A DNA stretch of 64,000 bases from Williamsia sp. DF01-3 (GTDB lineage Bacteria > Actinomycetota > Actinomycetes > Mycobacteriales > Mycobacteriaceae). The DNA lies in NCBI RefSeq assembly GCF_023051145.1, contig NZ_JALKFS010000005.1:1674001-1738000 (forward strand), written 5' to 3'. The notes under the pieces are model-generated. The model saw nothing but the letters and a program-made list of their open reading frames with translations, did not search any database and was not told where the DNA came from. Each line of letters opens with the position of its first letter. The first letter of the stretch is position 1. A program made the translations under genes and the position numbers. Shown here in pieces: positions 1 through 64,000 of the stretch.

Positions 1-28
1 GGGCGGCACCGTCCGGATGGCCGCGCAC

Positions 29-577
29 TCAGGTCGGTTGCGCCCGGCGCACCTGATCTGCGGCCCGGGAAGGATCCAGTTCCGTGTTGCATCGAATGAT
101 CGCGGGGCCAGTTGTGAGGATCCCGGAGGTCAGTGGCTGCGCACGCAACCCACCCCGGCCGATGAGCGCTTTTCTGGTGCCGTCGCCGGCCATCGAATCC
201 ATCCAGCTGCACGGATGTGCGGGCCGGCCGCCACGGAACCGAACCGGGCCGTCACCGGAGTCGATCTCGAACTCCTCAGCGCGCAGCGGATCGAGCTCGA
301 GTCCGCGCACCATCACGTTGCGCCGGGCCACGGCGGGGTCGACACCACCAGCCGCGGCCTCCCACGCTTCGAGCGCCAGAAAGGTCACCGCTGCTTCGGT
401 ATGGGCACGGACGCCGAAGAAGCGGTCACCGCGAATACCCTTGTCTGCCACGATCTCGACGGAATCGGGTGTCTGGGTGGCAACGTGCGCCGCAGGTCCG
501 TCTTTCGCTCGACCGAAGTACGCGTGGGCGGGGGAGACGAGAAACGACACCACGTCGAAGCGGTATTCGTAGAGCAT
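29..577 (-). CDS. MOSC domain protein
   Basis: This 182-residue protein fits a single MOSC domain (molybdenum cofactor sulfurase C-terminal fold). The visible hallmarks are GIRGDRFFG near residue 47, NVMVRGL near residue 87, and the sequence from Cys123 (CSWMD) to GRGGLRA near residue 140, whose Cys is the conserved family cysteine. MOSC proteins bind molybdopterin-type or sulfur-bearing ligands and take part in metal-sulfur chemistry or detoxification of N-hydroxylated bases (YiiM type). The exact substrate cannot be read here. It stands alone, downstream of and on the same strand as a TetR gene, with about 80 bases between them. Start is ATG at 577. Confidence 0.85.
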   Translation of the reverse strand: MLYEYRFDVVSFLVSPAHAYFGRAKDGPAAHVATQTPDSVEIVADKGIRGDRFFGVRAHTEAAVTFLALEAWEAAAGGVDPAVARRNVMVRGLELDPLRAEEFEIDSGDGPVRFRGGRPAHPCSWMDSMAGDGTRKALIGRGGLRAQPLTSGILTTGPAIIRCNTELDPSRAADQVRRAQPT

Positions 578-659
578 GTGATCACCGTGGCATATCGCGA
601 AGGGGTAGGTCAGGCGAGGCCGTGTCCGGAGTGCAACCGGGGGTGCGATCCGAGGACCC

Positions 660-1313
660 TCAGAGCTGGCGAACCCGTGCGCACACCTGGCGATAGATGG
701 TCAGCAAGTCGGCGTCCGGCAGGCTCGGGGCGCACGAGTTGACCCACTCGTCGAAGGCACATTGCAGGGCCAACTGTGCGATCTCGAGGATCATCCGGAT
801 GTGGGAGCGCCGCCCGGGCGTACCGTCGTCGTCGATCAGTGTGAGTAGGTGATGCGATGAGTCCGCGCACCGGCCCATGGCCGCTTTGCTCAACGACGGA
901 TTGGCCGACACCAGTTTCTGAATTCGCAGGATCGTGGTTGCCAGTTCACCCTGCTCTTCGCGAATGCTCGCGATGACGCCCTCGAGGGCCCGCTCGACGT
1001 CCGCGAGTTCAAATCGTCCGGGTTCGGCGCCTGCGACGCAGGCTCGCAAGGCCTCGTCGAAGCCGTACATGTCGAACAGGACCGAGTCCTCTTTGGTGGC
1101 GAAATAGCGGAAGAAGGTCCGCGAGGACACGCCCGCAGAGGCCGCGATCTCGTCGACGGTGGTCACCTCGAAGCCCTGCTGCTCGAACAGGTCCAGCGCG
1201 GCCTGCTGAATCTGCAAGCGAGTCTCGGTGCGACGTCGCGTGCGCAGATCGGGCGCGGCGAGCGGCTGGGCTGTCATGGTGCGGAGCTTAGCTGTCAAAT
1301 GGTTTTTCGTCAC
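660..1313 (-). CDS. TetR family transcriptional regulator
   Basis: The protein has a typical N-terminal TetR helix-turn-helix: TVDEIAASAGVSSRTFFRYFATKE around residues 52-75 counted from the GTG at 1313. A variable alpha-helical ligand domain follows. Total length is 217 residues, or 205 if translation starts at the internal ATG at 1277. It is divergently arranged with a DHA2-type multidrug exporter starting at 1381, the usual layout for a local repressor of that pump. An inverted repeat (CTGCCA-ATG-TGGCAG, 1317-1331) sits between them and is a good operator candidate. Neither start has an obvious Shine-Dalgarno site, so the N-terminus is uncertain. Confidence 0.88.
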   Translation of the reverse strand: MTKNHLTAKLRTMTAQPLAAPDLRTRRRTETRLQIQQAALDLFEQQGFEVTTVDEIAASAGVSSRTFFRYFATKEDSVLFDMYGFDEALRACVAGAEPGRFELADVERALEGVIASIREEQGELATTILRIQKLVSANPSLSKAAMGRCADSSHHLLTLIDDDGTPGRRSHIRMILEIAQLALQCAFDEWVNSCAPSLPDADLLTIYRQVCARVRQL

Positions 1314-1316
1314 CCT

Positions 1317-1331
1317 CTGCCAATGTGGCAG
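1317..1331. promoter_or_regulatory. Candidate TetR operator between the divergent tetR and MFS genes
   Basis: A perfect 6-bp inverted repeat with a 3-base centre (CTGCCA ATG TGGCAG) lies in the short divergent intergenic region. Its position next to a TetR gene is the only functional argument. No binding data are implied. Confidence 0.45.
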
Positions 1332-1380
1332 TCACTGACAGTTGGTATATGCTGCACGAGTTGTGAAGGACTAGTGGGGG

Positions 1381-2883
1381 ATGAAACCTGTGACCGAAAA
1401 CGTGACCGTGGGCGCTGAGGCGCCACGGAAGAATGGCGGAAGTCCCGCGGGCAGCGTGCTTTTGATCAGCCTCCTGCTCGTGGCGACTTTCGTGGTGATC
1501 CTGAACGAGACGATCCTCAGCGTTGCACTACCGACCCTGATGGTGGATCTGGACATCAGTGCGCCCACGGCGCAGTGGTTGACCAGCGGCTTCTTGCTGA
1601 CCATGGCGATCCTGATCCCGACCACCGGGTTCATCCTGCAGCGCTTCGCGCTCAGGTCCGTCTACATAGCGGCGATGGCCGCGTTCACCGTGGGAACGCT
1701 GGTCGCTGCGTTGGCGCCCGGTTTCGAGCTGTTGATGGTCGCTCGCGTCATCCAGGCCTCGGGCACCGCGCTCATGATCCCGCTACTGATGACCACCATC
1801 CTGACCGTCGTACCCGAGCACTCCCGTGGGCGGGTGATGGGCTTGGTGACCATCGTGATCTCGGTGGCACCGGCGATCGGACCCACCGTGTCCGGTTTGA
1901 TCCTCCAGTCGCTGAGTTGGCGAGCGATGTTCTGGATCGTCCTGCCGATCGCCGTGGTGGTCACCATCATGGGCGGGATCTTCGTCCGCAATGTCACCGA
2001 GCCGCGGGCCGCGCACCTCGACGTGATCTCTGTTCCGTTGTCCGCCCTCGGATTCGGTGGAATCGTCTACGGGCTGAGCAGCATCGGCGAGTCTGCGTCC
2101 GGGCACGCACCGGTGCCACCGTGGCTGCCGCTGACCATCGGCGTGGTGTCGCTGGCACTGTTCGTCGCCCGCCAGCTCAAGCTCGTCCAGAAGGGCCGCG
2201 CGCTTCTCGATCTGCGCACCTTTGCGGTCGGGTCGTTCCGTCTGGCCGTGGGCCTGATGGGCGGATTCATGTTGACGTTGTTCGGCGCCCTCATCCTGTT
2301 GCCGCTGTACCTGCAGAACGTGCTCGACAAAGACGTACTGACAACCGGTTTGGTGTTGCTGCCCGGTGGTCTGGTGATGGGTCTGCTCGGACCTCTGGTG
2401 GGTGGTCTCTACGACAAATGGGGTGCCCGGCCACTGGTGCTCCCCGGCGCGATCGCGATGAGTGCGGGCACGTGGCTGCTGGCCACCCTCGACTCCGAAT
2501 CCGAGCTGTACACCGTCATCATCGCGCATGTGATCCTGAGCGCGGGAATCGCTTTCGGGCTCACCCCGTTGATGACATCGGCGCTGGGATCGCTTCCGCC
2601 GGAGCTGTACTCGCACGGCAGCGCAACCGTGAGCACAGTGCAACAGGTCGCCGGAGCCGCGGGTACCGCCTTGTTCATCACATTGATGACGCGGGGAACG
2701 GAGTCGTCGTTCGACGACGGCAGCAATGCGGTCGTCGCGAACGCCGACGGTATCCACCTCGCGTTCCTCGTCGGTGGGATCATGTCGGTGGTCCTGGTCC
2801 TCGCGGCGACGATGGTGCGATCGGCGAAACGACCGGCGGCATCCGAAGCCGACGTCGAACCGGAGCATGCTGTCGCCGAGTAG
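1381..2883 (+). CDS. DHA2-family MFS drug exporter (EmrB/QacA type)
   Basis: The 500-residue membrane protein has about 14 hydrophobic segments, as expected for the DHA2 (14-TM) branch of the major facilitator superfamily. Recognisable signatures include LNETILSVALPTLM in TM1 with the following AQWLTSGFLLTMA of TM2. RVIQASGTALMIPLL and the SRGRVMGLV stretch come next, and then VISVAPAIGPTVSGLIL, matching motif C of proton antiporters. It probably exports hydrophobic drugs in exchange for protons. A purine-rich AAGGA sits about 15 bases before the ATG. The gene diverges from a TetR gene that is the likely repressor, and is followed by a long hairpin shared with a convergent gene. Confidence 0.92.
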   Translation: MKPVTENVTVGAEAPRKNGGSPAGSVLLISLLLVATFVVILNETILSVALPTLMVDLDISAPTAQWLTSGFLLTMAILIPTTGFILQRFALRSVYIAAMAAFTVGTLVAALAPGFELLMVARVIQASGTALMIPLLMTTILTVVPEHSRGRVMGLVTIVISVAPAIGPTVSGLILQSLSWRAMFWIVLPIAVVVTIMGGIFVRNVTEPRAAHLDVISVPLSALGFGGIVYGLSSIGESASGHAPVPPWLPLTIGVVSLALFVARQLKLVQKGRALLDLRTFAVGSFRLAVGLMGGFMLTLFGALILLPLYLQNVLDKDVLTTGLVLLPGGLVMGLLGPLVGGLYDKWGARPLVLPGAIAMSAGTWLLATLDSESELYTVIIAHVILSAGIAFGLTPLMTSALGSLPPELYSHGSATVSTVQQVAGAAGTALFITLMTRGTESSFDDGSNAVVANADGIHLAFLVGGIMSVVLVLAATMVRSAKRPAASEADVEPEHAVAE

Positions 2884-2903
2884 ATCCTCTGGCACCACCC
2901 GCA

Positions 2904-2971
2904 AAGAACCTCCGACATCTGTCTCATCCTCCGGTTGCAACCGGAGGATGAAGCAGGAGTCGGAGGTTCTT
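2904..2971. terminator. Long nested hairpin between convergent genes (bidirectional terminator)
   Basis: The segment folds into one very long stem. The outer arms 2904-2916 and 2959-2971 are 13 bp and perfectly complementary. A central 14-bp perfect palindrome (2924-2951, arms meeting at TTGCAA) sits inside, and the linking 7 bases on each side pair partly. It lies between the stop of the MFS gene and the stop of the convergent hydrolase gene. Terminator function is inferred from position and structure. It could also form a cruciform. Confidence 0.75.
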
Positions 2972-3009
2972 CTGCGTCGATGGTCTTCTTGTGTCAGAGG
3001 GGCGCTGCC

Positions 3010-4209
3010 TCACGGCGAGCTGACTGCCCCCGCGACGTCTATGTCCGGCGTGATCATCACCGATGTGTCCGTACGCTTGTCCATCCGGTCGAGGAACGGT
3101 GCCACCTTGGTGTCGATGGCAGCGTTGTAGATCCCCGGCTGCTGCTTGGGATTCGCGTGTCCGGTCCCGGCCATCCGCACCACGAGAAGCCGGGCGTCGG
3201 TGCCGGCGATGTCGTCGAGCAACACCTGCTGGCTGTAGTCGACGTCGACCACCGGGTCGTCTGCGCCGAATGCCGGACGCATGAAGATGATCGCCGGGGG
3301 AGTGCGGTCGCCCGACTCGGTGGTGAGGGTCTGCAGGTCATTCTGTGCACCCGAGGCAACTATTGCCTTGAATTGGGATTCGATCAACCCGTTGCTGGCC
3401 GTGTCGTCGGACAGCAATTTCTTGCGAAGCACTTCTTTCACCACGCCGGTGAGCTCTCCGGTATCCATCAGCGGATGCCCGTCGGACGGGCGGAAGAGGT
3501 ATCGATCTCTACGCGCGACGGTCTCCACCACCAGGCGCAGAGCGCGGCTCTCCCGGGCACCCGGAACCCACCCCATCCAGCGCAGCATGTCCTCGCCTGC
3601 GTCTCGGCTCTCAGCGCGCACGGCGTGCAGGTCGATCGGCGTGCAGTCGAGTATCACGGCCCGGACTTCGAGGTCCCCGTCCTCGTAGAGGTGCTTGGCG
3701 ACTTCCAAGGCGATGATGCCGCCCATGCTGTGGCCGGCGACAACGATCTTGCTGACGCCCGCCCGACGGGAATGCTGAGTGACCAGCCGGCTGATGACGG
3801 CCGTGTCCAGACCTGCATTGTCGTACTGCACCGCCCACACCTGGCCGATGGCCGTGAATGCCGGGAGGGACCGCGCCGTGTCACTGGCGTCGACATTGCC
3901 CAGTCCGACCAGGTCGACCACTGCTGTACCGCTGTCGAGTGGATCCCGAGCATCGTGGACGTGATGGAGGCGGGGATGGGTCAACGCCAGACGTTCGCGC
4001 TCGGGCTGCACATCCAGCGCGTAGTAGTGGGCGCACAGAATCGACAGCGCAACGAGCAAGAGCCCTACACGCAGAGCCCCGCGCCGCAGACGGCCGAACC
4101 GTCGCCAATTGCTGCCGAGCCGGGTCGATCGAAGGCGAGCCACGCGTCGGGCATCGCTCCAGTCGGTGACTGGATTAATGGAGTGACGCTCGACATTAAT
4201 CATTTGCAA
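3010..4209 (-). CDS. Alpha/beta hydrolase with N-terminal membrane anchor
   Basis: The 399-residue protein has a basic N-terminus, then one hydrophobic segment near residues 46-62 (ALRVGLLLVALSILCAHYY) and a large extracytoplasmic-looking domain. The nucleophile elbow GHSMGG (near residue 160) and a late Gly-His (AGTGHANPKQ, near residue 350) are the catalytic Ser and His of the alpha/beta-hydrolase fold. Substrate is unknown; lipases and serine esterases of actinobacteria look similar. The start is uncertain because no clear ribosome-binding site precedes the ATG at 4209. The gene is convergent with the MFS exporter and its 5' end faces the RiPP operon. Confidence 0.75.
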   Translation of the reverse strand: MQMINVERHSINPVTDWSDARRVARLRSTRLGSNWRRFGRLRRGALRVGLLLVALSILCAHYYALDVQPERERLALTHPRLHHVHDARDPLDSGTAVVDLVGLGNVDASDTARSLPAFTAIGQVWAVQYDNAGLDTAVISRLVTQHSRRAGVSKIVVAGHSMGGIIALEVAKHLYEDGDLEVRAVILDCTPIDLHAVRAESRDAGEDMLRWMGWVPGARESRALRLVVETVARRDRYLFRPSDGHPLMDTGELTGVVKEVLRKKLLSDDTASNGLIESQFKAIVASGAQNDLQTLTTESGDRTPPAIIFMRPAFGADDPVVDVDYSQQVLLDDIAGTDARLLVVRMAGTGHANPKQQPGIYNAAIDTKVAPFLDRMDKRTDTSVMITPDIDVAGAVSSP

Positions 4210-4699
4210 CCAGTCTACGTGGCCACGGCCGACGTTCGGCCCGAGCGACGAGTCGTCGGTCCGGCTGCGGCCCGTGTCGGGCCCGCGGTTTTTGATGTCG
4301 TCGAGCCGCGGCCACGCGCGCAGCAGGCGCCTGTGGAGCTGGGATTCGGACGCCGATCAGCCCAGCAATTTGAATTAGCAAGAAAGTGATTCGGTAAGTC
4401 AATTCGGGATGAACCAGCCTCTCTCAATTGTAAAGAATACTTCGCACTTACCCGAAGTCATAAGGAATATGTGAGACGCCGGTCCGGTTGCCGCCGCTCG
4501 CGGTAAAGCCCTCGTGGATGCAATGTGAACAACTCCTTAATAGGCCCGTGTGGGCGTTATCGACGTTGAAGCCCGGGTAGTTCATCAATAACGTGGATCG
4601 CGGCGAGAACGAAGCAAGGCCTAGGTTGAACCGGCACTTCCGTCACGAGTCACCGCAGAGTGCAGCCGCCAACAATCGGTGTGAGAGAGGGTTTTTCGC
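4210..4699. other. 490-bp non-coding region upstream of the RiPP operon
   Basis: No convincing gene is present. The stretch 4370-4600 is visibly richer in A and T than the surroundings (for example near 4370-4390 and 4425-4470) and should hold the promoter of the RiPP operon and that of the divergent hydrolase. An imperfect inverted repeat is visible, CGTTAT at 4555-4560 against ATAACG at 4588-4593 with partial pairing inside. No -35/-10 pair could be called with confidence. Confidence 0.5.
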
Positions 4700-5440
4700 A
4701 TGTCTGGAGAAGATCTCTACCCCGCCCGGATCGCACAGATCTACGATCTGCTCTATCCGGACTTTTTCAATGACACCGCAACATTCTGTGAGTTCGTCAG
4801 GTCGCGGGCCAAGGGCAATCGAGTTCTCGAGTTCGGAGTGGGGACGGGCCGGATCGCAATGCCATTGGTAGAAAACGGGTTTGAGGTGACCGGCCTCGAT
4901 GTCTCCAGCGAAATGCTGGCGAAGTTGAAGGAGAAAGACGTTGATGGGAGGGTCGAGGTGGTGGAGCAAGACTTCATCACCGAGAGGGTCGAAGGAACAT
5001 TCGATGCCGTCCTGCTCATGATAAACACCCTGTTCGTCGCGAAGACCCTGGACGAGCAGGTCGCGGTATTCGCCAATGCCGCAGCCAATCTCACTGACGA
5101 CGGGTTCTTCTTGGTGGAGACCTTCAATCCCAACCACTACCATGGTCTTCGCCAACCGGACGTGCAGATGCGCCAGCTCGACGCCTCCACCACCCAGCTG
5201 GAGCAGTACGTGGCCGAGCCGAGCCGGCAGTTGCTCATCGCCCAGAACCTCGTCTTCCGAGATGGCGAACAGTTCAATTACACGCACGTCCTCAGATACC
5301 TGTTCCCCTACGAGATGGACGCCGTTGCCCGCAACGCGGGTCTGACATTGGCCGAGCGCTGGGCTGATTGGGGCAGTACACCTTTCGGCCCCGACAGCCC
5401 ACGCTGCCTGTCGCTGTACCGCAAAGACGTGCCGTCATGA
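4700..5440 (+). CDS. SAM-dependent methyltransferase of the lanthidin-type cluster
   Basis: This 246-residue class I methyltransferase carries motif I at residues 42-51 (VLEFGVGTGR), an acidic post-I loop (VTGLDVS), and a hydrophobic motif at FDAVLLMINTLF. It is the first gene of the RiPP operon. Known class V lanthipeptides (lexapeptide, cacaoidin) carry N,N-dimethylated N-termini, so an N-terminal methyl transfer on the mature peptide is the best guess. That is inference from context. The ATG at 4700 follows a purine-rich stretch (GAGAGAGGG) about 10 bases upstream. The stop overlaps the next start (ATGA at 5437-5440), implying translational coupling to the kinase gene. Confidence 0.88.
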   Translation: MSGEDLYPARIAQIYDLLYPDFFNDTATFCEFVRSRAKGNRVLEFGVGTGRIAMPLVENGFEVTGLDVSSEMLAKLKEKDVDGRVEVVEQDFITERVEGTFDAVLLMINTLFVAKTLDEQVAVFANAAANLTDDGFFLVETFNPNHYHGLRQPDVQMRQLDASTTQLEQYVAEPSRQLLIAQNLVFRDGEQFNYTHVLRYLFPYEMDAVARNAGLTLAERWADWGSTPFGPDSPRCLSLYRKDVPS

Positions 5441-6531
5441 CAAAACCCGTGTTCCGGCGGCAAGAGAAGCAACTCCTCTCCTCGATCGCGCACGTGATCC
5501 CGCAGTTGGGCCGAGATGTCGATGAGATCACTGAGGTCAAACCCCTGCTCGGCCGCAACATCAGCGGCCAGATCACCTTCGAGGGCTCGCGCACCGTGTT
5601 CATCAAACGCATGACCGGACTGGGCGCGGTGGACCGGTACACCCGAAGTGTGTCCTTCCACGATGCGATCGATGTGTCCGACGCGCCCGCTCACACTGCG
5701 ACGCCCGCACTTCTCGCTCGCGACAACGATAGTCACACGGTGGTGTACGAGTTCATCGACGACGCGGTCAGTGCGGGTCAACTGCTTCGAGACGACGACA
5801 TCGACTTCGCAACCCTCGAACGTGTCGGCCGATGCGTCGCGGGACTGCATTGCCTGCCGGTGCGCGATGCCTCGGTGACCGACCACACCACACCGTTCTT
5901 CCCGCCACACGGACCGAACGCCATCTCCACCCAGATGTACTACGGGTCCACCATGGGCCAGCTCGACATGTGGCGAATAATCCAGTCCGATTCAGGTTTA
6001 CGGGCAGCGCTCGACCAGCTCGCGACCACATCGACGCCGAAGGTGCCCATCCACGGAGATCTGCGCGGGGACCAGATCCTGCTGGCCGGCGAGACCAACT
6101 GGATCCTCGACTGGGAGGATTTCCGGCTCCAGGACGGCGCCCGCGACGTCGGCGCTCTGATGGGCGAGGTGTTCTACCATCGGATGCGAAAGAGCCTGGC
6201 CTCGTTTGCAGGCGGCGACGAAGAATCGGTCACCGACACCGAGATCATCGAGCGGGGTACGACTGCACTGGCCGAGGCGACGCCGGGTGCCCGTGCGGTA
6301 TGGGACGCATACCGCGCGGTCCGGGCCGACGCGGCCGACCCCGAGTTCGTTGCGCGAAGTGTTCAGTACTTCGGCTGGCAACTGTTCGATCGGGCGCTTG
6401 CGGCCGGAACGTACTTCGGTCGGTTGTCTGCACTCGATCGCGCGCTGGCAGGCATCGGCCGCGAGGCCATTCTCGGCGGCGGCGACTACGCCGAGGCGCT
6501 CGGCATGACCGAGGGGAGGGTCGCGGCGTGA
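5437..6531 (+). CDS. APH-fold Ser/Thr kinase of the lanthidin-type synthetase (LxmK-like)
   Basis: The 364-residue protein belongs to the aminoglycoside phosphotransferase/choline kinase fold. Visible landmarks are an ATP-binding Lys57 (FIKRM), the hinge-like VVYEFI near residue 103, the catalytic loop HGDLRGDQIL with Asp208, and the metal-binding Asp225 in ILDWED. The usual loop Asn is Gln213. In class V lanthipeptide systems such a protein (LxmK in the lexapeptide pathway) phosphorylates Ser/Thr of the precursor, and the adjacent HopA1-like gene supplies the lyase. It starts on ATG 5437 overlapping the methyltransferase stop, and its stop overlaps the next start. Thioamitide pathways use a similar kinase/HopA1 pair, but no YcaO or TfuA gene is present here. 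Confidence 0.85.
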   Translation: MTKPVFRRQEKQLLSSIAHVIPQLGRDVDEITEVKPLLGRNISGQITFEGSRTVFIKRMTGLGAVDRYTRSVSFHDAIDVSDAPAHTATPALLARDNDSHTVVYEFIDDAVSAGQLLRDDDIDFATLERVGRCVAGLHCLPVRDASVTDHTTPFFPPHGPNAISTQMYYGSTMGQLDMWRIIQSDSGLRAALDQLATTSTPKVPIHGDLRGDQILLAGETNWILDWEDFRLQDGARDVGALMGEVFYHRMRKSLASFAGGDEESVTDTEIIERGTTALAEATPGARAVWDAYRAVRADAADPEFVARSVQYFGWQLFDRALAAGTYFGRLSALDRALAGIGREAILGGGDYAEALGMTEGRVAA

Positions 6532-7538
6532 CCACAGTGCAACGACATGAACAACTACGACATGAAGAACCGGCCGGCGGCACCTCACACGTCGAACTCG
6601 ATCAGGCGGTTCGGTGGTTGATCGCGCGGACAAGTGCATTGAGGGTTGCTGAATCCGGTTCTTGCGAAGTGACTTTCGACGGAACCGAACTCAGTGCCGA
6701 GTCCCCGGCCGAGCTGCAGCGCGATCTCGGCGGGCACCTCTACCGCAACCTGCATGCGGGCATGTCCGCAGGCGCAGGTGACAGCGAGTTCATCCCTGCG
6801 CTTCTCGAGGATCCCGAACTCGAGTCGCGGTTGTACGAGGCGACGCCGGTCAAACATCGAGCTTCCACGATGACCCTCGTCGAACGCGCTCCCGGCGACT
6901 CCGGAGTTGTGTTGTCGATCAACGGTGTTCGGGTCTTCTTCGAATCGAACACCATTCTCTCAGAGGGCGAGCACACCGTTGTGGCCGCGGTGCCCTCGGT
7001 GGAGAGTCGACTGTCGTTGGGGTTCATGTTCTACACGTCCACGGCGGGTGCCGGGCACACGTCCCGTCTGCTCCGCCTGTACCGCCACCTCGGGGACGCC
7101 GAAGAAGCCGTCGAGGTGTGGGGATCGTTCACCAGATGGATCGAAGATCGACGCCTGCCGTTGCGTGTCAAGATCGTGTCGCGGCGCTCGGGGTTCCCGC
7201 GCAACGACGGGATGGTGGTGTACCTGCCGTCCGAGAGCTGGCACGCGGTCGACGAGATCGCGGACCATCTCCGCAGCGACCGGCCACACGCCCCGGGCTC
7301 ACTGTTCTGCCATCAGGTGACCAACGGCGTATCGATGGCGTGGGAGCCTGCCGACATCTCGACCCCACGCGGTGGGACGAGCTTCGGAGAACACCGCAGC
7401 AACACCATTGCCAAAGCGATCGTGACCGAGGGGCTGACGGCCGCACCCGATCTCGCCAAAGCCGTTCGACGGCAGCTCATCACGGCCAACATCGACCCTG
7501 CCGCGGTGTACCGCAACCTCGACTCGCCGGCGCACTAG
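6528..7538 (+). CDS. HopA1-like phosphopeptide lyase (LxmY-like)
   Basis: The GTG at 6528 overlaps the kinase stop and is preceded by GAGGGGAGGG, giving a 336-residue protein. It resembles the HopA1 effector-type family: HLYRNLHAG near residue 70, a long middle alpha/beta domain, and a C-terminal SFGEHRSNTIAKAI block near residue 290. In class V lanthipeptide and thioamitide biosynthesis, HopA1-type enzymes remove phosphate from phospho-Ser/Thr to give Dha/Dhb. That role is assigned from family and from its position directly after the kinase and before the precursor genes. A longer reading frame extends upstream across the kinase gene but is only the antiphase of that gene. Confidence 0.82.
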   Translation: MTTVQRHEQLRHEEPAGGTSHVELDQAVRWLIARTSALRVAESGSCEVTFDGTELSAESPAELQRDLGGHLYRNLHAGMSAGAGDSEFIPALLEDPELESRLYEATPVKHRASTMTLVERAPGDSGVVLSINGVRVFFESNTILSEGEHTVVAAVPSVESRLSLGFMFYTSTAGAGHTSRLLRLYRHLGDAEEAVEVWGSFTRWIEDRRLPLRVKIVSRRSGFPRNDGMVVYLPSESWHAVDEIADHLRSDRPHAPGSLFCHQVTNGVSMAWEPADISTPRGGTSFGEHRSNTIAKAIVTEGLTAAPDLAKAVRRQLITANIDPAAVYRNLDSPAH

Positions 7539-7635
7539 AAGAGTCGGCAACCCGAAGACTTGGCCACACGGCCAGGCGAGGGGCATCTGCTCCTCGACAT
7601 CAGGAAATGACCGAACGAACGAAAGGAAGGACATC

Positions 7636-7839
7636 ATGTCAGAGGCAGTTACGAAGTCCCTGGTGGCTGGATACCGCAGCTACGCGGCAGCACCGGAATT
7701 GACCGAGATGAGTGAAGCAGCTCCGTCCGCGACGCCCGGCATTCTGAGCTTCATCGGCACGTCGTCGACCGCGTGTGGAACCGCAGTGAGCGTCATCAGC
7801 TCCGGCGGTGTCGGAGCAACCATCACCTGGGGTTGCTGA
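7636..7839 (+). CDS. RiPP precursor peptide 1 (class V lanthipeptide-type)
   Basis: The 67-residue peptide has a strong ribosome-binding site (GAAAGGAAGG, about 7 bases before the ATG). Its leader shares the pattern S-L-[VI]-[AS]-G-Y-x2-Y-x4-E-L with the next gene (residues 8-22 here). The C-terminal half is rich in Ser, Thr, Gly, Val and Ala and has only two cysteines, Cys47 and the terminal Cys67. A Ser/Thr cluster (TSSTAC, residues 42-47) precedes Cys47, and Thr62 and Thr64 precede the C-terminal WGC. This suits one (Me)Lan ring plus a C-terminal Avi(Me)Cys ring after decarboxylation. A possible leader end is the Pro-Gly at 34-35, leaving a 32-residue core; the cleavage site is a guess. 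Confidence 0.85.
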   Translation: MSEAVTKSLVAGYRSYAAAPELTEMSEAAPSATPGILSFIGTSSTACGTAVSVISSGGVGATITWGC

Positions 7840-7918
7840 CCGCTCCACCACGCTCGACACGCCTGACCCTCTCGATCCGAGAATCAAAGACCAGACCATC
7901 CACTCTCGAAGGAGCATC

Positions 7919-8125
7919 ATGACCAACTCCCAGTCACTCATCTCCGGATACGCCAACTACGTCCGCAGCGAAGAGCTCGCTCACGTCAACGCGGAATCGG
8001 CACCCGGCATCAGCCCGGTCTCGGCGTTCGTGTCGGCCTCCAGCCCCGAATGCGCGGCGTTCTCGGTCGGTGCCAGCGCCGGTGTTGTCACCAGCACCAG
8101 CATCACCGTCGGCGCAGGTTGCTGA
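7919..8125 (+). CDS. RiPP precursor peptide 2 (class V lanthipeptide-type)
   Basis: The ATG at 7919 lies 5-6 bases after GAAGGAG and gives a 68-residue peptide. A longer in-frame start at 7808 overlaps precursor 1 and is rejected. The leader keeps the SLISGYANYVRSEEL pattern (residues 6-20) shared with precursor 1. The core differs: it is Ser/Val/Ala-rich, with Cys45 after SASSPE and a terminal Cys68 in TVGAGC. Both peptides end in Gly-Cys and both have Thr five residues before the last Cys. A Pro-Gly at 29-30 may mark the leader end (38-residue core). Two divergent cores behind one leader type suggest either two products or a two-component product. Confidence 0.85.
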   Translation: MTNSQSLISGYANYVRSEELAHVNAESAPGISPVSAFVSASSPECAAFSVGASAGVVTSTSITVGAGC

Positions 8126-8142
8126 CGTAGCACTCCAGGCCT

Positions 8143-8174
8143 GCCACGGAGACGCGCTGTGCCGTCTCCGTGGC
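8143..8174 (+). terminator. Hairpin separating precursor genes from processing genes
   Basis: A perfect 12-bp GC-rich stem (arms 8143-8154 and 8163-8174, 8-base loop) begins 17 bases after the stop of precursor 2, in the gap before the first M16 peptidase gene. No T-run follows, so it is better read as an attenuating or mRNA-stabilising hairpin that raises precursor transcript over enzyme transcript. That function is inferred. Confidence 0.7.
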
Positions 8175-8265
8175 GGCGCCGGGTGATCGGGCGGCGACGA
8201 ACACAGTCCAGTCGAACATCACGAAGGGACGGGCAGAAGCGTTGAACAGCAGTGGAGTTCAGACC

Positions 8266-9492
8266 ATGCCGAGGCATGGCGTGTTCACGATGACCTGCCG
8301 GCGTCGGGGTCGGTGTCACATCACTGCGAGCCGGGTGCAGTCCGCGCACACGATGGGACTGAGTGTGGTGATCCCGGTGGGGACCGCCCACGAGCGACCC
8401 GGAGAGGCCGGCTTCGCCCATCTGAGTGAGCATCTGATGCATCAGCACGCTCGAGATCACCTGGGCGAGACAGTCGAAGACCAGATAGTCCGTGTCGGCG
8501 GCATCTCGAACGCGCAGACCTACCCGTTTCATACCGAATACAGCTTTGTCATCCCGGCGCCCGCCGAAGCCGAGATCCCGAACTGGATCGACCGGGCGAT
8601 CGCACGGGTTGCACCACCGCGCATCACGTCAGTCGACATCGAATGCGAGGGCCGGATCATCCGGCAGGAGGTGGCACGCCGTATGTCGACCTCGCCGACG
8701 GCGGGATTTCCCTGGATCGACGCACTGGGCGTGTTGTCGACGGACTTCGGACTGCGCCACAACGGATTCTCGGATCTCGCCGACATCGAAGCGGCCACGC
8801 CGGAGGTAATCGAGAACTTCCTGGGTCGCACGTACTCGCCAGCACCGGTGGCCGTGGGTGTTGCCGGGCCGTGGAGTCCCGACCTCATGCTGGATCTCCT
8901 CGGTTGTGAAGAGGGTGAACCGGAAACAGCCGCGTCGGACGCCTACACCGCGGCTTTCGGTGACCTGATCGATGGTCCGCACCATCGGCAGAGTTCTGTT
9001 GCGACCCAGATTCCCATGTACTCGTCGATTCGATACGTACCCGACGCACACGGGGCCGCCCCGGAATCGGCACAAGCGCACTCCATGATCGCGGTCGAAT
9101 GGGCCAACGCGGTTTCGCCCGGAACACACTGGCAAGCAGGGCTGTTCGGCGCAACGATGGGACCGGACCACCGTGTTCTCATCGGAAGTCGGCCTCACGG
9201 CGCCGACCTCGCGGTTCCGCAGTGGACCGATACGCCCTCGGATCTACGCTCCGAGCTTTTTGTGCACGCACAGCAGCGCGCGCTGGACAACATCGACAAG
9301 GAACTGTCGAGTACGGCAACCCACGCCGCGATGCTGGCTCGAGACAGCGCATTCGGCATACAGACGTGGGCACGCCGCTGCGCCGTCGCACACACAACAC
9401 CTGAAGAGATCGATCAGTACCTCGGGCATGCGCGCGAGTGTGCGGCCGGGACGGTGAGTTCGGCGGCGCCGATAGGGGTGGGTCGATCGTGA
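8266..9492 (+). CDS. M16 zinc peptidase, catalytic subunit (leader removal)
   Basis: Read from the ATG at 8266, which has GGAG at 8254-8257, the protein has 408 residues. It carries the inverted zinc motif HLSEH (His52, Glu55, His56) followed about 75 residues later by a candidate third ligand in the ECEGRIIRQEVA stretch. This is the catalytic half of an M16B (pitrilysin-like, processing-peptidase) pair. Upstream in-frame starts (8170, TTG 8242) would lie in or near the hairpin at 8143-8174 and lack a well-placed ribosome-binding site. Lexapeptide-type clusters also carry M16 peptidases, so cleavage of the two leaders is the likely role. Its stop overlaps the start of its partner. Confidence 0.85.
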   Translation: MPRHGVFTMTCRRRGRCHITASRVQSAHTMGLSVVIPVGTAHERPGEAGFAHLSEHLMHQHARDHLGETVEDQIVRVGGISNAQTYPFHTEYSFVIPAPAEAEIPNWIDRAIARVAPPRITSVDIECEGRIIRQEVARRMSTSPTAGFPWIDALGVLSTDFGLRHNGFSDLADIEAATPEVIENFLGRTYSPAPVAVGVAGPWSPDLMLDLLGCEEGEPETAASDAYTAAFGDLIDGPHHRQSSVATQIPMYSSIRYVPDAHGAAPESAQAHSMIAVEWANAVSPGTHWQAGLFGATMGPDHRVLIGSRPHGADLAVPQWTDTPSDLRSELFVHAQQRALDNIDKELSSTATHAAMLARDSAFGIQTWARRCAVAHTTPEEIDQYLGHARECAAGTVSSAAPIGVGRS

Positions 9493-10619
9493 CGGGCCTG
9501 CTGACCGAGGACGTACTGGTGCGGGGCAACACCGACCTGATGTACATCTCGCTCGTGACAACACCGGCGGTGGGATGGGGTGCGCGGTCGCGTCTGGCCC
9601 GCACCCTCACCGAGGGACTTCACCGGGCCGGTATCGTTTCGGGTCGCGCCCACGCCGGCTCCGAAGGAATCTTTGTCACCGCGACGTGGCGAACGGATCC
9701 CCGCGCTGTCGATGAGCTGGTGTCCAGACTCCAAACGTGGCGAAATACGTTTGACGACAACATGATCGCACCAGCGTCTCCGCCGACCTCGCCGGCCGAA
9801 CTGATCACCGCCCTGACCTTCGACGCCCACGACGAGACCGACCCCACCGAAGGTGAATTGACGTCCATCCTGACCACGCTGTCCTTCGAAGTGGTTGTCG
9901 GGGGCGGCGACTGCGAATCCGCGCTCCGCTCGGCCCGTGACCGAATCTGCGACGCGGCCAACACCGCGGTGGCGAACGGCGTGAAGCCGAAGCGGGAATC
10001 CGGGCGCCGAACACCTCGGCGGCCGGACGTGCCCACACGGCGTTGGGCCCAGGTCCCGGTCAGGTCATCGTGGGTGCGGTGGTATCGGTTCATCGACCCA
10101 CCGACAGACCCCGGCGAGAGACTCGCGCGGAGCCTGGTGAATGTGGCATTCGGGGGCGTGTACGGCTCACACCTCGTCGATTGTGTTCGGCGACAGCGCG
10201 GTTTGAGCTACAGCCCTCAGTCCACGTTGTTGCAGCGCGACGGACGGCATCTGCTGGTCGTCGATGTACAGACCACGCCGGGCGATGAAAATGCCTGCGA
10301 CGACGCCATCCGGACCGCTCTCGACCAGTTCGCGCATCGAAAGCTCACGCGGCACAGCATGGTGGACTCGGCGCGCTATCTGATCGGTCGCACGATCGTC
10401 GACCGTGATTCCTTGCAGTCGGCGGTGGACGAACGGGCGGCGTTATACGAAGGTTCTCTGGATTCGGCGCTGGACACCACCGGGTCGCCAGAGGATCTGG
10501 TCGCTCGCGCCGACGCCGACACACTCACGCGTACGGTCGAAACTCTCTACGCGCCAGATGGGTTCGGTGCTGTGGTGCTCTCACCTGACCGCTCCAATGG
10601 AAAGTGGGTTGAATTGTGA
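9489..10619 (+). CDS. M16 peptidase-like partner lacking the zinc motif
   Basis: The GTG at 9489 overlaps the stop of the catalytic M16 gene and gives 376 residues. At the position where HxxEH would stand the sequence reads LTEGLHRAG, so the metal site is absent. The C-terminal half keeps the M16 substrate-binding pattern (VRRQRGLSYSPQST, the R/Y pair region). Such inactive partners form the second half of heterodimeric M16B proteases. Tight overlap supports equimolar expression with the upstream gene. The next gene starts inside its stop (GTGA at 10616). Confidence 0.82.
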   Translation: MTGLLTEDVLVRGNTDLMYISLVTTPAVGWGARSRLARTLTEGLHRAGIVSGRAHAGSEGIFVTATWRTDPRAVDELVSRLQTWRNTFDDNMIAPASPPTSPAELITALTFDAHDETDPTEGELTSILTTLSFEVVVGGGDCESALRSARDRICDAANTAVANGVKPKRESGRRTPRRPDVPTRRWAQVPVRSSWVRWYRFIDPPTDPGERLARSLVNVAFGGVYGSHLVDCVRRQRGLSYSPQSTLLQRDGRHLLVVDVQTTPGDENACDDAIRTALDQFAHRKLTRHSMVDSARYLIGRTIVDRDSLQSAVDERAALYEGSLDSALDTTGSPEDLVARADADTLTRTVETLYAPDGFGAVVLSPDRSNGKWVEL

Positions 10620-11641
10620 ACTCGAACATCGGAATCATGTATCCGGAGATGCCTGTTGCCATCGGTCCGGTGGTGCCGTACGCGGAGGCGGCCCGCAGAG
10701 GCGGTCATCGTCTGTGGTTCGGGCACTCATCGACCGTCGATTCCCATCTCACGATGGCTGCGCTGGCCGGCCGGGGATATCCGCTCCAATTCGGCAGTGC
10801 TGTGGCGCTTTATCCCCTTTTTCAGCCTCACGGATTTGCTGTCCAATCCCAATCGGTGGGGCGGCTGACCGGCCAGACCTACGTGGCCGGGATCGGTCCG
10901 GGAAGTGCGCAGTTGCAGCAGAGCCTCTATGGCGCGCCGATGAAGGCGCCGGTCAGTTCGGCGCAAAAGTTCTTGGATCAGGTGAAAGAGATCATTCCCG
11001 GACCTCTGCAGACGGGTCCGGCTGACGGCCCGGAGCGGGTCGACAAGATGTTCGGCTCGGTCGAAACCGGGTTAGGAGTTCTTCGTCCGAGTATGGCCCG
11101 GTGTGCCGGGCGGGCCGCGGAATGGGCGATCACCTGGCTCACTCCAGCCGGGTACCTGGAGAATGTCCTGATCCCCGAGATGCGGCAGAGCGCAGCACAA
11201 CACGACCGACCCGCGCCTCGAGTCGCCGCTGTTGTCCACATGGCCATCCGCCGTCCGGGGCGAGATCCGCAGAAGCTCGCACATGCCGCGGTCGGAGCTC
11301 ACCTGAGCGCGCCGCACTACACCGACATGCTCCGACAGGGTGGTGTGGCCGTCGATCAATCCGATCCGTGGGCGGGCGCCGGTGAACTGGTCTCGTCCGG
11401 GACCTACTTGTACGGGTCTGCTGACGAACTCGTCGAGTCGGTCGCCGACCTGCACCGGAGTGGCGTGCACGAGGTTGTCCTGAACGTCTTCGGTGTCGCC
11501 AAACTCCATGGCGCCGGCCAGGCGGTCGAGGATCTCGAGGAGATCCTGGCTGCGCTCCACGCCAAATCATCTGCGCGCCTGACGATCCCCGAGTACGCGA
11601 TCCCGCGGATGTCTGCCCGATCCACCGGGGTGGTTGCCTGA
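10616..11641 (+). CDS. LLM-class F420-type oxidoreductase (LxmJ-like)
   Basis: The 341-residue protein has the luciferase-like monooxygenase fold of F420-dependent enzymes: a TIM-barrel start (NIGIMYPEMPV), a Ser-rich strand (HRLWFGHSSTVDS), VYVAGIGPG-like TYVAGIGPGS near residue 90, and a C-terminal pattern GSADELVESVADLHRSGVHEVVLNV. In lexapeptide biosynthesis LxmJ, of the same class, uses F420H2 to reduce Dha to D-Ala. The same role on one or both precursors is likely. Mycobacteriales make F420, so the cofactor should be available. It overlaps neighbouring genes by one to four bases. Confidence 0.85.
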   Translation: MNSNIGIMYPEMPVAIGPVVPYAEAARRGGHRLWFGHSSTVDSHLTMAALAGRGYPLQFGSAVALYPLFQPHGFAVQSQSVGRLTGQTYVAGIGPGSAQLQQSLYGAPMKAPVSSAQKFLDQVKEIIPGPLQTGPADGPERVDKMFGSVETGLGVLRPSMARCAGRAAEWAITWLTPAGYLENVLIPEMRQSAAQHDRPAPRVAAVVHMAIRRPGRDPQKLAHAAVGAHLSAPHYTDMLRQGGVAVDQSDPWAGAGELVSSGTYLYGSADELVESVADLHRSGVHEVVLNVFGVAKLHGAGQAVEDLEEILAALHAKSSARLTIPEYAIPRMSARSTGVVA

Positions 11642-12252
11642 TGGACGGCGCGGACCCACAGTCGTACCGGATCGACGGTCTCGCCGAACGCCGGATCGTG
11701 GTGATGGCTACGGGAGCGCTCGGCTCGGCCTTCCTGCACTCGTGGTTGGGATGGTTGCGCTCGACATCCCCGTCCACGCAGGTCCGGGTGGTTCTCACCC
11801 CCGCCGCCCTGCAGTTCGTCGGGCTGGGCACCATCCGAGGGTTTGGGTACGAACCGGTGATCGACAGCTGGCAGGACAACGAGCACCGGCCGATTCACGT
11901 GGATCTCACACAGTGGGCGCAGGGGTATCTCGTTCACCCGGCCACCATGAACTTCGTGTCCAGACTCTCTGCCGGACTCTGTGATTCGCCGGCGATGCTG
12001 GCCATTCAGGGCAGTACCTCCCCGGTGGTGGTGGCCGCCTCGGCGCCACCGGGTTTCACCCAGACACCGATATGGCATCGGCATCGCCGAGCCCTGGAGG
12101 ATCGTCCCAACGTCGAGTTGCTGGCGCCGATGAAGGGCTTCAGCGTGAGCGATCCGGATCTGGAGGGCTTGCCGCCGGTGCTGTTTCCAATTGCAGCGCA
12201 GGCGTTGTCGTCCGCACTGGCCGATCAGTCCCAGCTGGAGGGCTCGGAATGA
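11641..12252 (+). CDS. LanD-like flavoprotein Cys decarboxylase
   Basis: This 203-residue HFCD-family flavoprotein (EpiD/MrsD/Dfp fold) has a glycine-rich start (VVMATGALGSAF, residues 20-31). The His86 context (IHVDLTQWAQGY) matches the active-site His of peptidyl-Cys decarboxylases. The segment PATMNFVSRLSAGLCDS (residues 100-116) corresponds to the PASANT-type motif. It should oxidatively decarboxylate the C-terminal Cys of the precursors to an enethiol, which closes as AviCys or AviMeCys. Both precursors end in Cys, which fits. The ATG starts on the last base of the reductase stop. Confidence 0.87.
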   Translation: MDGADPQSYRIDGLAERRIVVMATGALGSAFLHSWLGWLRSTSPSTQVRVVLTPAALQFVGLGTIRGFGYEPVIDSWQDNEHRPIHVDLTQWAQGYLVHPATMNFVSRLSAGLCDSPAMLAIQGSTSPVVVAASAPPGFTQTPIWHRHRRALEDRPNVELLAPMKGFSVSDPDLEGLPPVLFPIAAQALSSALADQSQLEGSE

Positions 12253-13241
12253 ACGGCACAGGGATGGACAGTGCCGAATTGAACACTGCTGACTTGAACA
12301 CTGCTGAATTGAACACTGCCACCACGGTCTGGGAGTTCGACACCGCGGCCTGGTACCAGCGGCTCTTGCACACCGGCTCGTCGTTTACACTGACCCGCCG
12401 CTTTCGGCAACAGTGTGGGACCGAACAACAATGGGACCAAGCCGTGCCCCCGTCTGTCGGACGCGCCGCGTTCGTTTGCGGGGTATGGGTGGATGACAGC
12501 GAGTTCCGGTTCGACCTGACTGTCGGCGACCAACTCGCCAACCAGCTGTGGCCTGTGGTGAGCCCGGCGTTCCTGACCGACAACGGATTGCAGAGCATGG
12601 CCGACCTCGGGCGACTCATAGCTCGCCTGCACGGCGCCGGTCCGCATCCGCCCGGAGATCTCGTGAGTCCCCACGTGCGACGACTGCGTTCCTACCTGTT
12701 GGCCACCGATGCGCAGGCGGACGTGTCGGCAGTGCACACAGCGCTACCAGAGCAGACGCTGGGCGCGCTCCGGTCGATCGCCCGGACGATCACCGACGGG
12801 CCGCACCTGACCTGCCACGGCGGTTTCAGCCTGGGGTCGGTGTTCACCGACGACGATCACAAGACCGTACAGGTCGCGATCGGGCCGGAGATGTGCAGTG
12901 GGCCTTCTGAACTCGATCTGGGTTGGATGATCGGTGAACTGACGGAGTTCGAATACACCGCCGCGAACTCGGGTAGGTCTCTCGGTGCCGCGCACTCGGC
13001 GCCGTTCGGACGAGCATCGCAGGCCCTGCTCGACGGCTACTCGGCTGAATCCGGTCGAGAGGTCGATCGACGACGCCTCGACGATGTGGTGGCTGCTCGC
13101 ATCGCACTCCACATGTTCGACTTCGTGCGGACCACCGGCCGCACGGACCACCTTGCGGGCCTTGCCCCGTTTGTGACGTGGTTGACCCGACGACAACACA
13201 TGCACGACAACACCGAACCCGACGATGGGACACGATCATGA
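12249..13241 (+). CDS. Degenerate APH-fold protein, candidate third synthetase component
   Basis: The 330-residue protein overlaps its neighbours by 4 bases on both sides, so it is clearly an operon member. Its C-terminal half has the layout of an aminoglycoside-phosphotransferase lobe, but key residues are lost: the catalytic loop reads CHGGFSLGSV (Gly192 where Asp is expected) and the metal site reads VAIGPEM instead of a I-x-D-W-E type. A following ELDLGWMIGEL resembles the conserved Asp helix of the fold. I infer a pseudokinase, possibly the counterpart of the LxmX-type protein needed with the kinase and lyase in class V systems. The assignment to that family is not certain. The N-terminus has three near-identical 5-residue repeats (ELNTA/DLNTA). 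Confidence 0.7.
   Translation: MNGTGMDSAELNTADLNTAELNTATTVWEFDTAAWYQRLLHTGSSFTLTRRFRQQCGTEQQWDQAVPPSVGRAAFVCGVWVDDSEFRFDLTVGDQLANQLWPVVSPAFLTDNGLQSMADLGRLIARLHGAGPHPPGDLVSPHVRRLRSYLLATDAQADVSAVHTALPEQTLGALRSIARTITDGPHLTCHGGFSLGSVFTDDDHKTVQVAIGPEMCSGPSELDLGWMIGELTEFEYTAANSGRSLGAAHSAPFGRASQALLDGYSAESGREVDRRRLDDVVAARIALHMFDFVRTTGRTDHLAGLAPFVTWLTRRQHMHDNTEPDDGTRS
12276..12320 (+). repeat. Three tandem 15-bp repeats in the pseudokinase N-terminus
   Basis: Three consecutive 15-bp units (type GAATTGAACACTGCT, with one or two changes per copy) encode (E/D)LNTA three times near residue 10-24. The unit length keeps the frame, so copy-number change would only alter a short linker. Confidence 0.85.
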
Positions 13242-14149
13242 GAAGTCAGACGTCCATGAACGTCCTCGATTCGAGTCGAACCGGATCGACGAGCGTTCGC
13301 GTAGACGGACTCACCATGCGTTATGGCACAACCGATGTGCTGAAAGACGTGGGGTTCGAGATCCCTTCCGGCCAAAAAGTCGCCGTACTGGGCCCCAACG
13401 GTGCTGGGAAGAGCACTCTGATCGAGATCCTCGAGGGTCTGCGAAAGCCGTCCGGGGGCAACGTATCCGTGCTGGGCCACCGCCCCGACGATGCGCCCGA
13501 GCAGTGGCGGTCGCGCCTCGGCGTGGTGCTGCAGGCGTGGCGGGATCACGGGACGTGGAAGATCGGTGACTTCCTGCGGTACATCAGTGCGGCCCATCGG
13601 GCAGCGGGTGTGGCGAATCTCTGGCCGGTGGACGAGTTGCTCGAAGCAGTCGAACTGGGCGACCGCGCGAATCAGCAGATCCGATCCCTCTCGGGAGGTC
13701 AACGCCGTCGGGTCGACGTCGCCGCCGCACTGATCAGCCGACCGGAACTGCTCTTTCTCGACGAGCCGACAACAGGTTTCGATCCGGAGATCCGGCAGTC
13801 GTTCTACGAACTGGTCCGAAGCCTGGCGCACTCCACGACGATCATCTGGGCCACACACAATCTGTACGAAGCCGAAGAGATGTGCGAGCGCATCATCATC
13901 CTGAATCACGGTCGGGTGGTGGCCGACGGGAGTCCGACCGAACTACGCGCCACGCTGGCCTCGACCAGCACCGTGTCGTGGATGTCAGAGCAGGGTCCAC
14001 GGCGTCGTGTGGTCGCGGACTCCGATTCGCTGGTGCGCGAACTGGTCACGGGCCCCGAGCGGGCCTGGAATCTAGAGGTTCAGCGCGGCACCCTCGAGCA
14101 GGTGTACCTGTCGATCGTGCGCGAGAACAACACAGCCGAGGAGGTCTGA
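13238..14149 (+). CDS. ABC exporter ATPase subunit
   Basis: The 303-residue protein starts on ATG 13238, overlapping the previous stop. It has Walker A GPNGAGKST near residue 52, the signature LSGGQRRRVDVA near residue 148, Walker B LLFLDEPTTGFDP near residue 170 and the switch His in WATHNL. The C-terminal 70 residues match the extension seen in drug/natural-product exporters of the DrrA/CcmA type. With the following permease it forms an ABC-2 exporter, probably secreting the mature peptide or giving producer self-protection. Confidence 0.92.
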   Translation: MRSQTSMNVLDSSRTGSTSVRVDGLTMRYGTTDVLKDVGFEIPSGQKVAVLGPNGAGKSTLIEILEGLRKPSGGNVSVLGHRPDDAPEQWRSRLGVVLQAWRDHGTWKIGDFLRYISAAHRAAGVANLWPVDELLEAVELGDRANQQIRSLSGGQRRRVDVAAALISRPELLFLDEPTTGFDPEIRQSFYELVRSLAHSTTIIWATHNLYEAEEMCERIIILNHGRVVADGSPTELRATLASTSTVSWMSEQGPRRRVVADSDSLVRELVTGPERAWNLEVQRGTLEQVYLSIVRENNTAEEV

Positions 14150-14151
14150 CC

Positions 14152-15006
14152 ATGACAACAATCGCTTCGCGAGCGGGCGCCGGCAGTCTCGGTGTGGTGA
14201 AGTTCGGGGCGTTGCAGGCCAAGGTGGAACTGGTCATCCGCTTCACCCGGCCGAGCGCACTGGGTCACCTGATCGTTCCGATCGCCTTGGTCCTGATCTT
14301 CACGAACGTGGACGTCAGCGATGTCCTGGGTGGGCAAGGCGCCGTCGGGATGCTCGCCGGGATCGCGGCCGCGTCGCTGTTCGTCGGTGGATTCGTCGGG
14401 ATCTGCGGGGAGCTCGTCTCCGAACAGGACGACGGAACCATGCTCAGGGTCCGGACGCTGCCCTACGGGCTCGCAGGGCATCTGATCGGAAAGACGTTGA
14501 GTCTGTTGGTGACCGGTGTGGTGACCGCGTTGCTGATCCTCATCCCAGCCCACATTTTCGTCGCCCCGATCCTGCCCGGGACGGTCGCGGGATGGGTCGC
14601 GTTGGCCGGTGTCGCGGCGTTGACGTTGTTCGCGACCGTGCCCATCGGTGCCGTCGCCGGAAGCCTGGTGAAGTCGCCGCTGGCGATCTTCCCGATCTCG
14701 TTGGTGGCGTATGCCCTGATGTCGGTGTCGGGCATCTTCTTCTCCATCGGGGACCTCCCGGATTGGCTGACGGTTCCCATCAAGTTCTTCCCGGTCTACT
14801 GGCTGGGATTGTTGTCACGGGTGACGCTGGTCCCCGGCACCACGTTCGACGGTGTCGGACAGGTGGTGCTGGCGATCGGGGTACCCGTGGCGTGGGCGGT
14901 GCTGGGGCTTGTCCTGGCGCCGCGGGCGTTGCGGGTGATGACCCGCCGCCAGTCAGGTGCTCGCCTGGAAGCCCTCGCGCAGCGTCGTGCCGCGCGGGGC
15001 TACTGA
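14152..15006 (+). CDS. ABC-2 type permease subunit
   Basis: The 284-residue protein begins two bases after the ATPase stop, with AGGAGG just upstream of that stop. Six hydrophobic segments are visible (for example LIVPIALVLIF, GMLAGIAAASLFVGGFVG, LLVTGVVTALLILIPA, and a C-terminal VLAIGVPVAWAVLGLVLAP). ELVSEQDDGTMLRVRTLPYG after TM2 is typical for ABC-2 permeases. It pairs with the upstream ATPase. Substrate assignment to the cluster's peptide is by context. Confidence 0.9.
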   Translation: MTTIASRAGAGSLGVVKFGALQAKVELVIRFTRPSALGHLIVPIALVLIFTNVDVSDVLGGQGAVGMLAGIAAASLFVGGFVGICGELVSEQDDGTMLRVRTLPYGLAGHLIGKTLSLLVTGVVTALLILIPAHIFVAPILPGTVAGWVALAGVAALTLFATVPIGAVAGSLVKSPLAIFPISLVAYALMSVSGIFFSIGDLPDWLTVPIKFFPVYWLGLLSRVTLVPGTTFDGVGQVVLAIGVPVAWAVLGLVLAPRALRVMTRRQSGARLEALAQRRAARGY

Positions 15007-15072
15007 ACTCCGAGCACCCGTTGTAGTTCTGGCGTGCAAATCGCATGTCGGGGAACCGAAAGGAGAAACACG

Positions 15073-15324
15073 ATGTCGTTCAAGGACTTGATCGTCGGTG
15101 ACCATCGCAACCCCCGAGAAGAGATTGTCGCGATCTTCGGCGAACATCAAAGCACCGAGGACCCACAAGCGATCGCCCGCGCCACCACATGGGCGCAGGG
15201 TGTGCTGAACGCCGCTGGGATCCCGGCGGACAAGCAGGTCGAGGCGATCGCTGAAATCCGCAGGGCGGAGCCACGTCTGGGTCTCAAGTCGGCGACCCAC
15301 CTGGCGTCGTTGCTCAAGAAGTAG
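15073..15324 (+). CDS. Small conserved-looking protein at the end of the RiPP operon
   Basis: An 83-residue, probably helical, soluble protein has an excellent ribosome-binding site (AAAGGAG at 15059-15065) before the ATG. I recognise no family. It has no Cys, no signal peptide and no membrane segment. The composition (many Ala, Glu, Ile, Lys) and the sequence LGLKSATHLASLLKK at the end suggest a compact helical bundle. It lies 66 bases after the permease and before the terminator hairpin at 15338-15378, so it is probably cotranscribed with the cluster. Immunity, carrier or unrelated roles are all possible. Confidence 0.7.
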   Translation: MSFKDLIVGDHRNPREEIVAIFGEHQSTEDPQAIARATTWAQGVLNAAGIPADKQVEAIAEIRRAEPRLGLKSATHLASLLKK

Positions 15325-15337
15325 AGTTCGCTCGGCG

Positions 15338-15378
15338 AAACGTCCGGCCCTGTACCGACGGTGCGGGGCCGGACGTTT
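15338..15378 (+). terminator. Terminator hairpin closing the RiPP operon
   Basis: Arms 15338-15350 and 15366-15378 are a perfect 13-bp inverted repeat (AAACGTCCGGCCC and complement) with a 15-base loop, beginning 13 bases after the last operon gene. The 3' arm ends in TTT followed by GTGTG. It marks the downstream limit of the transcription unit that starts before 4700. Confidence 0.8.
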
Positions 15379-15444
15379 GTGTGGGTGCTCGTCGCGAACG
15401 GGCAATATGCACCCGATGTCAGTGGAGATCCGTACCATCGCAGC

Positions 15445-15807
15445 ATGAATCACGACCTCGATCGCAAGGCCCTGGTCGACGAACGCGCGGCGACGCTGGC
15501 GCTGATCGAGACCATGTCGGCGCGGCTGCGGTCGGTGGTGGAGGCCGGCGCCGATGCGAGTTCCGACGACGAACATGATCCGGAAGGTTCCACCCTCGCA
15601 TTCGAACGCGGACAACTGGTTGCGCAGGTGGCCCGCTCGAAGGCACGGCTGACGGAGATCGATGCCGCGATGGCGCGGCTCGGACTGGGAACCTATGGCA
15701 TCTGCGAACAGTGCGGGAACGAGATCGGCGAAGCCCGGCTCGAAGCCCTCCCCGCCGCCCGTCTGTGCATCACCTGCGCTTCGCGATCCCAATCGAGGCA
15801 ATGGTGA
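15445..15807 (+). CDS. TraR/DksA-type zinc finger protein
   Basis: The 120-residue protein has an N-terminal helical/coiled-coil part (residues 1-75). A C-terminal C4 zinc finger follows: CEQC-x17-CITC, with the DksA/TraR signature YGICEQCGNEIGEARLEALPAARLC. Such proteins act in the secondary channel of RNA polymerase or are of unknown function in actinobacteria. The ATG at 15445 is chosen because the upstream in-frame extension runs through the terminator hairpin. Confidence 0.88.
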   Translation: MNHDLDRKALVDERAATLALIETMSARLRSVVEAGADASSDDEHDPEGSTLAFERGQLVAQVARSKARLTEIDAAMARLGLGTYGICEQCGNEIGEARLEALPAARLCITCASRSQSRQW

Positions 15808-15880
15808 ATCAGGGCCGTCGCGGGTCGGGGTGATTACGGTGAGATCGGACAACATGGACCGATCGAGAAGAGGTACGGAC

Positions 15881-16231
15881 GTGAACACATTCCAGAAGGT
15901 CGCCGGCGCGGTCAACAAAGTTGTCGTCGCGGCGATGAAGGCGCCCGGGGTCGACAAGGTCGCCGGCGGATCGATGCTGATGCTCACCTACACGGGCCGT
16001 AAGTCGGGAAAGACTTTCAGTCTGCCGGTGAGCTACAAGCAGCGGGGTGACGAGTTGCTCATCGGCGTTGCGCTCCCCGACAAGAAGAACTGGTGGCGGA
16101 ACTTCTCCGGCGAGGGCGGCCCTGTGACGGTGACGCTTCACGGCGCGGAACGAACCGGGCACGCGATCAGTCGGCGGAACGATCGCGGCCAGGTCTCGGT
16201 GAAGGTGACGCTGGACGACAAAAGCGCCTGA
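15881..16231 (+). CDS. Deazaflavin-dependent nitroreductase-family protein (DUF385/split beta-barrel)
   Basis: From GTG 15881, with AAGAGG about 8 bases upstream, the protein has 116 residues (125 from ATG 15854). The core pattern GSMLMLTYTGRKSGKTFSLPV ... NWWRNFSGEGG ... VTVTLHGAERTGHAI is that of the F420-dependent Ddn-like family found across Mycobacteriales. Function is probably F420H2-dependent reduction of an unknown substrate. A small hairpin (CCCCCG/CGGGGG, 16241-16257) follows the stop. Confidence 0.85.
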   Translation: MNTFQKVAGAVNKVVVAAMKAPGVDKVAGGSMLMLTYTGRKSGKTFSLPVSYKQRGDELLIGVALPDKKNWWRNFSGEGGPVTVTLHGAERTGHAISRRNDRGQVSVKVTLDDKSA

Positions 16232-16318
16232 ACGACGTCGCCCCCGGGAGGCGGGGGTGGTCGCGTCTCCACCTAAACGGACCGGAGTATCGTTTCGGTG
16301 TCGTTAGGAGACAAAACA

Positions 16319-16867
16319 ATGGCATCTGCACAAAAACGGTCCACCTTGGACATCGGTCTGTTGGCACTGCGAGTCGGCGTGGGCGGCACCCTGTTCGCCC
16401 ACGGCACCCAGAAACTCTTCGGCTGGTTCGGCGGACACGGCCTCGACGCCACCGCCGGCGCGTTCGACGGGATGGGGTTCAAGCCGGCCAAGCCCTCTGC
16501 TGCCGTCGCGGGTATCAGCGAAGCCGGGGGAGCGCTCATCGCAATCGGAGCTGCCACTCCTGTGGCCGCCGCCGGTGCTGTCGGTGCGATGATCGGCGCG
16601 GCCGCGGTGCACAAGCCGGCCGGCTTCTTCGCGACCGCAGGTGGCTACGAATACCCGGCCACGCTGGGCCTTGCCGCCGCAGCGCTGGCTCTCACCGGAC
16701 CGGGCAAGTACTCCGTCGACGCGGCTCTCGGGCATCGCCTCAACACCAGCCGAGTGGCCATCGGCGCCTTGGCGGCTGCGGGTGCCGGAGCAGGATATGT
16801 GGTGGCCCGGCGTCAGAAGGCCGTCGCGCAGGCGTCTGCTGCAGCGGACTCCACCGAGACCGCTTAG
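16319..16867 (+). CDS. DoxX family membrane protein
   Basis: The ATG at 16319 follows TTAGGAG by 8 bases and gives 182 residues. The DoxX pattern is clear: LLALRVGVGGTLFAHGTQKLFGWFGGHGL near the N-terminus, then AGISEAGGALIAIGAATPVAAAGAVGAMIGAA, giving about four membrane segments. The C-terminal 40 residues add a further hydrophobic segment and a short charged tail. DoxX-like proteins are linked to redox or thiol stress; the precise role is unknown. Confidence 0.87.
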   Translation: MASAQKRSTLDIGLLALRVGVGGTLFAHGTQKLFGWFGGHGLDATAGAFDGMGFKPAKPSAAVAGISEAGGALIAIGAATPVAAAGAVGAMIGAAAVHKPAGFFATAGGYEYPATLGLAAAALALTGPGKYSVDAALGHRLNTSRVAIGALAAAGAGAGYVVARRQKAVAQASAAADSTETA

Positions 16868-17004
16868 TCGCGTCCAGCTCGTCTCCGGGTCGTCTCGGTG
16901 TCGTCGGCGCCGGGTCTCGACGTCGACGACCCGGCCCCGCGCACGGCGGTACGCGGCACGTTTTCGGCACTTGCGTCACCACGACCCACGTGTCGGATGA
17001 GAAG

Positions 17005-17820
17005 ATGTGGGACGTGGATGTGCGTGCCAAGAACAATGTGAAGATCGTCGGGCGGGACGGTGGCCCGACGATCGTGTTGGCACACGGTTTCGGATGCGAT
17101 CAGAATCTGTGGCGGTTGGTCACCGAACGACTGGTCGCGGACTACCGCGTTGTGCTCTTCGACCATGTCGGAGCCGGCGCCTCGGACCCCTCGGCGTGGG
17201 ACGCCGAGCGCTATTCCACACTCGATGCCTACGCCGAGGACGTTCTCGCCTTGGTCGAAGGTCTCGACCTGCGCGACGTCGTGTTCGTCGGCCACTCCGT
17301 CGCTTCGATGATCGGTGTCCTCGCCGTCGCGGCCGATCCGAGCAGGTTCGCCAAACTCGTGCTCCTCACTCCTTCGCCGCGGTATGTGGACGACGAGTCC
17401 GACGGCTACCGGGGCGGATTCACTCGGGCCGACATCGATGAACTGCTCGAGTCGCTGGAAGCCAACTACCTGGGGTGGTCGCAGACCATGGCCCCGAACA
17501 TCATGGGCAATCCCGATCGGCCCCAGCTCGGCGGCGAACTGACCGAGAGTTTCTGCCGCACCGATCCGGCCAAGGCGCTTGTGTTCGCGCGCACCACCTT
17601 CCTGTCCGACAACCGTGAGGACCTCGCGCGGGTGAGCATTCCGACCCTCGTCATCGAGTGCGCCAGGGACTCGCTGGCCCCGCGCCACGTCGGCGCCTAT
17701 GTTCACGAACGCATCGACGGGAGTGAACTGGTGACACTCGACGCGAGCGGCCACTGTCCTCAGCTCAGTGCGCCTGAGGCCACCACGGAGGCAATCACCG
17801 CGTTTGCCGGCCACCGCTGA
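17005..17820 (+). CDS. RsbQ-like alpha/beta hydrolase
   Basis: The 271-residue protein matches RsbQ in length and landmarks: TIVLAHGFGCDQNLWR, the nucleophile elbow VGHSVASMIG with Ser98, and a C-terminal GHCPQLSAPE with the catalytic His. In Bacillus subtilis RsbQ works with the PAS-PP2C phosphatase RsbP in energy-stress activation of the general stress sigma factor. The very next gene, overlapping by one base, encodes a PAS-like plus PP2C protein, supporting the same partnership. The ligand or substrate is unknown. The start could be a GTG 15 bases upstream. Confidence 0.85.
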   Translation: MWDVDVRAKNNVKIVGRDGGPTIVLAHGFGCDQNLWRLVTERLVADYRVVLFDHVGAGASDPSAWDAERYSTLDAYAEDVLALVEGLDLRDVVFVGHSVASMIGVLAVAADPSRFAKLVLLTPSPRYVDDESDGYRGGFTRADIDELLESLEANYLGWSQTMAPNIMGNPDRPQLGGELTESFCRTDPAKALVFARTTFLSDNREDLARVSIPTLVIECARDSLAPRHVGAYVHERIDGSELVTLDASGHCPQLSAPEATTEAITAFAGHR

Positions 17821-19048
17821 TGCAGCGGGATCCACGCGAACTCCGGCAACCAGGCGACCGTTCCATCGAGCACGCGGACATCCTCGAGGAGAACCTCGAA
17901 GATCTCTACGAGAACGCGCCCTGCGGGTACCTGTCGACATGGCCCGACGGCCGCATCGCTCGGATCAACGCCACGCTCGCTTCGTGGCTCGGATTCGAGC
18001 GGGACGCGTTGCTGGATGAGCCGTTCACCGATCTGCTCACCGCAGGCGGTCGAATCCACTACGAAACCCACTTCGCGCCCTTGCTGCAGCTCGAAGGCGA
18101 GCTCAGCGGGATCACCGTCGACCTTGTTGCGGCGCAGGGTGAACGACTTCCCGTCTTCGTCACCGCCAACGTCAAGACCGACGCCTCGGGGTCGGTGGTG
18201 CTGGTACGCATCACCCTTCAGGATGCCCGCGACCGCAGAGCGTACGAGAAACAACTGCTCGAAGAGCGGCGAATGGCAGAGCACGAACGGGCCCGTGTAC
18301 AGGTACTCGCCTCGACCTTGCGACGATCGCTTCTGCCACCGTCGCTCACCCCGCCCGCCGGTATGGATGCGGCGGCCTACTACCACCCCGCGTCCACCGA
18401 CGACGTCGGCGGCGACTTCTACGACCTGTTCGCCCTGTCCGACCACAAGTGGGGATTCTTCCTCGGAGATGTGTGCGGCAAGGGGGCAACGGCGGCGGCG
18501 GTCACATCGTTGACCCGGTACACGTTGCGGTCCGCTGCGGTGTTCGACGACGACCCCGTTGCCGTGCTGCACAACCTCGACGCGGTACTGCACTCGAACT
18601 ATCACGGTGACGAACCACGTTTCTGCACAGTTGTTTTCGGTGTTCTGACCCGTCGCGACGACGGGTTCGACGTCCACCTCGCCAGCGGTGGGCATCCTCC
18701 GGCGCTGTTGCTCACCGCGGACGGGGAGGCGGAGTACATCAGCACCGCGGGGGCCAGTTCGTCGGCATCCTTCGCGACCCCAAGTTCGTCTCGAAACGGG
18801 TGCACCTGTCGGCCGGCGATACTCTTGTGCTCTACACGGACGGGTTGACCGAGGCCCGAATCGGGCCTGGTACAGAGCGATACGATGACGACGGTGCGCT
18901 GATCGAGTTCGCGGCAGCGCACGCACCGACCACCGCCGAAGCGATCGTCGATGACCTGCGTGAACTGTTGGCAAGCTTCGGAACCGGTCTGGAAGACGAC
19001 ACCGCGGTCATGGCGCTGGGCGTGGCACGAGAGAACACATCGACCTGA
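17820..19048 (+). pseudogene. RsbP-like PAS/PP2C phosphatase, interrupted by a single-base frameshift
   Basis: The first frame runs 17820-18848 and the second continues to 19048. Joined they make about 409 residues. An N-terminal PAS-like domain (residues 20-130) is followed by a coiled linker (YEKQLLEERRMAEHERARVQVLASTLRRSLLPP) and a PP2C/SpoIIE domain with DVGGDFYDLF, GDVCGKG and the terminal GLEDDTAVMAL metal motif. The break is at the G5 run 18749-18753: one more G restores GQFVGILRDPKF and the rest of the domain. This is more likely a base-calling error than a dead gene. Probable substrate is a phosphorylated anti-sigma antagonist, as in RsbP. Confidence 0.85.
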
Positions 19049-19086
19049 TCTGTGGAATTTTCCACGACCTCGGCGTGAAGGTGAAC

Positions 19087-20205
19087 ATGCAGGATGTGCT
19101 GACGGATCTGATGACGATCTGGCGTTCGGGCGGGACGGCCGGTGTGGGAACCGTTGTGCGGACCTTTCGTTCGGCCCCGCGACCGCCAGGCGCATCGATG
19201 GTGGTCGCTTCGGACGGAACGGTGAGCGGTTCGGTGTCGGGTGGATGTGTGGAAGGCGCCGTCTACGAACTCGCAACCGACTCGACGCGCACCGGCATTC
19301 CTGTGCTGCAGCGTTACGGGATCACCGACGACGACGCATTTGCCGTGGGCCTGACGTGCGGCGGTGTGATCGACGTGTTCGCCGAGGCCGTTTCACAGCA
19401 AACGTTTCCCGAACTCGGCGACGTCGCCGACCATATCGAGCACCATCGGCCCGTGGCAGTCGCGACCGTGATCGACCACACCGACACCGACGAGGTGGGA
19501 CGCCGGCTGATCATCACGCCGGAGAAGGTCAGCGGCACACTGGGGTCGGACCGGATGGACAGCGCTGTCGTCGACGACGCACGCGGGCTGCTTGTTGCCG
19601 GACGCAGTGAGGTCCTCACCTATGGCCCCGATGGCCAGCGCCGCGGCGAAGGTATGTCGGTGTTCGTCTCCAGCTTCGCGCCGCGGCCGAGGATGCTGGT
19701 GTTCGGCGCGATCGACTTCGCGGCGGCCGTCGCCGAGCAGGGTTCGTTCCTCGGATATCGCGTCACCGTCTGCGACGCGCGTTCGGTGTTCGCCACGTCC
19801 GCACGGTTTCCGACCGCGGACGAGGTGATCGTCGACTGGCCGCACCGGTATCTCGCCGGGCAGGTGGAGGCCGATGCACTCGATGCGCGCAGTGTCATCT
19901 GCGTTCTCACCCATGACCCGAAGTTCGATGTGCCGCTACTCGAAGTCGCTTTGCGCATACCGGATGTCGGGTACATCGGTGCCATGGGGTCACGCCGCAC
20001 CCACGACGACCGGGTCGAGCGTTTGCGGGCAGCAGGCCTCACCGACGACGAACTGAGTCGGCTCGCCAGTCCCATCGGGCTCGATCTGGGAGCCCGCACC
20101 CCGGAAGAGACGGCGGTCTCGATCGCCGCCGAGATCATCGCCCGCCGCTGGGGCGGAGCCGGCCGGCCACTGTCGCAGACCGACGGCCGTATCCACCACG
20201 AGTGA
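19087..20205 (+). CDS. XdhC/CoxI family protein
   Basis: From ATG 19087 (GAAGG five bases upstream) the protein has 372 residues. The N-terminal XdhC domain has GSVSGGCVEGAVYE near residue 40-60, and the C-terminal Rossmann-type domain has the typical VGYIGAMGSRRTHDDR and PIGLDLGARTPEETAVSIAAEIIA. XdhC/CoxI proteins bind molybdenum cofactor and help sulfurate or insert it into xanthine dehydrogenase or CO dehydrogenase-type enzymes. No such enzyme is in this window, so its client is elsewhere. Confidence 0.9.
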   Translation: MQDVLTDLMTIWRSGGTAGVGTVVRTFRSAPRPPGASMVVASDGTVSGSVSGGCVEGAVYELATDSTRTGIPVLQRYGITDDDAFAVGLTCGGVIDVFAEAVSQQTFPELGDVADHIEHHRPVAVATVIDHTDTDEVGRRLIITPEKVSGTLGSDRMDSAVVDDARGLLVAGRSEVLTYGPDGQRRGEGMSVFVSSFAPRPRMLVFGAIDFAAAVAEQGSFLGYRVTVCDARSVFATSARFPTADEVIVDWPHRYLAGQVEADALDARSVICVLTHDPKFDVPLLEVALRIPDVGYIGAMGSRRTHDDRVERLRAAGLTDDELSRLASPIGLDLGARTPEETAVSIAAEIIARRWGGAGRPLSQTDGRIHHE

Positions 20206-20206
20206 G

Positions 20207-20956
20207 TCAGTCGGTGCTCGGTGGCGGGGTGAAACCTTCGGGCCACATGGTGGCACCGTCGTACTTGACCTCGTCGAAGTCGACGTCGGTGAGGTTGGCG
20301 CCGGTGAAGTCCACTCCGAAAAGCTCTGCGCCGGTGAACTTCGCGTGACTCAGGTCGTGGCCCGCGAAGCTGACATCCCACAGCACCGCCCCGCTGAAGT
20401 CGACCGCCTGTAGCGCGGCGCCGTCGAAACTGGTCAGCCGGCCTGCCTGCCCGGGCGCAGGATTGGCGGCCACCTCGTTGTCGATGGTGACGTCGGTGAA
20501 CTCGGCGCCCACGAGGTTGGCATCACGCAGATCGACGCCCAGCAGAATGGTGTCCCCGAGCTTCGCGTAGGAGAGATTGGCCCCCTGCAGGTTGGTCGAG
20601 AGCAGATCGCACCCGTGCAGGTCGGCCTCACTGAAGTTCGCTCCCGGCAGGTCCAGGCCGGAGAGGCTCAGTCCGGCGAGGTCCAGTCCGTAGAACGGCC
20701 GCTCCACAGAGGGATCGGCATTGGAGCGACCGCGGATGAAGCGGAGATTCTCGAGGCGCTCGGCACGTTGACTCTGGCGGTCCGAGATCTCGTGGTCTCG
20801 GTCGGCGCGCACGTCGTCGATGATCTTCTGGCCGATCATCGTGGCGACACTGACGAAGACCGCGACGATCCCGGCCACGACCACATCTCTGACCCACCAC
20901 CGGGGTCCTGAACCGTCAGCAAGGGATCGCGCGATCACCGCCTCATCATCGCCCAC
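20207..20956 (-). CDS. Membrane-anchored pentapeptide repeat protein
   Basis: The 249-residue protein has one N-terminal membrane segment (VVVAGIVAVFVSVATMIG, about residues 25-42) and a charged linker. Two blocks of A(D/N)LXX-type pentapeptide repeats follow, about residues 90-155 and 180-240 (for example GANFSEADLHG, GANLSYAKL, KFTGAELFGVDFTGANL). Such repeats form a right-handed beta-helix. The role is unknown; the membrane anchor sets it apart from quinolone-protection MfpA-type proteins. Its 3' end meets the end of the xdhC-like gene. Confidence 0.85.
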   Translation of the reverse strand: MGDDEAVIARSLADGSGPRWWVRDVVVAGIVAVFVSVATMIGQKIIDDVRADRDHEISDRQSQRAERLENLRFIRGRSNADPSVERPFYGLDLAGLSLSGLDLPGANFSEADLHGCDLLSTNLQGANLSYAKLGDTILLGVDLRDANLVGAEFTDVTIDNEVAANPAPGQAGRLTSFDGAALQAVDFSGAVLWDVSFAGHDLSHAKFTGAELFGVDFTGANLTDVDFDEVKYDGATMWPEGFTPPPSTD

Positions 20957-20988
20957 ACAGGCCGTTTGGGCGGGACAACGCGAACGAG

Positions 20989-22611
20989 TCAGCTGAAGGT
21001 CTTCTTCAGGTGGTCCACCACCGCGCCGGCGTCGATGCCGTGCTGGGCGTATCCGAGGTACCCGTCGGGGCGGATGACGTACAGCGACCTGTCACCCGGA
21101 CCGTATGCCGCAGCGAACAGTCCATCGGAATCTGTGATGACGGGCAGCAGGCTCTGCCCAGGATCGACGCCCGGGGCAACCACCAGGTAGGTGTCGAGAA
21201 GGTCGTGGGCTGCGTCGGCCGCGGTTGTCGCGACATCTTCCAGCTGTGTGAGGTCGTCGATGCCGGAGATGTTGTCCACGTAGAGGATTGCGGTGTGCCG
21301 AAGACGATCGAGCAGCGAGAACAGTCGAAAGGTCCCACTGACGGCCGGTCGGGTGAGGCCGGTGGCGTCGGGAGCCCGCAGCCCTGCCGCGACGAGCGCC
21401 CGGCCAGTCGGGGCGTTCCCGAGAATCGGACTGCCTGCGTAGTCGATGAGGAGCTGGGCCTCACGCTTCATGATGTGGGTCAGGTCGTCGGAGTCGGCAC
21501 CGATGCCCTCGCGGGCACTGCGAACAGTTCTGCCCACCACCTCTTCCCCGACCGGACGACGCTCCGCGTCGTAGCTGGCGAGCAGGTCGGGCGACGCATG
21601 CCCGTCGACGGCCAAGGCGATCTTCCAGGCCAGATTGTGCGCGTCCTGGATACCGGTGTTCATGCCCTGCGCGCCGGTCGGGGGATGGATGTGCGCGGCG
21701 TCGCCCGCGACGAACACCCGCTGTGCGCCATAGGAATCGACGATGCGATGACTGATGCGGAACACCGACGACCACCGCAGGTTCGTCGCACGGGTGGGCT
21801 CGGGCGCAAGCCGGTCCAGCACGTCCTGGATGTGGTGGAGTTCGGGCTGCCGGCCCGCTTCGAATCCGTGCGCGACCGCACCGGAGTCGGTGGTCGTGCT
21901 CTTCGCCGTCAGTTCGTCGGGCACCAGCATCGACATGCGGTAGCGGCCGCGGCCAGGTAGCGGGATGCAGACCAGGACGTCGTCGGTGGCTCCGTCGGTC
22001 TGGTGCATGGAGCGGATTCCGAATCCGGCCGGCTGATCCCAATCGACCTCGACATCACCGAGCATGTACTGCTCCTCAAACGCCGCGCCCTCGAACGTCA
22101 GGCCCAGTGTCTTGCGGGTGATGCTGTGCGCGCCGTCGCAGCCGATGAGGTAGCGCGCTCGAACCGTCTGCTCGCCGTCGTCGCCGGCCAGAGTCGCCCG
22201 CACACCGTCGGCGTCCTGCTCGAAGCCGGTCAGCCGCAGACCTCGCTCGACGGGAAGGTCGAGGGTGGCCAGCCGGTCGCGCAGGATGCGTTCGGTGTCG
22301 TACTGGGGGATGGCTGTGAACCCGAAGGGGATGTCGTCGGGCAGTGTCAATTCGAGTTGGCTGACGCGCTCGCCGTTGACGTACACGATCTGGCCACGCA
22401 TCTGGATGGCCGCGTCCAGGACCTGGCGCAGAACACCCATCCCCTCGAAGATCTCCAGGGTGCGCGGCTGGACACCCACAGCTTTTGCGTACTGCGGGGG
22501 TTGGAGCAACGGGTCGACGATGCGGCATCGCACGCCGTGCCGTCGTAGTTCGATTGCGGCGGTGAGGCCGATCGGTCCTGCGCCCGCGATGAGGACGTCC
22601 GTGTCGGCCAT
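20989..22611 (-). CDS. FAD-dependent aromatic hydroxylase (MhpA/PgaE-like)
   Basis: The protein is about 540 residues and has the group A flavin monooxygenase layout. This includes the FAD-binding GAGPIGLTAAIELRRHG near the N-terminus, the CDGAHS motif in the middle, and GDAAHIHPPTGAQGMNTGIQDAHNLAWKIA near residue 290. A C-terminal thioredoxin-like domain ends in VIRPDGYLGYAQHG. These enzymes hydroxylate phenolic or polyketide aromatics with NAD(P)H and O2. Substrate is not evident. The second ATG (22611) is preferred over one 9 bases upstream (22620) because the GADTDVLIAG-type strand begins right after it. Confidence 0.9.
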   Translation of the reverse strand: MADTDVLIAGAGPIGLTAAIELRRHGVRCRIVDPLLQPPQYAKAVGVQPRTLEIFEGMGVLRQVLDAAIQMRGQIVYVNGERVSQLELTLPDDIPFGFTAIPQYDTERILRDRLATLDLPVERGLRLTGFEQDADGVRATLAGDDGEQTVRARYLIGCDGAHSITRKTLGLTFEGAAFEEQYMLGDVEVDWDQPAGFGIRSMHQTDGATDDVLVCIPLPGRGRYRMSMLVPDELTAKSTTTDSGAVAHGFEAGRQPELHHIQDVLDRLAPEPTRATNLRWSSVFRISHRIVDSYGAQRVFVAGDAAHIHPPTGAQGMNTGIQDAHNLAWKIALAVDGHASPDLLASYDAERRPVGEEVVGRTVRSAREGIGADSDDLTHIMKREAQLLIDYAGSPILGNAPTGRALVAAGLRAPDATGLTRPAVSGTFRLFSLLDRLRHTAILYVDNISGIDDLTQLEDVATTAADAAHDLLDTYLVVAPGVDPGQSLLPVITDSDGLFAAAYGPGDRSLYVIRPDGYLGYAQHGIDAGAVVDHLKKTFS

Positions 22612-22820
22612 GCTTACCACCTGTTCTCGAGCCGTCTGAATGCACCGAATTATGCGGCAACTCCGACTCGGAGACTGTGGTTCCGGTCACATTTGCCGGA
22701 CATAAGTGCAGATCAGTGAACCCCAGGCGCACTGGTTTGATGACTCGGGAATTATTCGGACCGAGGTCCGTTTACACTTCACGTAGGCGAAACCACAGCT
22801 CGACAAGGGAGACCACCACA

Positions 22821-23372
22821 ATGAGCACTGCAGTAAACAACGCACTCGAGACCGGCACCTGGACCATCGACCCGGTTCACTCGGCCGTCAACTTCTCCGT
22901 ACGTCACCTCATGGTGAGCAAGGTTCGCGGCAAGTTCGAGAACTTCTCCGGCGCCATCACGGTCGACGAGAACGGCAACCCCGCCGTCACCGCCGAGATC
23001 GACGTCAACTCGATCAACACCGGCAACGAACAGCGCGACGGACACATCAAGTCTGCTGACTTCTTCGAGGTCGAGAAGTACCCGACCGCCACCTTCACCT
23101 CCACCTCGGTCAAGCCCGACGGCGGCGACTACCTCCTCGAAGGTGATTTCACCCTTCACGGTGTCACCCGGCCCGTCACCCTCAAGCTCGAGTTCAACGG
23201 CGTGAACCCCGGCATGGGCAACGGTCCGGTCGCAGGCTTCGAGGCCTCGGTTGTGCTCAACCGCAAGGACTTCGGCATCGACATCGACATGCCCCTGGAA
23301 ACCGGCGGCACCGTCGTCGGCGACAAGGTGACCATCACACTCGAGATCGAGGCCGGCAAAGCCGAAGCCTGA
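22821..23372 (+). CDS. YceI family protein
   Basis: The 183-residue protein starts on ATG 22821 after AAGGGAGA. It is a clear YceI lipocalin-like domain: TWTIDPVHSAVNFSVRHLMVSKVRG, INTGNEQRDGHIKSADFFEVEKYPTATF, GDFTLHGVTRPV, and LNRKDFGI. YceI proteins bind isoprenoid-like lipids; many are secreted, but this one lacks a signal peptide. Physiological role is unclear. A long hairpin with a convergent TetR gene follows. Confidence 0.93.
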   Translation: MSTAVNNALETGTWTIDPVHSAVNFSVRHLMVSKVRGKFENFSGAITVDENGNPAVTAEIDVNSINTGNEQRDGHIKSADFFEVEKYPTATFTSTSVKPDGGDYLLEGDFTLHGVTRPVTLKLEFNGVNPGMGNGPVAGFEASVVLNRKDFGIDIDMPLETGGTVVGDKVTITLEIEAGKAEA

Positions 23373-23395
23373 TCTGGGCCCCCGGCCCTCCTGAG

Positions 23396-23461
23396 ATTCG
23401 CGCCGCCTGTCGACGTACGCGCCCGTTACAACCGGAGCGTCCGTCGGTAGGCGGCGCGAAT
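23396..23461. terminator. Bidirectional hairpin between convergent yceI-like and tetR genes
   Basis: Arms 23396-23408 (ATTCGCGCCGCCT) and 23449-23461 are perfectly complementary over 13 bp. The 40-base interior contains a second stem (GACG-ACGC against GCGT-CGTC). On the plus side the 3' arm ends in TTTC. Position between two convergent stops supports a shared terminator. Confidence 0.65.
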
Positions 23462-23462
23462 T

Positions 23463-24077
23463 TCATGTGGGGGAGCGGGTCCCGCCGAGTCCGGTCAGCA
23501 GCATGTCGACCAGTGAGGCCACGAAGTCGCCGGTCACAGGCTCGCGATTGAGCAACACCCGCGCGTAGATCGGCGCATGGATCACCTCGACTGCGATGGA
23601 ATAGTCGGGCTGATTGTCCGCACTGAGCTCACCGCGGTCGACGGCCCGCGCGAAGACCGTCTTGAGTGCCTCGGTCCTGGCGTCGATGATGCGCCGCCGG
23701 GCGTCGCCGAGTGGGTCGATCTCCACCGGCATCGCAGACAACCTCAGCAGTGCCTTCATCTGTGGGCTGGTGAGCGACACGTTGAGATCGACACACATGG
23801 CGATCAGGTCGCCCCGCAGCGAACCGGTGTCGGGCGCGGGTATCGATGGGTCGAGGTGGTTGATCAGCGCGTCGGTGACCAGTTGCTCCTTGGTCTTCCA
23901 TCGTCGGTAGACCGAGGTGACGTGCACGCCTGCGCGGTCGGCCACCTGCGCGATGGTGAGTCCGTCGAATCCCACATTGAGCAGCTCGTGGACCGCCGCC
24001 GACATGACCCCGTCGCGCACCGCCGCACCGCGACGATGGGAGCGCGCCGGCCGCTTCGGCGAACTGGACTGGGTCAC
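23463..24077 (-). CDS. TetR family transcriptional regulator
   Basis: The 204-residue protein has a basic N-terminal tail and a TetR HTH (LTIAQVADRAGVHVTSVYRRWKTKEQLV, residues 40-67). A C-terminal domain of the TetR_C_16/33-like type follows. A perfect 16-bp palindrome at 24091-24106, just upstream of its start, is the likely operator. It may repress itself and perhaps the divergent adenylyl cyclase gene. Inducer is unknown. Confidence 0.9.
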   Translation of the reverse strand: MTQSSSPKRPARSHRRGAAVRDGVMSAAVHELLNVGFDGLTIAQVADRAGVHVTSVYRRWKTKEQLVTDALINHLDPSIPAPDTGSLRGDLIAMCVDLNVSLTSPQMKALLRLSAMPVEIDPLGDARRRIIDARTEALKTVFARAVDRGELSADNQPDYSIAVEVIHAPIYARVLLNREPVTGDFVASLVDMLLTGLGGTRSPT

Positions 24078-24090
24078 TGATCGACTCTAA

Positions 24091-24106
24091 CGCAACTCGA
24101 GTTGCG
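24091..24106. promoter_or_regulatory. 16-bp palindrome, candidate TetR operator
   Basis: CGCAACTCGAGTTGCG is a perfect 16-bp palindrome 14 bases before the tetR start. A -10-like TATACT at 24113-24118 lies beside it for the divergent gene. It should be bound by the adjacent TetR protein; this is inference. Confidence 0.6.
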
Positions 24107-24157
24107 CTATGTATACTCAGCCGTGACTTCGATCGCGATCTGGCCACGTCCGGGGGC

Positions 24158-25961
24158 ATGATCAGCGGCGAGAGAAGGCGGAATCCGACGATGGCGCACC
24201 CGATCGGCTGGCGATCGCTGCTCAGTGGTGTCTCCGGCAAGCGTGCCGCGGTGGCCAGGTTGTCGCGTCGCCGCCGCATCGCCCGGGCTCACGCCGCCTC
24301 CTCACCGCTTGTCGGCGCGTCACGGGCGGTTCGGCGAATCGACGAGTTCCTGATCGGCGTCCCCGATCCCAGTCAAGACGGCCCGGCCAGCCCGGCGGCA
24401 CGTGGCCAATCGCTTCCTCATCCTCGCCGGTCTCGGCCTGGTGGCCAGTAACACCTTCGCGGCCATCGAGATGGTCGTCATGGTGCGGCTGGTGATGACC
24501 GGTGGCGAGTTGAGTGTGTGGGGGATGGTCGACACGTCGAATGTTCCGGTCATCATCGCCTCCGTGGTCGGCGCTCTTCTCATCGGTGGGAGCCTGAGCG
24601 CCTACCTGGTGTATCCGCAGTTGATGTGGTTCACCAAGGCCGTCGCGGCCTCACCCGCCCGGCGACGATCGATCCAGATGATGCCGTTGCAGCAGGCAAG
24701 TGCGGCAATGGTCACCTGGACAACCGGGGCCGCGATCTACATACCCTTCGGGCTGGGCGGTACCGCAGTCGAGTTCGTGGTGTTCGGCTCTGCGTTCCTG
24801 ATGGCGGGAACATCTGCCGGTTGTCTCACGTACCTTCTCGTCGAACGTGTTTCGCGGCCGATCGTCGCCATCGCGATGCGTGATGGGGTTCTCGCTGGGT
24901 CGCTGCTCGGCGTCCGTGAACGGCTTCTCGCCGTGTGGATCGTGTTCTCCGCGGTGCCGTTGCTGGGCATCATCGCCATCAACGTGGGCCGCGCGACGGG
25001 TTGGCTGCCCGAAAATCGCTATGTACTGGACGCCCCCACCGTCGTGCTGGCGACGTTCTGCCTCCTCGGTGGTATCCGTGCCACCTTCCTGGTGTCGCGG
25101 TCCATCACCGACCCGCTGCGTGAGATCCGCGTGGGTATGGAGGAGGTGCAGGTGGCGCACACGTATCCCGTACTCGACGTCTACGATTCGTCCGAACTCG
25201 GCATCCTGCAGCAGGGATTCAACGACATGGTCAGCGGACTCGCCGAGCGCGAACAGATCCGCGAACTCTTCGAACGACATGTGGGCGACGGTGTCGCCAA
25301 GCTCGCGATGGAACGCGGCGATGGCTTCCACGGCGAGAACACCTTTGTCGGAGTCCTTTTCGTCGACATCCAGGGATCCACCCGACTCGCCGAACGCGAA
25401 GCCCCGGACACCGTGGCGGCCATCTTGAACAGCTTCTTCGCGATCGTCGCCGACGTCGTCGATCGGCACAGCGGCTTCATCAACAAGTTCGAGGGTGATG
25501 CGGCGCTGGCGATCTTCGGGGCGCCCAGCCCGGTGGACGACCCGGCGGGAGCTGCGCTCGCCGCGGCGCGCGATCTGCATTCCGAACTCCAAGTTCTGCG
25601 GCCACTGCGATTTTCGATCGGCGTCTCGGCAGGTGTGGTGTTTGCCGGCAACATCGGCGCGACCACGCGGTACGAGTACACCGTGGTGGGGGACGCCGTC
25701 AACGAATCGGCACGACTGTCGGAGGCCGCCAAGTCAGTGCGGTCTCATGTACTGGCCAGTGGTTCGGCGCTCGCGTCGTCCGAGGTCGAGGCCGGAGAGT
25801 GGAACTCGATCGGGTCCCTGGTGCTACGTGGTCGCGCCGAACCCACCAAGCTGTACACCGTTGCCGTGGCGAATGATTCGGAAGAGTGGAACCTCAGGAC
25901 GCTGGTCGAGGGTGCACTGAAGATACCGGCGACGGTGTTGGGGCTGCGTCCTCGGCAATGA
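24158..25961 (+). pseudogene. Membrane class III adenylyl cyclase with HAMP domain, N-terminal frame disrupted
   Basis: The long frame from GTG 24402 to 25961 (519 residues) holds about six membrane segments, a HAMP-like linker (SRSITDPLREIRVGMEEV) and a class III cyclase domain. That domain shows FVDIQGSTRLAERE, the Lys-bearing NKFEGDAALAIFGAP and YTVVGDAVNESARL, suggesting ATP as substrate. It resembles the mycobacterial Rv1318c/Rv3645 group. Those proteins have an Arg-rich cytoplasmic N-terminus, and here such a stretch (from ATG 24158, ending FLIGVPDPSQDGPA) sits in another frame and would join at about 24375-24400 after a one-base correction. GTG 24402 has no ribosome-binding site. I therefore read one gene with an indel; an intact gene from 24402 is the alternative. 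Confidence 0.7.
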
Positions 25962-26010
25962 GATGTTTCGAACGAACCGAGCGGGATCCGAACGAAGGTA
26001 GGTTGTGAGC

Positions 26011-26897
26011 ATGAGCTGGAACACATCGGATATTCCTGACCAAACCGGACGGACTTTTTCATCACCGGAGCGAACAGCGGGCTCGGTGAGCAGAGCGCAC
26101 TCGCGTTGGGCGCCGCCGGCGCGCGGGTGATCCTCGCCTGCCGCAACGTCGCCAAGGCGGAGCCGGTCGCCGCGCGAATCGGCGACAACGCCACGATCAC
26201 CGAACTCGACCTGGCGAGCCTGGACTCGGTTCGTGCATGCGCCGAACGAACGGGGCCGATCGACGTGCTGATCAACAACGCCGGCGTGATGGCGGTCCCG
26301 CAGGGGCGCACCGCAGATGGGTTCGAAATGCAGTTCGGCACAAATCATCTCGGGCACTTCGCGCTCACCGGTCTGCTCCTGCCCAAGGTGTCCGACCGGG
26401 TCGTGACGTTGTCGTCGTCCATGCACCAGATCGGCAAGATGAACCTCGAGGACCCCAACTACCGCCAGCGTCGGTACTCGCGGTGGCCCGCCTACGGTCA
26501 GTCCAAACTGGCCAACCTGCTGTTCGGGTATGAATTGGCCAAGCGCCTCACCGCGGTGGGTTCGCACGTGAAATCAATTGTGGCGCACCCCGGTTACGCA
26601 TCGACGGAGCTTCAGTCGCACACCGAGTCGATCTGGGATCGCGTGATGGCGCTGGGTGGCTCCTACTTCGCCCAGTCCGCTGCCGACGGCGCACTTCCGC
26701 AGCTGTATGCGGCGACGTCCCCGCAGGCGCGTTCGGGTGCCTTCTATGGTCCGACCCAGTTGGGTGGGATGCGCGGGGCACCCGGACCCGCCAAGTCGAA
26801 CAAGCGATCACACGATGAGCTGATGGCAGCCGGGCTGTGGGACCTGTCCGAATCACTCACCGGGGTCGAGTACTCGTTCGAGCAGGTATCGCGATAA
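26011..26897 (+). pseudogene. Short-chain dehydrogenase/reductase with a frameshift in a T run
   Basis: Starting at ATG 26011, the frame reads [16 protein letters not shown] and then goes wrong after the T5 run at 26055-26059. One more T gives [18 protein letters not shown] and joins the frame that runs to 26897, making about 295 residues. The corrected protein has the NAD(P)-binding TGxxxGxG motif, NNAGVMA, and the catalytic YGQSKLANL (Tyr-x3-Lys). It is of the retinol-dehydrogenase/oxidoreductase type common in Mycobacteriales. A homopolymer error is the likely cause. Confidence 0.88.
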
Positions 26898-26903
26898 TCG
26901 AGC

Positions 26904-27533
26904 TCACAGCACGCCGCGCGGCCGGAACTGCACGCTGACGCGAGGCCCCACACCGGTGGTCTTGGGCACCGCGTGCTCCCACGTGCGCTGGCAGCTGCCG
27001 CCCATGACGAGCAGGTCGCCGTGGCCGACGGTGAACTTCAACGACGCGCCGCCGCCGACCGGACGTAACAGGAGTGGCCGGGGTGAGCCGAGGGACACGA
27101 TGGCGACCATCGTGTCCTCGGTCTTGCCCCGGCCGATCTTGTCTCCATGCCACGCGACACTGTCGTTTCCATTGCGATACAGACAGAGTCCGGCAGTGGC
27201 GAACCCTTCGGGTAGCTCGCGGCGGTAGTGATGGCCGAGGGCCTCGCGACATCTGTCCAAGAGGGGATGCGGCAGTTGCGCATGTTCCCCGTAGTGGCAC
27301 AGCAGACGGGGCACATCGAGTACTCGGTCGTACATCGTGCGTCGCTCGTCGCGCCAGGGCACGTCGGCGGACAGGCGGCTGAACAGTTCGTCCGCGCCGA
27401 CTATCCAGCCGGGCCGCAGGTCCACCCAGGCGCCGTGCGTGAGCGGGCGCCTGACGACTGCGCTTCCCAGCTCCGACAGCGCCGGGTCCGTGGATGCTTC
27501 CTCGAACAGTGAGGCCTGGCGACCGGCATTCAT
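26904..27533 (-). CDS. AlkB-type alpha-ketoglutarate-dependent dioxygenase
   Basis: From ATG 27533 the protein has about 209 residues (218 from 27560). The 2-oxoglutarate/iron motif is visible as WHGDKIG (His-x-Asp), a later RTWEHAVPKT with the third ligand His, and PRVSVQFRPRG with the oxoglutarate-binding Arg. LPHPLLDRCREALGHHY and GLCLYRNGNDSVAWH are typical for AlkB homologues. It should repair alkylated bases by oxidative demethylation. Its 3' end nearly meets the SDR gene. Confidence 0.92.
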   Translation of the reverse strand: MNAGRQASLFEEASTDPALSELGSAVVRRPLTHGAWVDLRPGWIVGADELFSRLSADVPWRDERRTMYDRVLDVPRLLCHYGEHAQLPHPLLDRCREALGHHYRRELPEGFATAGLCLYRNGNDSVAWHGDKIGRGKTEDTMVAIVSLGSPRPLLLRPVGGGASLKFTVGHGDLLVMGGSCQRTWEHAVPKTTGVGPRVSVQFRPRGVL

Positions 27534-27599
27534 GGTTCCAGGATAGCCGCTATCGAACACGCGTGCGAATAGAATGATTGACGAGACTGTCAGACCTTA

Positions 27600-27618
27600 G
27601 GTAAAGTAACTCTTTACC
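27600..27618. promoter_or_regulatory. GGTAAAG-N5-CTTTACC palindrome upstream of the CNNM-type gene pair
   Basis: A perfect 7-bp inverted repeat lies 118 bases before the first of two CNNM/CorC-type genes. A TTGACG (27579-27584) and TAAAGT (27602-27607) with an 18-base gap form a possible promoter whose -10 overlaps the left arm. Together they look like a repressible promoter. The binding protein is unknown; the sequence only loosely resembles metal-regulator boxes. Confidence 0.5.
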
Positions 27619-27735
27619 AACGACGGTTCGTCGCCGACGAACGCGCCATCTGCCAGAAAGAGTCATGTCGAGCGCATCGCGCCCATTCTTGTCCAGCATC
27701 ACCAGTGAACAACCGCGAGCGGGGCTGACCCGACG

Positions 27736-29091
27736 TTGATTGTCCTGACCATCGCCCTCGGTGTCGGCGTCGTCCTGCTCATCACCGCGATGACCGGCTA
27801 TTTTGTCGCCCAAGAGTTCGCTTTCATGTCGGTTGACCGATCCCGTCTCAAGGCGCGGGCCGAGGCAGGTGATGCGGGAGCCGCCCGCGCGCTCAAGGTC
27901 ACCCGGCGCACATCGTTCATGTTGTCCGGGGCGCAGCTGGGGATCACCGTGACCGGCCTGCTGGTCGGCTATGTCGCCGAACCGCTCATCGGCCGGGGAT
28001 TGGGGGAATTGCTCGGCGGAGTCGGCATCCCCACCGGCGTAGGTATCGCCGTCGGCGCTGTCATCGCGGTGGTGTTCTCGACCTTCGTCCAGATGCTCTT
28101 CGGCGAGCTGTTCCCGAAGAACCTCGCGATCGCGCGCCCCGAACCCGTCGCGCGCCGGCTCGCCCTGTCGACCACCATCTACCTCTCGCTCTTCGGCTGG
28201 CTGATCTGGTTGTTCGACCAGTCATCGAACCTGTTGCTGCGAGCCCTGCGCATCGAACCGGTGCACGACGTGGAGCACTCGGCGACCGCTCGCGATCTCG
28301 AGCACATCGTCGCCAGGTCTCGCGAAGTCGGCGAGTTGCCCGCGGAACTCTCCGCGCTGCTCGACCGGATCCTCGACTTCCCCGATCGCACCGCCGAACA
28401 CGCGATGGTGCCGCGCGCCCGGGTGGACACCGTGAGTGCCGACGCCCCGGTGACGCAGGTGCTGACAACCATGGGGAGTGGCCACACGCGTTACCCCGTG
28501 GTCGGTACGACTTCCGATGATCTGCTGGGTGTGATCGATCTGCATGACCTGCTGTCGGTGCAGCCGGACGGTGCCGACGCTGCGTCCTGCATGCGTGAAG
28601 CGGTGATCGTACCCACCAGTCTTCCTCTGCCGCAGGTGGTCTCGCGATTGGTGGGCGCATCGGCGGAGATGGCACTCGTGGTGGACGAGTACGGCGGATT
28701 TGCCGGAGTCATCACCATCGAGGACATCGCTGAAGAGCTGGTGGGTGACATCGCCGATGAACACGACGACGGTCACGTCGCGATCAGCGGGTCGCGCGAG
28801 GACGGCTGGACGATCGCCGGGGATGTGCACCTCGACGAGGTGGAGCGACTGGTGGGACACCGGATACCGGAAGGCGATGTCGAAACGCTCTCGGGTCTGG
28901 TGGTTTCCAGGTTCGCCGACTTTCCCGCCGTGAACGACGTTGTCGCCATCCCTCTTTCGCCCGACCCGGCCGACCTGGTCGACGAGTCGACCCCGGCCCC
29001 GCGACTTCTGAAGGCACAGGTGCTGGCCATCGACAACCGGGTCCCGTCATCGCTCCTGGTGACGATCAGCGGTACGGAGATCCACTCATGA
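27736..29091 (+). CDS. CNNM/CorC-type (hemolysin-like) membrane protein, long form
   Basis: The 451-residue protein starts at TTG 27736. It has an N-terminal DUF21/CNNM membrane domain of about four segments (residues 1-180, with SGAQLGITVTGLLVGYVAEP and QMLFGELFPKNLAIARPEPVA). A CBS pair follows (about 205-330: HAMVPRARVDTVS, TRYPVVGTTSDDLLGVIDLHDLL, VVDEYGGFAGVITIEDIAEELVGDI). The C-terminal CorC_HlyC domain is at about 350-440. Family members handle Mg2+ or other divalent cations. It overlaps the second family member by 4 bases (ATGA), so the two probably work together. Confidence 0.93.
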   Translation: MIVLTIALGVGVVLLITAMTGYFVAQEFAFMSVDRSRLKARAEAGDAGAARALKVTRRTSFMLSGAQLGITVTGLLVGYVAEPLIGRGLGELLGGVGIPTGVGIAVGAVIAVVFSTFVQMLFGELFPKNLAIARPEPVARRLALSTTIYLSLFGWLIWLFDQSSNLLLRALRIEPVHDVEHSATARDLEHIVARSREVGELPAELSALLDRILDFPDRTAEHAMVPRARVDTVSADAPVTQVLTTMGSGHTRYPVVGTTSDDLLGVIDLHDLLSVQPDGADAASCMREAVIVPTSLPLPQVVSRLVGASAEMALVVDEYGGFAGVITIEDIAEELVGDIADEHDDGHVAISGSREDGWTIAGDVHLDEVERLVGHRIPEGDVETLSGLVVSRFADFPAVNDVVAIPLSPDPADLVDESTPAPRLLKAQVLAIDNRVPSSLLVTISGTEIHS

Positions 29092-30101
29092 GTAATCCAT
29101 GGATTGTCCTGGCCATCACGGTGGCGTTGATCGCTGCCAGTGCCTTCTTCGTCGCCGTCGAGTTCGCGCTGATAGCCGCACGCCGTCACCGACTCGAGGA
29201 TGCCGCACCCGACAGCCGTGCGGCCCGCGCCGCCCTGCGCAGTGCTTCCGAACTGTCGGTGTTGCTGGCGGGTTCACAGTTGGGCATCACCGTCTGCACC
29301 CTGGCGCTCGGTGCGGTCACCAAACCCGCTGTGCACCACTGGCTCACCCCACTGTTCGATGACTGGGGCGCACCCTCATGGCTCGCGGACGTCGCCGGAT
29401 TCGTTCTGGCCCTCATCATCGTCACCTTCCTGCACCTGGTTGTCGGTGAGATGGCACCGAAGTCGTGGGCCATTGCACATCCCGAACGATCGGCCACGCT
29501 GCTCGCCCTGCCGATGAGGGGTTTCATGGTGCTCACCCGGCCGATCTTGTTGGCGCTCAACCACATGGCGAACTGGTTCTTGGCCAAGGTGGGAGTCGAA
29601 CCGGTCGACGAGCTCGAGTCCGGGCAGGACTCGGCAACGCTACGGCATCTCGTCGAGCACTCGGCGACGGTCGGCACACTCGACGAGCGCTACCACGGCC
29701 AGTTGATGGCCGCCCTGGAGTTGGAGAGTGTGACGATCGGGGAACTGCTGACGCCGGGCATCGAGCCGGTGAGTGTCCGAGCCGATGCGACCGTGGCGCA
29801 GGTTCGTGAAGCCGCCACCGGCAGTGGACATCTGCGGATCCTGGTCAGGGGTCGCCACACGGTGGAGGGAATGGTCCACGTGCGCGACACCATCGGGGTG
29901 CCGCAGAGCGGTCCTGCTCTGGAGCTGATGCGCCCGGTGCTGACCCTGCCCGGGACAACCCCGGTCTACGAGGCGCTGCAGCGGGCCAAGGCCGAGAGCA
30001 ACCACGTGATGGTGGTCGTCGACGACAGCAACCGTGAGCCGGGAATCCTCACGGTGAACGATGTGCTGCTGCGGTTGCTGCCGGTGGGTGCCGACGCCTG
30101 A
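29088..30101 (+). CDS. CNNM/CorC-type membrane protein, short form
   Basis: This 337-residue paralogue has the DUF21 membrane domain (AGSQLGITVCTLALGAVTKPAVHH, HLVVGEMAPKSWAIAHPERSA) and a CBS pair (about 215-335). It lacks the C-terminal CorC_HlyC domain of its partner. The same long-plus-short arrangement occurs in other actinobacteria. Coupled translation with the upstream gene suggests a hetero-oligomeric transporter or regulator of divalent cations. Confidence 0.92.
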   Translation: MSNPWIVLAITVALIAASAFFVAVEFALIAARRHRLEDAAPDSRAARAALRSASELSVLLAGSQLGITVCTLALGAVTKPAVHHWLTPLFDDWGAPSWLADVAGFVLALIIVTFLHLVVGEMAPKSWAIAHPERSATLLALPMRGFMVLTRPILLALNHMANWFLAKVGVEPVDELESGQDSATLRHLVEHSATVGTLDERYHGQLMAALELESVTIGELLTPGIEPVSVRADATVAQVREAATGSGHLRILVRGRHTVEGMVHVRDTIGVPQSGPALELMRPVLTLPGTTPVYEALQRAKAESNHVMVVVDDSNREPGILTVNDVLLRLLPVGADA

Positions 30102-30134
30102 TCGTGAGTCGGCGCTGACCAGGGTATTCGACCG

Positions 30135-31322
30135 TCAGGACAGGGCGCGGAGGCGCTCGGCTGCCTGTTCGATCACGGCGTCCTCCTTGGCGAACGCGAA
30201 CCGCACCAGATGGGTCCACTGCTCGGGGTGGTCCACGAACGCGCTGACCGGGACCGCGGCGACCCCGATGCGAGCAGGCAGATCGCGGCAGAACTGGGCG
30301 CCGTCGTGGTAGCCGAGTGGCCGGGGGTCGGCGCAGACAAAGTAGGTGCCCTCGCTGCGGTGGACGCCGAAGCCCACGTCCGTCAGCGCGGCGGAGATGA
30401 GGTCACGCTTGCGCTGCAACCCGGCCGACGATCGCCGGACCCATTCCATCTCCGTGCCCAGAGCGACGGCGATTGCCGGCTGGAACGGGCCGCTGCCGAC
30501 AAAGCTCATGAACTGCTTGGCGGCTCGGGCCGCTGCGATCAACTCGGCCGGACCACTGATCCACCCGACCTTCCATCCGGTGACGTTGAAGGTCTTGCCT
30601 GCCGATGACACCCGCAACGTGCGCTCGCGCATCCCGGGCAGCGTCGCCAGAGGCGTGTGTACCCGCCCGTCGAACACCAGGTGCTCGTAGACCTCGTCGG
30701 TCAGTACCAGCACGTCGTTGTCGATGCAGACCTTGGCGATGGCCCTCAGATCTTCATCGGAAAGCACTGTGCCGGTGGGGTTGTGCGGACTGTTGATCAC
30801 CACCATGGCCGTCTCGGGGGTGACGGCCGTGCGAAGGGCGTCGTGGTCGAGTGCAAAACCGTCGCCATCGGCGATCAGAGGGATGGTCACCCGCTCGGCA
30901 CCGGCCATCGCTGTCGCGGCGGCGTAGGCGTCGTAATACGGTTCGATCAGCACCACCCGTTCGCCGGGCTCGACCAGCCCGATGATTGCTCCGGCGATCG
31001 CCTCGGTGGCGCCGACCGTGATCAGTACCTCGGTGGCCGGATCGTACTGCAGGCCATAGTGATCGAGTTGGTGCTGGGCCACCGCCTCCCGCAGGGCCGG
31101 GATGCCTGGACCGGGCGGGTACTGGTTCTGGCCGGTCGCGATGGCCTCTTGCGCCGCGGCGAGCATCGCCGCCGGGCCGTCGGTGTCCGGGAATCCCTGA
31201 CCGAGATTGATGGCATCGTGCTCGGCCGCCAGCTGCGACATCTCGGCGAAGATGGTGGACGAGAACGGCTGTAGGCGCTTGACCGTCCGCATGCGGGCTG
31301 CCGGCTTCTTTTCGCTGGTCAT
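30135..31322 (-). CDS. dapC: PLP aminotransferase, probable N-succinyldiaminopimelate aminotransferase
   Basis: The 395-residue fold-type I aminotransferase has INLGQGFPDTDGP, NQYPPGPGIPALR, VINSPHNPTGTVLS, DEVYEHLVFDG and the PLP lysine in SSAGKTFNVTGWKVGW. From memory it matches M. tuberculosis DapC (Rv0858c) closely along its length, including the FVCADPRPLGYHDGAQFC segment. It should act in the lysine/meso-diaminopimelate pathway, although related enzymes include kynurenine and methionine aminotransferases. Its start overlaps the stop of the ECF41 gene upstream on the same strand. Confidence 0.82.
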   Translation of the reverse strand: MTSEKKPAARMRTVKRLQPFSSTIFAEMSQLAAEHDAINLGQGFPDTDGPAAMLAAAQEAIATGQNQYPPGPGIPALREAVAQHQLDHYGLQYDPATEVLITVGATEAIAGAIIGLVEPGERVVLIEPYYDAYAAATAMAGAERVTIPLIADGDGFALDHDALRTAVTPETAMVVINSPHNPTGTVLSDEDLRAIAKVCIDNDVLVLTDEVYEHLVFDGRVHTPLATLPGMRERTLRVSSAGKTFNVTGWKVGWISGPAELIAAARAAKQFMSFVGSGPFQPAIAVALGTEMEWVRRSSAGLQRKRDLISAALTDVGFGVHRSEGTYFVCADPRPLGYHDGAQFCRDLPARIGVAAVPVSAFVDHPEQWTHLVRFAFAKEDAVIEQAAERLRALS

Positions 31323-32176
31323 CGGAAGAGTGGTGTCCCGGTGAGCTTGTCCGGATTCGACAGGTCGTACACCGCGACGATCTTGCCGCCGCTGACGGCC
31401 AGCGCCGTCACCCGCCGATGCAGCGGGCTCTGTTCACGGATCCCGGCGTCGGTGAGCAGGCCCATCTCGCCGTTGATCAGCACGGGACGCGTGTGGCGGG
31501 TCATCTCGCTGCCGTACCGCGTCATCACGGTGGAGAGCAGTCGCAGGACGGTGGCCGAGCCGACGATCGGGCCGGTTGCCGACCTCGTGACCCCGTTGCT
31601 GTCGGCAAAGTACGTCAGATCCGGGTGAGCAAGTGCGGCAAGCGATTCCATGTCGCCCAATGTCAACGCGAGCACGCCTTGCGCGACCACCTCGTTATGG
31701 TCTTCGATGCTGTCGGGCTGCAGCGTGTCGGCCATCAGCTCGGCACCCTTGTCGGCGAGCCGGTTGACCTTGTCGGCCGAGATCGCCAAGGCGCCGGCGA
31801 TCTGCCCGGCGTCTGTTCCGAAACAATCCCGCAGCACGTACGAGATGCGGGTCGTGGGGGACAGTGATTCGAGGGCCACCATGGTGGCCAGGCGTGCGCC
31901 GTCGCCTGCGACGGCCGACGCCAGCGGATCCTCGAACGAATCGGGTTCGAGGACAATGGGTTCGGGAAGCCATGGCCCGGTATAGGTCTGTTTGCGTACT
32001 GCAGCCGCCTGCAGTGCCGCGAGAGCGGCCCGCACTGTGCGGACCAAGCGGTCTGCCGGGTCTGAGGTGGAACCGCCGTCGGCCGCAATCCCGAGGGCAG
32101 CGACAACACTGCCGGTGAGCCGATAGCCGACCGACAACAGCTGCGGGTCACTCCGCTCGAACGTCGCAGTGGACAC
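31319..32176 (-). CDS. ECF41-type sigma factor with SnoaL-like C-terminal domain
   Basis: The 285-residue protein carries the ECF41 linker motif WLPEP (residues 69-73), a sigma-4-like HTH (TRISYVLRDCFGTDAGQIAGALAISADKVNRLADKG, about 105-140), a SnoaL-like domain (about 160-275), and the terminal DLSNPDKL motif of this group. The N-terminal sigma-2 part is odd: the usual acidic DAEDxxQE core-binding helix is replaced by VVAALGIAADGG. It may therefore bind RNA polymerase weakly or act differently. It is co-transcribed with dapC (4-base overlap). ECF41 factors often sit beside oxidoreductase (COE) genes, which is not so here. Confidence 0.82.
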   Translation of the reverse strand: MSTATFERSDPQLLSVGYRLTGSVVAALGIAADGGSTSDPADRLVRTVRAALAALQAAAVRKQTYTGPWLPEPIVLEPDSFEDPLASAVAGDGARLATMVALESLSPTTRISYVLRDCFGTDAGQIAGALAISADKVNRLADKGAELMADTLQPDSIEDHNEVVAQGVLALTLGDMESLAALAHPDLTYFADSNGVTRSATGPIVGSATVLRLLSTVMTRYGSEMTRHTRPVLINGEMGLLTDAGIREQSPLHRRVTALAVSGGKIVAVYDLSNPDKLTGTPLFR

Positions 32177-32261
32177 CTCGACAGCTTACAGTTTGCCGAT
32201 GGTCAGATGCCCATTGCCGGTGGTTCCACCTCCGCGTCGTCGACCTCGCCTTCTCAGTTCG

Positions 32262-33914
32262 TCAGCCGACGGCGGGTCCGAGAAGATCGTCGGCATCGGT
32301 GATCCGGTATGCGTACCCCTGCTCAGCGAGGAACCGCTGGCGGTGTGCCGCGTAATCGGCGTCCACCGTGTCGCGGGAGACCACCGAATAGAAGTGCGCC
32401 TGACCACCGTCGGCCTTCGGACGCAGCAAACGCCCCAGGCGCTGAGCTTCTTCCTGGCGAGAACCGAATGTGCCCGACACCTGGACCGCGACCGACGCCT
32501 CGGGGAGATCGATCGAGAAGTTCGCGACCTTCGAGACCACCAGCGTCTGGATCTCCCCGGTGCGGAACTTTGCGAACAACTCCTCGCGCTCCTTGTTCTT
32601 CGTCGACCCCTTGATCACGGGCGCGTCGAGGGCAGCGCCGAGTTCGTCGAGCTGATCCAGATAGGCGCCGATGATCAGTGTCTGAGAGTCCTTGTGCTGC
32701 TCGAGGATCGACTTCACCACATTGATCTTGGTATGCGCTGTCGAACAGAGTTTGTACTTCTCCTCCGGCTCGGCGACCGCGTATTCGAGGCGCTCGTTGT
32801 CGGTGAGTGTCACCCGCACCTCGATGCACTCGGCGGGGGCGATCCAGCCCTGCGCCTCGATGTCCTTCCACGGCGCGTCGTAGCGCTTGGGTCCGATCAG
32901 GCTGAAGACGTCGCCTTCCCGGCCGTCCTCACGGACCAGGGTGGCGGTGAGACCGAGGCGGCGCCGCGACTGCAGATCGGCCGTCATCCGGAACACCGGC
33001 GCGGGCAACAGGTGGACCTCGTCATAGATGATCAGGCCCCAGTCGCGGGAGTCGAACAGATCAAGATTGCGGTACTCGCCCTTGGATTTGCGGGTCATCA
33101 CCTGATAGGTGGCGATGGTGACGGGGCGGATCTCCTTGCGTTCACCCGAGTACTCACCGATCTCTTCTTCGGTCAGCGACGTACGTGCGATGAGCTCGCG
33201 CTTCCACTGCCTGCCGGCGACCGTGTTGGTGACGAGGATGAGCGTGGTGGCCTGTGCCGTTGCCATCGCGGCCGCACCGACCATGGTCTTGCCTGCACCA
33301 CAGGGCAGCACCACCACACCGGATCCGCCCGCCCAGAACGACTCGGCGGCCAGCTGCTGGTAGTCACGCAGCTCCCAGCCGTTCTCGTCCAGCTTGATCT
33401 CGTGGGCTTCGCCGTCGACGTACCCGGCGAGGTCCTCGGCAGGCCAGCCCACCTTCAGCAGGATCTGCTTGAGCCGGCCGCGCTCGGAGGGATGAACTAT
33501 GACCGTGTCGTCGTCCACCCGGGCGCCCAGCATCGGCGCCACCTTTTTGTTGCGCATGATCTCGACCAGCACCGCGCGATCGAAGCTGACCAGGGTCAAT
33601 CCGTGCACCGGACTCTTCACCAGCTGCAGCCGCCCGAAGCGGCCCATGGTGTCGACGACGTCCATCAGGAGAGGCTGCGGCACCGCATAGCGGGAGAACG
33701 TCACCAGCGCATCGACCACCTGCTCGGCGTCGTGCCCGGCAGCGCGCGCGTTCCACAACGCGAGCGGGGTCACCCGGTAGGTGTGCACGTGCTCGGGAGC
33801 CCTTTCGAGCTCGGCGAACGGCGCAATCGCAGCCCTCGCCTCGGCAGCCTGGGGGTGGTCGACCTCCAGTAGAAGGGTCTTGTCCGATTGCACGATCAAC
33901 GGTCCGTCAGTCAC
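32262..33914 (-). CDS. DNA repair helicase XPB (ERCC3-like)
   Basis: The 550-residue SF2 helicase has an N-terminal XPB-type damage-recognition region (about 1-170), then Walker A LPCGAGKTMV, the Walker B DEVH box (IYDEVHLLPAP), motif III GLTATLVRED (residues about 190-320), and helicase C with SGTFGSRQEEAQRLGRLLRPK. Bacterial XPB enzymes are 3'-5' helicases implicated in nucleotide excision repair. The next gene upstream on the same strand is a large helicase-associated protein, as in mycobacteria. GTG start at 33914. Confidence 0.93.
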   Translation of the reverse strand: MTDGPLIVQSDKTLLLEVDHPQAAEARAAIAPFAELERAPEHVHTYRVTPLALWNARAAGHDAEQVVDALVTFSRYAVPQPLLMDVVDTMGRFGRLQLVKSPVHGLTLVSFDRAVLVEIMRNKKVAPMLGARVDDDTVIVHPSERGRLKQILLKVGWPAEDLAGYVDGEAHEIKLDENGWELRDYQQLAAESFWAGGSGVVVLPCGAGKTMVGAAAMATAQATTLILVTNTVAGRQWKRELIARTSLTEEEIGEYSGERKEIRPVTIATYQVMTRKSKGEYRNLDLFDSRDWGLIIYDEVHLLPAPVFRMTADLQSRRRLGLTATLVREDGREGDVFSLIGPKRYDAPWKDIEAQGWIAPAECIEVRVTLTDNERLEYAVAEPEEKYKLCSTAHTKINVVKSILEQHKDSQTLIIGAYLDQLDELGAALDAPVIKGSTKNKEREELFAKFRTGEIQTLVVSKVANFSIDLPEASVAVQVSGTFGSRQEEAQRLGRLLRPKADGGQAHFYSVVSRDTVDADYAAHRQRFLAEQGYAYRITDADDLLGPAVG

Positions 33915-34099
33915 AAGGAACCATTCTCCTCAGAAGCAGCAGTTTGTGCCACGAGCGGTGGCCGGGGGATCGAGAGCTGCTACATGTGGCAACTCGCTTC
34001 GTGATCAACAGTCAACAGGCCGCCGAACTTCCCGGCGGCATCGGCCCGAGACGTCGTGGACGTAGGCGAAGGTCAGCGACGTGATGGCCGTGCTCGGAA

Positions 34100-36430
34100 T
34101 CAGTCGACGATCTCCACACTGGTGATCCGGTGAAGTGAGAACCGGTGCTCGTCGTTGCTGCCCGGATCCAGGGCGATCACCTGGCCGGCGCCGATCATCC
34201 GGGGCACGACCACGTGCTTGGACGCGAAGCCCTCGGCGTTGACGTACCCCAAGCGTACCGACTGCTTGTTCGCCAACGCGGTCTGCAGCAATGCGGTCGC
34301 AGGCAGGCCGCCGCCGGTCACCGACGACCCTCCGGCTCCGGCCGCGGTGAGTGTGGCCGCGTTCGCCGCGTCCTGCGATCGCATGTGGCCGACCACCGCA
34401 GCCAGCCGATCGCGAGCGGGTGAGCTGAGTGACGGCTTGCGTGCCGATGCGCGTCGTTCCCGTGGGGTCGGCAGCCGAGCCCCGCGCGTGCGCAGGTCCA
34501 CCAGTTCACCGGCCGAATCCTCGCCCGCCGGGGCGAATCCGCCCGCCCGCAGGATGTCCAGAACATCGATGATGGGGTCGTCGCACACTGCGACGGTCGG
34601 GGCCAATGCACGCAGCGACAACTGTTCGGCCACCGGTGAATTGAGCACCGCCGCGAGTGTCGTCGGGTCCTCGCAACGGATGAACGTACTGGCCACGCCG
34701 ACGCGCAGCTGTCCGTGCTTACGGGCGACATCGTCGATGAGATACGAGAGCGACTGCGGCACAGGGGTCTTCGAGTGGGACGTGAACAGTGTCATCAGCT
34801 CGGTGCCGGTACGGCCCGCATCAAGTGCGCGGCGAACAGACGACTCCGACACCCGGTACACCGAGGCCGCCCCACCGGACTCCAGGTCCGCGACCAGAGC
34901 CAGATCGGCGGCGAGTTCCGGGGTCAGCGGTCCCGGGGCGGTCACGGTCAGATCCGCCTGAGCCAAGAAGAAGTCGATGGGAGCGGGGATGGACTTGGCC
35001 ATCGCCGCGACTGTGGCGGCCTCGACCTCGTCGGGCGTACCGGTTGCGATGAGTTCGCGGCCCGCCGACGTCAGGGCGCCGTGAGCCACCAGGCCCAGCG
35101 ACTGGGCCTCGGCGAGTGTTTCGATGATCGTCGACTGCGGCATGCGGCGAAGCCACCGGGGATGCCGCCACGCGATGTGCCTGCCCAGGGCCACCGGCGT
35201 GACGTCTGCGCCGGGTTTGGCCTCGGCCAGCGCCTGGAGCACAAGAAGCCGTTCGGCGCGGGCTGCACCTTCGGGCATCGCACCGACCAGCGCGCCGATC
35301 AATGTGCCGTCGGGGGTGCGTCCGCCGATCTGCCACGGCCTGCGGTGCAGATCCAGCCACCCCGAGGCGATGGAGAACCACCGGCGCTCGGGTGCCTGAT
35401 GCGACCAACTGTCGACGGACGTGGTCGGGGCCCACGACGGTTCGAGACCGTCCGACGGGTCGGGCACGGGGAATCCGGAATCGATGAGGCGGAGCCCGGC
35501 GAGTACCTCGATGACCAGGCCGACCCGTTTCTCGTCCACGGACAGGGCCTTGGCGAGTCGACGGATCTCCCGGACGCCCATGCCGCCGGCGCGAAGAACC
35601 GCTGCCGGGTGGGCACCGAGGGTCTCGATGGCGTCACCGCTGTGCCGGAGAAACTCGAGCGCTTCGCCCCCGGCCGCGGCATCGACCTCGGCCAGCCCGA
35701 CCTTGCGACCACCGCCACCGGAGAGCTCCGGCGGCCGCAACTCGAATGGCTCCGCTGGATCCTCGCCGCGGATGAGCTGGCCGATCACCACCGGCAATTC
35801 GACGGTCTGCTCATCCACCACCAGCAGCAGTCCCTGATGGACCAGCCTCGGGACCGGCCGATCCGACTCGGGTCCGAGCCCGGCGTCACGGGTTCGCCCC
35901 AGGCCGGGTCCCGACGCCAGGGTGGACAACAGGTCACGCTCCCGGTCGCCGAGGGCGTCGATCTTCGCGCGGATCTCGGCGAGCGACAACGCGTTGACAG
36001 GGGCGGTCGCCAGACGTGAACGCCACGGCCACGCCGCAGCCATGTGCGGTCCGGTGACCAGCGCATCGGGTGGCCCCCACAGCAGCGCGAGGTCGACGAG
36101 GTTGTCGATGCGCGCCCGGATCGCGTCGGGTGCGGCCCGCTCCGACAGCGCCTCGACGATGGCGTCGGTGGACACGGGTGACAGCCCACGGCTCTGGTCG
36201 GATCGCGAACCCAGTGCCGCGATCGTCTCGAGCACCGCCACCGCCAGCAGGTCCAGGTCTTCGCCACATCGGTTGATCGAGGCCGCCGACATCGCGCGCT
36301 GCGCAAGCACCTCGACCCCGGGTGGGGGAGGGCTGGCCAGATCCGGCCGGGACTGCAGGAGATCGAGCAGTTGGTCGTCGTCGCGGCGGGCGAGGTCGTC
36401 GGCCAGACTGATTGGCTGGTCGGGGCTCAT
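34100..36430 (-). CDS. Helicase-associated (XPB/Ssl2-like) large protein
   Basis: The protein is about 776 residues from ATG 36430; longer starts at 36457 and 36556 approach or overlap the divergent gene and are less likely. The N-terminus (ISLADDLARRDDDQLLDLLQSRPDLA) and repeated winged-helix-like segments are typical of the XPB/Ssl2-like helicase-associated family conserved beside XPB in Actinobacteria (Rv0862c type). The C-terminal part contains LRVGVASTFIRCEDPTTL and a WYL-like end (LGYVNAEGFASKHVVVPRMIG). No ATPase motif is visible. It probably works with the XPB helicase. Confidence 0.82.
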   Translation of the reverse strand: MSPDQPISLADDLARRDDDQLLDLLQSRPDLASPPPPGVEVLAQRAMSAASINRCGEDLDLLAVAVLETIAALGSRSDQSRGLSPVSTDAIVEALSERAAPDAIRARIDNLVDLALLWGPPDALVTGPHMAAAWPWRSRLATAPVNALSLAEIRAKIDALGDRERDLLSTLASGPGLGRTRDAGLGPESDRPVPRLVHQGLLLVVDEQTVELPVVIGQLIRGEDPAEPFELRPPELSGGGGRKVGLAEVDAAAGGEALEFLRHSGDAIETLGAHPAAVLRAGGMGVREIRRLAKALSVDEKRVGLVIEVLAGLRLIDSGFPVPDPSDGLEPSWAPTTSVDSWSHQAPERRWFSIASGWLDLHRRPWQIGGRTPDGTLIGALVGAMPEGAARAERLLVLQALAEAKPGADVTPVALGRHIAWRHPRWLRRMPQSTIIETLAEAQSLGLVAHGALTSAGRELIATGTPDEVEAATVAAMAKSIPAPIDFFLAQADLTVTAPGPLTPELAADLALVADLESGGAASVYRVSESSVRRALDAGRTGTELMTLFTSHSKTPVPQSLSYLIDDVARKHGQLRVGVASTFIRCEDPTTLAAVLNSPVAEQLSLRALAPTVAVCDDPIIDVLDILRAGGFAPAGEDSAGELVDLRTRGARLPTPRERRASARKPSLSSPARDRLAAVVGHMRSQDAANAATLTAAGAGGSSVTGGGLPATALLQTALANKQSVRLGYVNAEGFASKHVVVPRMIGAGQVIALDPGSNDEHRFSLHRITSVEIVD

Positions 36431-36472
36431 CCAGTAGATGATATGCGGGCCACTCATGGCAGAATGACGCCC

Positions 36473-36652
36473 GTGGCTGAAAAGAAGAAGTACGTCGATA
36501 ATGGTTGGCCCGAGGTTCCCGAGGGCGAGCATGCCGTCAGTGAGTTCGCCGCGCACGTCTCCGGCGCACTGTCACCGTTCGGTGAGGTCACCTTCCCGCT
36601 CCCGGTCGACGACCTGCCTTACCTTCACCCGCGAACCACCGTCAATCGCTGA
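36473..36652 (+). CDS. Small conserved protein (Rv0863-like)
   Basis: A 59-residue protein from GTG 36473 (62 from ATG 36464) contains DNGWPEVPEGEHAVSEFAAHVSGALSPFGEVTFPLPVDDLPYLHP. It lies between the divergent helicase-associated gene and moaC. From memory the corresponding position in M. tuberculosis holds the small gene Rv0863. No known function. It is 3 bases from the moaC start, so cotranscription with moaC-mog-moaE is likely. Confidence 0.7.
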   Translation: MAEKKKYVDNGWPEVPEGEHAVSEFAAHVSGALSPFGEVTFPLPVDDLPYLHPRTTVNR

Positions 36653-36655
36653 TCG

Positions 36656-37195
36656 GTGAGCGCGCCGACCGACCGGCCCGGCCCGGGACGTCTCAGCCAT
36701 CTCGACGAGGCGGGGGCGGCGCAGATGGTCGATGTCGGCGGCAAGGCCGCCACCACGCGTAAGGCGCTGGCCACCGGAGTTTTTCGCACCACCGCCGACG
36801 TGATCTCGCTGTTGTCGACGGGCGGGTTGCCCAAAGGGGATGCGCTGGCAACGGCTCGCATCGCCGGCATCATGGCCGCCAAGAAGACGCCCGAGCTGAT
36901 CCCGCTGTGCCATCAGGTCGCGCTCAGCACCGTGAGCGTCGATTTCGTGCTCGGCACGGACTCCATCGAGGTGCGCGCGACCGCGGTCACCACCGACCGC
37001 ACCGGCGTCGAGATGGAAGCCCTCACTGCTGTGGCGGTGACCGGACTCACCCTGCACGACATGGTCAAGGCGGTCGATCCGCGCGCGCAGATGACCGACA
37101 TCTGTCTCCAGGAAAAGACCGGCGGCAAGAAGGGTCACTGGACCCGGGACGACCGGCCGGTTGACGAGACCGGCTCCGCGAACGGAGGGGTCTGA
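36656..37195 (+). CDS. moaC: Cyclic pyranopterin monophosphate synthase
   Basis: The 179-residue protein has the MoaC landmarks LSHLDEAGAAQMVDVGGKAATTRKALATG, PLCHQVALSTVSVDF, the catalytic-region AVAVTGLTLHDMVKAVDP and ICLQEKTGGKKGHW. It converts the MoaA product to cyclic pyranopterin monophosphate in molybdopterin synthesis. GTG start at 36656; the mog gene begins on the next base after the stop. Confidence 0.95.
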   Translation: MSAPTDRPGPGRLSHLDEAGAAQMVDVGGKAATTRKALATGVFRTTADVISLLSTGGLPKGDALATARIAGIMAAKKTPELIPLCHQVALSTVSVDFVLGTDSIEVRATAVTTDRTGVEMEALTAVAVTGLTLHDMVKAVDPRAQMTDICLQEKTGGKKGHWTRDDRPVDETGSANGGV

Positions 37196-37693
37196 ATGGC
37201 CGCCGATCCCCATGCCGCCGACCCCCGCACCGCAGTGGTTGTCGTGGCGTCGACGCGCGCCGCCGGCGGTGTGTACGCCGACCGCTCGGGGCCGATCATC
37301 GTCGAATGGTTGCGTGACCGCGGGTTCGTGGTGAACGACCCGGTGGTGGTTCCCGACGGTGACCAGGTCGGCGCAGCGCTGCGAACAGCAGTCGGGGATG
37401 AGACAGCTCTGATCCTCACCACCGGCGGCACCGGTCTGAACCCGACCGATCAGACTCCCGAACAGACCGCCGCGGTGATCGAACGCGAAATACCCGGTCT
37501 GGCCGACGCCATCCGCAACAGCGGGTTGCCCAAGGTCCCCACAGCCGTACTGTCGCGGGGCACGGCCGGTGTCGCGGGCCGCACCCTGATCGTCAATCTG
37601 CCCGGTTCCACGGGTGGGGTCCGTGACGGCCTCGAGGTGCTCGCACCTGTGCTCACCCACGCCCTGGACCAGATCAACGGGGGCGACCACTGA
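37196..37693 (+). CDS. mog: MogA/MoaB-type molybdenum cofactor protein
   Basis: This 165-residue protein has [18 protein letters not shown], the molybdopterin-binding signature, and [18 protein letters not shown]. It is the adenylyltransferase-type component acting on molybdopterin. It lies in the moaC-mog-moaE operon, with a 1-base overlap to moaE. Confidence 0.93.
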
Positions 37694-38130
37694 TGGCTGC
37701 CATCGTCGCCCGTGCCGTGGTCACCGACGACCCCCTGTCCACCTCCGACCATGAGGCCGTCGCGGCCGAGGCGTCAGGCGGAACAGCTGGGGCCATCGTG
37801 AGTTTTGTCGGCGCGGTACGCAACCACGACGGCGGCCGCGACGTCACCGCGCTGAACTACAGCGCGCATCCCACGGCCGGTGAGGTTGTCGAGAAGGTCG
37901 TGGCACAGATCGCGGCCGGGGCCGACGGCGTGCGCGCGGTCGCCGTGTCGCACCGGGTGGGTCCGCTGGCGATCGGCGACGCCGCGCTGGTGGTCGCGGT
38001 GGCGGCCGATCATCGTCAAGCAGCTTTCGCCACCTGCGCCCTGCTGGTGGATGAGGTCAAGGCCCAACTGCCGGTGTGGAAGCACCAGATCTTCGCCGAC
38101 GGCACCGACGAATGGGTCGGCTCCGCCTGA
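37693..38130 (+). CDS. moaE: Molybdopterin synthase catalytic subunit
   Basis: The 145-residue MoaE protein has [50 protein letters not shown] and [16 protein letters not shown], including the active-site Lys of KHQ. It works with MoaD, which is encoded on the other strand at 39368-39616 together with moaA. Confidence 0.95.
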
Positions 38131-38147
38131 TCCCGACGCCCCACCCG

Positions 38148-38213
38148 CCCGGAATTGGTGGGTTCGGGCGGGGATGACCTGGGCGAATGCTCGCCCGAAC
38201 CCACCATCATCGG
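38148..38213. repeat. 66-bp palindromic dispersed repeat, copy 1
   Basis: The unit has inverted ends of 14 bp (GGTGGGTTCGGGCG at 38156-38169 and its complement at 38195-38208). Its reverse complement aligns without gaps over 66 bases with 55236-55301, with conserved ends (CCGATGATGGTGGGTT and CCGCCCGAACCCACCA) and a variable centre. It lies in the gap after moaE, facing the end of the rpf gene. Confidence 0.8.
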
Positions 38214-38222
38214 AATCTGGAA

Positions 38223-38262
38223 AAGGGCCCCGCACGGACTCATGGTCGCGTGCGAGGCCCTT
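38223..38262 (-). terminator. Terminator hairpin for the rpf gene
   Basis: Arms AAGGGCC-CGCACG (38223-38236) and CGTGCG-GGCCCTT (38249-38262) pair with one mismatch. Read on the minus strand the hairpin is followed by a TTTT-type tract, as expected for a terminator of the rpf gene whose stop is at 38282. Confidence 0.75.
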
Positions 38263-38281
38263 CGTCTGGGCTCCCCGAGGA

Positions 38282-39090
<809 letters not shown>

Positions 39091-39283
39091 AGCCGGGAAT
39101 ATTCACTTGCGGTCTGGCCGATCAGGTCGACCGAGTCAGACGGTACGGGTTAATCCGTGGTTACACATAACTTCTTCGACGGCCTTTTCGACGTGTCGGC
39201 GGGCCCGTTTTCGACGGTTTCGGCATTCCTGCTGCTCATCGGTATGACTGTCGTCCTGTGTCCGTACCGTAACCCAACCGTTA

Positions 39284-39299
39284 TGTGAGGAACGTCACA
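39284..39299. promoter_or_regulatory. CRP/GlxR-type binding site
   Basis: TGTGAGGAACGTCACA is a perfect TGTGA-N6-TCACA palindrome, the consensus of CRP-family cAMP regulators in Mycobacteriales. It lies about 195 bases upstream of the riboswitch start on the rpf side and downstream of moaD. M. tuberculosis rpfA is a known CRP target, which fits. Confidence 0.7.
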
Positions 39300-39367
39300 G
39301 CATCATCCGAAGGAATGAGGAGCCGATGTGGGGCGATCGACCCGCTCTCGTGCGGCGTGAAACCCGC

Positions 39368-39616
39368 TCAACCGCCCGCGAACGGCGGTAGGACGTCGAC
39401 GGTGTCTCCGCTCGAGAGCACCCGTGAGCGGTCGCGAACGGCGACGGACTCATGCAGATACGAGCATCTCTCCAACACTTCGGCCAACTGTGGATTGCTT
39501 TGACCCAATTGGATTTCCAGATCCGCAAGAGTGGCTTTGTCAGTGAGTTCGACCACACTTTGTTCGACACCCGCTGCTGCTTGGGCGGCGGCAAAAAATC
39601 GGACGCAGATACGCAT
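39368..39616 (-). CDS. moaD: Molybdopterin synthase sulfur-carrier subunit
   Basis: The 82-residue ubiquitin-like protein starts MRICVRFFAAAQAAAGV and ends in PPFAGG. The terminal Gly-Gly carries the thiocarboxylate used by MoaE. The reading frame extends upstream, but the start at 39616 is two bases after the moaA stop and matches the family length. Confidence 0.92.
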   Translation of the reverse strand: MRICVRFFAAAQAAAGVEQSVVELTDKATLADLEIQLGQSNPQLAEVLERCSYLHESVAVRDRSRVLSSGDTVDVLPPFAGG

Positions 39617-39618
39617 TG

Positions 39619-40710
39619 TCAGCCCCCGATCGCCGACATCGACCGTGCGGGTTGGAGGAAGCCTGGCTCGTTGACCCCATGGCCCGGGAGCTTGCCCCAC
39701 GTGGACTGTCGCCACCGCAGCGCGATTTCCTGATCTGTAGTGCCAGTTGATTTCAGCAAACTGCGCAGGTCTGTCTCCGAGGTGGCGAACAGGCAATTGC
39801 GAAGCTGTCCGTCCGCGGTGAGCCGGGTCCGGTCGCAATCGCCACAGAACGGGCGGGTCACGGAGGCGATGACCCCGACTCGGGCAGGCCTCCCATCGAG
39901 CCCGGTATGACCCTCTACGATCCAGCGTTCCGCCGGGGCCGACCCGCGCGCCACGTCGTCGGGCCGCAGATCGAAGTCCTGCTGCAGGTGGGCCAGGATC
40001 TGGTCGGCGGTGATCATCGAGGTGCGTGACCAGTGGTGTTCGGCGTCAAGCGGCATCTGTTCGATGATCCGCAGTTGGTAGCCCTTGTCCAGGCACATCT
40101 TCAGAAGGGCGGCGGCGTCGTCGAGGCCGCCGGCGGTGTCGAGCACGGCATTGACCTTCACCGGGGTCAACCCGGCGTCGGCCGCGGCCTCGAGGCCCGC
40201 CAGCACGTCGGGAAGGCGGTCGCGACGGGTGATGGCAGCGAACTTGGCGGGGTCGACGGTGTCCAGGGAGACATTCACCCTGTCCAGGCCGGCAGCTGCC
40301 AATCGTTTCGCCTGCCGGGCCAGGCCCAGGCCGTTGGTGGTCAGCGCGATCTCGGGTCGGGGGTCGAGGGCGGCAACCGCTTCGATGATCTCAGGGAGGT
40401 CTTTGCGCAGCAGTGGCTCGCCTCCGGTGAACCGGACGGCTCGTACTCCGAGTTCGCGCACGCCCACCGAGACCGCCCGCACGATCTCGGCAGCTGTCAG
40501 TACGTCGTCGCGGTCGAGCCAGTCGAGGCCTTCGGCGGGCATGCAGTACGTACAGCGCAGATTGCAGCGGTCGGTCACCGAGACGCGGAGGTCGCGAACA
40601 GCGCGCCCGAAGGTGTCCACCATGGGACCGCTGGTGGGCATGATGGCGTCTGTCCCGACAGGCGGGCGGACGGATAAGCCGGCTGGCATACCCAGAGCGA
40701 TGGCGGTCAC
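39619..40710 (-). CDS. moaA: GTP 3',8-cyclase (radical SAM)
   Basis: The 363-residue protein has the radical-SAM cluster motif CNLRCTYC near residue 49, VRFTGGEPLLR, NVSLDTVDPAKF, and the C-terminal second cluster CGDCDRTRLTADGQLRNC. It ends in the conserved Gly-Gly. It converts GTP to the cyclic precursor used by MoaC. Start GTG 40710; moaD follows after 2 bases. Confidence 0.95.
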   Translation of the reverse strand: MTAIALGMPAGLSVRPPVGTDAIMPTSGPMVDTFGRAVRDLRVSVTDRCNLRCTYCMPAEGLDWLDRDDVLTAAEIVRAVSVGVRELGVRAVRFTGGEPLLRKDLPEIIEAVAALDPRPEIALTTNGLGLARQAKRLAAAGLDRVNVSLDTVDPAKFAAITRRDRLPDVLAGLEAAADAGLTPVKVNAVLDTAGGLDDAAALLKMCLDKGYQLRIIEQMPLDAEHHWSRTSMITADQILAHLQQDFDLRPDDVARGSAPAERWIVEGHTGLDGRPARVGVIASVTRPFCGDCDRTRLTADGQLRNCLFATSETDLRSLLKSTGTTDQEIALRWRQSTWGKLPGHGVNEPGFLQPARSMSAIGG

Positions 40711-40803
40711 CTGTACAAGCCTACGGTGGTCGCCCGATCGAGGTCGGATCCCCGGGGAAAACTGACTACAGACGTTCTCTGATGGGCTCCGACGTCGTGA
40801 TCG

Positions 40804-41328
40804 CTACGGTCGTCGTTCCAGGGCACGGAAGGCGCTGGCGTGGAAGACGAGCGGCTCCTGCGACGGGTCGGCGCGTAACGCCTCGACCTTGAGCAGGACC
40901 AGGCTGTGATCGCCGGCCGGTATCTCGTTGTAGATGGTGCAGGACAGCTGGGCCACCGCTCCGCCGATGAAGAGAGCGCCGTCGTCGGTCGTCTCCACCC
41001 GCAGCCCGGTGAATCGCGCATCGGCCCGGCCCGCGAGCTGCTTGCACTCGGCGTCCTGATCATGGGCGAACACCGACAGCCCGATGACGGGAGCGCTGCG
41101 CAACTTGGGCCACGTCGTCGATTCGTTCTGGACACAGAGCGAGACCAGTGGCGGGTTGAGCGACACCGTGGCGAACGAGCTGGCGGCCATGCCGATGGGC
41201 TCGCCGTCGCCCTGGTGGCATACGGCGACCACACCGGTCGGAAAGCAGCTGTACGCAGCGCGGAGTGCCGTGCCGTCACTGGTGGGAGTCAAGGCTCCGT
41301 CGATTGAGAGCGTCATGTCGTCAGTCAC
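40804..41328 (-). CDS. Flavin reductase domain oxidoreductase
   Basis: From GTG 41328, which overlaps the stop of the upstream gene (GTGA), the protein has 174 residues. The flavin-reductase/split-barrel pattern is RAAYSCFPTGVVAVCHQGDGEPIGMAASSFATVSLNPPLVSLCVQNESTTWPKLR. It ends with a DHSLVLLKVEAL-type strand. It probably reduces FMN/FAD for a partner monooxygenase, which is not identifiable here. Confidence 0.88.
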   Translation of the reverse strand: MTDDMTLSIDGALTPTSDGTALRAAYSCFPTGVVAVCHQGDGEPIGMAASSFATVSLNPPLVSLCVQNESTTWPKLRSAPVIGLSVFAHDQDAECKQLAGRADARFTGLRVETTDDGALFIGGAVAQLSCTIYNEIPAGDHSLVLLKVEALRADPSQEPLVFHASAFRALERRP

Positions 41329-41576
41329 TGTAGTGGCGACCTCGAGCCGCCGCCCTGGTGCGCAGCGGCGTCTCGATAGCGTCGCCCTGATCGCAACGCA
41401 AAAATCAGCCCGAGCAAAAAGCCGAGCGGGGCACACATGGTGAGCAGATAGACGAACAGGGGAGCGGTCTCACCGGTGATCGGCGTACTCAGAAACAGCC
41501 AGAGCAGTGCGATGACTCCGACGCCGAACAGTCCCACAGCGGCCCGCAGCAACAGGCTGCCTTCGGCTTTGCGCAT
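41325..41576 (-). CDS. Small two-helix membrane protein
   Basis: The 83-residue protein has two membrane segments (about residues 10-30 and 42-62: AVGLFGVGVIALLWLFL and LFVYLLTMCAPLGFLLGLIFAL) and a basic tail. It is translationally coupled to the flavin reductase by a 4-base overlap. From memory M. tuberculosis has a similar small gene (Rv0870c) at this place. Function unknown. Confidence 0.78.
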   Translation of the reverse strand: MRKAEGSLLLRAAVGLFGVGVIALLWLFLSTPITGETAPLFVYLLTMCAPLGFLLGLIFALRSGRRYRDAAAHQGGGSRSPLQ

Positions 41577-41729
41577 GTAGACAACGGTAGTGCAGGTTCG
41601 AGGCGGCCGAAAACCCGTGTGCTCGGGGGTTGGCCGAGGCGCTAGACTGACCGAACGCGTCCGGCTGGGCCAGTTGCCCGCAGCGGGCGCTTTCGTTTTG
41701 GGCAATGCGAGTAGATGAGGGTGAGCACA

Positions 41730-42143
41730 GTGCCTACCGGCAAGGTGAAATGGTACGACGCGGAGAAGGGCTTCGGCTTTCTCTCGCAAGATGAGGGCGA
41801 AGACGTCTATGTGCGCTCGTCCGCGCTCCCCGATGGGACCGAGGCGCTCAAACCCGGCCAGCGGGTCGAGTTCGGCATGGCAGCGGGTCGCCGCGGCCCA
41901 CAGGCGTTGACGGTCAAGGTTCTCGATCCGGCTCCCAGCGTTGCCAAGAACACGCGGGAAGCGCGCAAGGAACAGCCCAAGCGGCACAGTCCTGATGAGC
42001 TGCACGGCATGGTTGCCGACCTGATCACGTTGCTGGAAGGCAAGATTCAGCCAGATCTGCGCAAGGGTCGGTACCCCGACCGCAAGACCGCCGCCCGGAT
42101 CTCCGAGGTGGTGCGGGCCGTTGCCCGGGAGCTCGAGACCTAG
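41730..42143 (+). CDS. cspB: Cold shock domain protein (CspB-like)
   Basis: From GTG 41730 the protein has 137 residues. An N-terminal cold-shock domain ([32 protein letters not shown], with RNP1-like KGFGFL and RNP2-like DVYVR) is followed by a 65-residue helical C-terminal extension. This matches the long mycobacterial CspB form. It should bind single-stranded nucleic acid. Confidence 0.92.
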
Positions 42144-42209
42144 CAGTTCTCGTGTGGCACCGCCGCCGGTTCTCCGACCGGCCGGATCTTGAATTAGCCG
42201 GATTTCGAA

Positions 42210-42746
42210 TTAGTCGGACGCTGGGACATCGACACCGTCGGGAAGGGTGTCGATGCCCCAGATCCCGCGTGGGATGAAGCCGCCCGCGTCTTCCTTCTGT
42301 GACGGCTGCTTGATCTCGATGGTCGCCAGGATCCGGTCGCGCGTCGAGGCGAGGGTGAATGTGCGTTTGCTGTCGCTGCGGTAGAAGACCTCGGCGGTGT
42401 TGTCGAACCCGTCTTTGGTGAGGTACTGCACCACAAGCGTCCAGGGCCCGACGGACAGGTCGCTCGACAGCGACACCATCACCGCGTCGCCGACCTGCAC
42501 GGGGATCCGCGCCGGCTTGTTGGTCGGCGATCCTTCGCAGTTCGTCACCTCGATGGAGCAATAGATCAGCGGCTCAACGGTGATCAGTGTTGTGCCGTTC
42601 GCGACATGCAGATACGGAACGTCGTTGTCTTCGTGTCCGGAGGCCAACGCGGCCACCGAGCCGCCGATGACGGCGACGAGCAACAGAACGGTGATGACGG
42701 CGATCGCGAAGAACTTCTTCTCGCCTGTGGTCAAGCGTGCGCTCAT
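42210..42746 (-). CDS. DUF2771-like exported or membrane-anchored protein
   Basis: From ATG 42746 the protein has 178 residues with one N-terminal hydrophobic segment (FFAIAVITVLLLVAVIGGSVAAL, residues 13-35). The rest is a beta-rich domain with two Cys (YCSIEVTNCEG) that may form a disulfide. Family and neighbourhood fit the DUF2771 proteins located next to an MFS gene in mycobacteria (Rv0875c position). Function unknown. Confidence 0.75.
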   Translation of the reverse strand: MSARLTTGEKKFFAIAVITVLLLVAVIGGSVAALASGHEDNDVPYLHVANGTTLITVEPLIYCSIEVTNCEGSPTNKPARIPVQVGDAVMVSLSSDLSVGPWTLVVQYLTKDGFDNTAEVFYRSDSKRTFTLASTRDRILATIEIKQPSQKEDAGGFIPRGIWGIDTLPDGVDVPASD

Positions 42747-42756
42747 GTATCCCAAC

Positions 42757-44756
42757 TCATCGGTCTCCGCCGCCCTTGTTCCAGGCCTCGCGGATGTGCG
42801 GATCGACATGGATTGCGCCGGTGGGCATGGTCATGTCTGGCCGTTTGCCGCCGAATCCGGGGACCAGCGTAGAGCCCCGGTTGGTGACGAAGGTCTGCAC
42901 CAGGCCCAGGGCCAGCAGTCCTGCTACGACTCCGAAGCCGATGGTGAGGTTCGGCGGGAGCAGCACACCGAGGGATGCGCCGAACACCCAGCTCATCTGC
43001 AGGACGGTCTCGGAGCGACCAAAAGCCGATGCCCGGGATTCGTCCGGGAGATCGTTCTGGATGGACGAGTCGAGGCAGACCTTGCCGATGGCGCTGGTTC
43101 CCGAGGCCACGAGCGCCGCGATGGCCACGAACAGCAGGCTGCCGAACGCTGCGGCCAACGCCGCGACCGCGACGCAGGCACCGGTCACCATCACGATGAT
43201 GCGCTCGGGGTTCTTCAGCTCCAGTCGTGTACCGGTGGCGTTCCCGATGAAGTTCCCGATGCCGGCTGCCGCGCCGACCGCGCCGAGCATGGCGACCTGG
43301 GCCCAACCGCTGCCGCCGCCCTGCTGCGACTTCGCGTAAAAGGCGATGAACAGTGTCAGGAAGCCGGTCAGGATGCGGATGGTGCCGTTGCCCCAGAGAC
43401 CGACGAGGACGTTGCGGCCCAGGGGCTGACGCATCGTGGCTGCCAGGGCCTTGACCGGAGAGGCCTTCTCGCCGGATTGTTTTGCGCCCGGTGTCTGCAC
43501 GCCACCCGGCGGGGGAACTGGGCAGGATCAGGGCGCCGCAACGGATCGCGTGCCGGTTCGCCGTGGTAGGTCAGCGTGGTGGGGACCTCGCCCGCGGTGA
43601 CCTCCACCCACGACGGGATGCGCATGCACAGCACGGCGCCGGCGACGGTGATGATGGCCAGCCACACCATGGCCCCGGGCAGGTGCAGGGGAAGGACCTT
43701 GGCCAGCAACACTTCACACAGTGCTGCCACACCACCGCCGAGGATCGTTCCGCCCACCAACCCGAATGTGGTCAGTCGGGAGTTGACCCTGACCAGGTCG
43801 ATGGTCGGTGGCAGGACACGCGGTGTGACGGCCGACTTGAGCACGCCGAATGACTTGGACAGCACCAACATTCCGAGTGCGCATGGGTAGAGCACCCAGG
43901 GGTCGTAGGTCAGCTGGTTTGCGGCGTCGTCCCAGCCGCAGTTCGCCATCACCAGCAGGGCCAACACGGTCCGCCCGGCGAAGGTGCCGGCCATCGCGAT
44001 CCGACGGCCCCGCTGGAGTTTGTCGAGCATCGGCCCGATCAGTGGGGCGATGACCGCGAACGGCGCGATGGTCAGCAACAGGTAGAGGCCGACCTTGCCT
44101 TTGGATTCCGCGCTTGCGGCGGCGAAGAACAAGGTGTTGGCCAACGCGATCGTCATCGCGGCGTCGACCGCGAAGTTGACCACCGTCGGATAGGTCAACG
44201 CGGTCAGACCAGAACGGTCGGCACCGTCGGCGGTGGCGGCCTGATGAATCTTGCCCAGGCCCTTCGATGTCAGCTCCCGGCCTCGAAGCGCGGCAACGCG
44301 GGTGACGGTGAGCTTGCGGGGCATTGCCCGGCCGCCGGATTCCTCGCGGTGGTAGTCGGTCTCGTCCAGTGGCGGCAGATGCGGGTTGCGCGATGTCTGC
44401 TGGCGGGTGTCGTTCCGGCGGCTGTCGTCGTGAGGGGGGAACGCAGCGGTGGACGCGGGCGGCGGACCGCCTTGAGCAGGACCACCGTTGGGCGGGCCAC
44501 TGGGAGGTCGCGGTCCACGCGGTGGCATGGGGGGCTGGCCGCCGCGCGGATAGGAGGGCTGACCCCCGGGGCGTGGCTGGCGGGTTCCCGGCGTCGAGCC
44601 GTCCACCGGATAATTGGCCGAACCTGGATGCGCTGCTGGGCCCGGTCGTGGCGGCTGGCGGGGGTCTTGCCCGGCGGGGTCGGCGGGGCCCCGAGTGCCT
44701 CTGCCCCTGCCCGAGGAGGTCGTACGAGGATCGTGTGGTTGATTTCCTCGGTTCAC
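42757..44756 (-). pseudogene. MFS transporter (Rv0876c-like), split by a frameshift in a C run
   Basis: Two overlapping frames (44756-43368 and 43500-42757) together give about 666 residues. A Pro/Gly/Arg-rich cytoplasmic N-terminus (about 140 residues) precedes 12 membrane segments. The frames join at the run of five G on the plus strand at 43511-43515 (C5 in the gene): one more base yields QFPPPGGVQTPGAKQ and restores the protein. It is a conserved mycobacterial permease of unknown substrate. The Pro-rich start may be partly untranslated; an internal Met at about residue 145 (MPRKLTVTRVAAL) is an alternative. Confidence 0.85.
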
Positions 44757-44838
44757 TTTCCCGATTGTTCCCTATCCGACGCAGGCCTACCAACCCTCGG
44801 GCACTTGCGGCGCGCCCCGATACGGCACACTGGAGGGC

Positions 44839-45663
44839 GTGAACGCGGTTACCGAGCAGACAGATGCACTGACTGATCACGACGGGCCCGGCGATCATGT
44901 CGACCAGGAGAGGGATGACGCCGAGCAGAAACGCGTGGAAGCGCTGCTGACCGCAGCCGTCCCGCAGGCGAGGGCCGCGATCGACGCCGACGACAAAGAG
45001 GTCGGTGACCACCTCGAAGCGGTCACCGAGGCCGCTTTCACGGTCACCCACTACTTCGCCGCCCACGTGCCTGGCTATCGCGGATGGCAGTGGTGTGTCG
45101 TCCTGGCCGGATGTCCTGGCTGCGACGACGTCACGGTCAACGAGGTGGCCTTGCTGCCGGGTTCCACTGCGCTGACCGCGCCGGAATGGGTTCCGTGGGC
45201 CGAGCGGGTTCGCCCGGGAGACCTGAACCCCGGAGACCTGCTGGCGACGCCCACCGACGACCCACGCCTGGTCCCGGGTTACGTCGACAACGACGACAAC
45301 GACCCCTTGAGCGAAGAGTCCGCTGTGGCGACCGAACTGGGTCTCGGCCGCAAACGACTGCTGAGTCGCGAGGGGCGGCTCGAGGCGGCTTCGCGGTGGG
45401 TCGATGGTGAGCACGGTCCCGCTTCCGAGATGGCCAGGAGCGCCCGGCACAACTGCGGCACCTGCGGTTTCTACCTCCCCGTTGTCGGTTCGCTGCGCGC
45501 CGCGTTCGGTGTGTGCGCCAACGAATACGCCGCGGACGGCCGTGTGGTGCACGCCGAGTACGGGTGCGGCGCCCACTCGGATGTCGAGGCGCCCACCGGC
45601 GGCGGAAGCCCTGCCTACGATGCCTACGACGACGGCGCGGTTGAGATCCACGCCAACTCCTGA
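44839..45663 (+). CDS. DUF3027 family protein
   Basis: The 274-residue protein matches the actinobacterial DUF3027 family: EAVTEAAFTVTHYFAAHVPGYRGWQWCVVLAG, ALTAPEWVPWAERVRPGDLNPGDLL, SREGRLEAASRWVDGEHGP, and the Cys pairs ARHNCGTCGFYLPVVGSLRAAFGVCANEY with a late GCGAHSD. The Cys arrangement suggests a metal site. Function unknown. GTG start at 44839; the sacsin-like gene follows 8 bases after the stop. Confidence 0.87.
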   Translation: MNAVTEQTDALTDHDGPGDHVDQERDDAEQKRVEALLTAAVPQARAAIDADDKEVGDHLEAVTEAAFTVTHYFAAHVPGYRGWQWCVVLAGCPGCDDVTVNEVALLPGSTALTAPEWVPWAERVRPGDLNPGDLLATPTDDPRLVPGYVDNDDNDPLSEESAVATELGLGRKRLLSREGRLEAASRWVDGEHGPASEMARSARHNCGTCGFYLPVVGSLRAAFGVCANEYAADGRVVHAEYGCGAHSDVEAPTGGGSPAYDAYDDGAVEIHANS

Positions 45664-45670
45664 CCCTGTC

Positions 45671-48384
45671 GTGCAGCCGTCCGACCCGTTCGGCCTGGGC
45701 CGTCTGCGCGACTCGATTCTCGGGTCGTGGCTCACCTCGCCCACCCGCCTGCGTGAAGACACTGCTGCCGAAACAGATCTCGTCGGCGTCGGGTATCGCG
45801 ATCGCCTGTTGACCGAGCTGGTCGCCAACGCCGCCGATGCCGCGACGGCTGCCGGGATCATCGGTTCGGTTCGTGTGTGGCACGACGGTCGGTGGCTGCA
45901 CATCGCGAACACCGGCGCACCTGTCGACTCCGACGGTGCCGCTGCCCTGACGGCGCTGCGTTCCTCGAGCAAACACGGCGGCGGCTTGATCGGGCGGTTC
46001 GGGGTGGGGTTCACCGCTGTTGCCGCGGTGACGCGTCATGTCGAGATCCGTTCGAGAACCGGATCATTCGAGTTCTCAGCCGAACGCACGCGTGCCGAAC
46101 TCGCCGCGAACGGGGTGGTTGTGGAGCAGGTGCCGACGCTGCGCCTGGCCTGGCCGATCGACACCCCGCCGATCGACGGCTTCGACACCGAGGTGGTGAT
46201 GGAGATCGACAAGTCGATCGACATGGCCGCGATGTTCGACGGTTTTGCCGCCGAAAGTGTGCAATTGCTGCTCGAGCTCGAATCGATCGACACGATAACC
46301 CTGCCCGACAACACCTTTCGACGCGTTCGCGAGGGCGACATCATCTCCGTCGGCGGTGCGAGCTGGCGTGAGCTCGTGGCGCCGCGTGCCCGCTGGTTGC
46401 TGCCGCTGCGCGAGGGCAGGCCGGTTCGTGTGCGTCGCGATGTGCTGCGTGCACCGACCCGCACCGACGTCGAGCTCACCGTGCCGGCCATCTGTGTCGG
46501 CGATGTGCAGCTGACGGCTGATCGTCGTGGACTGCACCCCGACGCCGACATCGCCGTGTTGGCAGAGGGTTACGCACAGATCGTGGCCGAGCTGCCCATC
46601 GATCAGCGAATGGGGCTCGTCCCGGCGCCGGGATTCGCGGCCGGACGCGACGACGAACGACTGCGTGAAGCGCTGATCGCCGAGTTGGCCGGGCACGCCT
46701 GGGTTCCGGGTGCCGAGGGCGACGACCTGATCGCCTCCCGGGCCGAGGTACTGCCCGACCTCACCGCCGGGCTCGCCGACCTCTTGGGCGAGGTCATCAC
46801 GACACTGGTGCACCCCGACCTGTCCGGCCGGGGCTCGCTCAGCACGCTGAGGTCGGTGGGTGTGACCGAGATCGGTCTGGCCGAGGTGGCCGAACGGCTC
46901 ACCGGTCTGGAACGCGAACCACGGTGGTGGGGTGACCTCTACGCCGAATTGTCGGTGGTAGCGCAGGGCCAGGTTGACGAACTCGGGGCGCTCCCGGTGC
47001 CCTTGGCCGACGGACGGACCCTTCCCGGTGCCCGCGGAACCGTGCTGCCGCCGTACCGCGGCGACGAGGATGCCGACGTTGTCGCCCCCAGCTGGCTCCC
47101 GACCGTCCATCCTGCGGCAAACCACGATCTGCTCGAACGGCTCGGTGCTCAGCGGATCACGGTGGGGGAGATGCTGTCCGACCCTGCCCTACGCGCTGAG
47201 ATCGACGAGGATCCGGCCGATGAACGTCTGGTGCGCAGTGTGCTCGGTCTGCTCCGTGCAGCTCCGGACGTGGTGGTCCCGACGTGGCTGGGCCAGTTGC
47301 AGCTCCCCGCCGATGACGACGACGTGCGGCCGGCAGACGAGCTGCTGTTGCCGGGCAGTCCACTTTCGGCTGTGCTGATCGATGATTCGCCGTTCGGGAT
47401 CGTCTCGGCCGATCTGGTGGAGGAGTTCGGCCAGGCGGCGTTCCGCGCTCTTGGCGTGGGTTGGGACTTCACGGTGCTGCGCGAGGAGTATCCGACCGGC
47501 CCCGACCACGACCTGCCCGACGAAGAGCAGTGGTGGAGCACCCTGGACGATCCGCCGCAGACGCTGTCGGCCGTCCGCGATCTCGACCTGGTCGACCCCG
47601 ACCGCTGGCGGCGGCGCTGAGTTTGCTGGTCGAATCTGCCGACGCGGCAACGTTGTTGGCCGATCGCTCGGGATACACCTGCTGGTGGCTGCGGCATTAT
47701 GCGGTGGTCGACGGTGTACCGCTCGGTGGCTGGCGCGCGCCGAGCGACCTGACCGTCGCAGGCCTGCTCGACCCCGTCGATCACCCGCACGGTGATGAGC
47801 TCGCCGGCGCGCTGGGCAATGCCGATGTCGAGGACATCGACGCGGCTCGGCTCATCCTGCGCCGGCTGTCCGAGGCAGACCGCGCGGTCTCACCACTGGT
47901 GGCGGCCACGGCACACACTGCCCTCGCCGAGGCGCTGCGGGCCGGCCGCATCGAGCTGGACGACGTCGAACCGCCAACAGCGGCAAAAACTCTCGCCGGA
48001 GACGTGGCGCAGGACGCGGTTGTTCTCGACGCCCCCTGGCTGGCCGCCGCCATCGACCCCGGTCGACTCATCACCGTGGTGCCGTCGCAGATCGGGCTGG
48101 CGTCGTCGCTCGCCGACCTGCTCGACATGCCGCTGGCAACCGAGGAGTTCACTGCCGAACCGGTGCAGGAGGGCAGGCCGTCCACGTGGGAGTCCGAGCC
48201 CGGCGCGTTGCGATCGGCGTTGATGCAGAGCAGGCCGCTGCCCACCGGTCCCATCCGGGTACATGATGAATTGGTTGTCGAGGTGCACCACGACGGCACC
48301 ACGAGTCGACGCCGGGTTCCGTTCTGGCGCGATCAGAAGGGGGCGCTCCACATCGATGCCGAGTTCCACGTCATCGCTGACTGA
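45671..48384 (+). pseudogene. Sacsin-like HSP90-type ATPase protein, frameshift near 47600-47620
   Basis: The first frame (from GTG 45671) stops at 47620. A second frame, -1, continues in phase with the same protein to 48384; joined length is about 904 residues. The N-terminus has a GHKL ATPase fold: LVANAADAATAAG (the N-box), HIANTGAPVDSDGAAAL, and SSSKHGGGLIGRFGVGFTAV, as in sacsin/HSP90. The rest is large and unannotated, with a C-terminal beta-rich end. One missing base in or before the CGGCGGCG stretch at about 47605-47615 explains the break. It overlaps the following PAP2 gene by 29 bases. Confidence 0.82.
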
Positions 48385-49045
48385 CCCGACGGGTGTTCTC
48401 CGAACCGAGTCCCTTGCCTTTGGGCCGGACCGTTCTGTCTGGGAATGGTCGGTGGCCAACCGGACCGACGCGTGGACCCGGACGATGAAGATCGTCACCA
48501 CCCTCGGCGACACCGTCACCTTGACCGTGGTGGCGGTACTGGTGACCATCGCCCTGCTCATGCTGCGACAAGCGCGGTCGGCCGTGCTGGTCGGAGCCGG
48601 GTCGCTGATCGGGTACGGACTGATGGTCGGACTCAAGCATCTGATCGGACGGGAACGGCCGCCCGCGGAAGCCCGCTTGCTGGACATCGACACGTTTTCG
48701 ATGCCGTCCGGACACGCGATGATGGCGACGATCGTCTACGGCCTGATCGCTGTCGCCGTATATCACAGCAGTTCGTGGTTGAGAGCGCACCGCCTGGTGC
48801 TCCTGGTGGCTCCTGCGCTGGCCGTGTCGATCGGCTGGAGTCGCGTGTACCTCGGGGTCCACTGGATGACCGATGTCGTTACAGGCTGGCTACTGGGCGT
48901 GGTCTTCGTGGCGTCGGCGACCTATCTCGCGTTCAGGACAGACCGTCCTGAGCGGCGCGGCTCCCTCGACGGATCGCCCAGCGCTGTAGAGACACCACAA
49001 AGCAGCCGAACAAACCCACGCCCAGGCCCACCAGACAGATCGTGA
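48356..49045 (+). CDS. PAP2-superfamily phosphatase
   Basis: From ATG 48356 the protein has 229 residues and about five membrane segments. The three PAP2 motifs are KHLIGRERP, PSGHAM and SRVYLGVHWMTDV, with the catalytic His residues. Substrate is probably a lipid phosphate such as undecaprenyl or phosphatidic acid phosphate. The last 35 residues are polar and overlap the end of the opposite-strand DUF2530 gene. Confidence 0.88.
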   Translation: MPSSTSSLTDPTGVLRTESLAFGPDRSVWEWSVANRTDAWTRTMKIVTTLGDTVTLTVVAVLVTIALLMLRQARSAVLVGAGSLIGYGLMVGLKHLIGRERPPAEARLLDIDTFSMPSGHAMMATIVYGLIAVAVYHSSSWLRAHRLVLLVAPALAVSIGWSRVYLGVHWMTDVVTGWLLGVVFVASATYLAFRTDRPERRGSLDGSPSAVETPQSSRTNPRPGPPDRS

Positions 49046-49181
49046 GCGTGTTGTCGGTTCCCAGGTCCCACACGGCGACCAGCACGGTCGCGATGAGGAA
49101 ACCGACCATGCCCACCACGATCACGGGCTCTGGAGCCGTCAGTGCACGCGGTAGAGCGGGTACGGGTTCGGACATACCCAC
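48933..49181 (-). CDS. DUF2530 family small membrane protein
   Basis: The 82-residue protein has two hydrophobic segments (VIVVGMVGFLIATVLVAVWDL and LTICLVGLGVGLFGCFVVSL) with RRGSRAAQDG at the end, as in the actinobacterial DUF2530 family. Start may be ATG 49175 (MSEPVP). Its 3' end overlaps the tail of the PAP2 gene by about 110 bases. Function unknown. Confidence 0.82.
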   Translation of the reverse strand: MGMSEPVPALPRALTAPEPVIVVGMVGFLIATVLVAVWDLGTDNTLTICLVGLGVGLFGCFVVSLQRWAIRRGSRAAQDGLS

Positions 49182-49315
49182 AGGCTAGTGGCGAAAAGTC
49201 GACCAACCAACTCGTACGCAGTCGAAAGTTCACTCATTCAGGCGCTCGTCTAAGTCGCGTTGTCCGAGCTGAGGCGGGCTTGTGCAGCGCTACAATACGA
49301 ACTGTCTTTTAAAAA

Positions 49316-49339
49316 GTTAACGAGCATTCACTCGTGAAC
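49316..49339. promoter_or_regulatory. Imperfect palindrome upstream of the marR gene
   Basis: GTTAACGAG and CTCGTGAAC, separated by CATTCA, form a 9-bp inverted repeat with one mismatch, 63 bases before the marR start. A -10-like TACAAT is at 49291-49296. It is a plausible autoregulatory operator of the MarR protein. Confidence 0.45.
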
Positions 49340-49401
49340 CGAACACATGAACATCGCCGGTTCATGGTGCATTCAGCGCGGGCTCACCTATCCTTGATCG
49401 C

Positions 49402-49833
49402 GTGGATCACAATGACGAAAAGCTCGCGAGCGATCTGGCGATCGCCGTTGTCCGGCTGACCAGGCATCTCCGCGGTCGCCGGTCGGCGTCGCCGGTGTCG
49501 CTGACACAGCTTTCGGCGTTGGCAACCCTCAACAGGGAAGGCCCGATGACCCCTGGCGCCATCGCGGCGAGGGAGCGTGTGCAACCCCCGTCGATGACCA
49601 GGGTCATCGCATCGCTCGCCGACCTCGGCCTGGTCAAGCGCGAACCACACCCCACCGACGGGCGTCAAGTCATCGTGACGCTGTCCCCGTCGGGAACCGA
49701 CGTGGTGGTCGACGAGGCGAATGCCCGTGAGGAATGGTTGCGTGCCCAGCTCAAACGCCTCGACGACGACCAGATGGCGACGTTGCGGGACGCCGTCGGC
49801 ATCATCGAATCGATCGTCGCAGAGAGCGACTGA
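49402..49833 (+). CDS. MarR family transcriptional regulator
   Basis: The 143-residue protein has a winged helix: VSLTQLSALATLNREGPMTPGAIAARERVQPPSMTRVIASLADLGLVKREPHPTDGRQVIVTLSPSG. Flanking helices for dimerisation are present. It is at the place of Rv0880 in M. tuberculosis. Target genes are unknown; autoregulation through the palindrome at 49316-49339 is possible. GTG start. Confidence 0.92.
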   Translation: MDHNDEKLASDLAIAVVRLTRHLRGRRSASPVSLTQLSALATLNREGPMTPGAIAARERVQPPSMTRVIASLADLGLVKREPHPTDGRQVIVTLSPSGTDVVVDEANAREEWLRAQLKRLDDDQMATLRDAVGIIESIVAESD

Positions 49834-49854
49834 ACGCCGCGCACCTGAACGGGA

Positions 49855-51081
49855 CTAGAAGAACGTGCCTGCCACCGGCTTGCGATCGGTGCTCAGCGCC
49901 TGATCCAGCGCATGCAGTGTGGGGCCGTCTACGGCCCAGAGCCGTTCTGCCGACGCGAAGTCCACTGCGCGGTACGCCCCGAGGTAGAGGCTGCCCAGCA
50001 CGGAGATGTCCATGGTGACCGTCGGTTCGGCGTCCGTCTCGGTGACCTCGGCCCGTCCGTTGGTGATGGCGAGCTTGAAGCGACCCCCCGACTGACGGAA
50101 CTTGTCGGACACCTCGATCACGAACTCGGCGTCGAGACCGTACTCGCGCATGGTCAGGGCCGCCGGCACGTCGAGGATCCGCAGCCACATGCTGTCGCGG
50201 ATCCCGGTCACGGACGGAGCGCGCAGATCGGTCAGCTTCAGCGGCAGCGGGTCGTCGACCGGCGTTGTCGCGGTGATGGCGGGCAGCAGATCCAGGCCGA
50301 CCAGCACCCGCCAGAGATCGGAATGCGCTTCGTCGGTGACGGCGAACAACTCCGAGACCTCCGCCACCGAAGTACTTTCCGATTCGTGGTGGATCCGGTA
50401 GCTGGCGTACCCGTCGGGATGCAGCAGGTAGTGCAGACCGCTGCGTCCGTCACGCAGGATCGGACGGTCGGCGAAGATCATGTTCCACCACACAGGCGCC
50501 CGGACGATCGCGCCAGGCCTGGTGGAGACCCAGCGGTCGTGGAGTTCGGGAACCCGGTCGCGGATCTGGTCCGGGTCGGCGTAGCGAACCCGCGAATCCT
50601 CGGGGGCCGGTGCGCGCAGTTGTGCGCGGCGCAGGTCGATACGCACCTGCTGCTCGAAAGCGGCAGGGCCGTAACCGAATCGCTCGTAAATGGTGCCCTC
50701 TGATGCGGTGAGGATCGAGAACACGGACTGCTCGCGCTCCCATTGCTCGAACAGCTCGGTGATCATCATCCGCAGGATGCCGCGGCGGCGGTGCGTCGAG
50801 GCCACCGACACCCAGGACAACCCGGGCAGCGATACCCGATGTCCGCCGGGAACCGACATCGTCATCCGGAAGAACATCGACACACCGACCAACGTCGGCC
50901 GCTCGGGATCGGACATGTCGTGCACCACGATGACGTCGTCATCACGCACCTTCGAGCGGATGTCGGCCAGCGCCTCTTCGTCGAGGGGGTTGACGAACGC
51001 GAAGGCCCGGGCATCTGCGGTCGCGATGGCCGGCCAGTCGGATTCATTTGCGCGACGAAGCGTCAGATTACCTTTGCTCAC
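49855..51081 (-). CDS. Eis-type GNAT N-acetyltransferase
   Basis: The 408-residue protein has an N-terminal GNAT domain (VSVASTHRRRGILRMMITELFEQW, acetyl-CoA-binding, about residue 90). A second GNAT-like domain and a C-terminal SCP2-type domain follow, as in Eis. The chain ends in GTFF: in Eis the free C-terminal carboxylate of the last Phe acts in catalysis. An internal YERFGYGPAAF is also an Eis feature. It may acetylate aminoglycosides, but natural substrates differ between homologues. Confidence 0.88.
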   Translation of the reverse strand: MSKGNLTLRRANESDWPAIATADARAFAFVNPLDEEALADIRSKVRDDDVIVVHDMSDPERPTLVGVSMFFRMTMSVPGGHRVSLPGLSWVSVASTHRRRGILRMMITELFEQWEREQSVFSILTASEGTIYERFGYGPAAFEQQVRIDLRRAQLRAPAPEDSRVRYADPDQIRDRVPELHDRWVSTRPGAIVRAPVWWNMIFADRPILRDGRSGLHYLLHPDGYASYRIHHESESTSVAEVSELFAVTDEAHSDLWRVLVGLDLLPAITATTPVDDPLPLKLTDLRAPSVTGIRDSMWLRILDVPAALTMREYGLDAEFVIEVSDKFRQSGGRFKLAITNGRAEVTETDAEPTVTMDISVLGSLYLGAYRAVDFASAERLWAVDGPTLHALDQALSTDRKPVAGTFF

Positions 51082-51122
51082 CCGTTCAACCTGCCATATC
51101 GGCCGTCGGGCAAACTAGTCGG

Positions 51123-51992
51123 ATGGTCGGATCGCGCGCTCACCAGGCAGAACCAATCTCTGACCTCGCAGTGACGGTCATCGACATCGACGACCCCGAC
51201 GACCCACGCGTTGACGACTTCCGCGACCTCAACTCGGTCGACCGGCGTCCGGATCTCCCGGTCCTCGCCGGAGGACGCCCCGGAAGGGGGCTGGTCATCG
51301 CGGAGGGTGTGCTCGTGGCACAGCGGATGGTCGCTTCCCGGTTCGCGCCGCACGCATTCTTCGGCGTGGACAAGCGGTTGCGTGAACTCGGTGAGACACT
51401 CACCGATCCTGCGGTCAGCGGGGTGCCGTTCTTTCGCGCTGACGCAGACGTGATGGCCCAGGTGGTGGGTTTCCACCTCAATCGTGGTGTGCTCGCCGTG
51501 GCGCGCCGCCCCGAACCCCTTGCGCTGCCTGACATCCTGTCCGACGCGCGCACCGTCGCGGTGCTCGAAGGTGTGAACGACCACGAGAACATCGGCAGCA
51601 TCTTCCGTAACGCGGCAGGCCTGGGCGTGGACGCGGTGATCTTCGGTGGGGCATGCGCCGATCCGCTCTACCGCCGATCGGTCCGGGTGTCGATGGGCCA
51701 CGTACTGCTGGTTCCGTTCGCCCACGCCACGAGTTGGCCGGCAGACCTGGACATAGTGCGTAGCAACGACTTTCGCATCATCTCACTCACCCCCGACCCT
51801 GAGGTGGCAACCCTGTCCCAGGTGGTGGATGCCCCGCGCGTGGCGTTCATGGTGGGGGCCGAAGGGCCGGGACTGACAGAGACCGCGATGCGTGCGGGCG
51901 ATGTGCGCGCCCGCATCCCGATGGCGCGCGGAACGGATTCGCTGAACGTCGCGACCGCCGCCGCCCTCGCGTTCTACGAGCGGGCTCGCTGA
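51123..51992 (+). CDS. TrmH-family (SpoU) RNA methyltransferase
   Basis: The 289-residue protein has an N-terminal substrate-binding part and the SPOUT knot: VLEGVNDHENIGSIFRNAAGLGVDAVIFGG, VAFMVGAEGPGL and IPMARGTDSLNVATAAALAFYE (motifs 1-3). It should 2'-O-methylate a tRNA or rRNA residue. ATG 51123 is chosen because the upstream extension runs into the divergent eis-like gene. Confidence 0.92.
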   Translation: MVGSRAHQAEPISDLAVTVIDIDDPDDPRVDDFRDLNSVDRRPDLPVLAGGRPGRGLVIAEGVLVAQRMVASRFAPHAFFGVDKRLRELGETLTDPAVSGVPFFRADADVMAQVVGFHLNRGVLAVARRPEPLALPDILSDARTVAVLEGVNDHENIGSIFRNAAGLGVDAVIFGGACADPLYRRSVRVSMGHVLLVPFAHATSWPADLDIVRSNDFRIISLTPDPEVATLSQVVDAPRVAFMVGAEGPGLTETAMRAGDVRARIPMARGTDSLNVATAAALAFYERAR

Positions 51993-52029
51993 GCGGGCCC
52001 GTTGAACCAGTTCGCGCGTCAGGCCCGCA

Positions 52030-52827
52030 TCAAGCCTTGGGTCCGAATCCGAACCACCGGGCCACGCGCTTGACCGCAGGTGCGGGCGTCGACTCCTCGA
52101 CGGGTCGCTGCGGATGCTCGGTCGGGTACTGATCGTCAGACGGGTGCTGTTCGGCGAGGTTCCGCTCATCCGAACGCTGGTCGGGTTGGTAACCCTTCGG
52201 CCGAATCGCAAAGCCCGACAACTGGATCGAGTGCGGATCGGAGTCCGACGGGTCGCGTGGGGTGGTGATGCGGAAGCCCAGCCAGCTCCGCATGGCCTCC
52301 TCGGCGAACTCCTGCGGGTGGAAGGGGAGCGCCTGGGGGTCCGGGATGGCGCCCTCGGCGTAGACGAGCGGGCGTTCACCGGCCCAGAACGGACCCTCGA
52401 AGATGAACGGGAGGCCGATGTTCTCGTAGATGTCGACAGGGTTGGCCGCGAACGACCGCCGCAGTATCCCGTCCTCCCAGCGCGCGAATGCACCGACCGA
52501 GTACTCGGGGTCGGTGTTGAGGAACACGGTTGCCTGCGCGGGCAGTGCGGCGGTCCATTGCTCGGGGAGAGTGGACGGACTACTTGTCCGCAGGATCGGT
52601 CCGGTCACCACGGCCAAGGAGCGGTAGACGCCGACGAAGAGCTGGTCGGCTGCCGGGGTTGCGGCCTCCACCAGATCGCACTGTCCGATCGGCAGCAGGG
52701 TCATGTCGGGGAGCAAATCCGTGGCCAGAGCCTGCGCCGCATTCTCGTCGTTGGTCACGCCCTCGCGGATCTCGGCCGCCGGATCGCTCGAATTGACGAA
52801 CCAGAGCATGGACGCCTTCGCTGCCAA
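52030..52827 (-). CDS. DUF6928-like conserved protein
   Basis: The 265-residue protein starts MAAKASMLWFVNSSDPAAEIREGV and contains LFVGVYRSLAVV and a middle domain ending SWLGFRITTP. The last 60 residues are polar and probably disordered, finishing VKRVARWFGFGPKA. The pattern fits the DUF6928 family of actinobacteria, as far as I can recall. Function unknown; it lies downstream of sepH on the same strand. Confidence 0.65.
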   Translation of the reverse strand: MAAKASMLWFVNSSDPAAEIREGVTNDENAAQALATDLLPDMTLLPIGQCDLVEAATPAADQLFVGVYRSLAVVTGPILRTSSPSTLPEQWTAALPAQATVFLNTDPEYSVGAFARWEDGILRRSFAANPVDIYENIGLPFIFEGPFWAGERPLVYAEGAIPDPQALPFHPQEFAEEAMRSWLGFRITTPRDPSDSDPHSIQLSGFAIRPKGYQPDQRSDERNLAEQHPSDDQYPTEHPQRPVEESTPAPAVKRVARWFGFGPKA

Positions 52828-52885
52828 TTCAAGCCTTTCCGTGATTGCTGTCCGACATGAGGTGCATCAAACAACTTAGCCTGCG

Positions 52886-53926
52886 TCAGGTGTTGCCACT
52901 GCTCCGGACACCGAGCAGCACATCTTCCCAGGTCGGCACGGCGGGTTTGCGGCTGTTGCGAGCACGCTTACGCGGCGCGGGTGGCTGCTGCTCGGCCGCA
53001 GGGGCCTCCGGGGCGTCGTCGTGGTCGTGGTGGTCGTCATGATCGTCGGTGGTGGTCGGCGCGGGCTCGGTGATCGTCGGCTCGCTGTCGACCTGCGGCG
53101 CGGGCACGGGTTCGGCCCGCCTCGCCGGTATGCGTCGGGCCGTCTGGGCACCGGTCAGGGAGTCGGCGTCCACGGTCACGGCTTCGGTTCCGTCGGATTT
53201 CACGGTCAGACGTGCGGGCCGCGAGACGGGTGTCACCTGTGCCGCAGGGGGAGGTGTGTAGTCGAAGGCGAGCTCGGGGTGGTCGTAGTCGTAGGTGTTG
53301 TCCTCGGAAACCGGCGCGACGGCGATCACGCTCCGCAGCGGCCGGCTCATGTCCGGATCAGTCAGCTCGTCGGCCACTTCGTCGATGGCCTCGACGGTGC
53401 CCGAGTTGGACCCCGGAACGTAACGCCAATGCGCGCGGTTCACCGACCGGCCGACCCGCCAGCTCACCTGCACCACCCAGCGGTTGTCGTCGCCCTTCCA
53501 GGCGTCCCACTCGGTGTCGTCCGGGTTGTGCCCGCGGGCTCCGAGTGCGGCGGCGACCACCTCTGCCAACGTGGACAGTGCCGGACCGTCGTAGCGGAGC
53601 GGGTGCGCTTGAGCGGCGAGTTCGGTGGCACGTGCGCGTTCGAGGAGAACCGGATGCGCAAAACGCTCGACGCGATCGATGGGCACGCCGGCAGCGGCGG
53701 CGACCTGGGCGACCGACGCCCCGGAGCGGATGCGCGACTGGATCTCTCGCGGACGCAGCGTGCTCTCCATCTCGATCTCGATCTGACCCATCCGGGTCAG
53801 ATCGCCGCGAGCGGCGGCGCGCAAGGTGTCGTCGGCGGGGATGCGGAACTTTTCGCTCGACTCGGTGTCCTGCAGGATCACCTTTTTGCCGTCCGGCTCC
53901 AGGCCGATGACTCGAAGCTCACGCAT
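52886..53926 (-). CDS. sepH: Cell division protein SepH (DUF3071)
   Basis: From ATG 53926, preceded by AAGGAGGAG, the protein has 346 residues. The N-terminal DUF3071/HTH domain reads MRELRVIGLEPDGKKVIL, then LRPREIQSRIRSGASVAQVAAAAGVPIDRVERFAHPVLLERARA, then a WRYVPGSNSGTVEAIDEVAD segment. A Pro/Asp/His-rich low-complexity linker and the conserved C-terminal PTWEDVLLGVRS follow. SepH binds FtsZ and helps divisome assembly in actinobacteria. Confidence 0.93.
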   Translation of the reverse strand: MRELRVIGLEPDGKKVILQDTESSEKFRIPADDTLRAAARGDLTRMGQIEIEMESTLRPREIQSRIRSGASVAQVAAAAGVPIDRVERFAHPVLLERARATELAAQAHPLRYDGPALSTLAEVVAAALGARGHNPDDTEWDAWKGDDNRWVVQVSWRVGRSVNRAHWRYVPGSNSGTVEAIDEVADELTDPDMSRPLRSVIAVAPVSEDNTYDYDHPELAFDYTPPPAAQVTPVSRPARLTVKSDGTEAVTVDADSLTGAQTARRIPARRAEPVPAPQVDSEPTITEPAPTTTDDHDDHHDHDDAPEAPAAEQQPPAPRKRARNSRKPAVPTWEDVLLGVRSSGNT

Positions 53927-54073
53927 CTGCTCCTCCTTCACGTCAGGGAGCCAGCCTTACACTTGCGTCGGTCTGCATTAGCGACAGCGTAATGCAGATT
54001 CAGCAGATCGCATGCTGTGACACGCCCGAAAAATCCCAGCTCAGCGGGGGTGTGTTGAGCGATGGTTTGGCCT

Positions 54074-55216
<1,143 letters not shown>

Positions 55217-55235
55217 CTAGAGACCGCCCCCGACC

Positions 55236-55301
55236 CCGATGATGGTGGGTTTTGGCGAACGCGACCTGGGGTTTTGTCCGCCCGAACCCACCACTTCCGG
55301 G
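55236..55301. repeat. 66-bp palindromic dispersed repeat, copy 2
   Basis: This copy aligns over 66 bases with the reverse complement of 38148-38213, sharing the first 16 and about the last 22 bases with small changes. It fills the gap between serC and citA, ending at the citA stop. Terminal arms GGTGGGTT and AACCCACC make it palindromic. Confidence 0.8.
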
Positions 55302-56426
55302 TCAGCCGGCGATGGTGGCCCAGCCTTCGACGTCTTCTGGGCGACGAGGTGCGGCGCCCACGTACAGCGCGGCAGGACGGACGAGTTTGCCCAGACGCTT
55401 CTGTTCGAGGATGTGTGCGCACCAACCGGCGGTGCGCCCGCAGGTGAACATGGCGGGCATCATGTGCGGCGGCACCTCGGCGAAATCGAGGATGACCGCG
55501 GCCCAGAACTCCACGTTGGTCTCGATGGCGCGGTCGGGGCGGCGCTCGCGTAGTTCGGTCAGTGCGGCCTGCTCCAGAGCGGCAGCAACCTCATAGCGAG
55601 GGGCATTGAGTTCCTGGGCCGTGCGGCGCAGGACCCGGGCCCGGGGATCTTCGGCGCGGTAGACGCGATGCCCGAAACCCATCAGCTTTTCTTTGCGGTC
55701 GAGGATGCCCTTGACCAGGCCGCGGGCATCGTCGGTGCGCTCGACCTCTTCGATCATCGGCAGCACGCGGGCCGGTGCGCCGCCGTGCAGCGGGCCGGAC
55801 ATCGCGCCGATGGCACCCGACAGCGAGGCCGCGACATCGGCGCCCGTGGAGGCGATGACGCGGGCGGTGAACGTGGAGGCGTTCATGCCGTGCTCGGCGG
55901 CGCTGACCCAGTAGGCATCGATGGCGCGGATGTGCGCGGGGTCCGGCTCACCCTTCCATCGGGTCATGAAACGTGCTGTGACGGTGTCGCATTCGTCGAT
56001 CACGTCCTGCGGCACGGCGGGACGATGGATGCCGCGTGCCGACTGGGCGACGTACGACAGCGCCATCACCGAGGCGCGGGCGAGGTTGTTGCGTGCGGTG
56101 GACTCGTCGATGTCGAGCAGCGGCTTGTAGCCCCAGATCGGAGCCAGCATGGCCAGCCCGGCCTGTACGTCGACGCGGACGTCTCCGGTGTGGATGGGCA
56201 GCGGGAAGGGTTCGGCCGGGGGAAGGCCGTCACCGAACTTCCCGTCCACCAGCAGCGCCCAGACATCGGAGAAGGTCACGTTGTTCTCGACCAGGTCTTC
56301 GATGTCGACACCGCGGTAACGGAGGTTTCCGCCGTTCTTGTCCGGCTCGGCGATCTCGGTGGTGAAGGCGGTGACGCCCTCGAGACCTTCGACGAATCCG
56401 TCCGGTACCTGCACATTGACTGCCAT
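55302..56426 (-). CDS. citA: Citrate synthase (CitA-like, second type)
   Basis: From ATG 56426 the protein has 374 residues. Active-site residues are visible: [11 protein letters not shown] (His), [15 protein letters not shown] (His/Arg) and [14 protein letters not shown] (Asp). It corresponds by position and size to mycobacterial CitA (Rv0889c). Another citrate synthase gene begins at 63317 on the other strand, so the organism has two. 2-Methylcitrate synthase activity is an alternative. Confidence 0.88.
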
Positions 56427-56565
56427 CGATCGCACTCCTCGCGGTTCGAGCTGCACACTGCGGCCGCGCTGTCACCCGCGGTCTCGGGGCACCGACTGCC
56501 GTACTTGCATATGGACTGTAGTAGCCCGTTCCAGCCGCGGTTACCCGGGAGTAGCGTTATTCGTC

Positions 56566-57273
56566 GTGACGAACGAACCGGTGGATCTGTCGAGCATGCG
56601 GGTGGCCTATTCGGCATCGGGCGGTGACGACGCGGCGGGTGCGGACGGGGTTCGCGGCAACCTCGACCCGAGCTGGCTCGCAGGGGATCCGCCGTGGCTG
56701 GCCCTGTTCGGTCAATGGCTGCGCGAAGCCATCGATGCCGCGATCGCCGAACCCAATGCGATGGTCCTCGGCACGGTTGATGCCGACGGCCATCCGTCCA
56801 CCCGCACGGTGCTGTGCAAGGCTGCCGATGCCGACGGCGTGGTGTTCTTCACCGGCTACGACTCCGACAAGGCGAACCATCTGGCGTCCACTCCGTATGC
56901 CTCGGTCACCTTCCCGTGGATCGGGATGGAGCGGCAGGTGCACTTCCGCGGGCCCGTCAGCAAGGTGCCCGCCGAGGCCACCGAGAACTACTGGGTCAGG
57001 CGGCCACGTGGTTCTCAGCTCAGTGCCTACGCGTCCGAACAGTCGGCACCCATCGAGTCACGCACGGCGCTCGAGGAGCGTGCGGCGGCGATCGCCGATC
57101 AATTCGGCGGCGCGGACGGAGATCAACCGGTTCCGGTGCCGCCGCGCTGGGGTGGCTATCGCCTGACGCCCACCGAGGTGGAGTTCTGGCAGGGCCGGGC
57201 CAACAGGTTGCACAACCGGGTTCGGTGCACGCTCGTCGACGGACGTTGGCGCAGTGTGAGATTGCAGCCGTGA
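56566..57273 (+). CDS. pdxH: Pyridoxamine 5'-phosphate oxidase
   Basis: The 235-residue protein has the PdxH pattern: [105 protein letters not shown] and the terminal WRSVRLQP. It makes pyridoxal phosphate with FMN and O2. The gene diverges from citA. GTG start at 56566. Confidence 0.94.
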
Positions 57274-57331
57274 CACCGACCACGCTCACCTGGCAGGTCC
57301 TGCCGGGTTCGGGTTCCGGGGCACGGACGAG

Positions 57332-58596
57332 GTGACACGCCGGTTCCTCGCCGACACCACCCCGCTGCAACACCCTGATTTCCGACGCCTGTGGTGGGCG
57401 AACATCGTCACGGTCATCGGTGCGCAACTGACGGTGGTGGCGGTTCCCGCACAGATCTATCAACTCACCGGCAGTTCGGCCTACGTCGGGCTGACCGGAT
57501 TGTTCGGCCTTGTCCCACTGGTGATCTTCGGCCTCTGGGGCGGGGCGGTCGCCGATGTGATGGACCGGCGAATCCTGTTGATCATCACGACATTCGGGTT
57601 GATCGCGACCAGCGCTCTGTTTTTTGTGCAGTCGGCGCTTGGCTTCGGCAACGTGTGGTTCATCCTCGTCGTGTTCGCGGTACAGCAGGCCTTTTTGCGG
57701 TCAATCAGCCGACGCGGTCGGCGATCCTGCCCAAGTTGATGTCGAAAACCGAACTGCCCGCTGCCAATTCGCTGAACATGACGGTGATGCAGGCCGGCGG
57801 GATCGCCGGCCCGCTGGTGGGTGGGGCGCTCATCCCGGTCCTGGGTTATTCCGTGCTGTACCTGGTGGACACGTTGTTCCTGTTCGCCACGATCTGGGCG
57901 GTGATCCGGTTGCCGTCGCTGCGTCCGGAGGGACCGGACAAACGGGGCACGCCGGGCTTGAAGTCGGTGATCGAGGGGTTCCGCTATCTCGGCGGTCACA
58001 AGGTCTTGATGATGTCGTTCCTGGTGGACCTGATCGCGATGATCTTCGGTATGCCCAGGGCGCTGTTCCCGCAGATGGCGCACGAGAGTTTCGGCGGACC
58101 AGACGGCGGCGGTGTGGCCTTCGCTCTCTTGTTCTCGGCCATCGCCGCGGGTGCGGTGATCGGGGGAGTGTTCTCCGGCTGGGTCTCGCGGGTGCAGCGT
58201 CAGGGTTACGCGGTGATCATCTGCATCCTCATCTGGGGTGTGGCGATCACCGGGGTGGGGATCTGTGTCGGGTTCGCCTCAGGGTCGGCGTTGCCGATGC
58301 TCCCGATCGCGGTGGCGTTGCTCATGGTCGGCGGCGCGGCCGACATGGCGTCGGCAGCGTTCCGGATGTCGATGCTGCAGGCGGCCGCGAATGACGATGT
58401 GCGAGGCCGCCTTCAGGGCGTCTTCATCGTTGTCGTCGCGGGCGGGCCGCGTATTGCCGACGTCGCACACGGCGCCGCGGCCGCATCGGTCGGCACCGCC
58501 GTCGCCACCGCCGGCGGCGGCATCCTCGTTGTGATCGGAACAGTTCTCGCTGCCCTCGCCGTCCCCGCCTTCGTCCGCTACCGCATCACGCGCTGA
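57332..58596 (+). pseudogene. MFS transporter (EntS-like), frameshift in a T run
   Basis: Frame one (57332-57739) covers the first four membrane segments, and frame two (to 58596) the rest; together about 421 residues. The break is at the T5 run 57692-57696: a sixth T changes AFLRSISRRG to AFFAVNQPTRSAILPKLM, the expected family sequence. The protein resembles EntS/MFS_3-type exporters (HPDFRRLWWANIVTVIGAQLTVVAVPAQIY at the start). Substrate unknown, perhaps a siderophore or drug. Confidence 0.88.
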
Positions 58597-58613
58597 CGAT
58601 CACCCGCTGACGA

Positions 58614-59957
58614 TCACCGGGCCGCGGCGCGGGTGCGGCTGGGGGCCGAATCCTTGAGCAGGCCTGCGGTGTACCCGACAACCTGGGGGTCGGCCATCGC
58701 CTTCCACCGCGGCGCGAGCAGTTTCATGTAGCGCTCGACGTAGAGCAGCTGCTTGCCGACGAGTACCAGTTCACGGGGGAGTCGGGCGTCGTAGTTCTTG
58801 GCGAGGTTCGCGAGTTGGCGGCCCAGGTCGGCGTACGCCATGTTCCCCAGTTCGGTTCCGCCGATGGGAGCAGCGACGCGTCGCAGGTCCTTGGCGGTCT
58901 CGCGGACCGAACCCGGTTTCCCGAATGTGCCGAGGGCAGCCAGGGCCTGACCGGCGGCCTCGTAGTTGCTGCGCATCAGGTTGCCGAGCAGTTCGCGGAC
59001 GATCATGCGGGTGCTGTCGTCGAAGCGGCCGACGATGCCCCAGTCGAGGAACACGATGCGCCCGTCGGCGTCGACGAGAACGTTCCCGGCATGCAGATCG
59101 CCGTGGAAGATCCCGTCGGTGAAGGCCGACTCGAGCAACGACATCAGCAGCGTCTTGACGATCTCGGTGCCGTCGTGACCCGCGCGGCGGATGGCCTTGA
59201 CGTCGTCGATGCGAATGGCGTCCACCCGCTCGAGGGTGAGTACCCGCTCGGTGGTGTGGTCCCAGTACACCTTGGGAACACGCACTTTGTCGGCGTACTT
59301 CGACCCCGAGATCGCCGCGGTCCACTCCTCCATGGCGGCCGCTTCGGTGCGGAAGTCCAGCTCGGAATGGAGGTTGGCGGTGAAGTCCTCGATCACCGCT
59401 CTGGCGCTGAGCATGCGTCCGTACGACGACAGTTCCACGAGCGCGGCGGTGCGCTGCAGGATCTGCAGGTCGGCGGCCAGCCGGGCCTTGATGCCGGGGC
59501 GCTGGATCTTGACGACCACCGACTCGCCGGTCTTCAGCGTCGCGGTGTGGACCTGTGAGATGGACGCGGAGGCGATCGGCTCGGCGTCGAAGTCGTCGAA
59601 CACCTCGTCGGGGTCGCGGCCGAGCTGACTGGTCAGCAGCGCACGAACCTGCTCGGGGTCGGCAGGGGGCACCCTGTCGAGCAGCGACCGGAACTCATCG
59701 GAGAGCACCTTGGGGAACACGCCTGGACTCGAGGCGATGAGCTGCCCGAGCTTGACGTAGGTCGGGCCGAGGGCGGCGAACGTGTTGCGCGTCTCGCCGG
59801 CTCCGATTGCGGCCGCGTCCTGCTTGTGGCGTACCCGGGTGGCGAAGCGCGCGCCTCCGCAGACGGCGTGCCAGGCAGTGGCGCCGATGCGCGCTGCCTC
59901 GGTGGTCAGCGGCACCTTCTGCAGTGTCGGTCGTGGCTCGGCTGTCGTGATGGTCAT
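58614..59957 (-). CDS. ABC1/AarF (UbiB-like) atypical kinase
   Basis: From ATG 59957 (GGAGGACC before it) the protein has 447 residues. Family marks are TYVKLGQLIASSPGVFP (KxGQ motif), PIASASISQVHTA (Ala-rich loop), VVKIQRPG (Lys), FHGDLHAGNVLVD and VFLDWGIVG. Two short hydrophobic stretches occur near the C-terminus. ABC1 kinases/ATPases are linked to isoprenoid quinone metabolism. Confidence 0.92.
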   Translation of the reverse strand: MTITTAEPRPTLQKVPLTTEAARIGATAWHAVCGGARFATRVRHKQDAAAIGAGETRNTFAALGPTYVKLGQLIASSPGVFPKVLSDEFRSLLDRVPPADPEQVRALLTSQLGRDPDEVFDDFDAEPIASASISQVHTATLKTGESVVVKIQRPGIKARLAADLQILQRTAALVELSSYGRMLSARAVIEDFTANLHSELDFRTEAAAMEEWTAAISGSKYADKVRVPKVYWDHTTERVLTLERVDAIRIDDVKAIRRAGHDGTEIVKTLLMSLLESAFTDGIFHGDLHAGNVLVDADGRIVFLDWGIVGRFDDSTRMIVRELLGNLMRSNYEAAGQALAALGTFGKPGSVRETAKDLRRVAAPIGGTELGNMAYADLGRQLANLAKNYDARLPRELVLVGKQLLYVERYMKLLAPRWKAMADPQVVGYTAGLLKDSAPSRTRAAAR

Positions 59958-60186
59958 GGTCCTCCGCATGCGACTTGTCGCCGGGGCAGGCCGTCCCGGT
60001 TTTGGGGACGGCCGATGGTCGATGCTCCGCCGGACATGGTAGGGCATCTGGCCGTGAGCGCCAGTCGGCTTGTCTCGGTGCTGCAGGACTAGTCGAATCC
60101 CCAGGTGGCCGCGTTACGGTCGACCGGTGTGGTCTTCATGACACCGGTGATCTTCATGACGCTGGGCCCGAAGCCCGGTCGAGCTC

Positions 60187-61203
60187 TCAGGGTGCGGTCT
60201 CGTTGGACTGCCAGGGCAGGTTTGCCCTTCGCGCCGCCGTCACCGGGCAGTAGTGCATCGGCTCGCCACGGACGGCTTCGGGAGGCAGATTGCGCACCGG
60301 GGTGTCCAGCAGTGGTGCGTCGGCGGGCACGGCTCCGGCCAGCCGATCCCAGGCGTCGCGGCAACGTGGATGTTTGCGGTAGCGCTCGGGCAACAAGTGC
60401 ATGAAGGTGTTGACGGCCTTGCCGAACCGGCGGAAACGGCGTTCGTCACGTTCTGACCACGTGAAGCCCATGAGATCGCGAACCGGCTGGTCGTACAGGC
60501 CCACCGTCAGCCAGGTGAAGAACCGTTCGGTGGGGCGGACCAGTTGTTTCCAGATCGGCCGGGGCATCCACGACATCCACGGGGGCGGCGGCAGTTCGGA
60601 GATGTCCAGTACCGTGCGGACGGCGGGATGATCTTGAAGGACGTTGCGGCACATGTCATCCCAGTACTCGAGGAACTCCTCGTAGGTATCCGGGCAGGGC
60701 CGGGTGCTCACCCCGTACATCGCGTACCAGGTGCGTGACTCCTCGAACAGCTGACGTTTCTCCGCTTCGGTGATCGGTGGTCCGAAGACCTCCGCGCACC
60801 GGATGTTGCCGTACCAGAAGGTGGCGTGCGCCCAGTAGAAGACGTCTGGATCGAGCGCGTGATAGCGGCTGCCGTCAGGCATCGCACCCTTGATCTCGCG
60901 GTGGTAGTCACGAACCTCGCGGCCGGTGTCCTCGGTACCGTCGAACACCACCCCGATGATCGGATAGAGCGACCGCATCAACCGCTCCCAGCGTTCGCCG
61001 AAGAAGTCGGAGTGCTCCCACACTGCCGCACCGAGCTTGGGGTGCATGTTCTGCATCGAGCCCGACCACAGGCCGATGAGCATCCCGTGCCAGCCGCCGA
61101 AGAACTTCCAGGTCACCGAATCCGGGCCGAGCAGTTGTGGCACGGGCTCTGATGCGGGCGGGGCGGGCGTGGTGATCGGTCGGGTATCGCGCAGGTCGGT
61201 CAC
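60187..61203 (-). CDS. Oxygenase MpaB-family protein (DUF2236)
   Basis: The protein has about 338 residues from GTG 61203, which has GAAGG 9 bases upstream; ATG 61212 is the alternative. It has the DUF2236/MpaB pattern: SVTWKFFGGWHGMLIGLWSGSMQNMHP, YHALDPDVFYWAHATFWYGNIRCAEVFG and HLLPERYRKHP. Conserved His and Arg residues are thought to bind heme in related latex-clearing or MpaB enzymes. Substrate unknown. Confidence 0.87.
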   Translation of the reverse strand: MTDLRDTRPITTPAPPASEPVPQLLGPDSVTWKFFGGWHGMLIGLWSGSMQNMHPKLGAAVWEHSDFFGERWERLMRSLYPIIGVVFDGTEDTGREVRDYHREIKGAMPDGSRYHALDPDVFYWAHATFWYGNIRCAEVFGPPITEAEKRQLFEESRTWYAMYGVSTRPCPDTYEEFLEYWDDMCRNVLQDHPAVRTVLDISELPPPPWMSWMPRPIWKQLVRPTERFFTWLTVGLYDQPVRDLMGFTWSERDERRFRRFGKAVNTFMHLLPERYRKHPRCRDAWDRLAGAVPADAPLLDTPVRNLPPEAVRGEPMHYCPVTAARRANLPWQSNETAP

Positions 61204-61366
61204 GGGAGACATCCTTCGTCGACGGCCGGTGCCGTGGGACACCAATGAGACGAAACTGTAGATCCGTCTCACCGGCAGTGTCAACCGTCTCGGCCGAATG
61301 GATGAAACCTTTTGCCGGGGCGACAACTTCGCATCGCGACCACAGGTGGCGGCTAAGCTGACCGAT

Positions 61367-62277
61367 GTGGCCGGGCACAGCATCGAAGCGGATGGATACA
61401 GCGCACAGATCGCCGCGACCGGCGCCGGGCTGCGGGCCGTCAGATGGCGCGGCCGGCTCCTCACCGAGACCTGGGAGATCGAACCAGGGGTCAAGCCGCC
61501 GCTCTCGTGCGGATTGGTGCTCTCGCCGTGGCCGAACCGCACAGGCGACGGCCGATACACCTTCGACGGCACGTCGTACGAGCTCCCGATCACCGAAGCC
61601 GGGCGGAACAACGCCAACCATGGCTTCGTGCGGATGGTGGACTGGAATGTCCTCGACCAGACCGCGACGTCGGTCACCCTCGGCGTCGCCGTGGGGCAGC
61701 ATCCCGGTTGGCCGTTCGATCTGCAGCTGACCGCGACCTACGCGGTGGGGCCCGATGGCCTCACCGTCACGCACACCACCACCAACACCGGAACCATCCG
61801 CGCGCCGTACGCATTGGGCCAGCACACCTTCGTCCGCGTGGGCGACGTCCCTGCCGACGACTGCTCACTGCAGCTGGCAGCTGAGAAGTATCAGCCGCTC
61901 GACCCCGAACGCCAGCTCCCCGACGGCGACCCCGTCGACGTCGCCGCACCGAGTTCGACTTCCGGACACCACGACGGGTCGAGGGAGTGTGGCTCGACAC
62001 CCCGTTCACCGCGATGGCGGATGACGACGGCATCATCACCCATCGCCTGATCGGCTCGGACGGGACCACCGAACTGTGGACCGACCTCAACTTCTCGTGG
62101 GTCCAGGCGTTCACCGCCGACCCGGGCCACGACCAGCCGTACCCCGGTCGCGGCAGAGCCGTGGCCATCGAACCGATGACCGCGCCGCCCAACGCGCTTG
62201 CCACCGGAACCGATCTGATCGTGCTCGAACCGGGCCAGATCTGGACCGGCCGCTGGGGCCTGCGATTCCGGGAATGA
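61367..62277 (+). pseudogene. Aldose 1-epimerase family protein with a frameshift
   Basis: The first frame gives SPWPNRTGDGRYTFDG, ANHGFVRMVDW (catalytic His) and YALGQHTFVRVG (second His) but goes out of phase at about 61945-61955. The second frame reads EFDFRTPRRVEGVWLDTPFTAM and ends at 62277. Restoring one base joins them into about 303 residues. Likely role is mutarotation of an aldose. Start at GTG 61367 or ATG 61298; neither has a clear ribosome-binding site. Confidence 0.85.
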
Positions 62278-62287
62278 GGGTGGCGCC

Positions 62288-63216
62288 GTGAGAGAAATCG
62301 TCGTGTGTGGAGAAGCGCTGGTGGACCTGGTGCCGTCTGCACCCGGTGCGCTCAGTCCACTCACACCTGCCTTGGGCGGCGGCCCGTTCAACGCCGCGAT
62401 CACCTTGGGCCGGCTCGGGTCCGCGGTGTCGTTGTGCTCGCGGGTGTCCACCGACGCGTTCGGCGATGCGCTCGCTGATGCACTTCGTTCCGCTGGCGTG
62501 AACTCTCTCTGCTGCAACGTGGTCCGGAACCGACCACGCTTGCTCTCACCAGCATCGGCGACGACGGATCGGCGCAGTACAACTTCTATCTGCAGGGCAC
62601 CGCCGACCGGTTGGTCACCGATCCGGGTGAGCTGCCACGCACGGTCGCCGCTCTCGCTTTCGGAACCTTGTCGATGGTCCTCGAGCCCGGCGCAAGCGCC
62701 TACGAGAAGCTCCTGCACCGCAGTCATGGCGAGGGCCGCCTCACACTGCTCGACCCCAACATCCGCGCCGGTGTGATCGATGACCCCGACGCCTACCGCA
62801 AGCGCTTTGCCTCGTGGTTGCCGTCGCTCGACATCGTCAAGGTGTCCGACGACGACGCCGAATGGCTGGCCGACGGCGCCGCCGGAACAGATCCGGACCG
62901 CTGGATCGAAGCCGGCGTGGGCGCGGTTGTCATCACGCACGGCGGCGATGGACTCAGTGTTCGCACGCCCGACCTCACCGCGCATGTACCCGGCCGGAGA
63001 GTCGATGTGATCGACACCATAGGGGCAGGTGACACGATTTGTGGCGCCCTGCTGCACTGGCTGGGGACGCACCGCTTCCTCGACCCCGCGCTGCTCCGCA
63101 CGATGACCGAAAACGACTGGTCAGAGGCCCTGCAGTTCGCCGCCCGGGCAGCCGCGATCACCGTGTCGCGGCCCGGCGCGGACCCTCCGTGGGCGGGCGA
63201 GCTTGAAACCGACTAG
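62288..63216 (+). pseudogene. PfkB-family sugar kinase with a frameshift
   Basis: Frame one starts at GTG 62288 and shows the N-terminal PfkB motif LGGGPFNAAITLGRLG. It leaves phase at about 62505-62515 within the CTCTCTG stretch. Frame two resumes as QRGPEPTTLALTSIGDDG and carries the C-terminal signature DTIGAGDTICGALL with the catalytic Asp. Joined length is about 309 residues. Ribokinase/fructokinase-type activity is likely; it is 10 bases after the epimerase gene. Confidence 0.88.
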
Positions 63217-63316
63217 GTTATTAACCGGGTCGCACGATCGTTACGACGACCCCGGAGGTAAAACACCTGCACCGGTTCACGAGATCGGTGCAGCCCGTCG
63301 AAAAGGGGAGGACCAA

Positions 63317-64000
63317 GTGTCCGCCGAAACAGTGTCTGCCAACGGATCGGCAGCGGAGGCCAAGGCCACGTTCAGCTATCCCGGCGGCGAGATCAAGCTT
63401 CCCATCGTCGAAGCGACAGAAGGCGCCAACGGCGTCGGACTCGGGAAGTTCCTCGCCGAGACCGGACTCACCACGTTCGACGGCGGTTTCGTCAACACGG
63501 CGTCCACCAAGTCCGCGATCACCTACATCGACGGCGATGCCGGAATCCTGCGCTACCGCGGATACCCCATCGAGCAGTTGGCGAAGGGATCGAGCTTCCT
63601 CGAGGTCAGCTACCTCCTGATCAACGGCGAGCTCCCGACCCCGTCCGAACTGGACGAGTTCACCAACAAGATCAGCCGCCACACGCTGCTGCACGAAGAC
63701 CTCAAACGATTCTTCGACGGTTTCCCGCGCAACGCGCACCCCATGCCGGTGCTGTCCAGCGCAGTGAACGCCCTGAGCGCGTACTACCAGGATTCCCTGG
63801 ACCCGAAAGATCCCGAGCAGGTCGAGCTTTCGACCATCCGCCTGCTGGCGAAGCTGCCCACCATCGCGGCGTACGCCTACAAGAAGTCCACCGGACAGCC
63901 GTTCCTGTACCCGGACAACTCGCTGAACCTGGTCGAGAACTTCCTGCGGATGACCTTCGGTTTCCCCGCGGAGCCCTACGAGGTCAACCCGGACGTGGTC
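63317..64000 (+). CDS. gltA: Citrate synthase, 5' part (continues past the window)
   Basis: The GTG at 63317 follows AGGGGAGGA by about 5 bases. The 228 residues seen are the N-terminal half of a type II-like citrate synthase: GEIKLPIVEATEGANGVGLGKFLAETGLTTFDGGFVNTASTKSAITYIDGDAGILRYRGYPIEQLAKGSSFLEVSYLLINGELP, then GFPRNAHPMPVLSSAVNALSAYY and SLNLVENFLRMTFG. Active-site His/Asp lie beyond the end. It is the mycobacterial GltA2 type, the main tricarboxylic acid cycle enzyme. Confidence 0.93.
   Translation, partial: MSAETVSANGSAAEAKATFSYPGGEIKLPIVEATEGANGVGLGKFLAETGLTTFDGGFVNTASTKSAITYIDGDAGILRYRGYPIEQLAKGSSFLEVSYLLINGELPTPSELDEFTNKISRHTLLHEDLKRFFDGFPRNAHPMPVLSSAVNALSAYYQDSLDPKDPEQVELSTIRLLAKLPTIAAYAYKKSTGQPFLYPDNSLNLVENFLRMTFGFPAEPYEVNPDVV

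Follow-up and report, generated by a model that had tools for sequence, protein, structure and literature searches.

The operon at positions 4700–15324 of the window (the whole 64,000-nucleotide stretch of DNA analysed) very probably makes two class Va lanthipeptides by the pathway proposed below. An earlier note on this DNA had read a lanthidin-type class V cluster here, and that reading is supported by LxmK, LxmA-leader, TvaE/LanX and CypD-type matches that agree with one another. The class Va assignment follows from the kinase and lyase matches, the LxmA-type leaders, LanX, the precursor motifs and the distance of YcaO. The host, previously described as Gordonia-like, is more likely Williamsia, and the cluster is retained in six of nine genomes of the genus. 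Gene content, key residues, precursor motifs and conservation were observed directly, as were the protein families, through Pfam (13 operon proteins), NCBIfam and PDB searches. The features are as follows.

4700–5440, + strand: LanM-type SAM methyltransferase (Methyltransf_25, 48.7 bits, over the Pfam cut-off)
5437–6531, + strand: LanK, LxmK-like kinase for precursor Ser/Thr residues (NCBIfam NF038156 LxmK)
6528–7538, + strand: LanY, HopA1-type phospho-Ser/Thr lyase (PF17914, 129.7 bits, residues 160–329)
7636–7839, + strand: precursor A1, 67 aa in all (about 31 in the leader and about 36 in the core), with SSTAC and C-terminal TITWGC
7919–8125, + strand: precursor A2, 68 aa in all (about 30 in the leader and about 38 in the core), with SSPEC and C-terminal TVGAGC
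8170–9492, + strand: LanP1, M16 peptidase (PF00675 Peptidase_M16, 38.1 bits)
9489–10619, + strand: LanP2, M16 partner (PF05193 M16_C, 27.2 bits)
10616–11641, + strand: LanJ, F420-dependent LLM reductase (Bac_luciferase/LLM, 63.1 bits)
11641–12252, + strand: LanD, flavin-dependent peptide-cysteine decarboxylase (PF02441 Flavoprotein, 47.8 bits)
12249–13241, + strand: LanX, predicted kinase-fold AviMeCys cyclase without kinase residues (TvaE profile match)
13238–14149, + strand: LanT1, DrrA-like ABC ATPase (ABC_tran, 103.3 bits)
14152–15006, + strand: LanT2, ABC-2 permease (ABC2_membrane_3, 45.3 bits)
15073–15324, + strand: previously undescribed 83-aa protein, the operon's last gene
15338–15378, + strand: closing hairpin with a 19-bp stem, probable terminator

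The genes form one compact, collinear operon in which every frame is open and, as had been claimed, every gene lies on one strand. Seven four-base overlaps had also been claimed; our count gives six (M/K, K/Y, P1/P2, P2/J, D/X and X/T1) and one of a single base (J/D). The gene families listed in the earlier note stood, each exceeding its Pfam cut-off, except that the 'degenerate APH protein' has no Pfam APH match on its own. In keeping with class Va, a LanC-type Pfam match was found for none of the 13 operon proteins scanned. The terminator said to close the operon is a real hairpin: the folding energy of positions 15325–15390 is −45.1 kcal/mol (z −6.28), and none of 200 shuffled sequences was as stable. 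We regard it as a probable terminator; its T-run is short, and it was not among the sites returned by the consensus terminator scan. By eye, hairpin-like sequence of different letters also lies 3' of the 83-aa gene at loci L005 and L006.

LanK scored 282.8 bits (E 3.5e-84) against the LxmK model, below its cut-off of 315, and has as its best PDB match 9dk1_A (E 2.1e-36). It is a stand-alone PF01636 protein, a feature of class Va, with 40.7 bits against the Pfam APH cut-off of 23.2, and alignment and spacing identify its D208, Q213, D225, R40 and K57 with residues named for LxmK. LanY, also stand-alone as in class Va, passed the PF17914 cut-off of 22.7, which confirms the HopA1 membership on which the earlier note had let its reading depend. 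Its best PDB match is 9dk1_B (E 2.6e-23), chains A and B of this entry being a solved pair and the entry a sister of LxmK 9DK3. R183, K215, R225 and Y232 of LanY reproduce exactly the spacing of the four catalytic residues R187, K219, R229 and Y236 of CaoY, and no equivalent of CaoY His57 was matched by spacing (107 versus 130 residues to the Arg). The best NCBIfam match of LanM was daptide_MTase (84 bits, cut-off of 175 not reached); by analogy with lexapeptide and cacaoidin, its role is probably N-terminal N,N-dimethylation.

The two Cys-terminated small peptides noted earlier were borne out as A1 and A2, both of which have a cacaoidin-like leader, an SSxxC motif and a terminal T-x4-C. The LxmA-type leader of class Va is present, A2 scoring 25.5 bits against NF038146 (LxmA_leader), above the cut-off of 25, and A1 18.8 bits, below it. 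Type-A precursor leaders are marked by Leu-24, Tyr-20, Tyr-17, Glu-12, Leu-11, Ala-3 and Pro-2 (PMC9486802); fitted by hand, these positions recur in A2 with the spacing of CaoA and in A1 with a stretch ahead of Ala-Pro that is shorter by one residue. The core rules (Dha/Dhb)2-x-x-Cys and T-x4-C are obeyed by A1, A2 and five other Williamsia-type loci. Both peptides are identical in three near relatives, and in two further genomes A1 agrees at 61 of 67 and A2 at 55 of 68 residues. Because codon changes between the window and L005 comprise 16 synonymous and 6 replacing ones in A1, and 18 and 13 in A2, we consider that both precursors have been kept.

LanD exceeded the PF02441 cut-off of 22.7 and, as in class Va, stands beside precursors with a C-terminal Cys; it scored 73 bits against the CypD model NF033753, below the cut-off of 215, and matched cypemycin decarboxylase in the PDB (6jdd, E 9e-20). 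As a single sequence LanX returned nothing useful from the PDB (best E 0.33). A profile of 12 sequences, however, matched TvaE (8jsu_B, E 2.9e-8), and for this reason we take the 'degenerate APH protein' to be the LanX of a class Va cluster, an AviMeCys cyclase. Within these 12 sequences H288 is invariant and D291 nearly so, with the spacing of RosX His269/Asp272 (HxxD); an equivalent of RosX Glu220 was not placed (E-to-H spacing 74 versus 49). The possibility that LanX is a second active kinase was rejected: there is no Pfam APH match, HGG replaces the kinase HGD, and in the profile search TvaE ranked first, a named kinase, that for methylthioribose, appearing at no better than E 0.097. Of 12 class V loci from outside the genus, only 6 yielded a usable LanX relative by blast; a seventh hit, at L049, was left out as it was the kinase gene itself. 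D and X are fused as a single frame in three of nine loci checked, and the tight binding of RosX and RosD to each other fits both these fusions and the D/X gene overlap here.

LanP1, the start of which is uncertain (candidates 8170, 8242 and 8266), has HLSEH as its HxxEH motif, at residue 84, and the motif is absent from the LanP2 sequence. LanJ, at 82.6 bits below the TIGR03564 cut-off of 234, would convert Dha/Dhb to D-Ala/D-Abu. LanT1 scored 195.5 bits against TIGR01188 (drrA), below the cut-off of 312, and is predicted to serve in export and possibly also in self-resistance. The earlier statement that there is no obvious immunity gene was too strong, given the DrrA-like character of this ABC pair and the cluster-bound 83-aa gene, which had gone undescribed.

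The 83-aa gene, a candidate accessory or immunity gene, occurs in each of the six Williamsia genomes sampled that carry the cluster and in none of the three that lack it, and is linked to the cluster in both chromosomal settings. Its product has no match in Pfam to E 10, in NCBIfam to 0.1 or in PADLOC to 0.01. Distant relatives occur in six genomes of one other genus; at the two of these loci inspected (L053 and L056) a neighbour resembles, by eye, a DNA glycosylase gene and not a peptide cluster, and the L056 protein has a Pfam ABATE match (E 0.029) below the cut-off. At L054 and L055 the blast search used for LanX gave no match at E 1e-2. A comparison with the genome's own L7/L12 by hhalign (probability 33%, P 4.7e-4, 34 columns) was set aside as too weak. 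It is an unlikely, if conceivable, extension of our reading that the products form a two-component class Va lantibiotic in which A1 and A2, which differ in core and are kept together in six cluster-bearing Williamsia-type genomes, would act as a pair and the 83-aa protein, its C-terminal half weakly like a stretch of ribosomal protein L7/L12, would be a new immunity or control protein.

Our current model takes every reaction, the cleavage site, the ring topologies and the activity from studied relatives. LanK would bind the helical Leu...Tyr..Tyr....Glu-Leu leader and phosphorylate Ser/Thr of A1 and A2, from which LanY would strip the phosphates to leave Dha/Dhb. The Cys of SSxxC would add, mostly unaided, to the first Ser of the motif, giving a lanthionine ring, while the C-terminal Cys would be oxidatively decarboxylated by LanD and the resulting enethiol steered by LanX onto the Thr five residues upstream to form an AviMeCys ring. 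Some Dha/Dhb may become D-amino acids via LanJ. The leader would then be cut off by the P1/P2 pair after the Ala-Pro-x site, the new N-terminus dimethylated by LanM and the product exported by the DrrA-like ABC pair. For a core starting after that site, the calculated neutral monoisotopic masses with full dehydration and decarboxylation are 3066.500 (A1) and 3211.537 (A2), or 3094.531 and 3239.568 once two methyl groups are added; every reduced residue would add 2.016 and every unmodified Ser/Thr 18.011.

Thioamitide clusters are defined by YcaO (with TfuA). They also have a HopA1 lyase, an APH kinase, a LanD flavoprotein and a TvaE-like protein, so that the match of LanX to TvaE would suit a thioviridamide-type pathway with thioamides introduced by YcaO/TfuA encoded elsewhere. 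The absence of YcaO from the locus, on which the earlier note had also relied, was nevertheless confirmed among the cluster proteins, and because the genome's only YcaO match (C5:5050644) lies 3.36 Mb away, the thioamitide was rejected as main reading; with LxmK and LxmA-leader matches, an LLM reductase and an M16 pair that suit class V, it is extremely improbable. A kintamdin-like product with a bis-thioether MAbi ring would draw on the same four activities (KinD, KinC, KinH and KinI) and on a precursor that carries an internal and a terminal Cys (PMC9415263), but SSxxC, a motif type that self-cyclises to Lan in rosin, is kept in A1 and A2, and the LxmA leader model recognises the two of them (A1 under its cut-off), so that we hold this to be very unlikely. 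That the cluster is decayed or silent and yields no product is scarcely credible: the Pfam scan found no regulator among the operon proteins, and the promoter scan found one sigma-70 promoter-like site against 1.4 expected, no more than chance, but every frame is open, the cluster persists in six of the nine genomes of the genus, and the precursors are identical in four genomes with mostly synonymous changes in two more.

The class Va reading is preferred, although the LanK and A1 leader scores below their cut-offs, the lack of placed equivalents of CaoY His57 and RosX Glu220 and the small number of class V loci with a usable LanX relative count against it. Its products need not be antibacterial: known class V peptides include massatide A and cacaoidin, which are strong against Gram-positive bacteria, and rosin A1, which had no antibacterial effect in its tests. 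The operon, of about 10.6 kb, could be transferred to a laboratory Streptomyces as a single piece, the cluster-bound 83-aa gene offers a handle on self-protection, and the D-X single frames offer one on the coupling of decarboxylation and ring closure.

Among known systems, thioviridamide (tva) and kintamdin (kin) share with this operon a kinase, HopA1 lyase, LanD and inactive kinase homologue; tva, however, needs YcaO, which the operon lacks, and in kin both cysteines are joined in one ring system. Cacaoidin (cao; PMC8068269) has the same leader layout, SSxxC and HopA1, APH, LLM and CypD-type genes, and a C-terminal TASWGC where A1 has TITWGC, but also glycosyltransferases, sugar genes and five regulators, none of which was recognised in the operon; its two M16 domains, moreover, sit in a single protein. 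Lexapeptide (lxm), as cited in PMC8068269, has LxmK, LxmY, LxmX, LxmD, LxmJ, LxmM and an M16 pair as here, and its LxmA leader family and LxmK are matched by our precursors and kinase; the operon differs in having two precursors, lxm proteins were compared through the 9dk1 PDB chains alone, and LanK is only 26–36% identical to relatives found outside the genus. The rosins (ros, class Va; PMC12291118) have in common with the operon the K, Y, D, X and J genes, a pair of M16 peptidases, ABC transporters, multiple precursors and a core in which a lanthionine ring spans Ser-Thr-x-x-Cys and an AviMeCys ring spans T-x4-C. Whereas ros has three precursors and three ABC genes and was selected because it lacks a methyltransferase, the operon has two of each and carries a methyltransferase and the 83-aa gene. 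Class Va clusters are already on record by the hundreds, 851 putative ones having come from a single actinobacterial survey (PMC12291118), and the cluster described here is a further member of this known family, to which it adds a Williamsia lineage with two well-conserved precursors.

The operon at 4700-15324 on the plus strand comprises 12 collinear genes followed by an 83-aa gene, in keeping with the earlier note, which placed all cluster genes on one strand. Neighbouring genes overlap by 4 bases in six pairs and by 1 base in one pair, which corrects the seven 4-base overlaps counted previously. The two precursor genes are flanked by gaps of 97, 79 and 44 bases, and downstream of the ABC transporter genes T1 and T2 the gaps are 2 and 66 bases, respectively. 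As for the closing terminator that had been proposed, a 19-bp hairpin is indeed present at this end of the operon, but it was not among the sites listed by a consensus terminator scan. The G+C content of the operon (64.0 %) is close to that of the window (65.8 %) and there is therefore no compositional sign of a foreign insert. Class Va lanthipeptide clusters, of which 851 putative examples have been reported, are defined by the presence of LanK, LanY, LanD and LanX and the absence of LanC, according to the rosin paper (PMC12291118). The putative cluster in the window has this genetic make-up, two of its points through scores below the curated cut-off, and with that qualification the assignment of the operon to class V in the earlier note is upheld.

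The cluster lyase is present in six of the nine genomes of the genus, the window's own included. It also occurs in five named records, two of Williamsia muralis, one each of W. sp. 1135 and W. soli, and one under the label Kitasatospora arboriphila; their coordinates match the other five genus genomes, which points to Williamsia as the host of the window. The cluster proteins of the K. arboriphila record (NRRL B-24581) are 90-100 % identical to those of the window, and its coordinates are those of G006, a genome classified in the same genus as the window; it is probably a mislabelled or contaminated assembly. At E 1e-20, LxmK was detected in 18 of 401 family genomes (12 of these outside the genus, and seven over the curated cut-off) and in none of 14 control genomes. 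A search with the window's own kinase was positive in 14 of 394 genomes of the class sample, its own included, the best other match being 36 % identical. In muralis-type genomes the cluster lies between a hydrolase-like gene (3010-4209, minus strand) and a dksA-type gene (15445). This interval measures 11.2 kb in the window vs about 0.9-1.9 kb in five other genomes of the genus (G001, G002, G005, G007 and G008), and in G005 and G007 the cluster is found on another contig, so that the cluster has arrived at, or relocated to, two distinct sites. In the W. sp. 1135/W. soli pair a gene that looks by eye to encode a TetR-type regulator lies just upstream of the cluster (L081:5958-6593, plus strand; L083:15276-15911, minus strand); the window's operon has none. 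An MFS transporter gene upstream of the cluster in the window (1381-2880; 176 bits) is matched in all nine genus genomes and is placed outside the cluster because these include genomes that lack it.

The 83-aa gene (15073-15324) is found in all six genus genomes with the cluster and in none of the three without it; elsewhere, the 401 genomes searched yielded six weak matches in one other genus. In both chromosomal settings it comes after the ABC permease gene and is followed by hairpin-like sequence (by eye). Its product had no match at E 1e-2 in the 12 class V loci fetched from other genera (14-19.9 kb each), and neither it nor its counterparts in the other Williamsia-type loci (L002-L006) matched Pfam, NCBIfam or PADLOC. 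The distant relatives in the other genus lie outside peptide clusters at the two loci looked at.

The precursors are A1 (MSEAVTKSLVAGYRSYAAAPELTEMSEAAPSATPGILSFIGTSSTACGTAVSVISSGGVGATITWGC) and A2 (MTNSQSLISGYANYVRSEELAHVNAESAPGISPVSAFVSASSPECAAFSVGASAGVVTSTSITVGAGC), scoring 18.8 and 25.5 bits, respectively, against NCBIfam LxmA_leader (cut-off 25). At the CaoA leader positions given in PMC9486802 as important or conserved in its group (-24, -20, -17, -12, -11, -3 and -2), A2 has Leu, Tyr, Tyr, Glu, Leu, Ala and Pro with the same spacing; by a hand fit, A1 has one residue fewer ahead of Ala-Pro. Both cores contain SSxxC, a self-cyclising motif of a kind known from rosin (PMC12291118), and both end in T-x4-C, a core rule described in PMC11162475. 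A1 and A2 are identical in three near relatives (L002-L004). In L005 and L006, A1 keeps 61 of 67 residues and A2 55 of 68, all changes falling outside SSxxC, the ring Thr and the Cys residues; over the aligned parts at this same distance the peptidases (51-57 %) and LanX (49-51 %) are much more diverged. In a class V locus of another family member (L047:11974-12938, plus strand), five precursor genes lie in tandem with a spacing of 206 bases; they belong to two near-identical types.

Among the operon proteins, Pfam matches over cut-off were obtained for methyltransferase, APH, HopA1, M16, M16_C, LLM and flavoprotein, the HopA1 match bearing out the HopA1-like protein noted earlier. The LanK kinase scored 282.8 bits against NCBIfam LxmK (cut-off 315). 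In the PDB, the kinase (E 2.1e-36) and the LanY lyase (E 2.6e-23) each have their best match in one of the two chains of 9dk1; 9dk1, 9dk2 and 9dk3 contain the same kinase and lyase sequences, and the rosin paper gives 9DK3 as LxmK (PMC12291118). The Asp, Gln, Asp, Arg and Lys residues named there for LxmK are retained in the kinase, as judged by alignment and spacing. Of the CaoY residues compared (PMC9486802), Arg187, Lys219, Arg229 and Tyr236 correspond in exact spacing to Arg183, Lys215, Arg225 and Tyr232 of the lyase; a counterpart of His57, sought by spacing, was not matched. The LanD decarboxylase matched the cypemycin enzyme (6jdd, E 9e-20).

The protein described earlier as a degenerate APH protein gave, alone, no APH match in Pfam. 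Blast found relatives in six of the 12 class V loci from outside the genus; a seventh match, in L049, was the kinase gene itself and was left out. A profile built from 12 aligned sequences (six Williamsia-type loci and six from other genera) matched TvaE (chain 8jsu_B, E 2.9e-8), the next matches being at E 0.014 or worse. All 12 sequences share His288, and nearly all share Asp291, with the spacing of His269 and Asp272, which RosX requires (PMC12291118); no position could be assigned to a counterpart of RosX Glu220. In three of nine loci checked, these three being class V loci of two other genera, D and X form one uninterrupted frame, a natural fusion of LanD and LanX if the assemblies are right:

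L042:5377-7110, minus strand, D-X single frame
L043:8289-9683, plus strand, D-X single frame
L044:10243-12699, minus strand, D-X single frame

We conclude that the protein is LanX. RosX is reported to bind RosD tightly (PMC12291118), and the D-X single frames fit with this.
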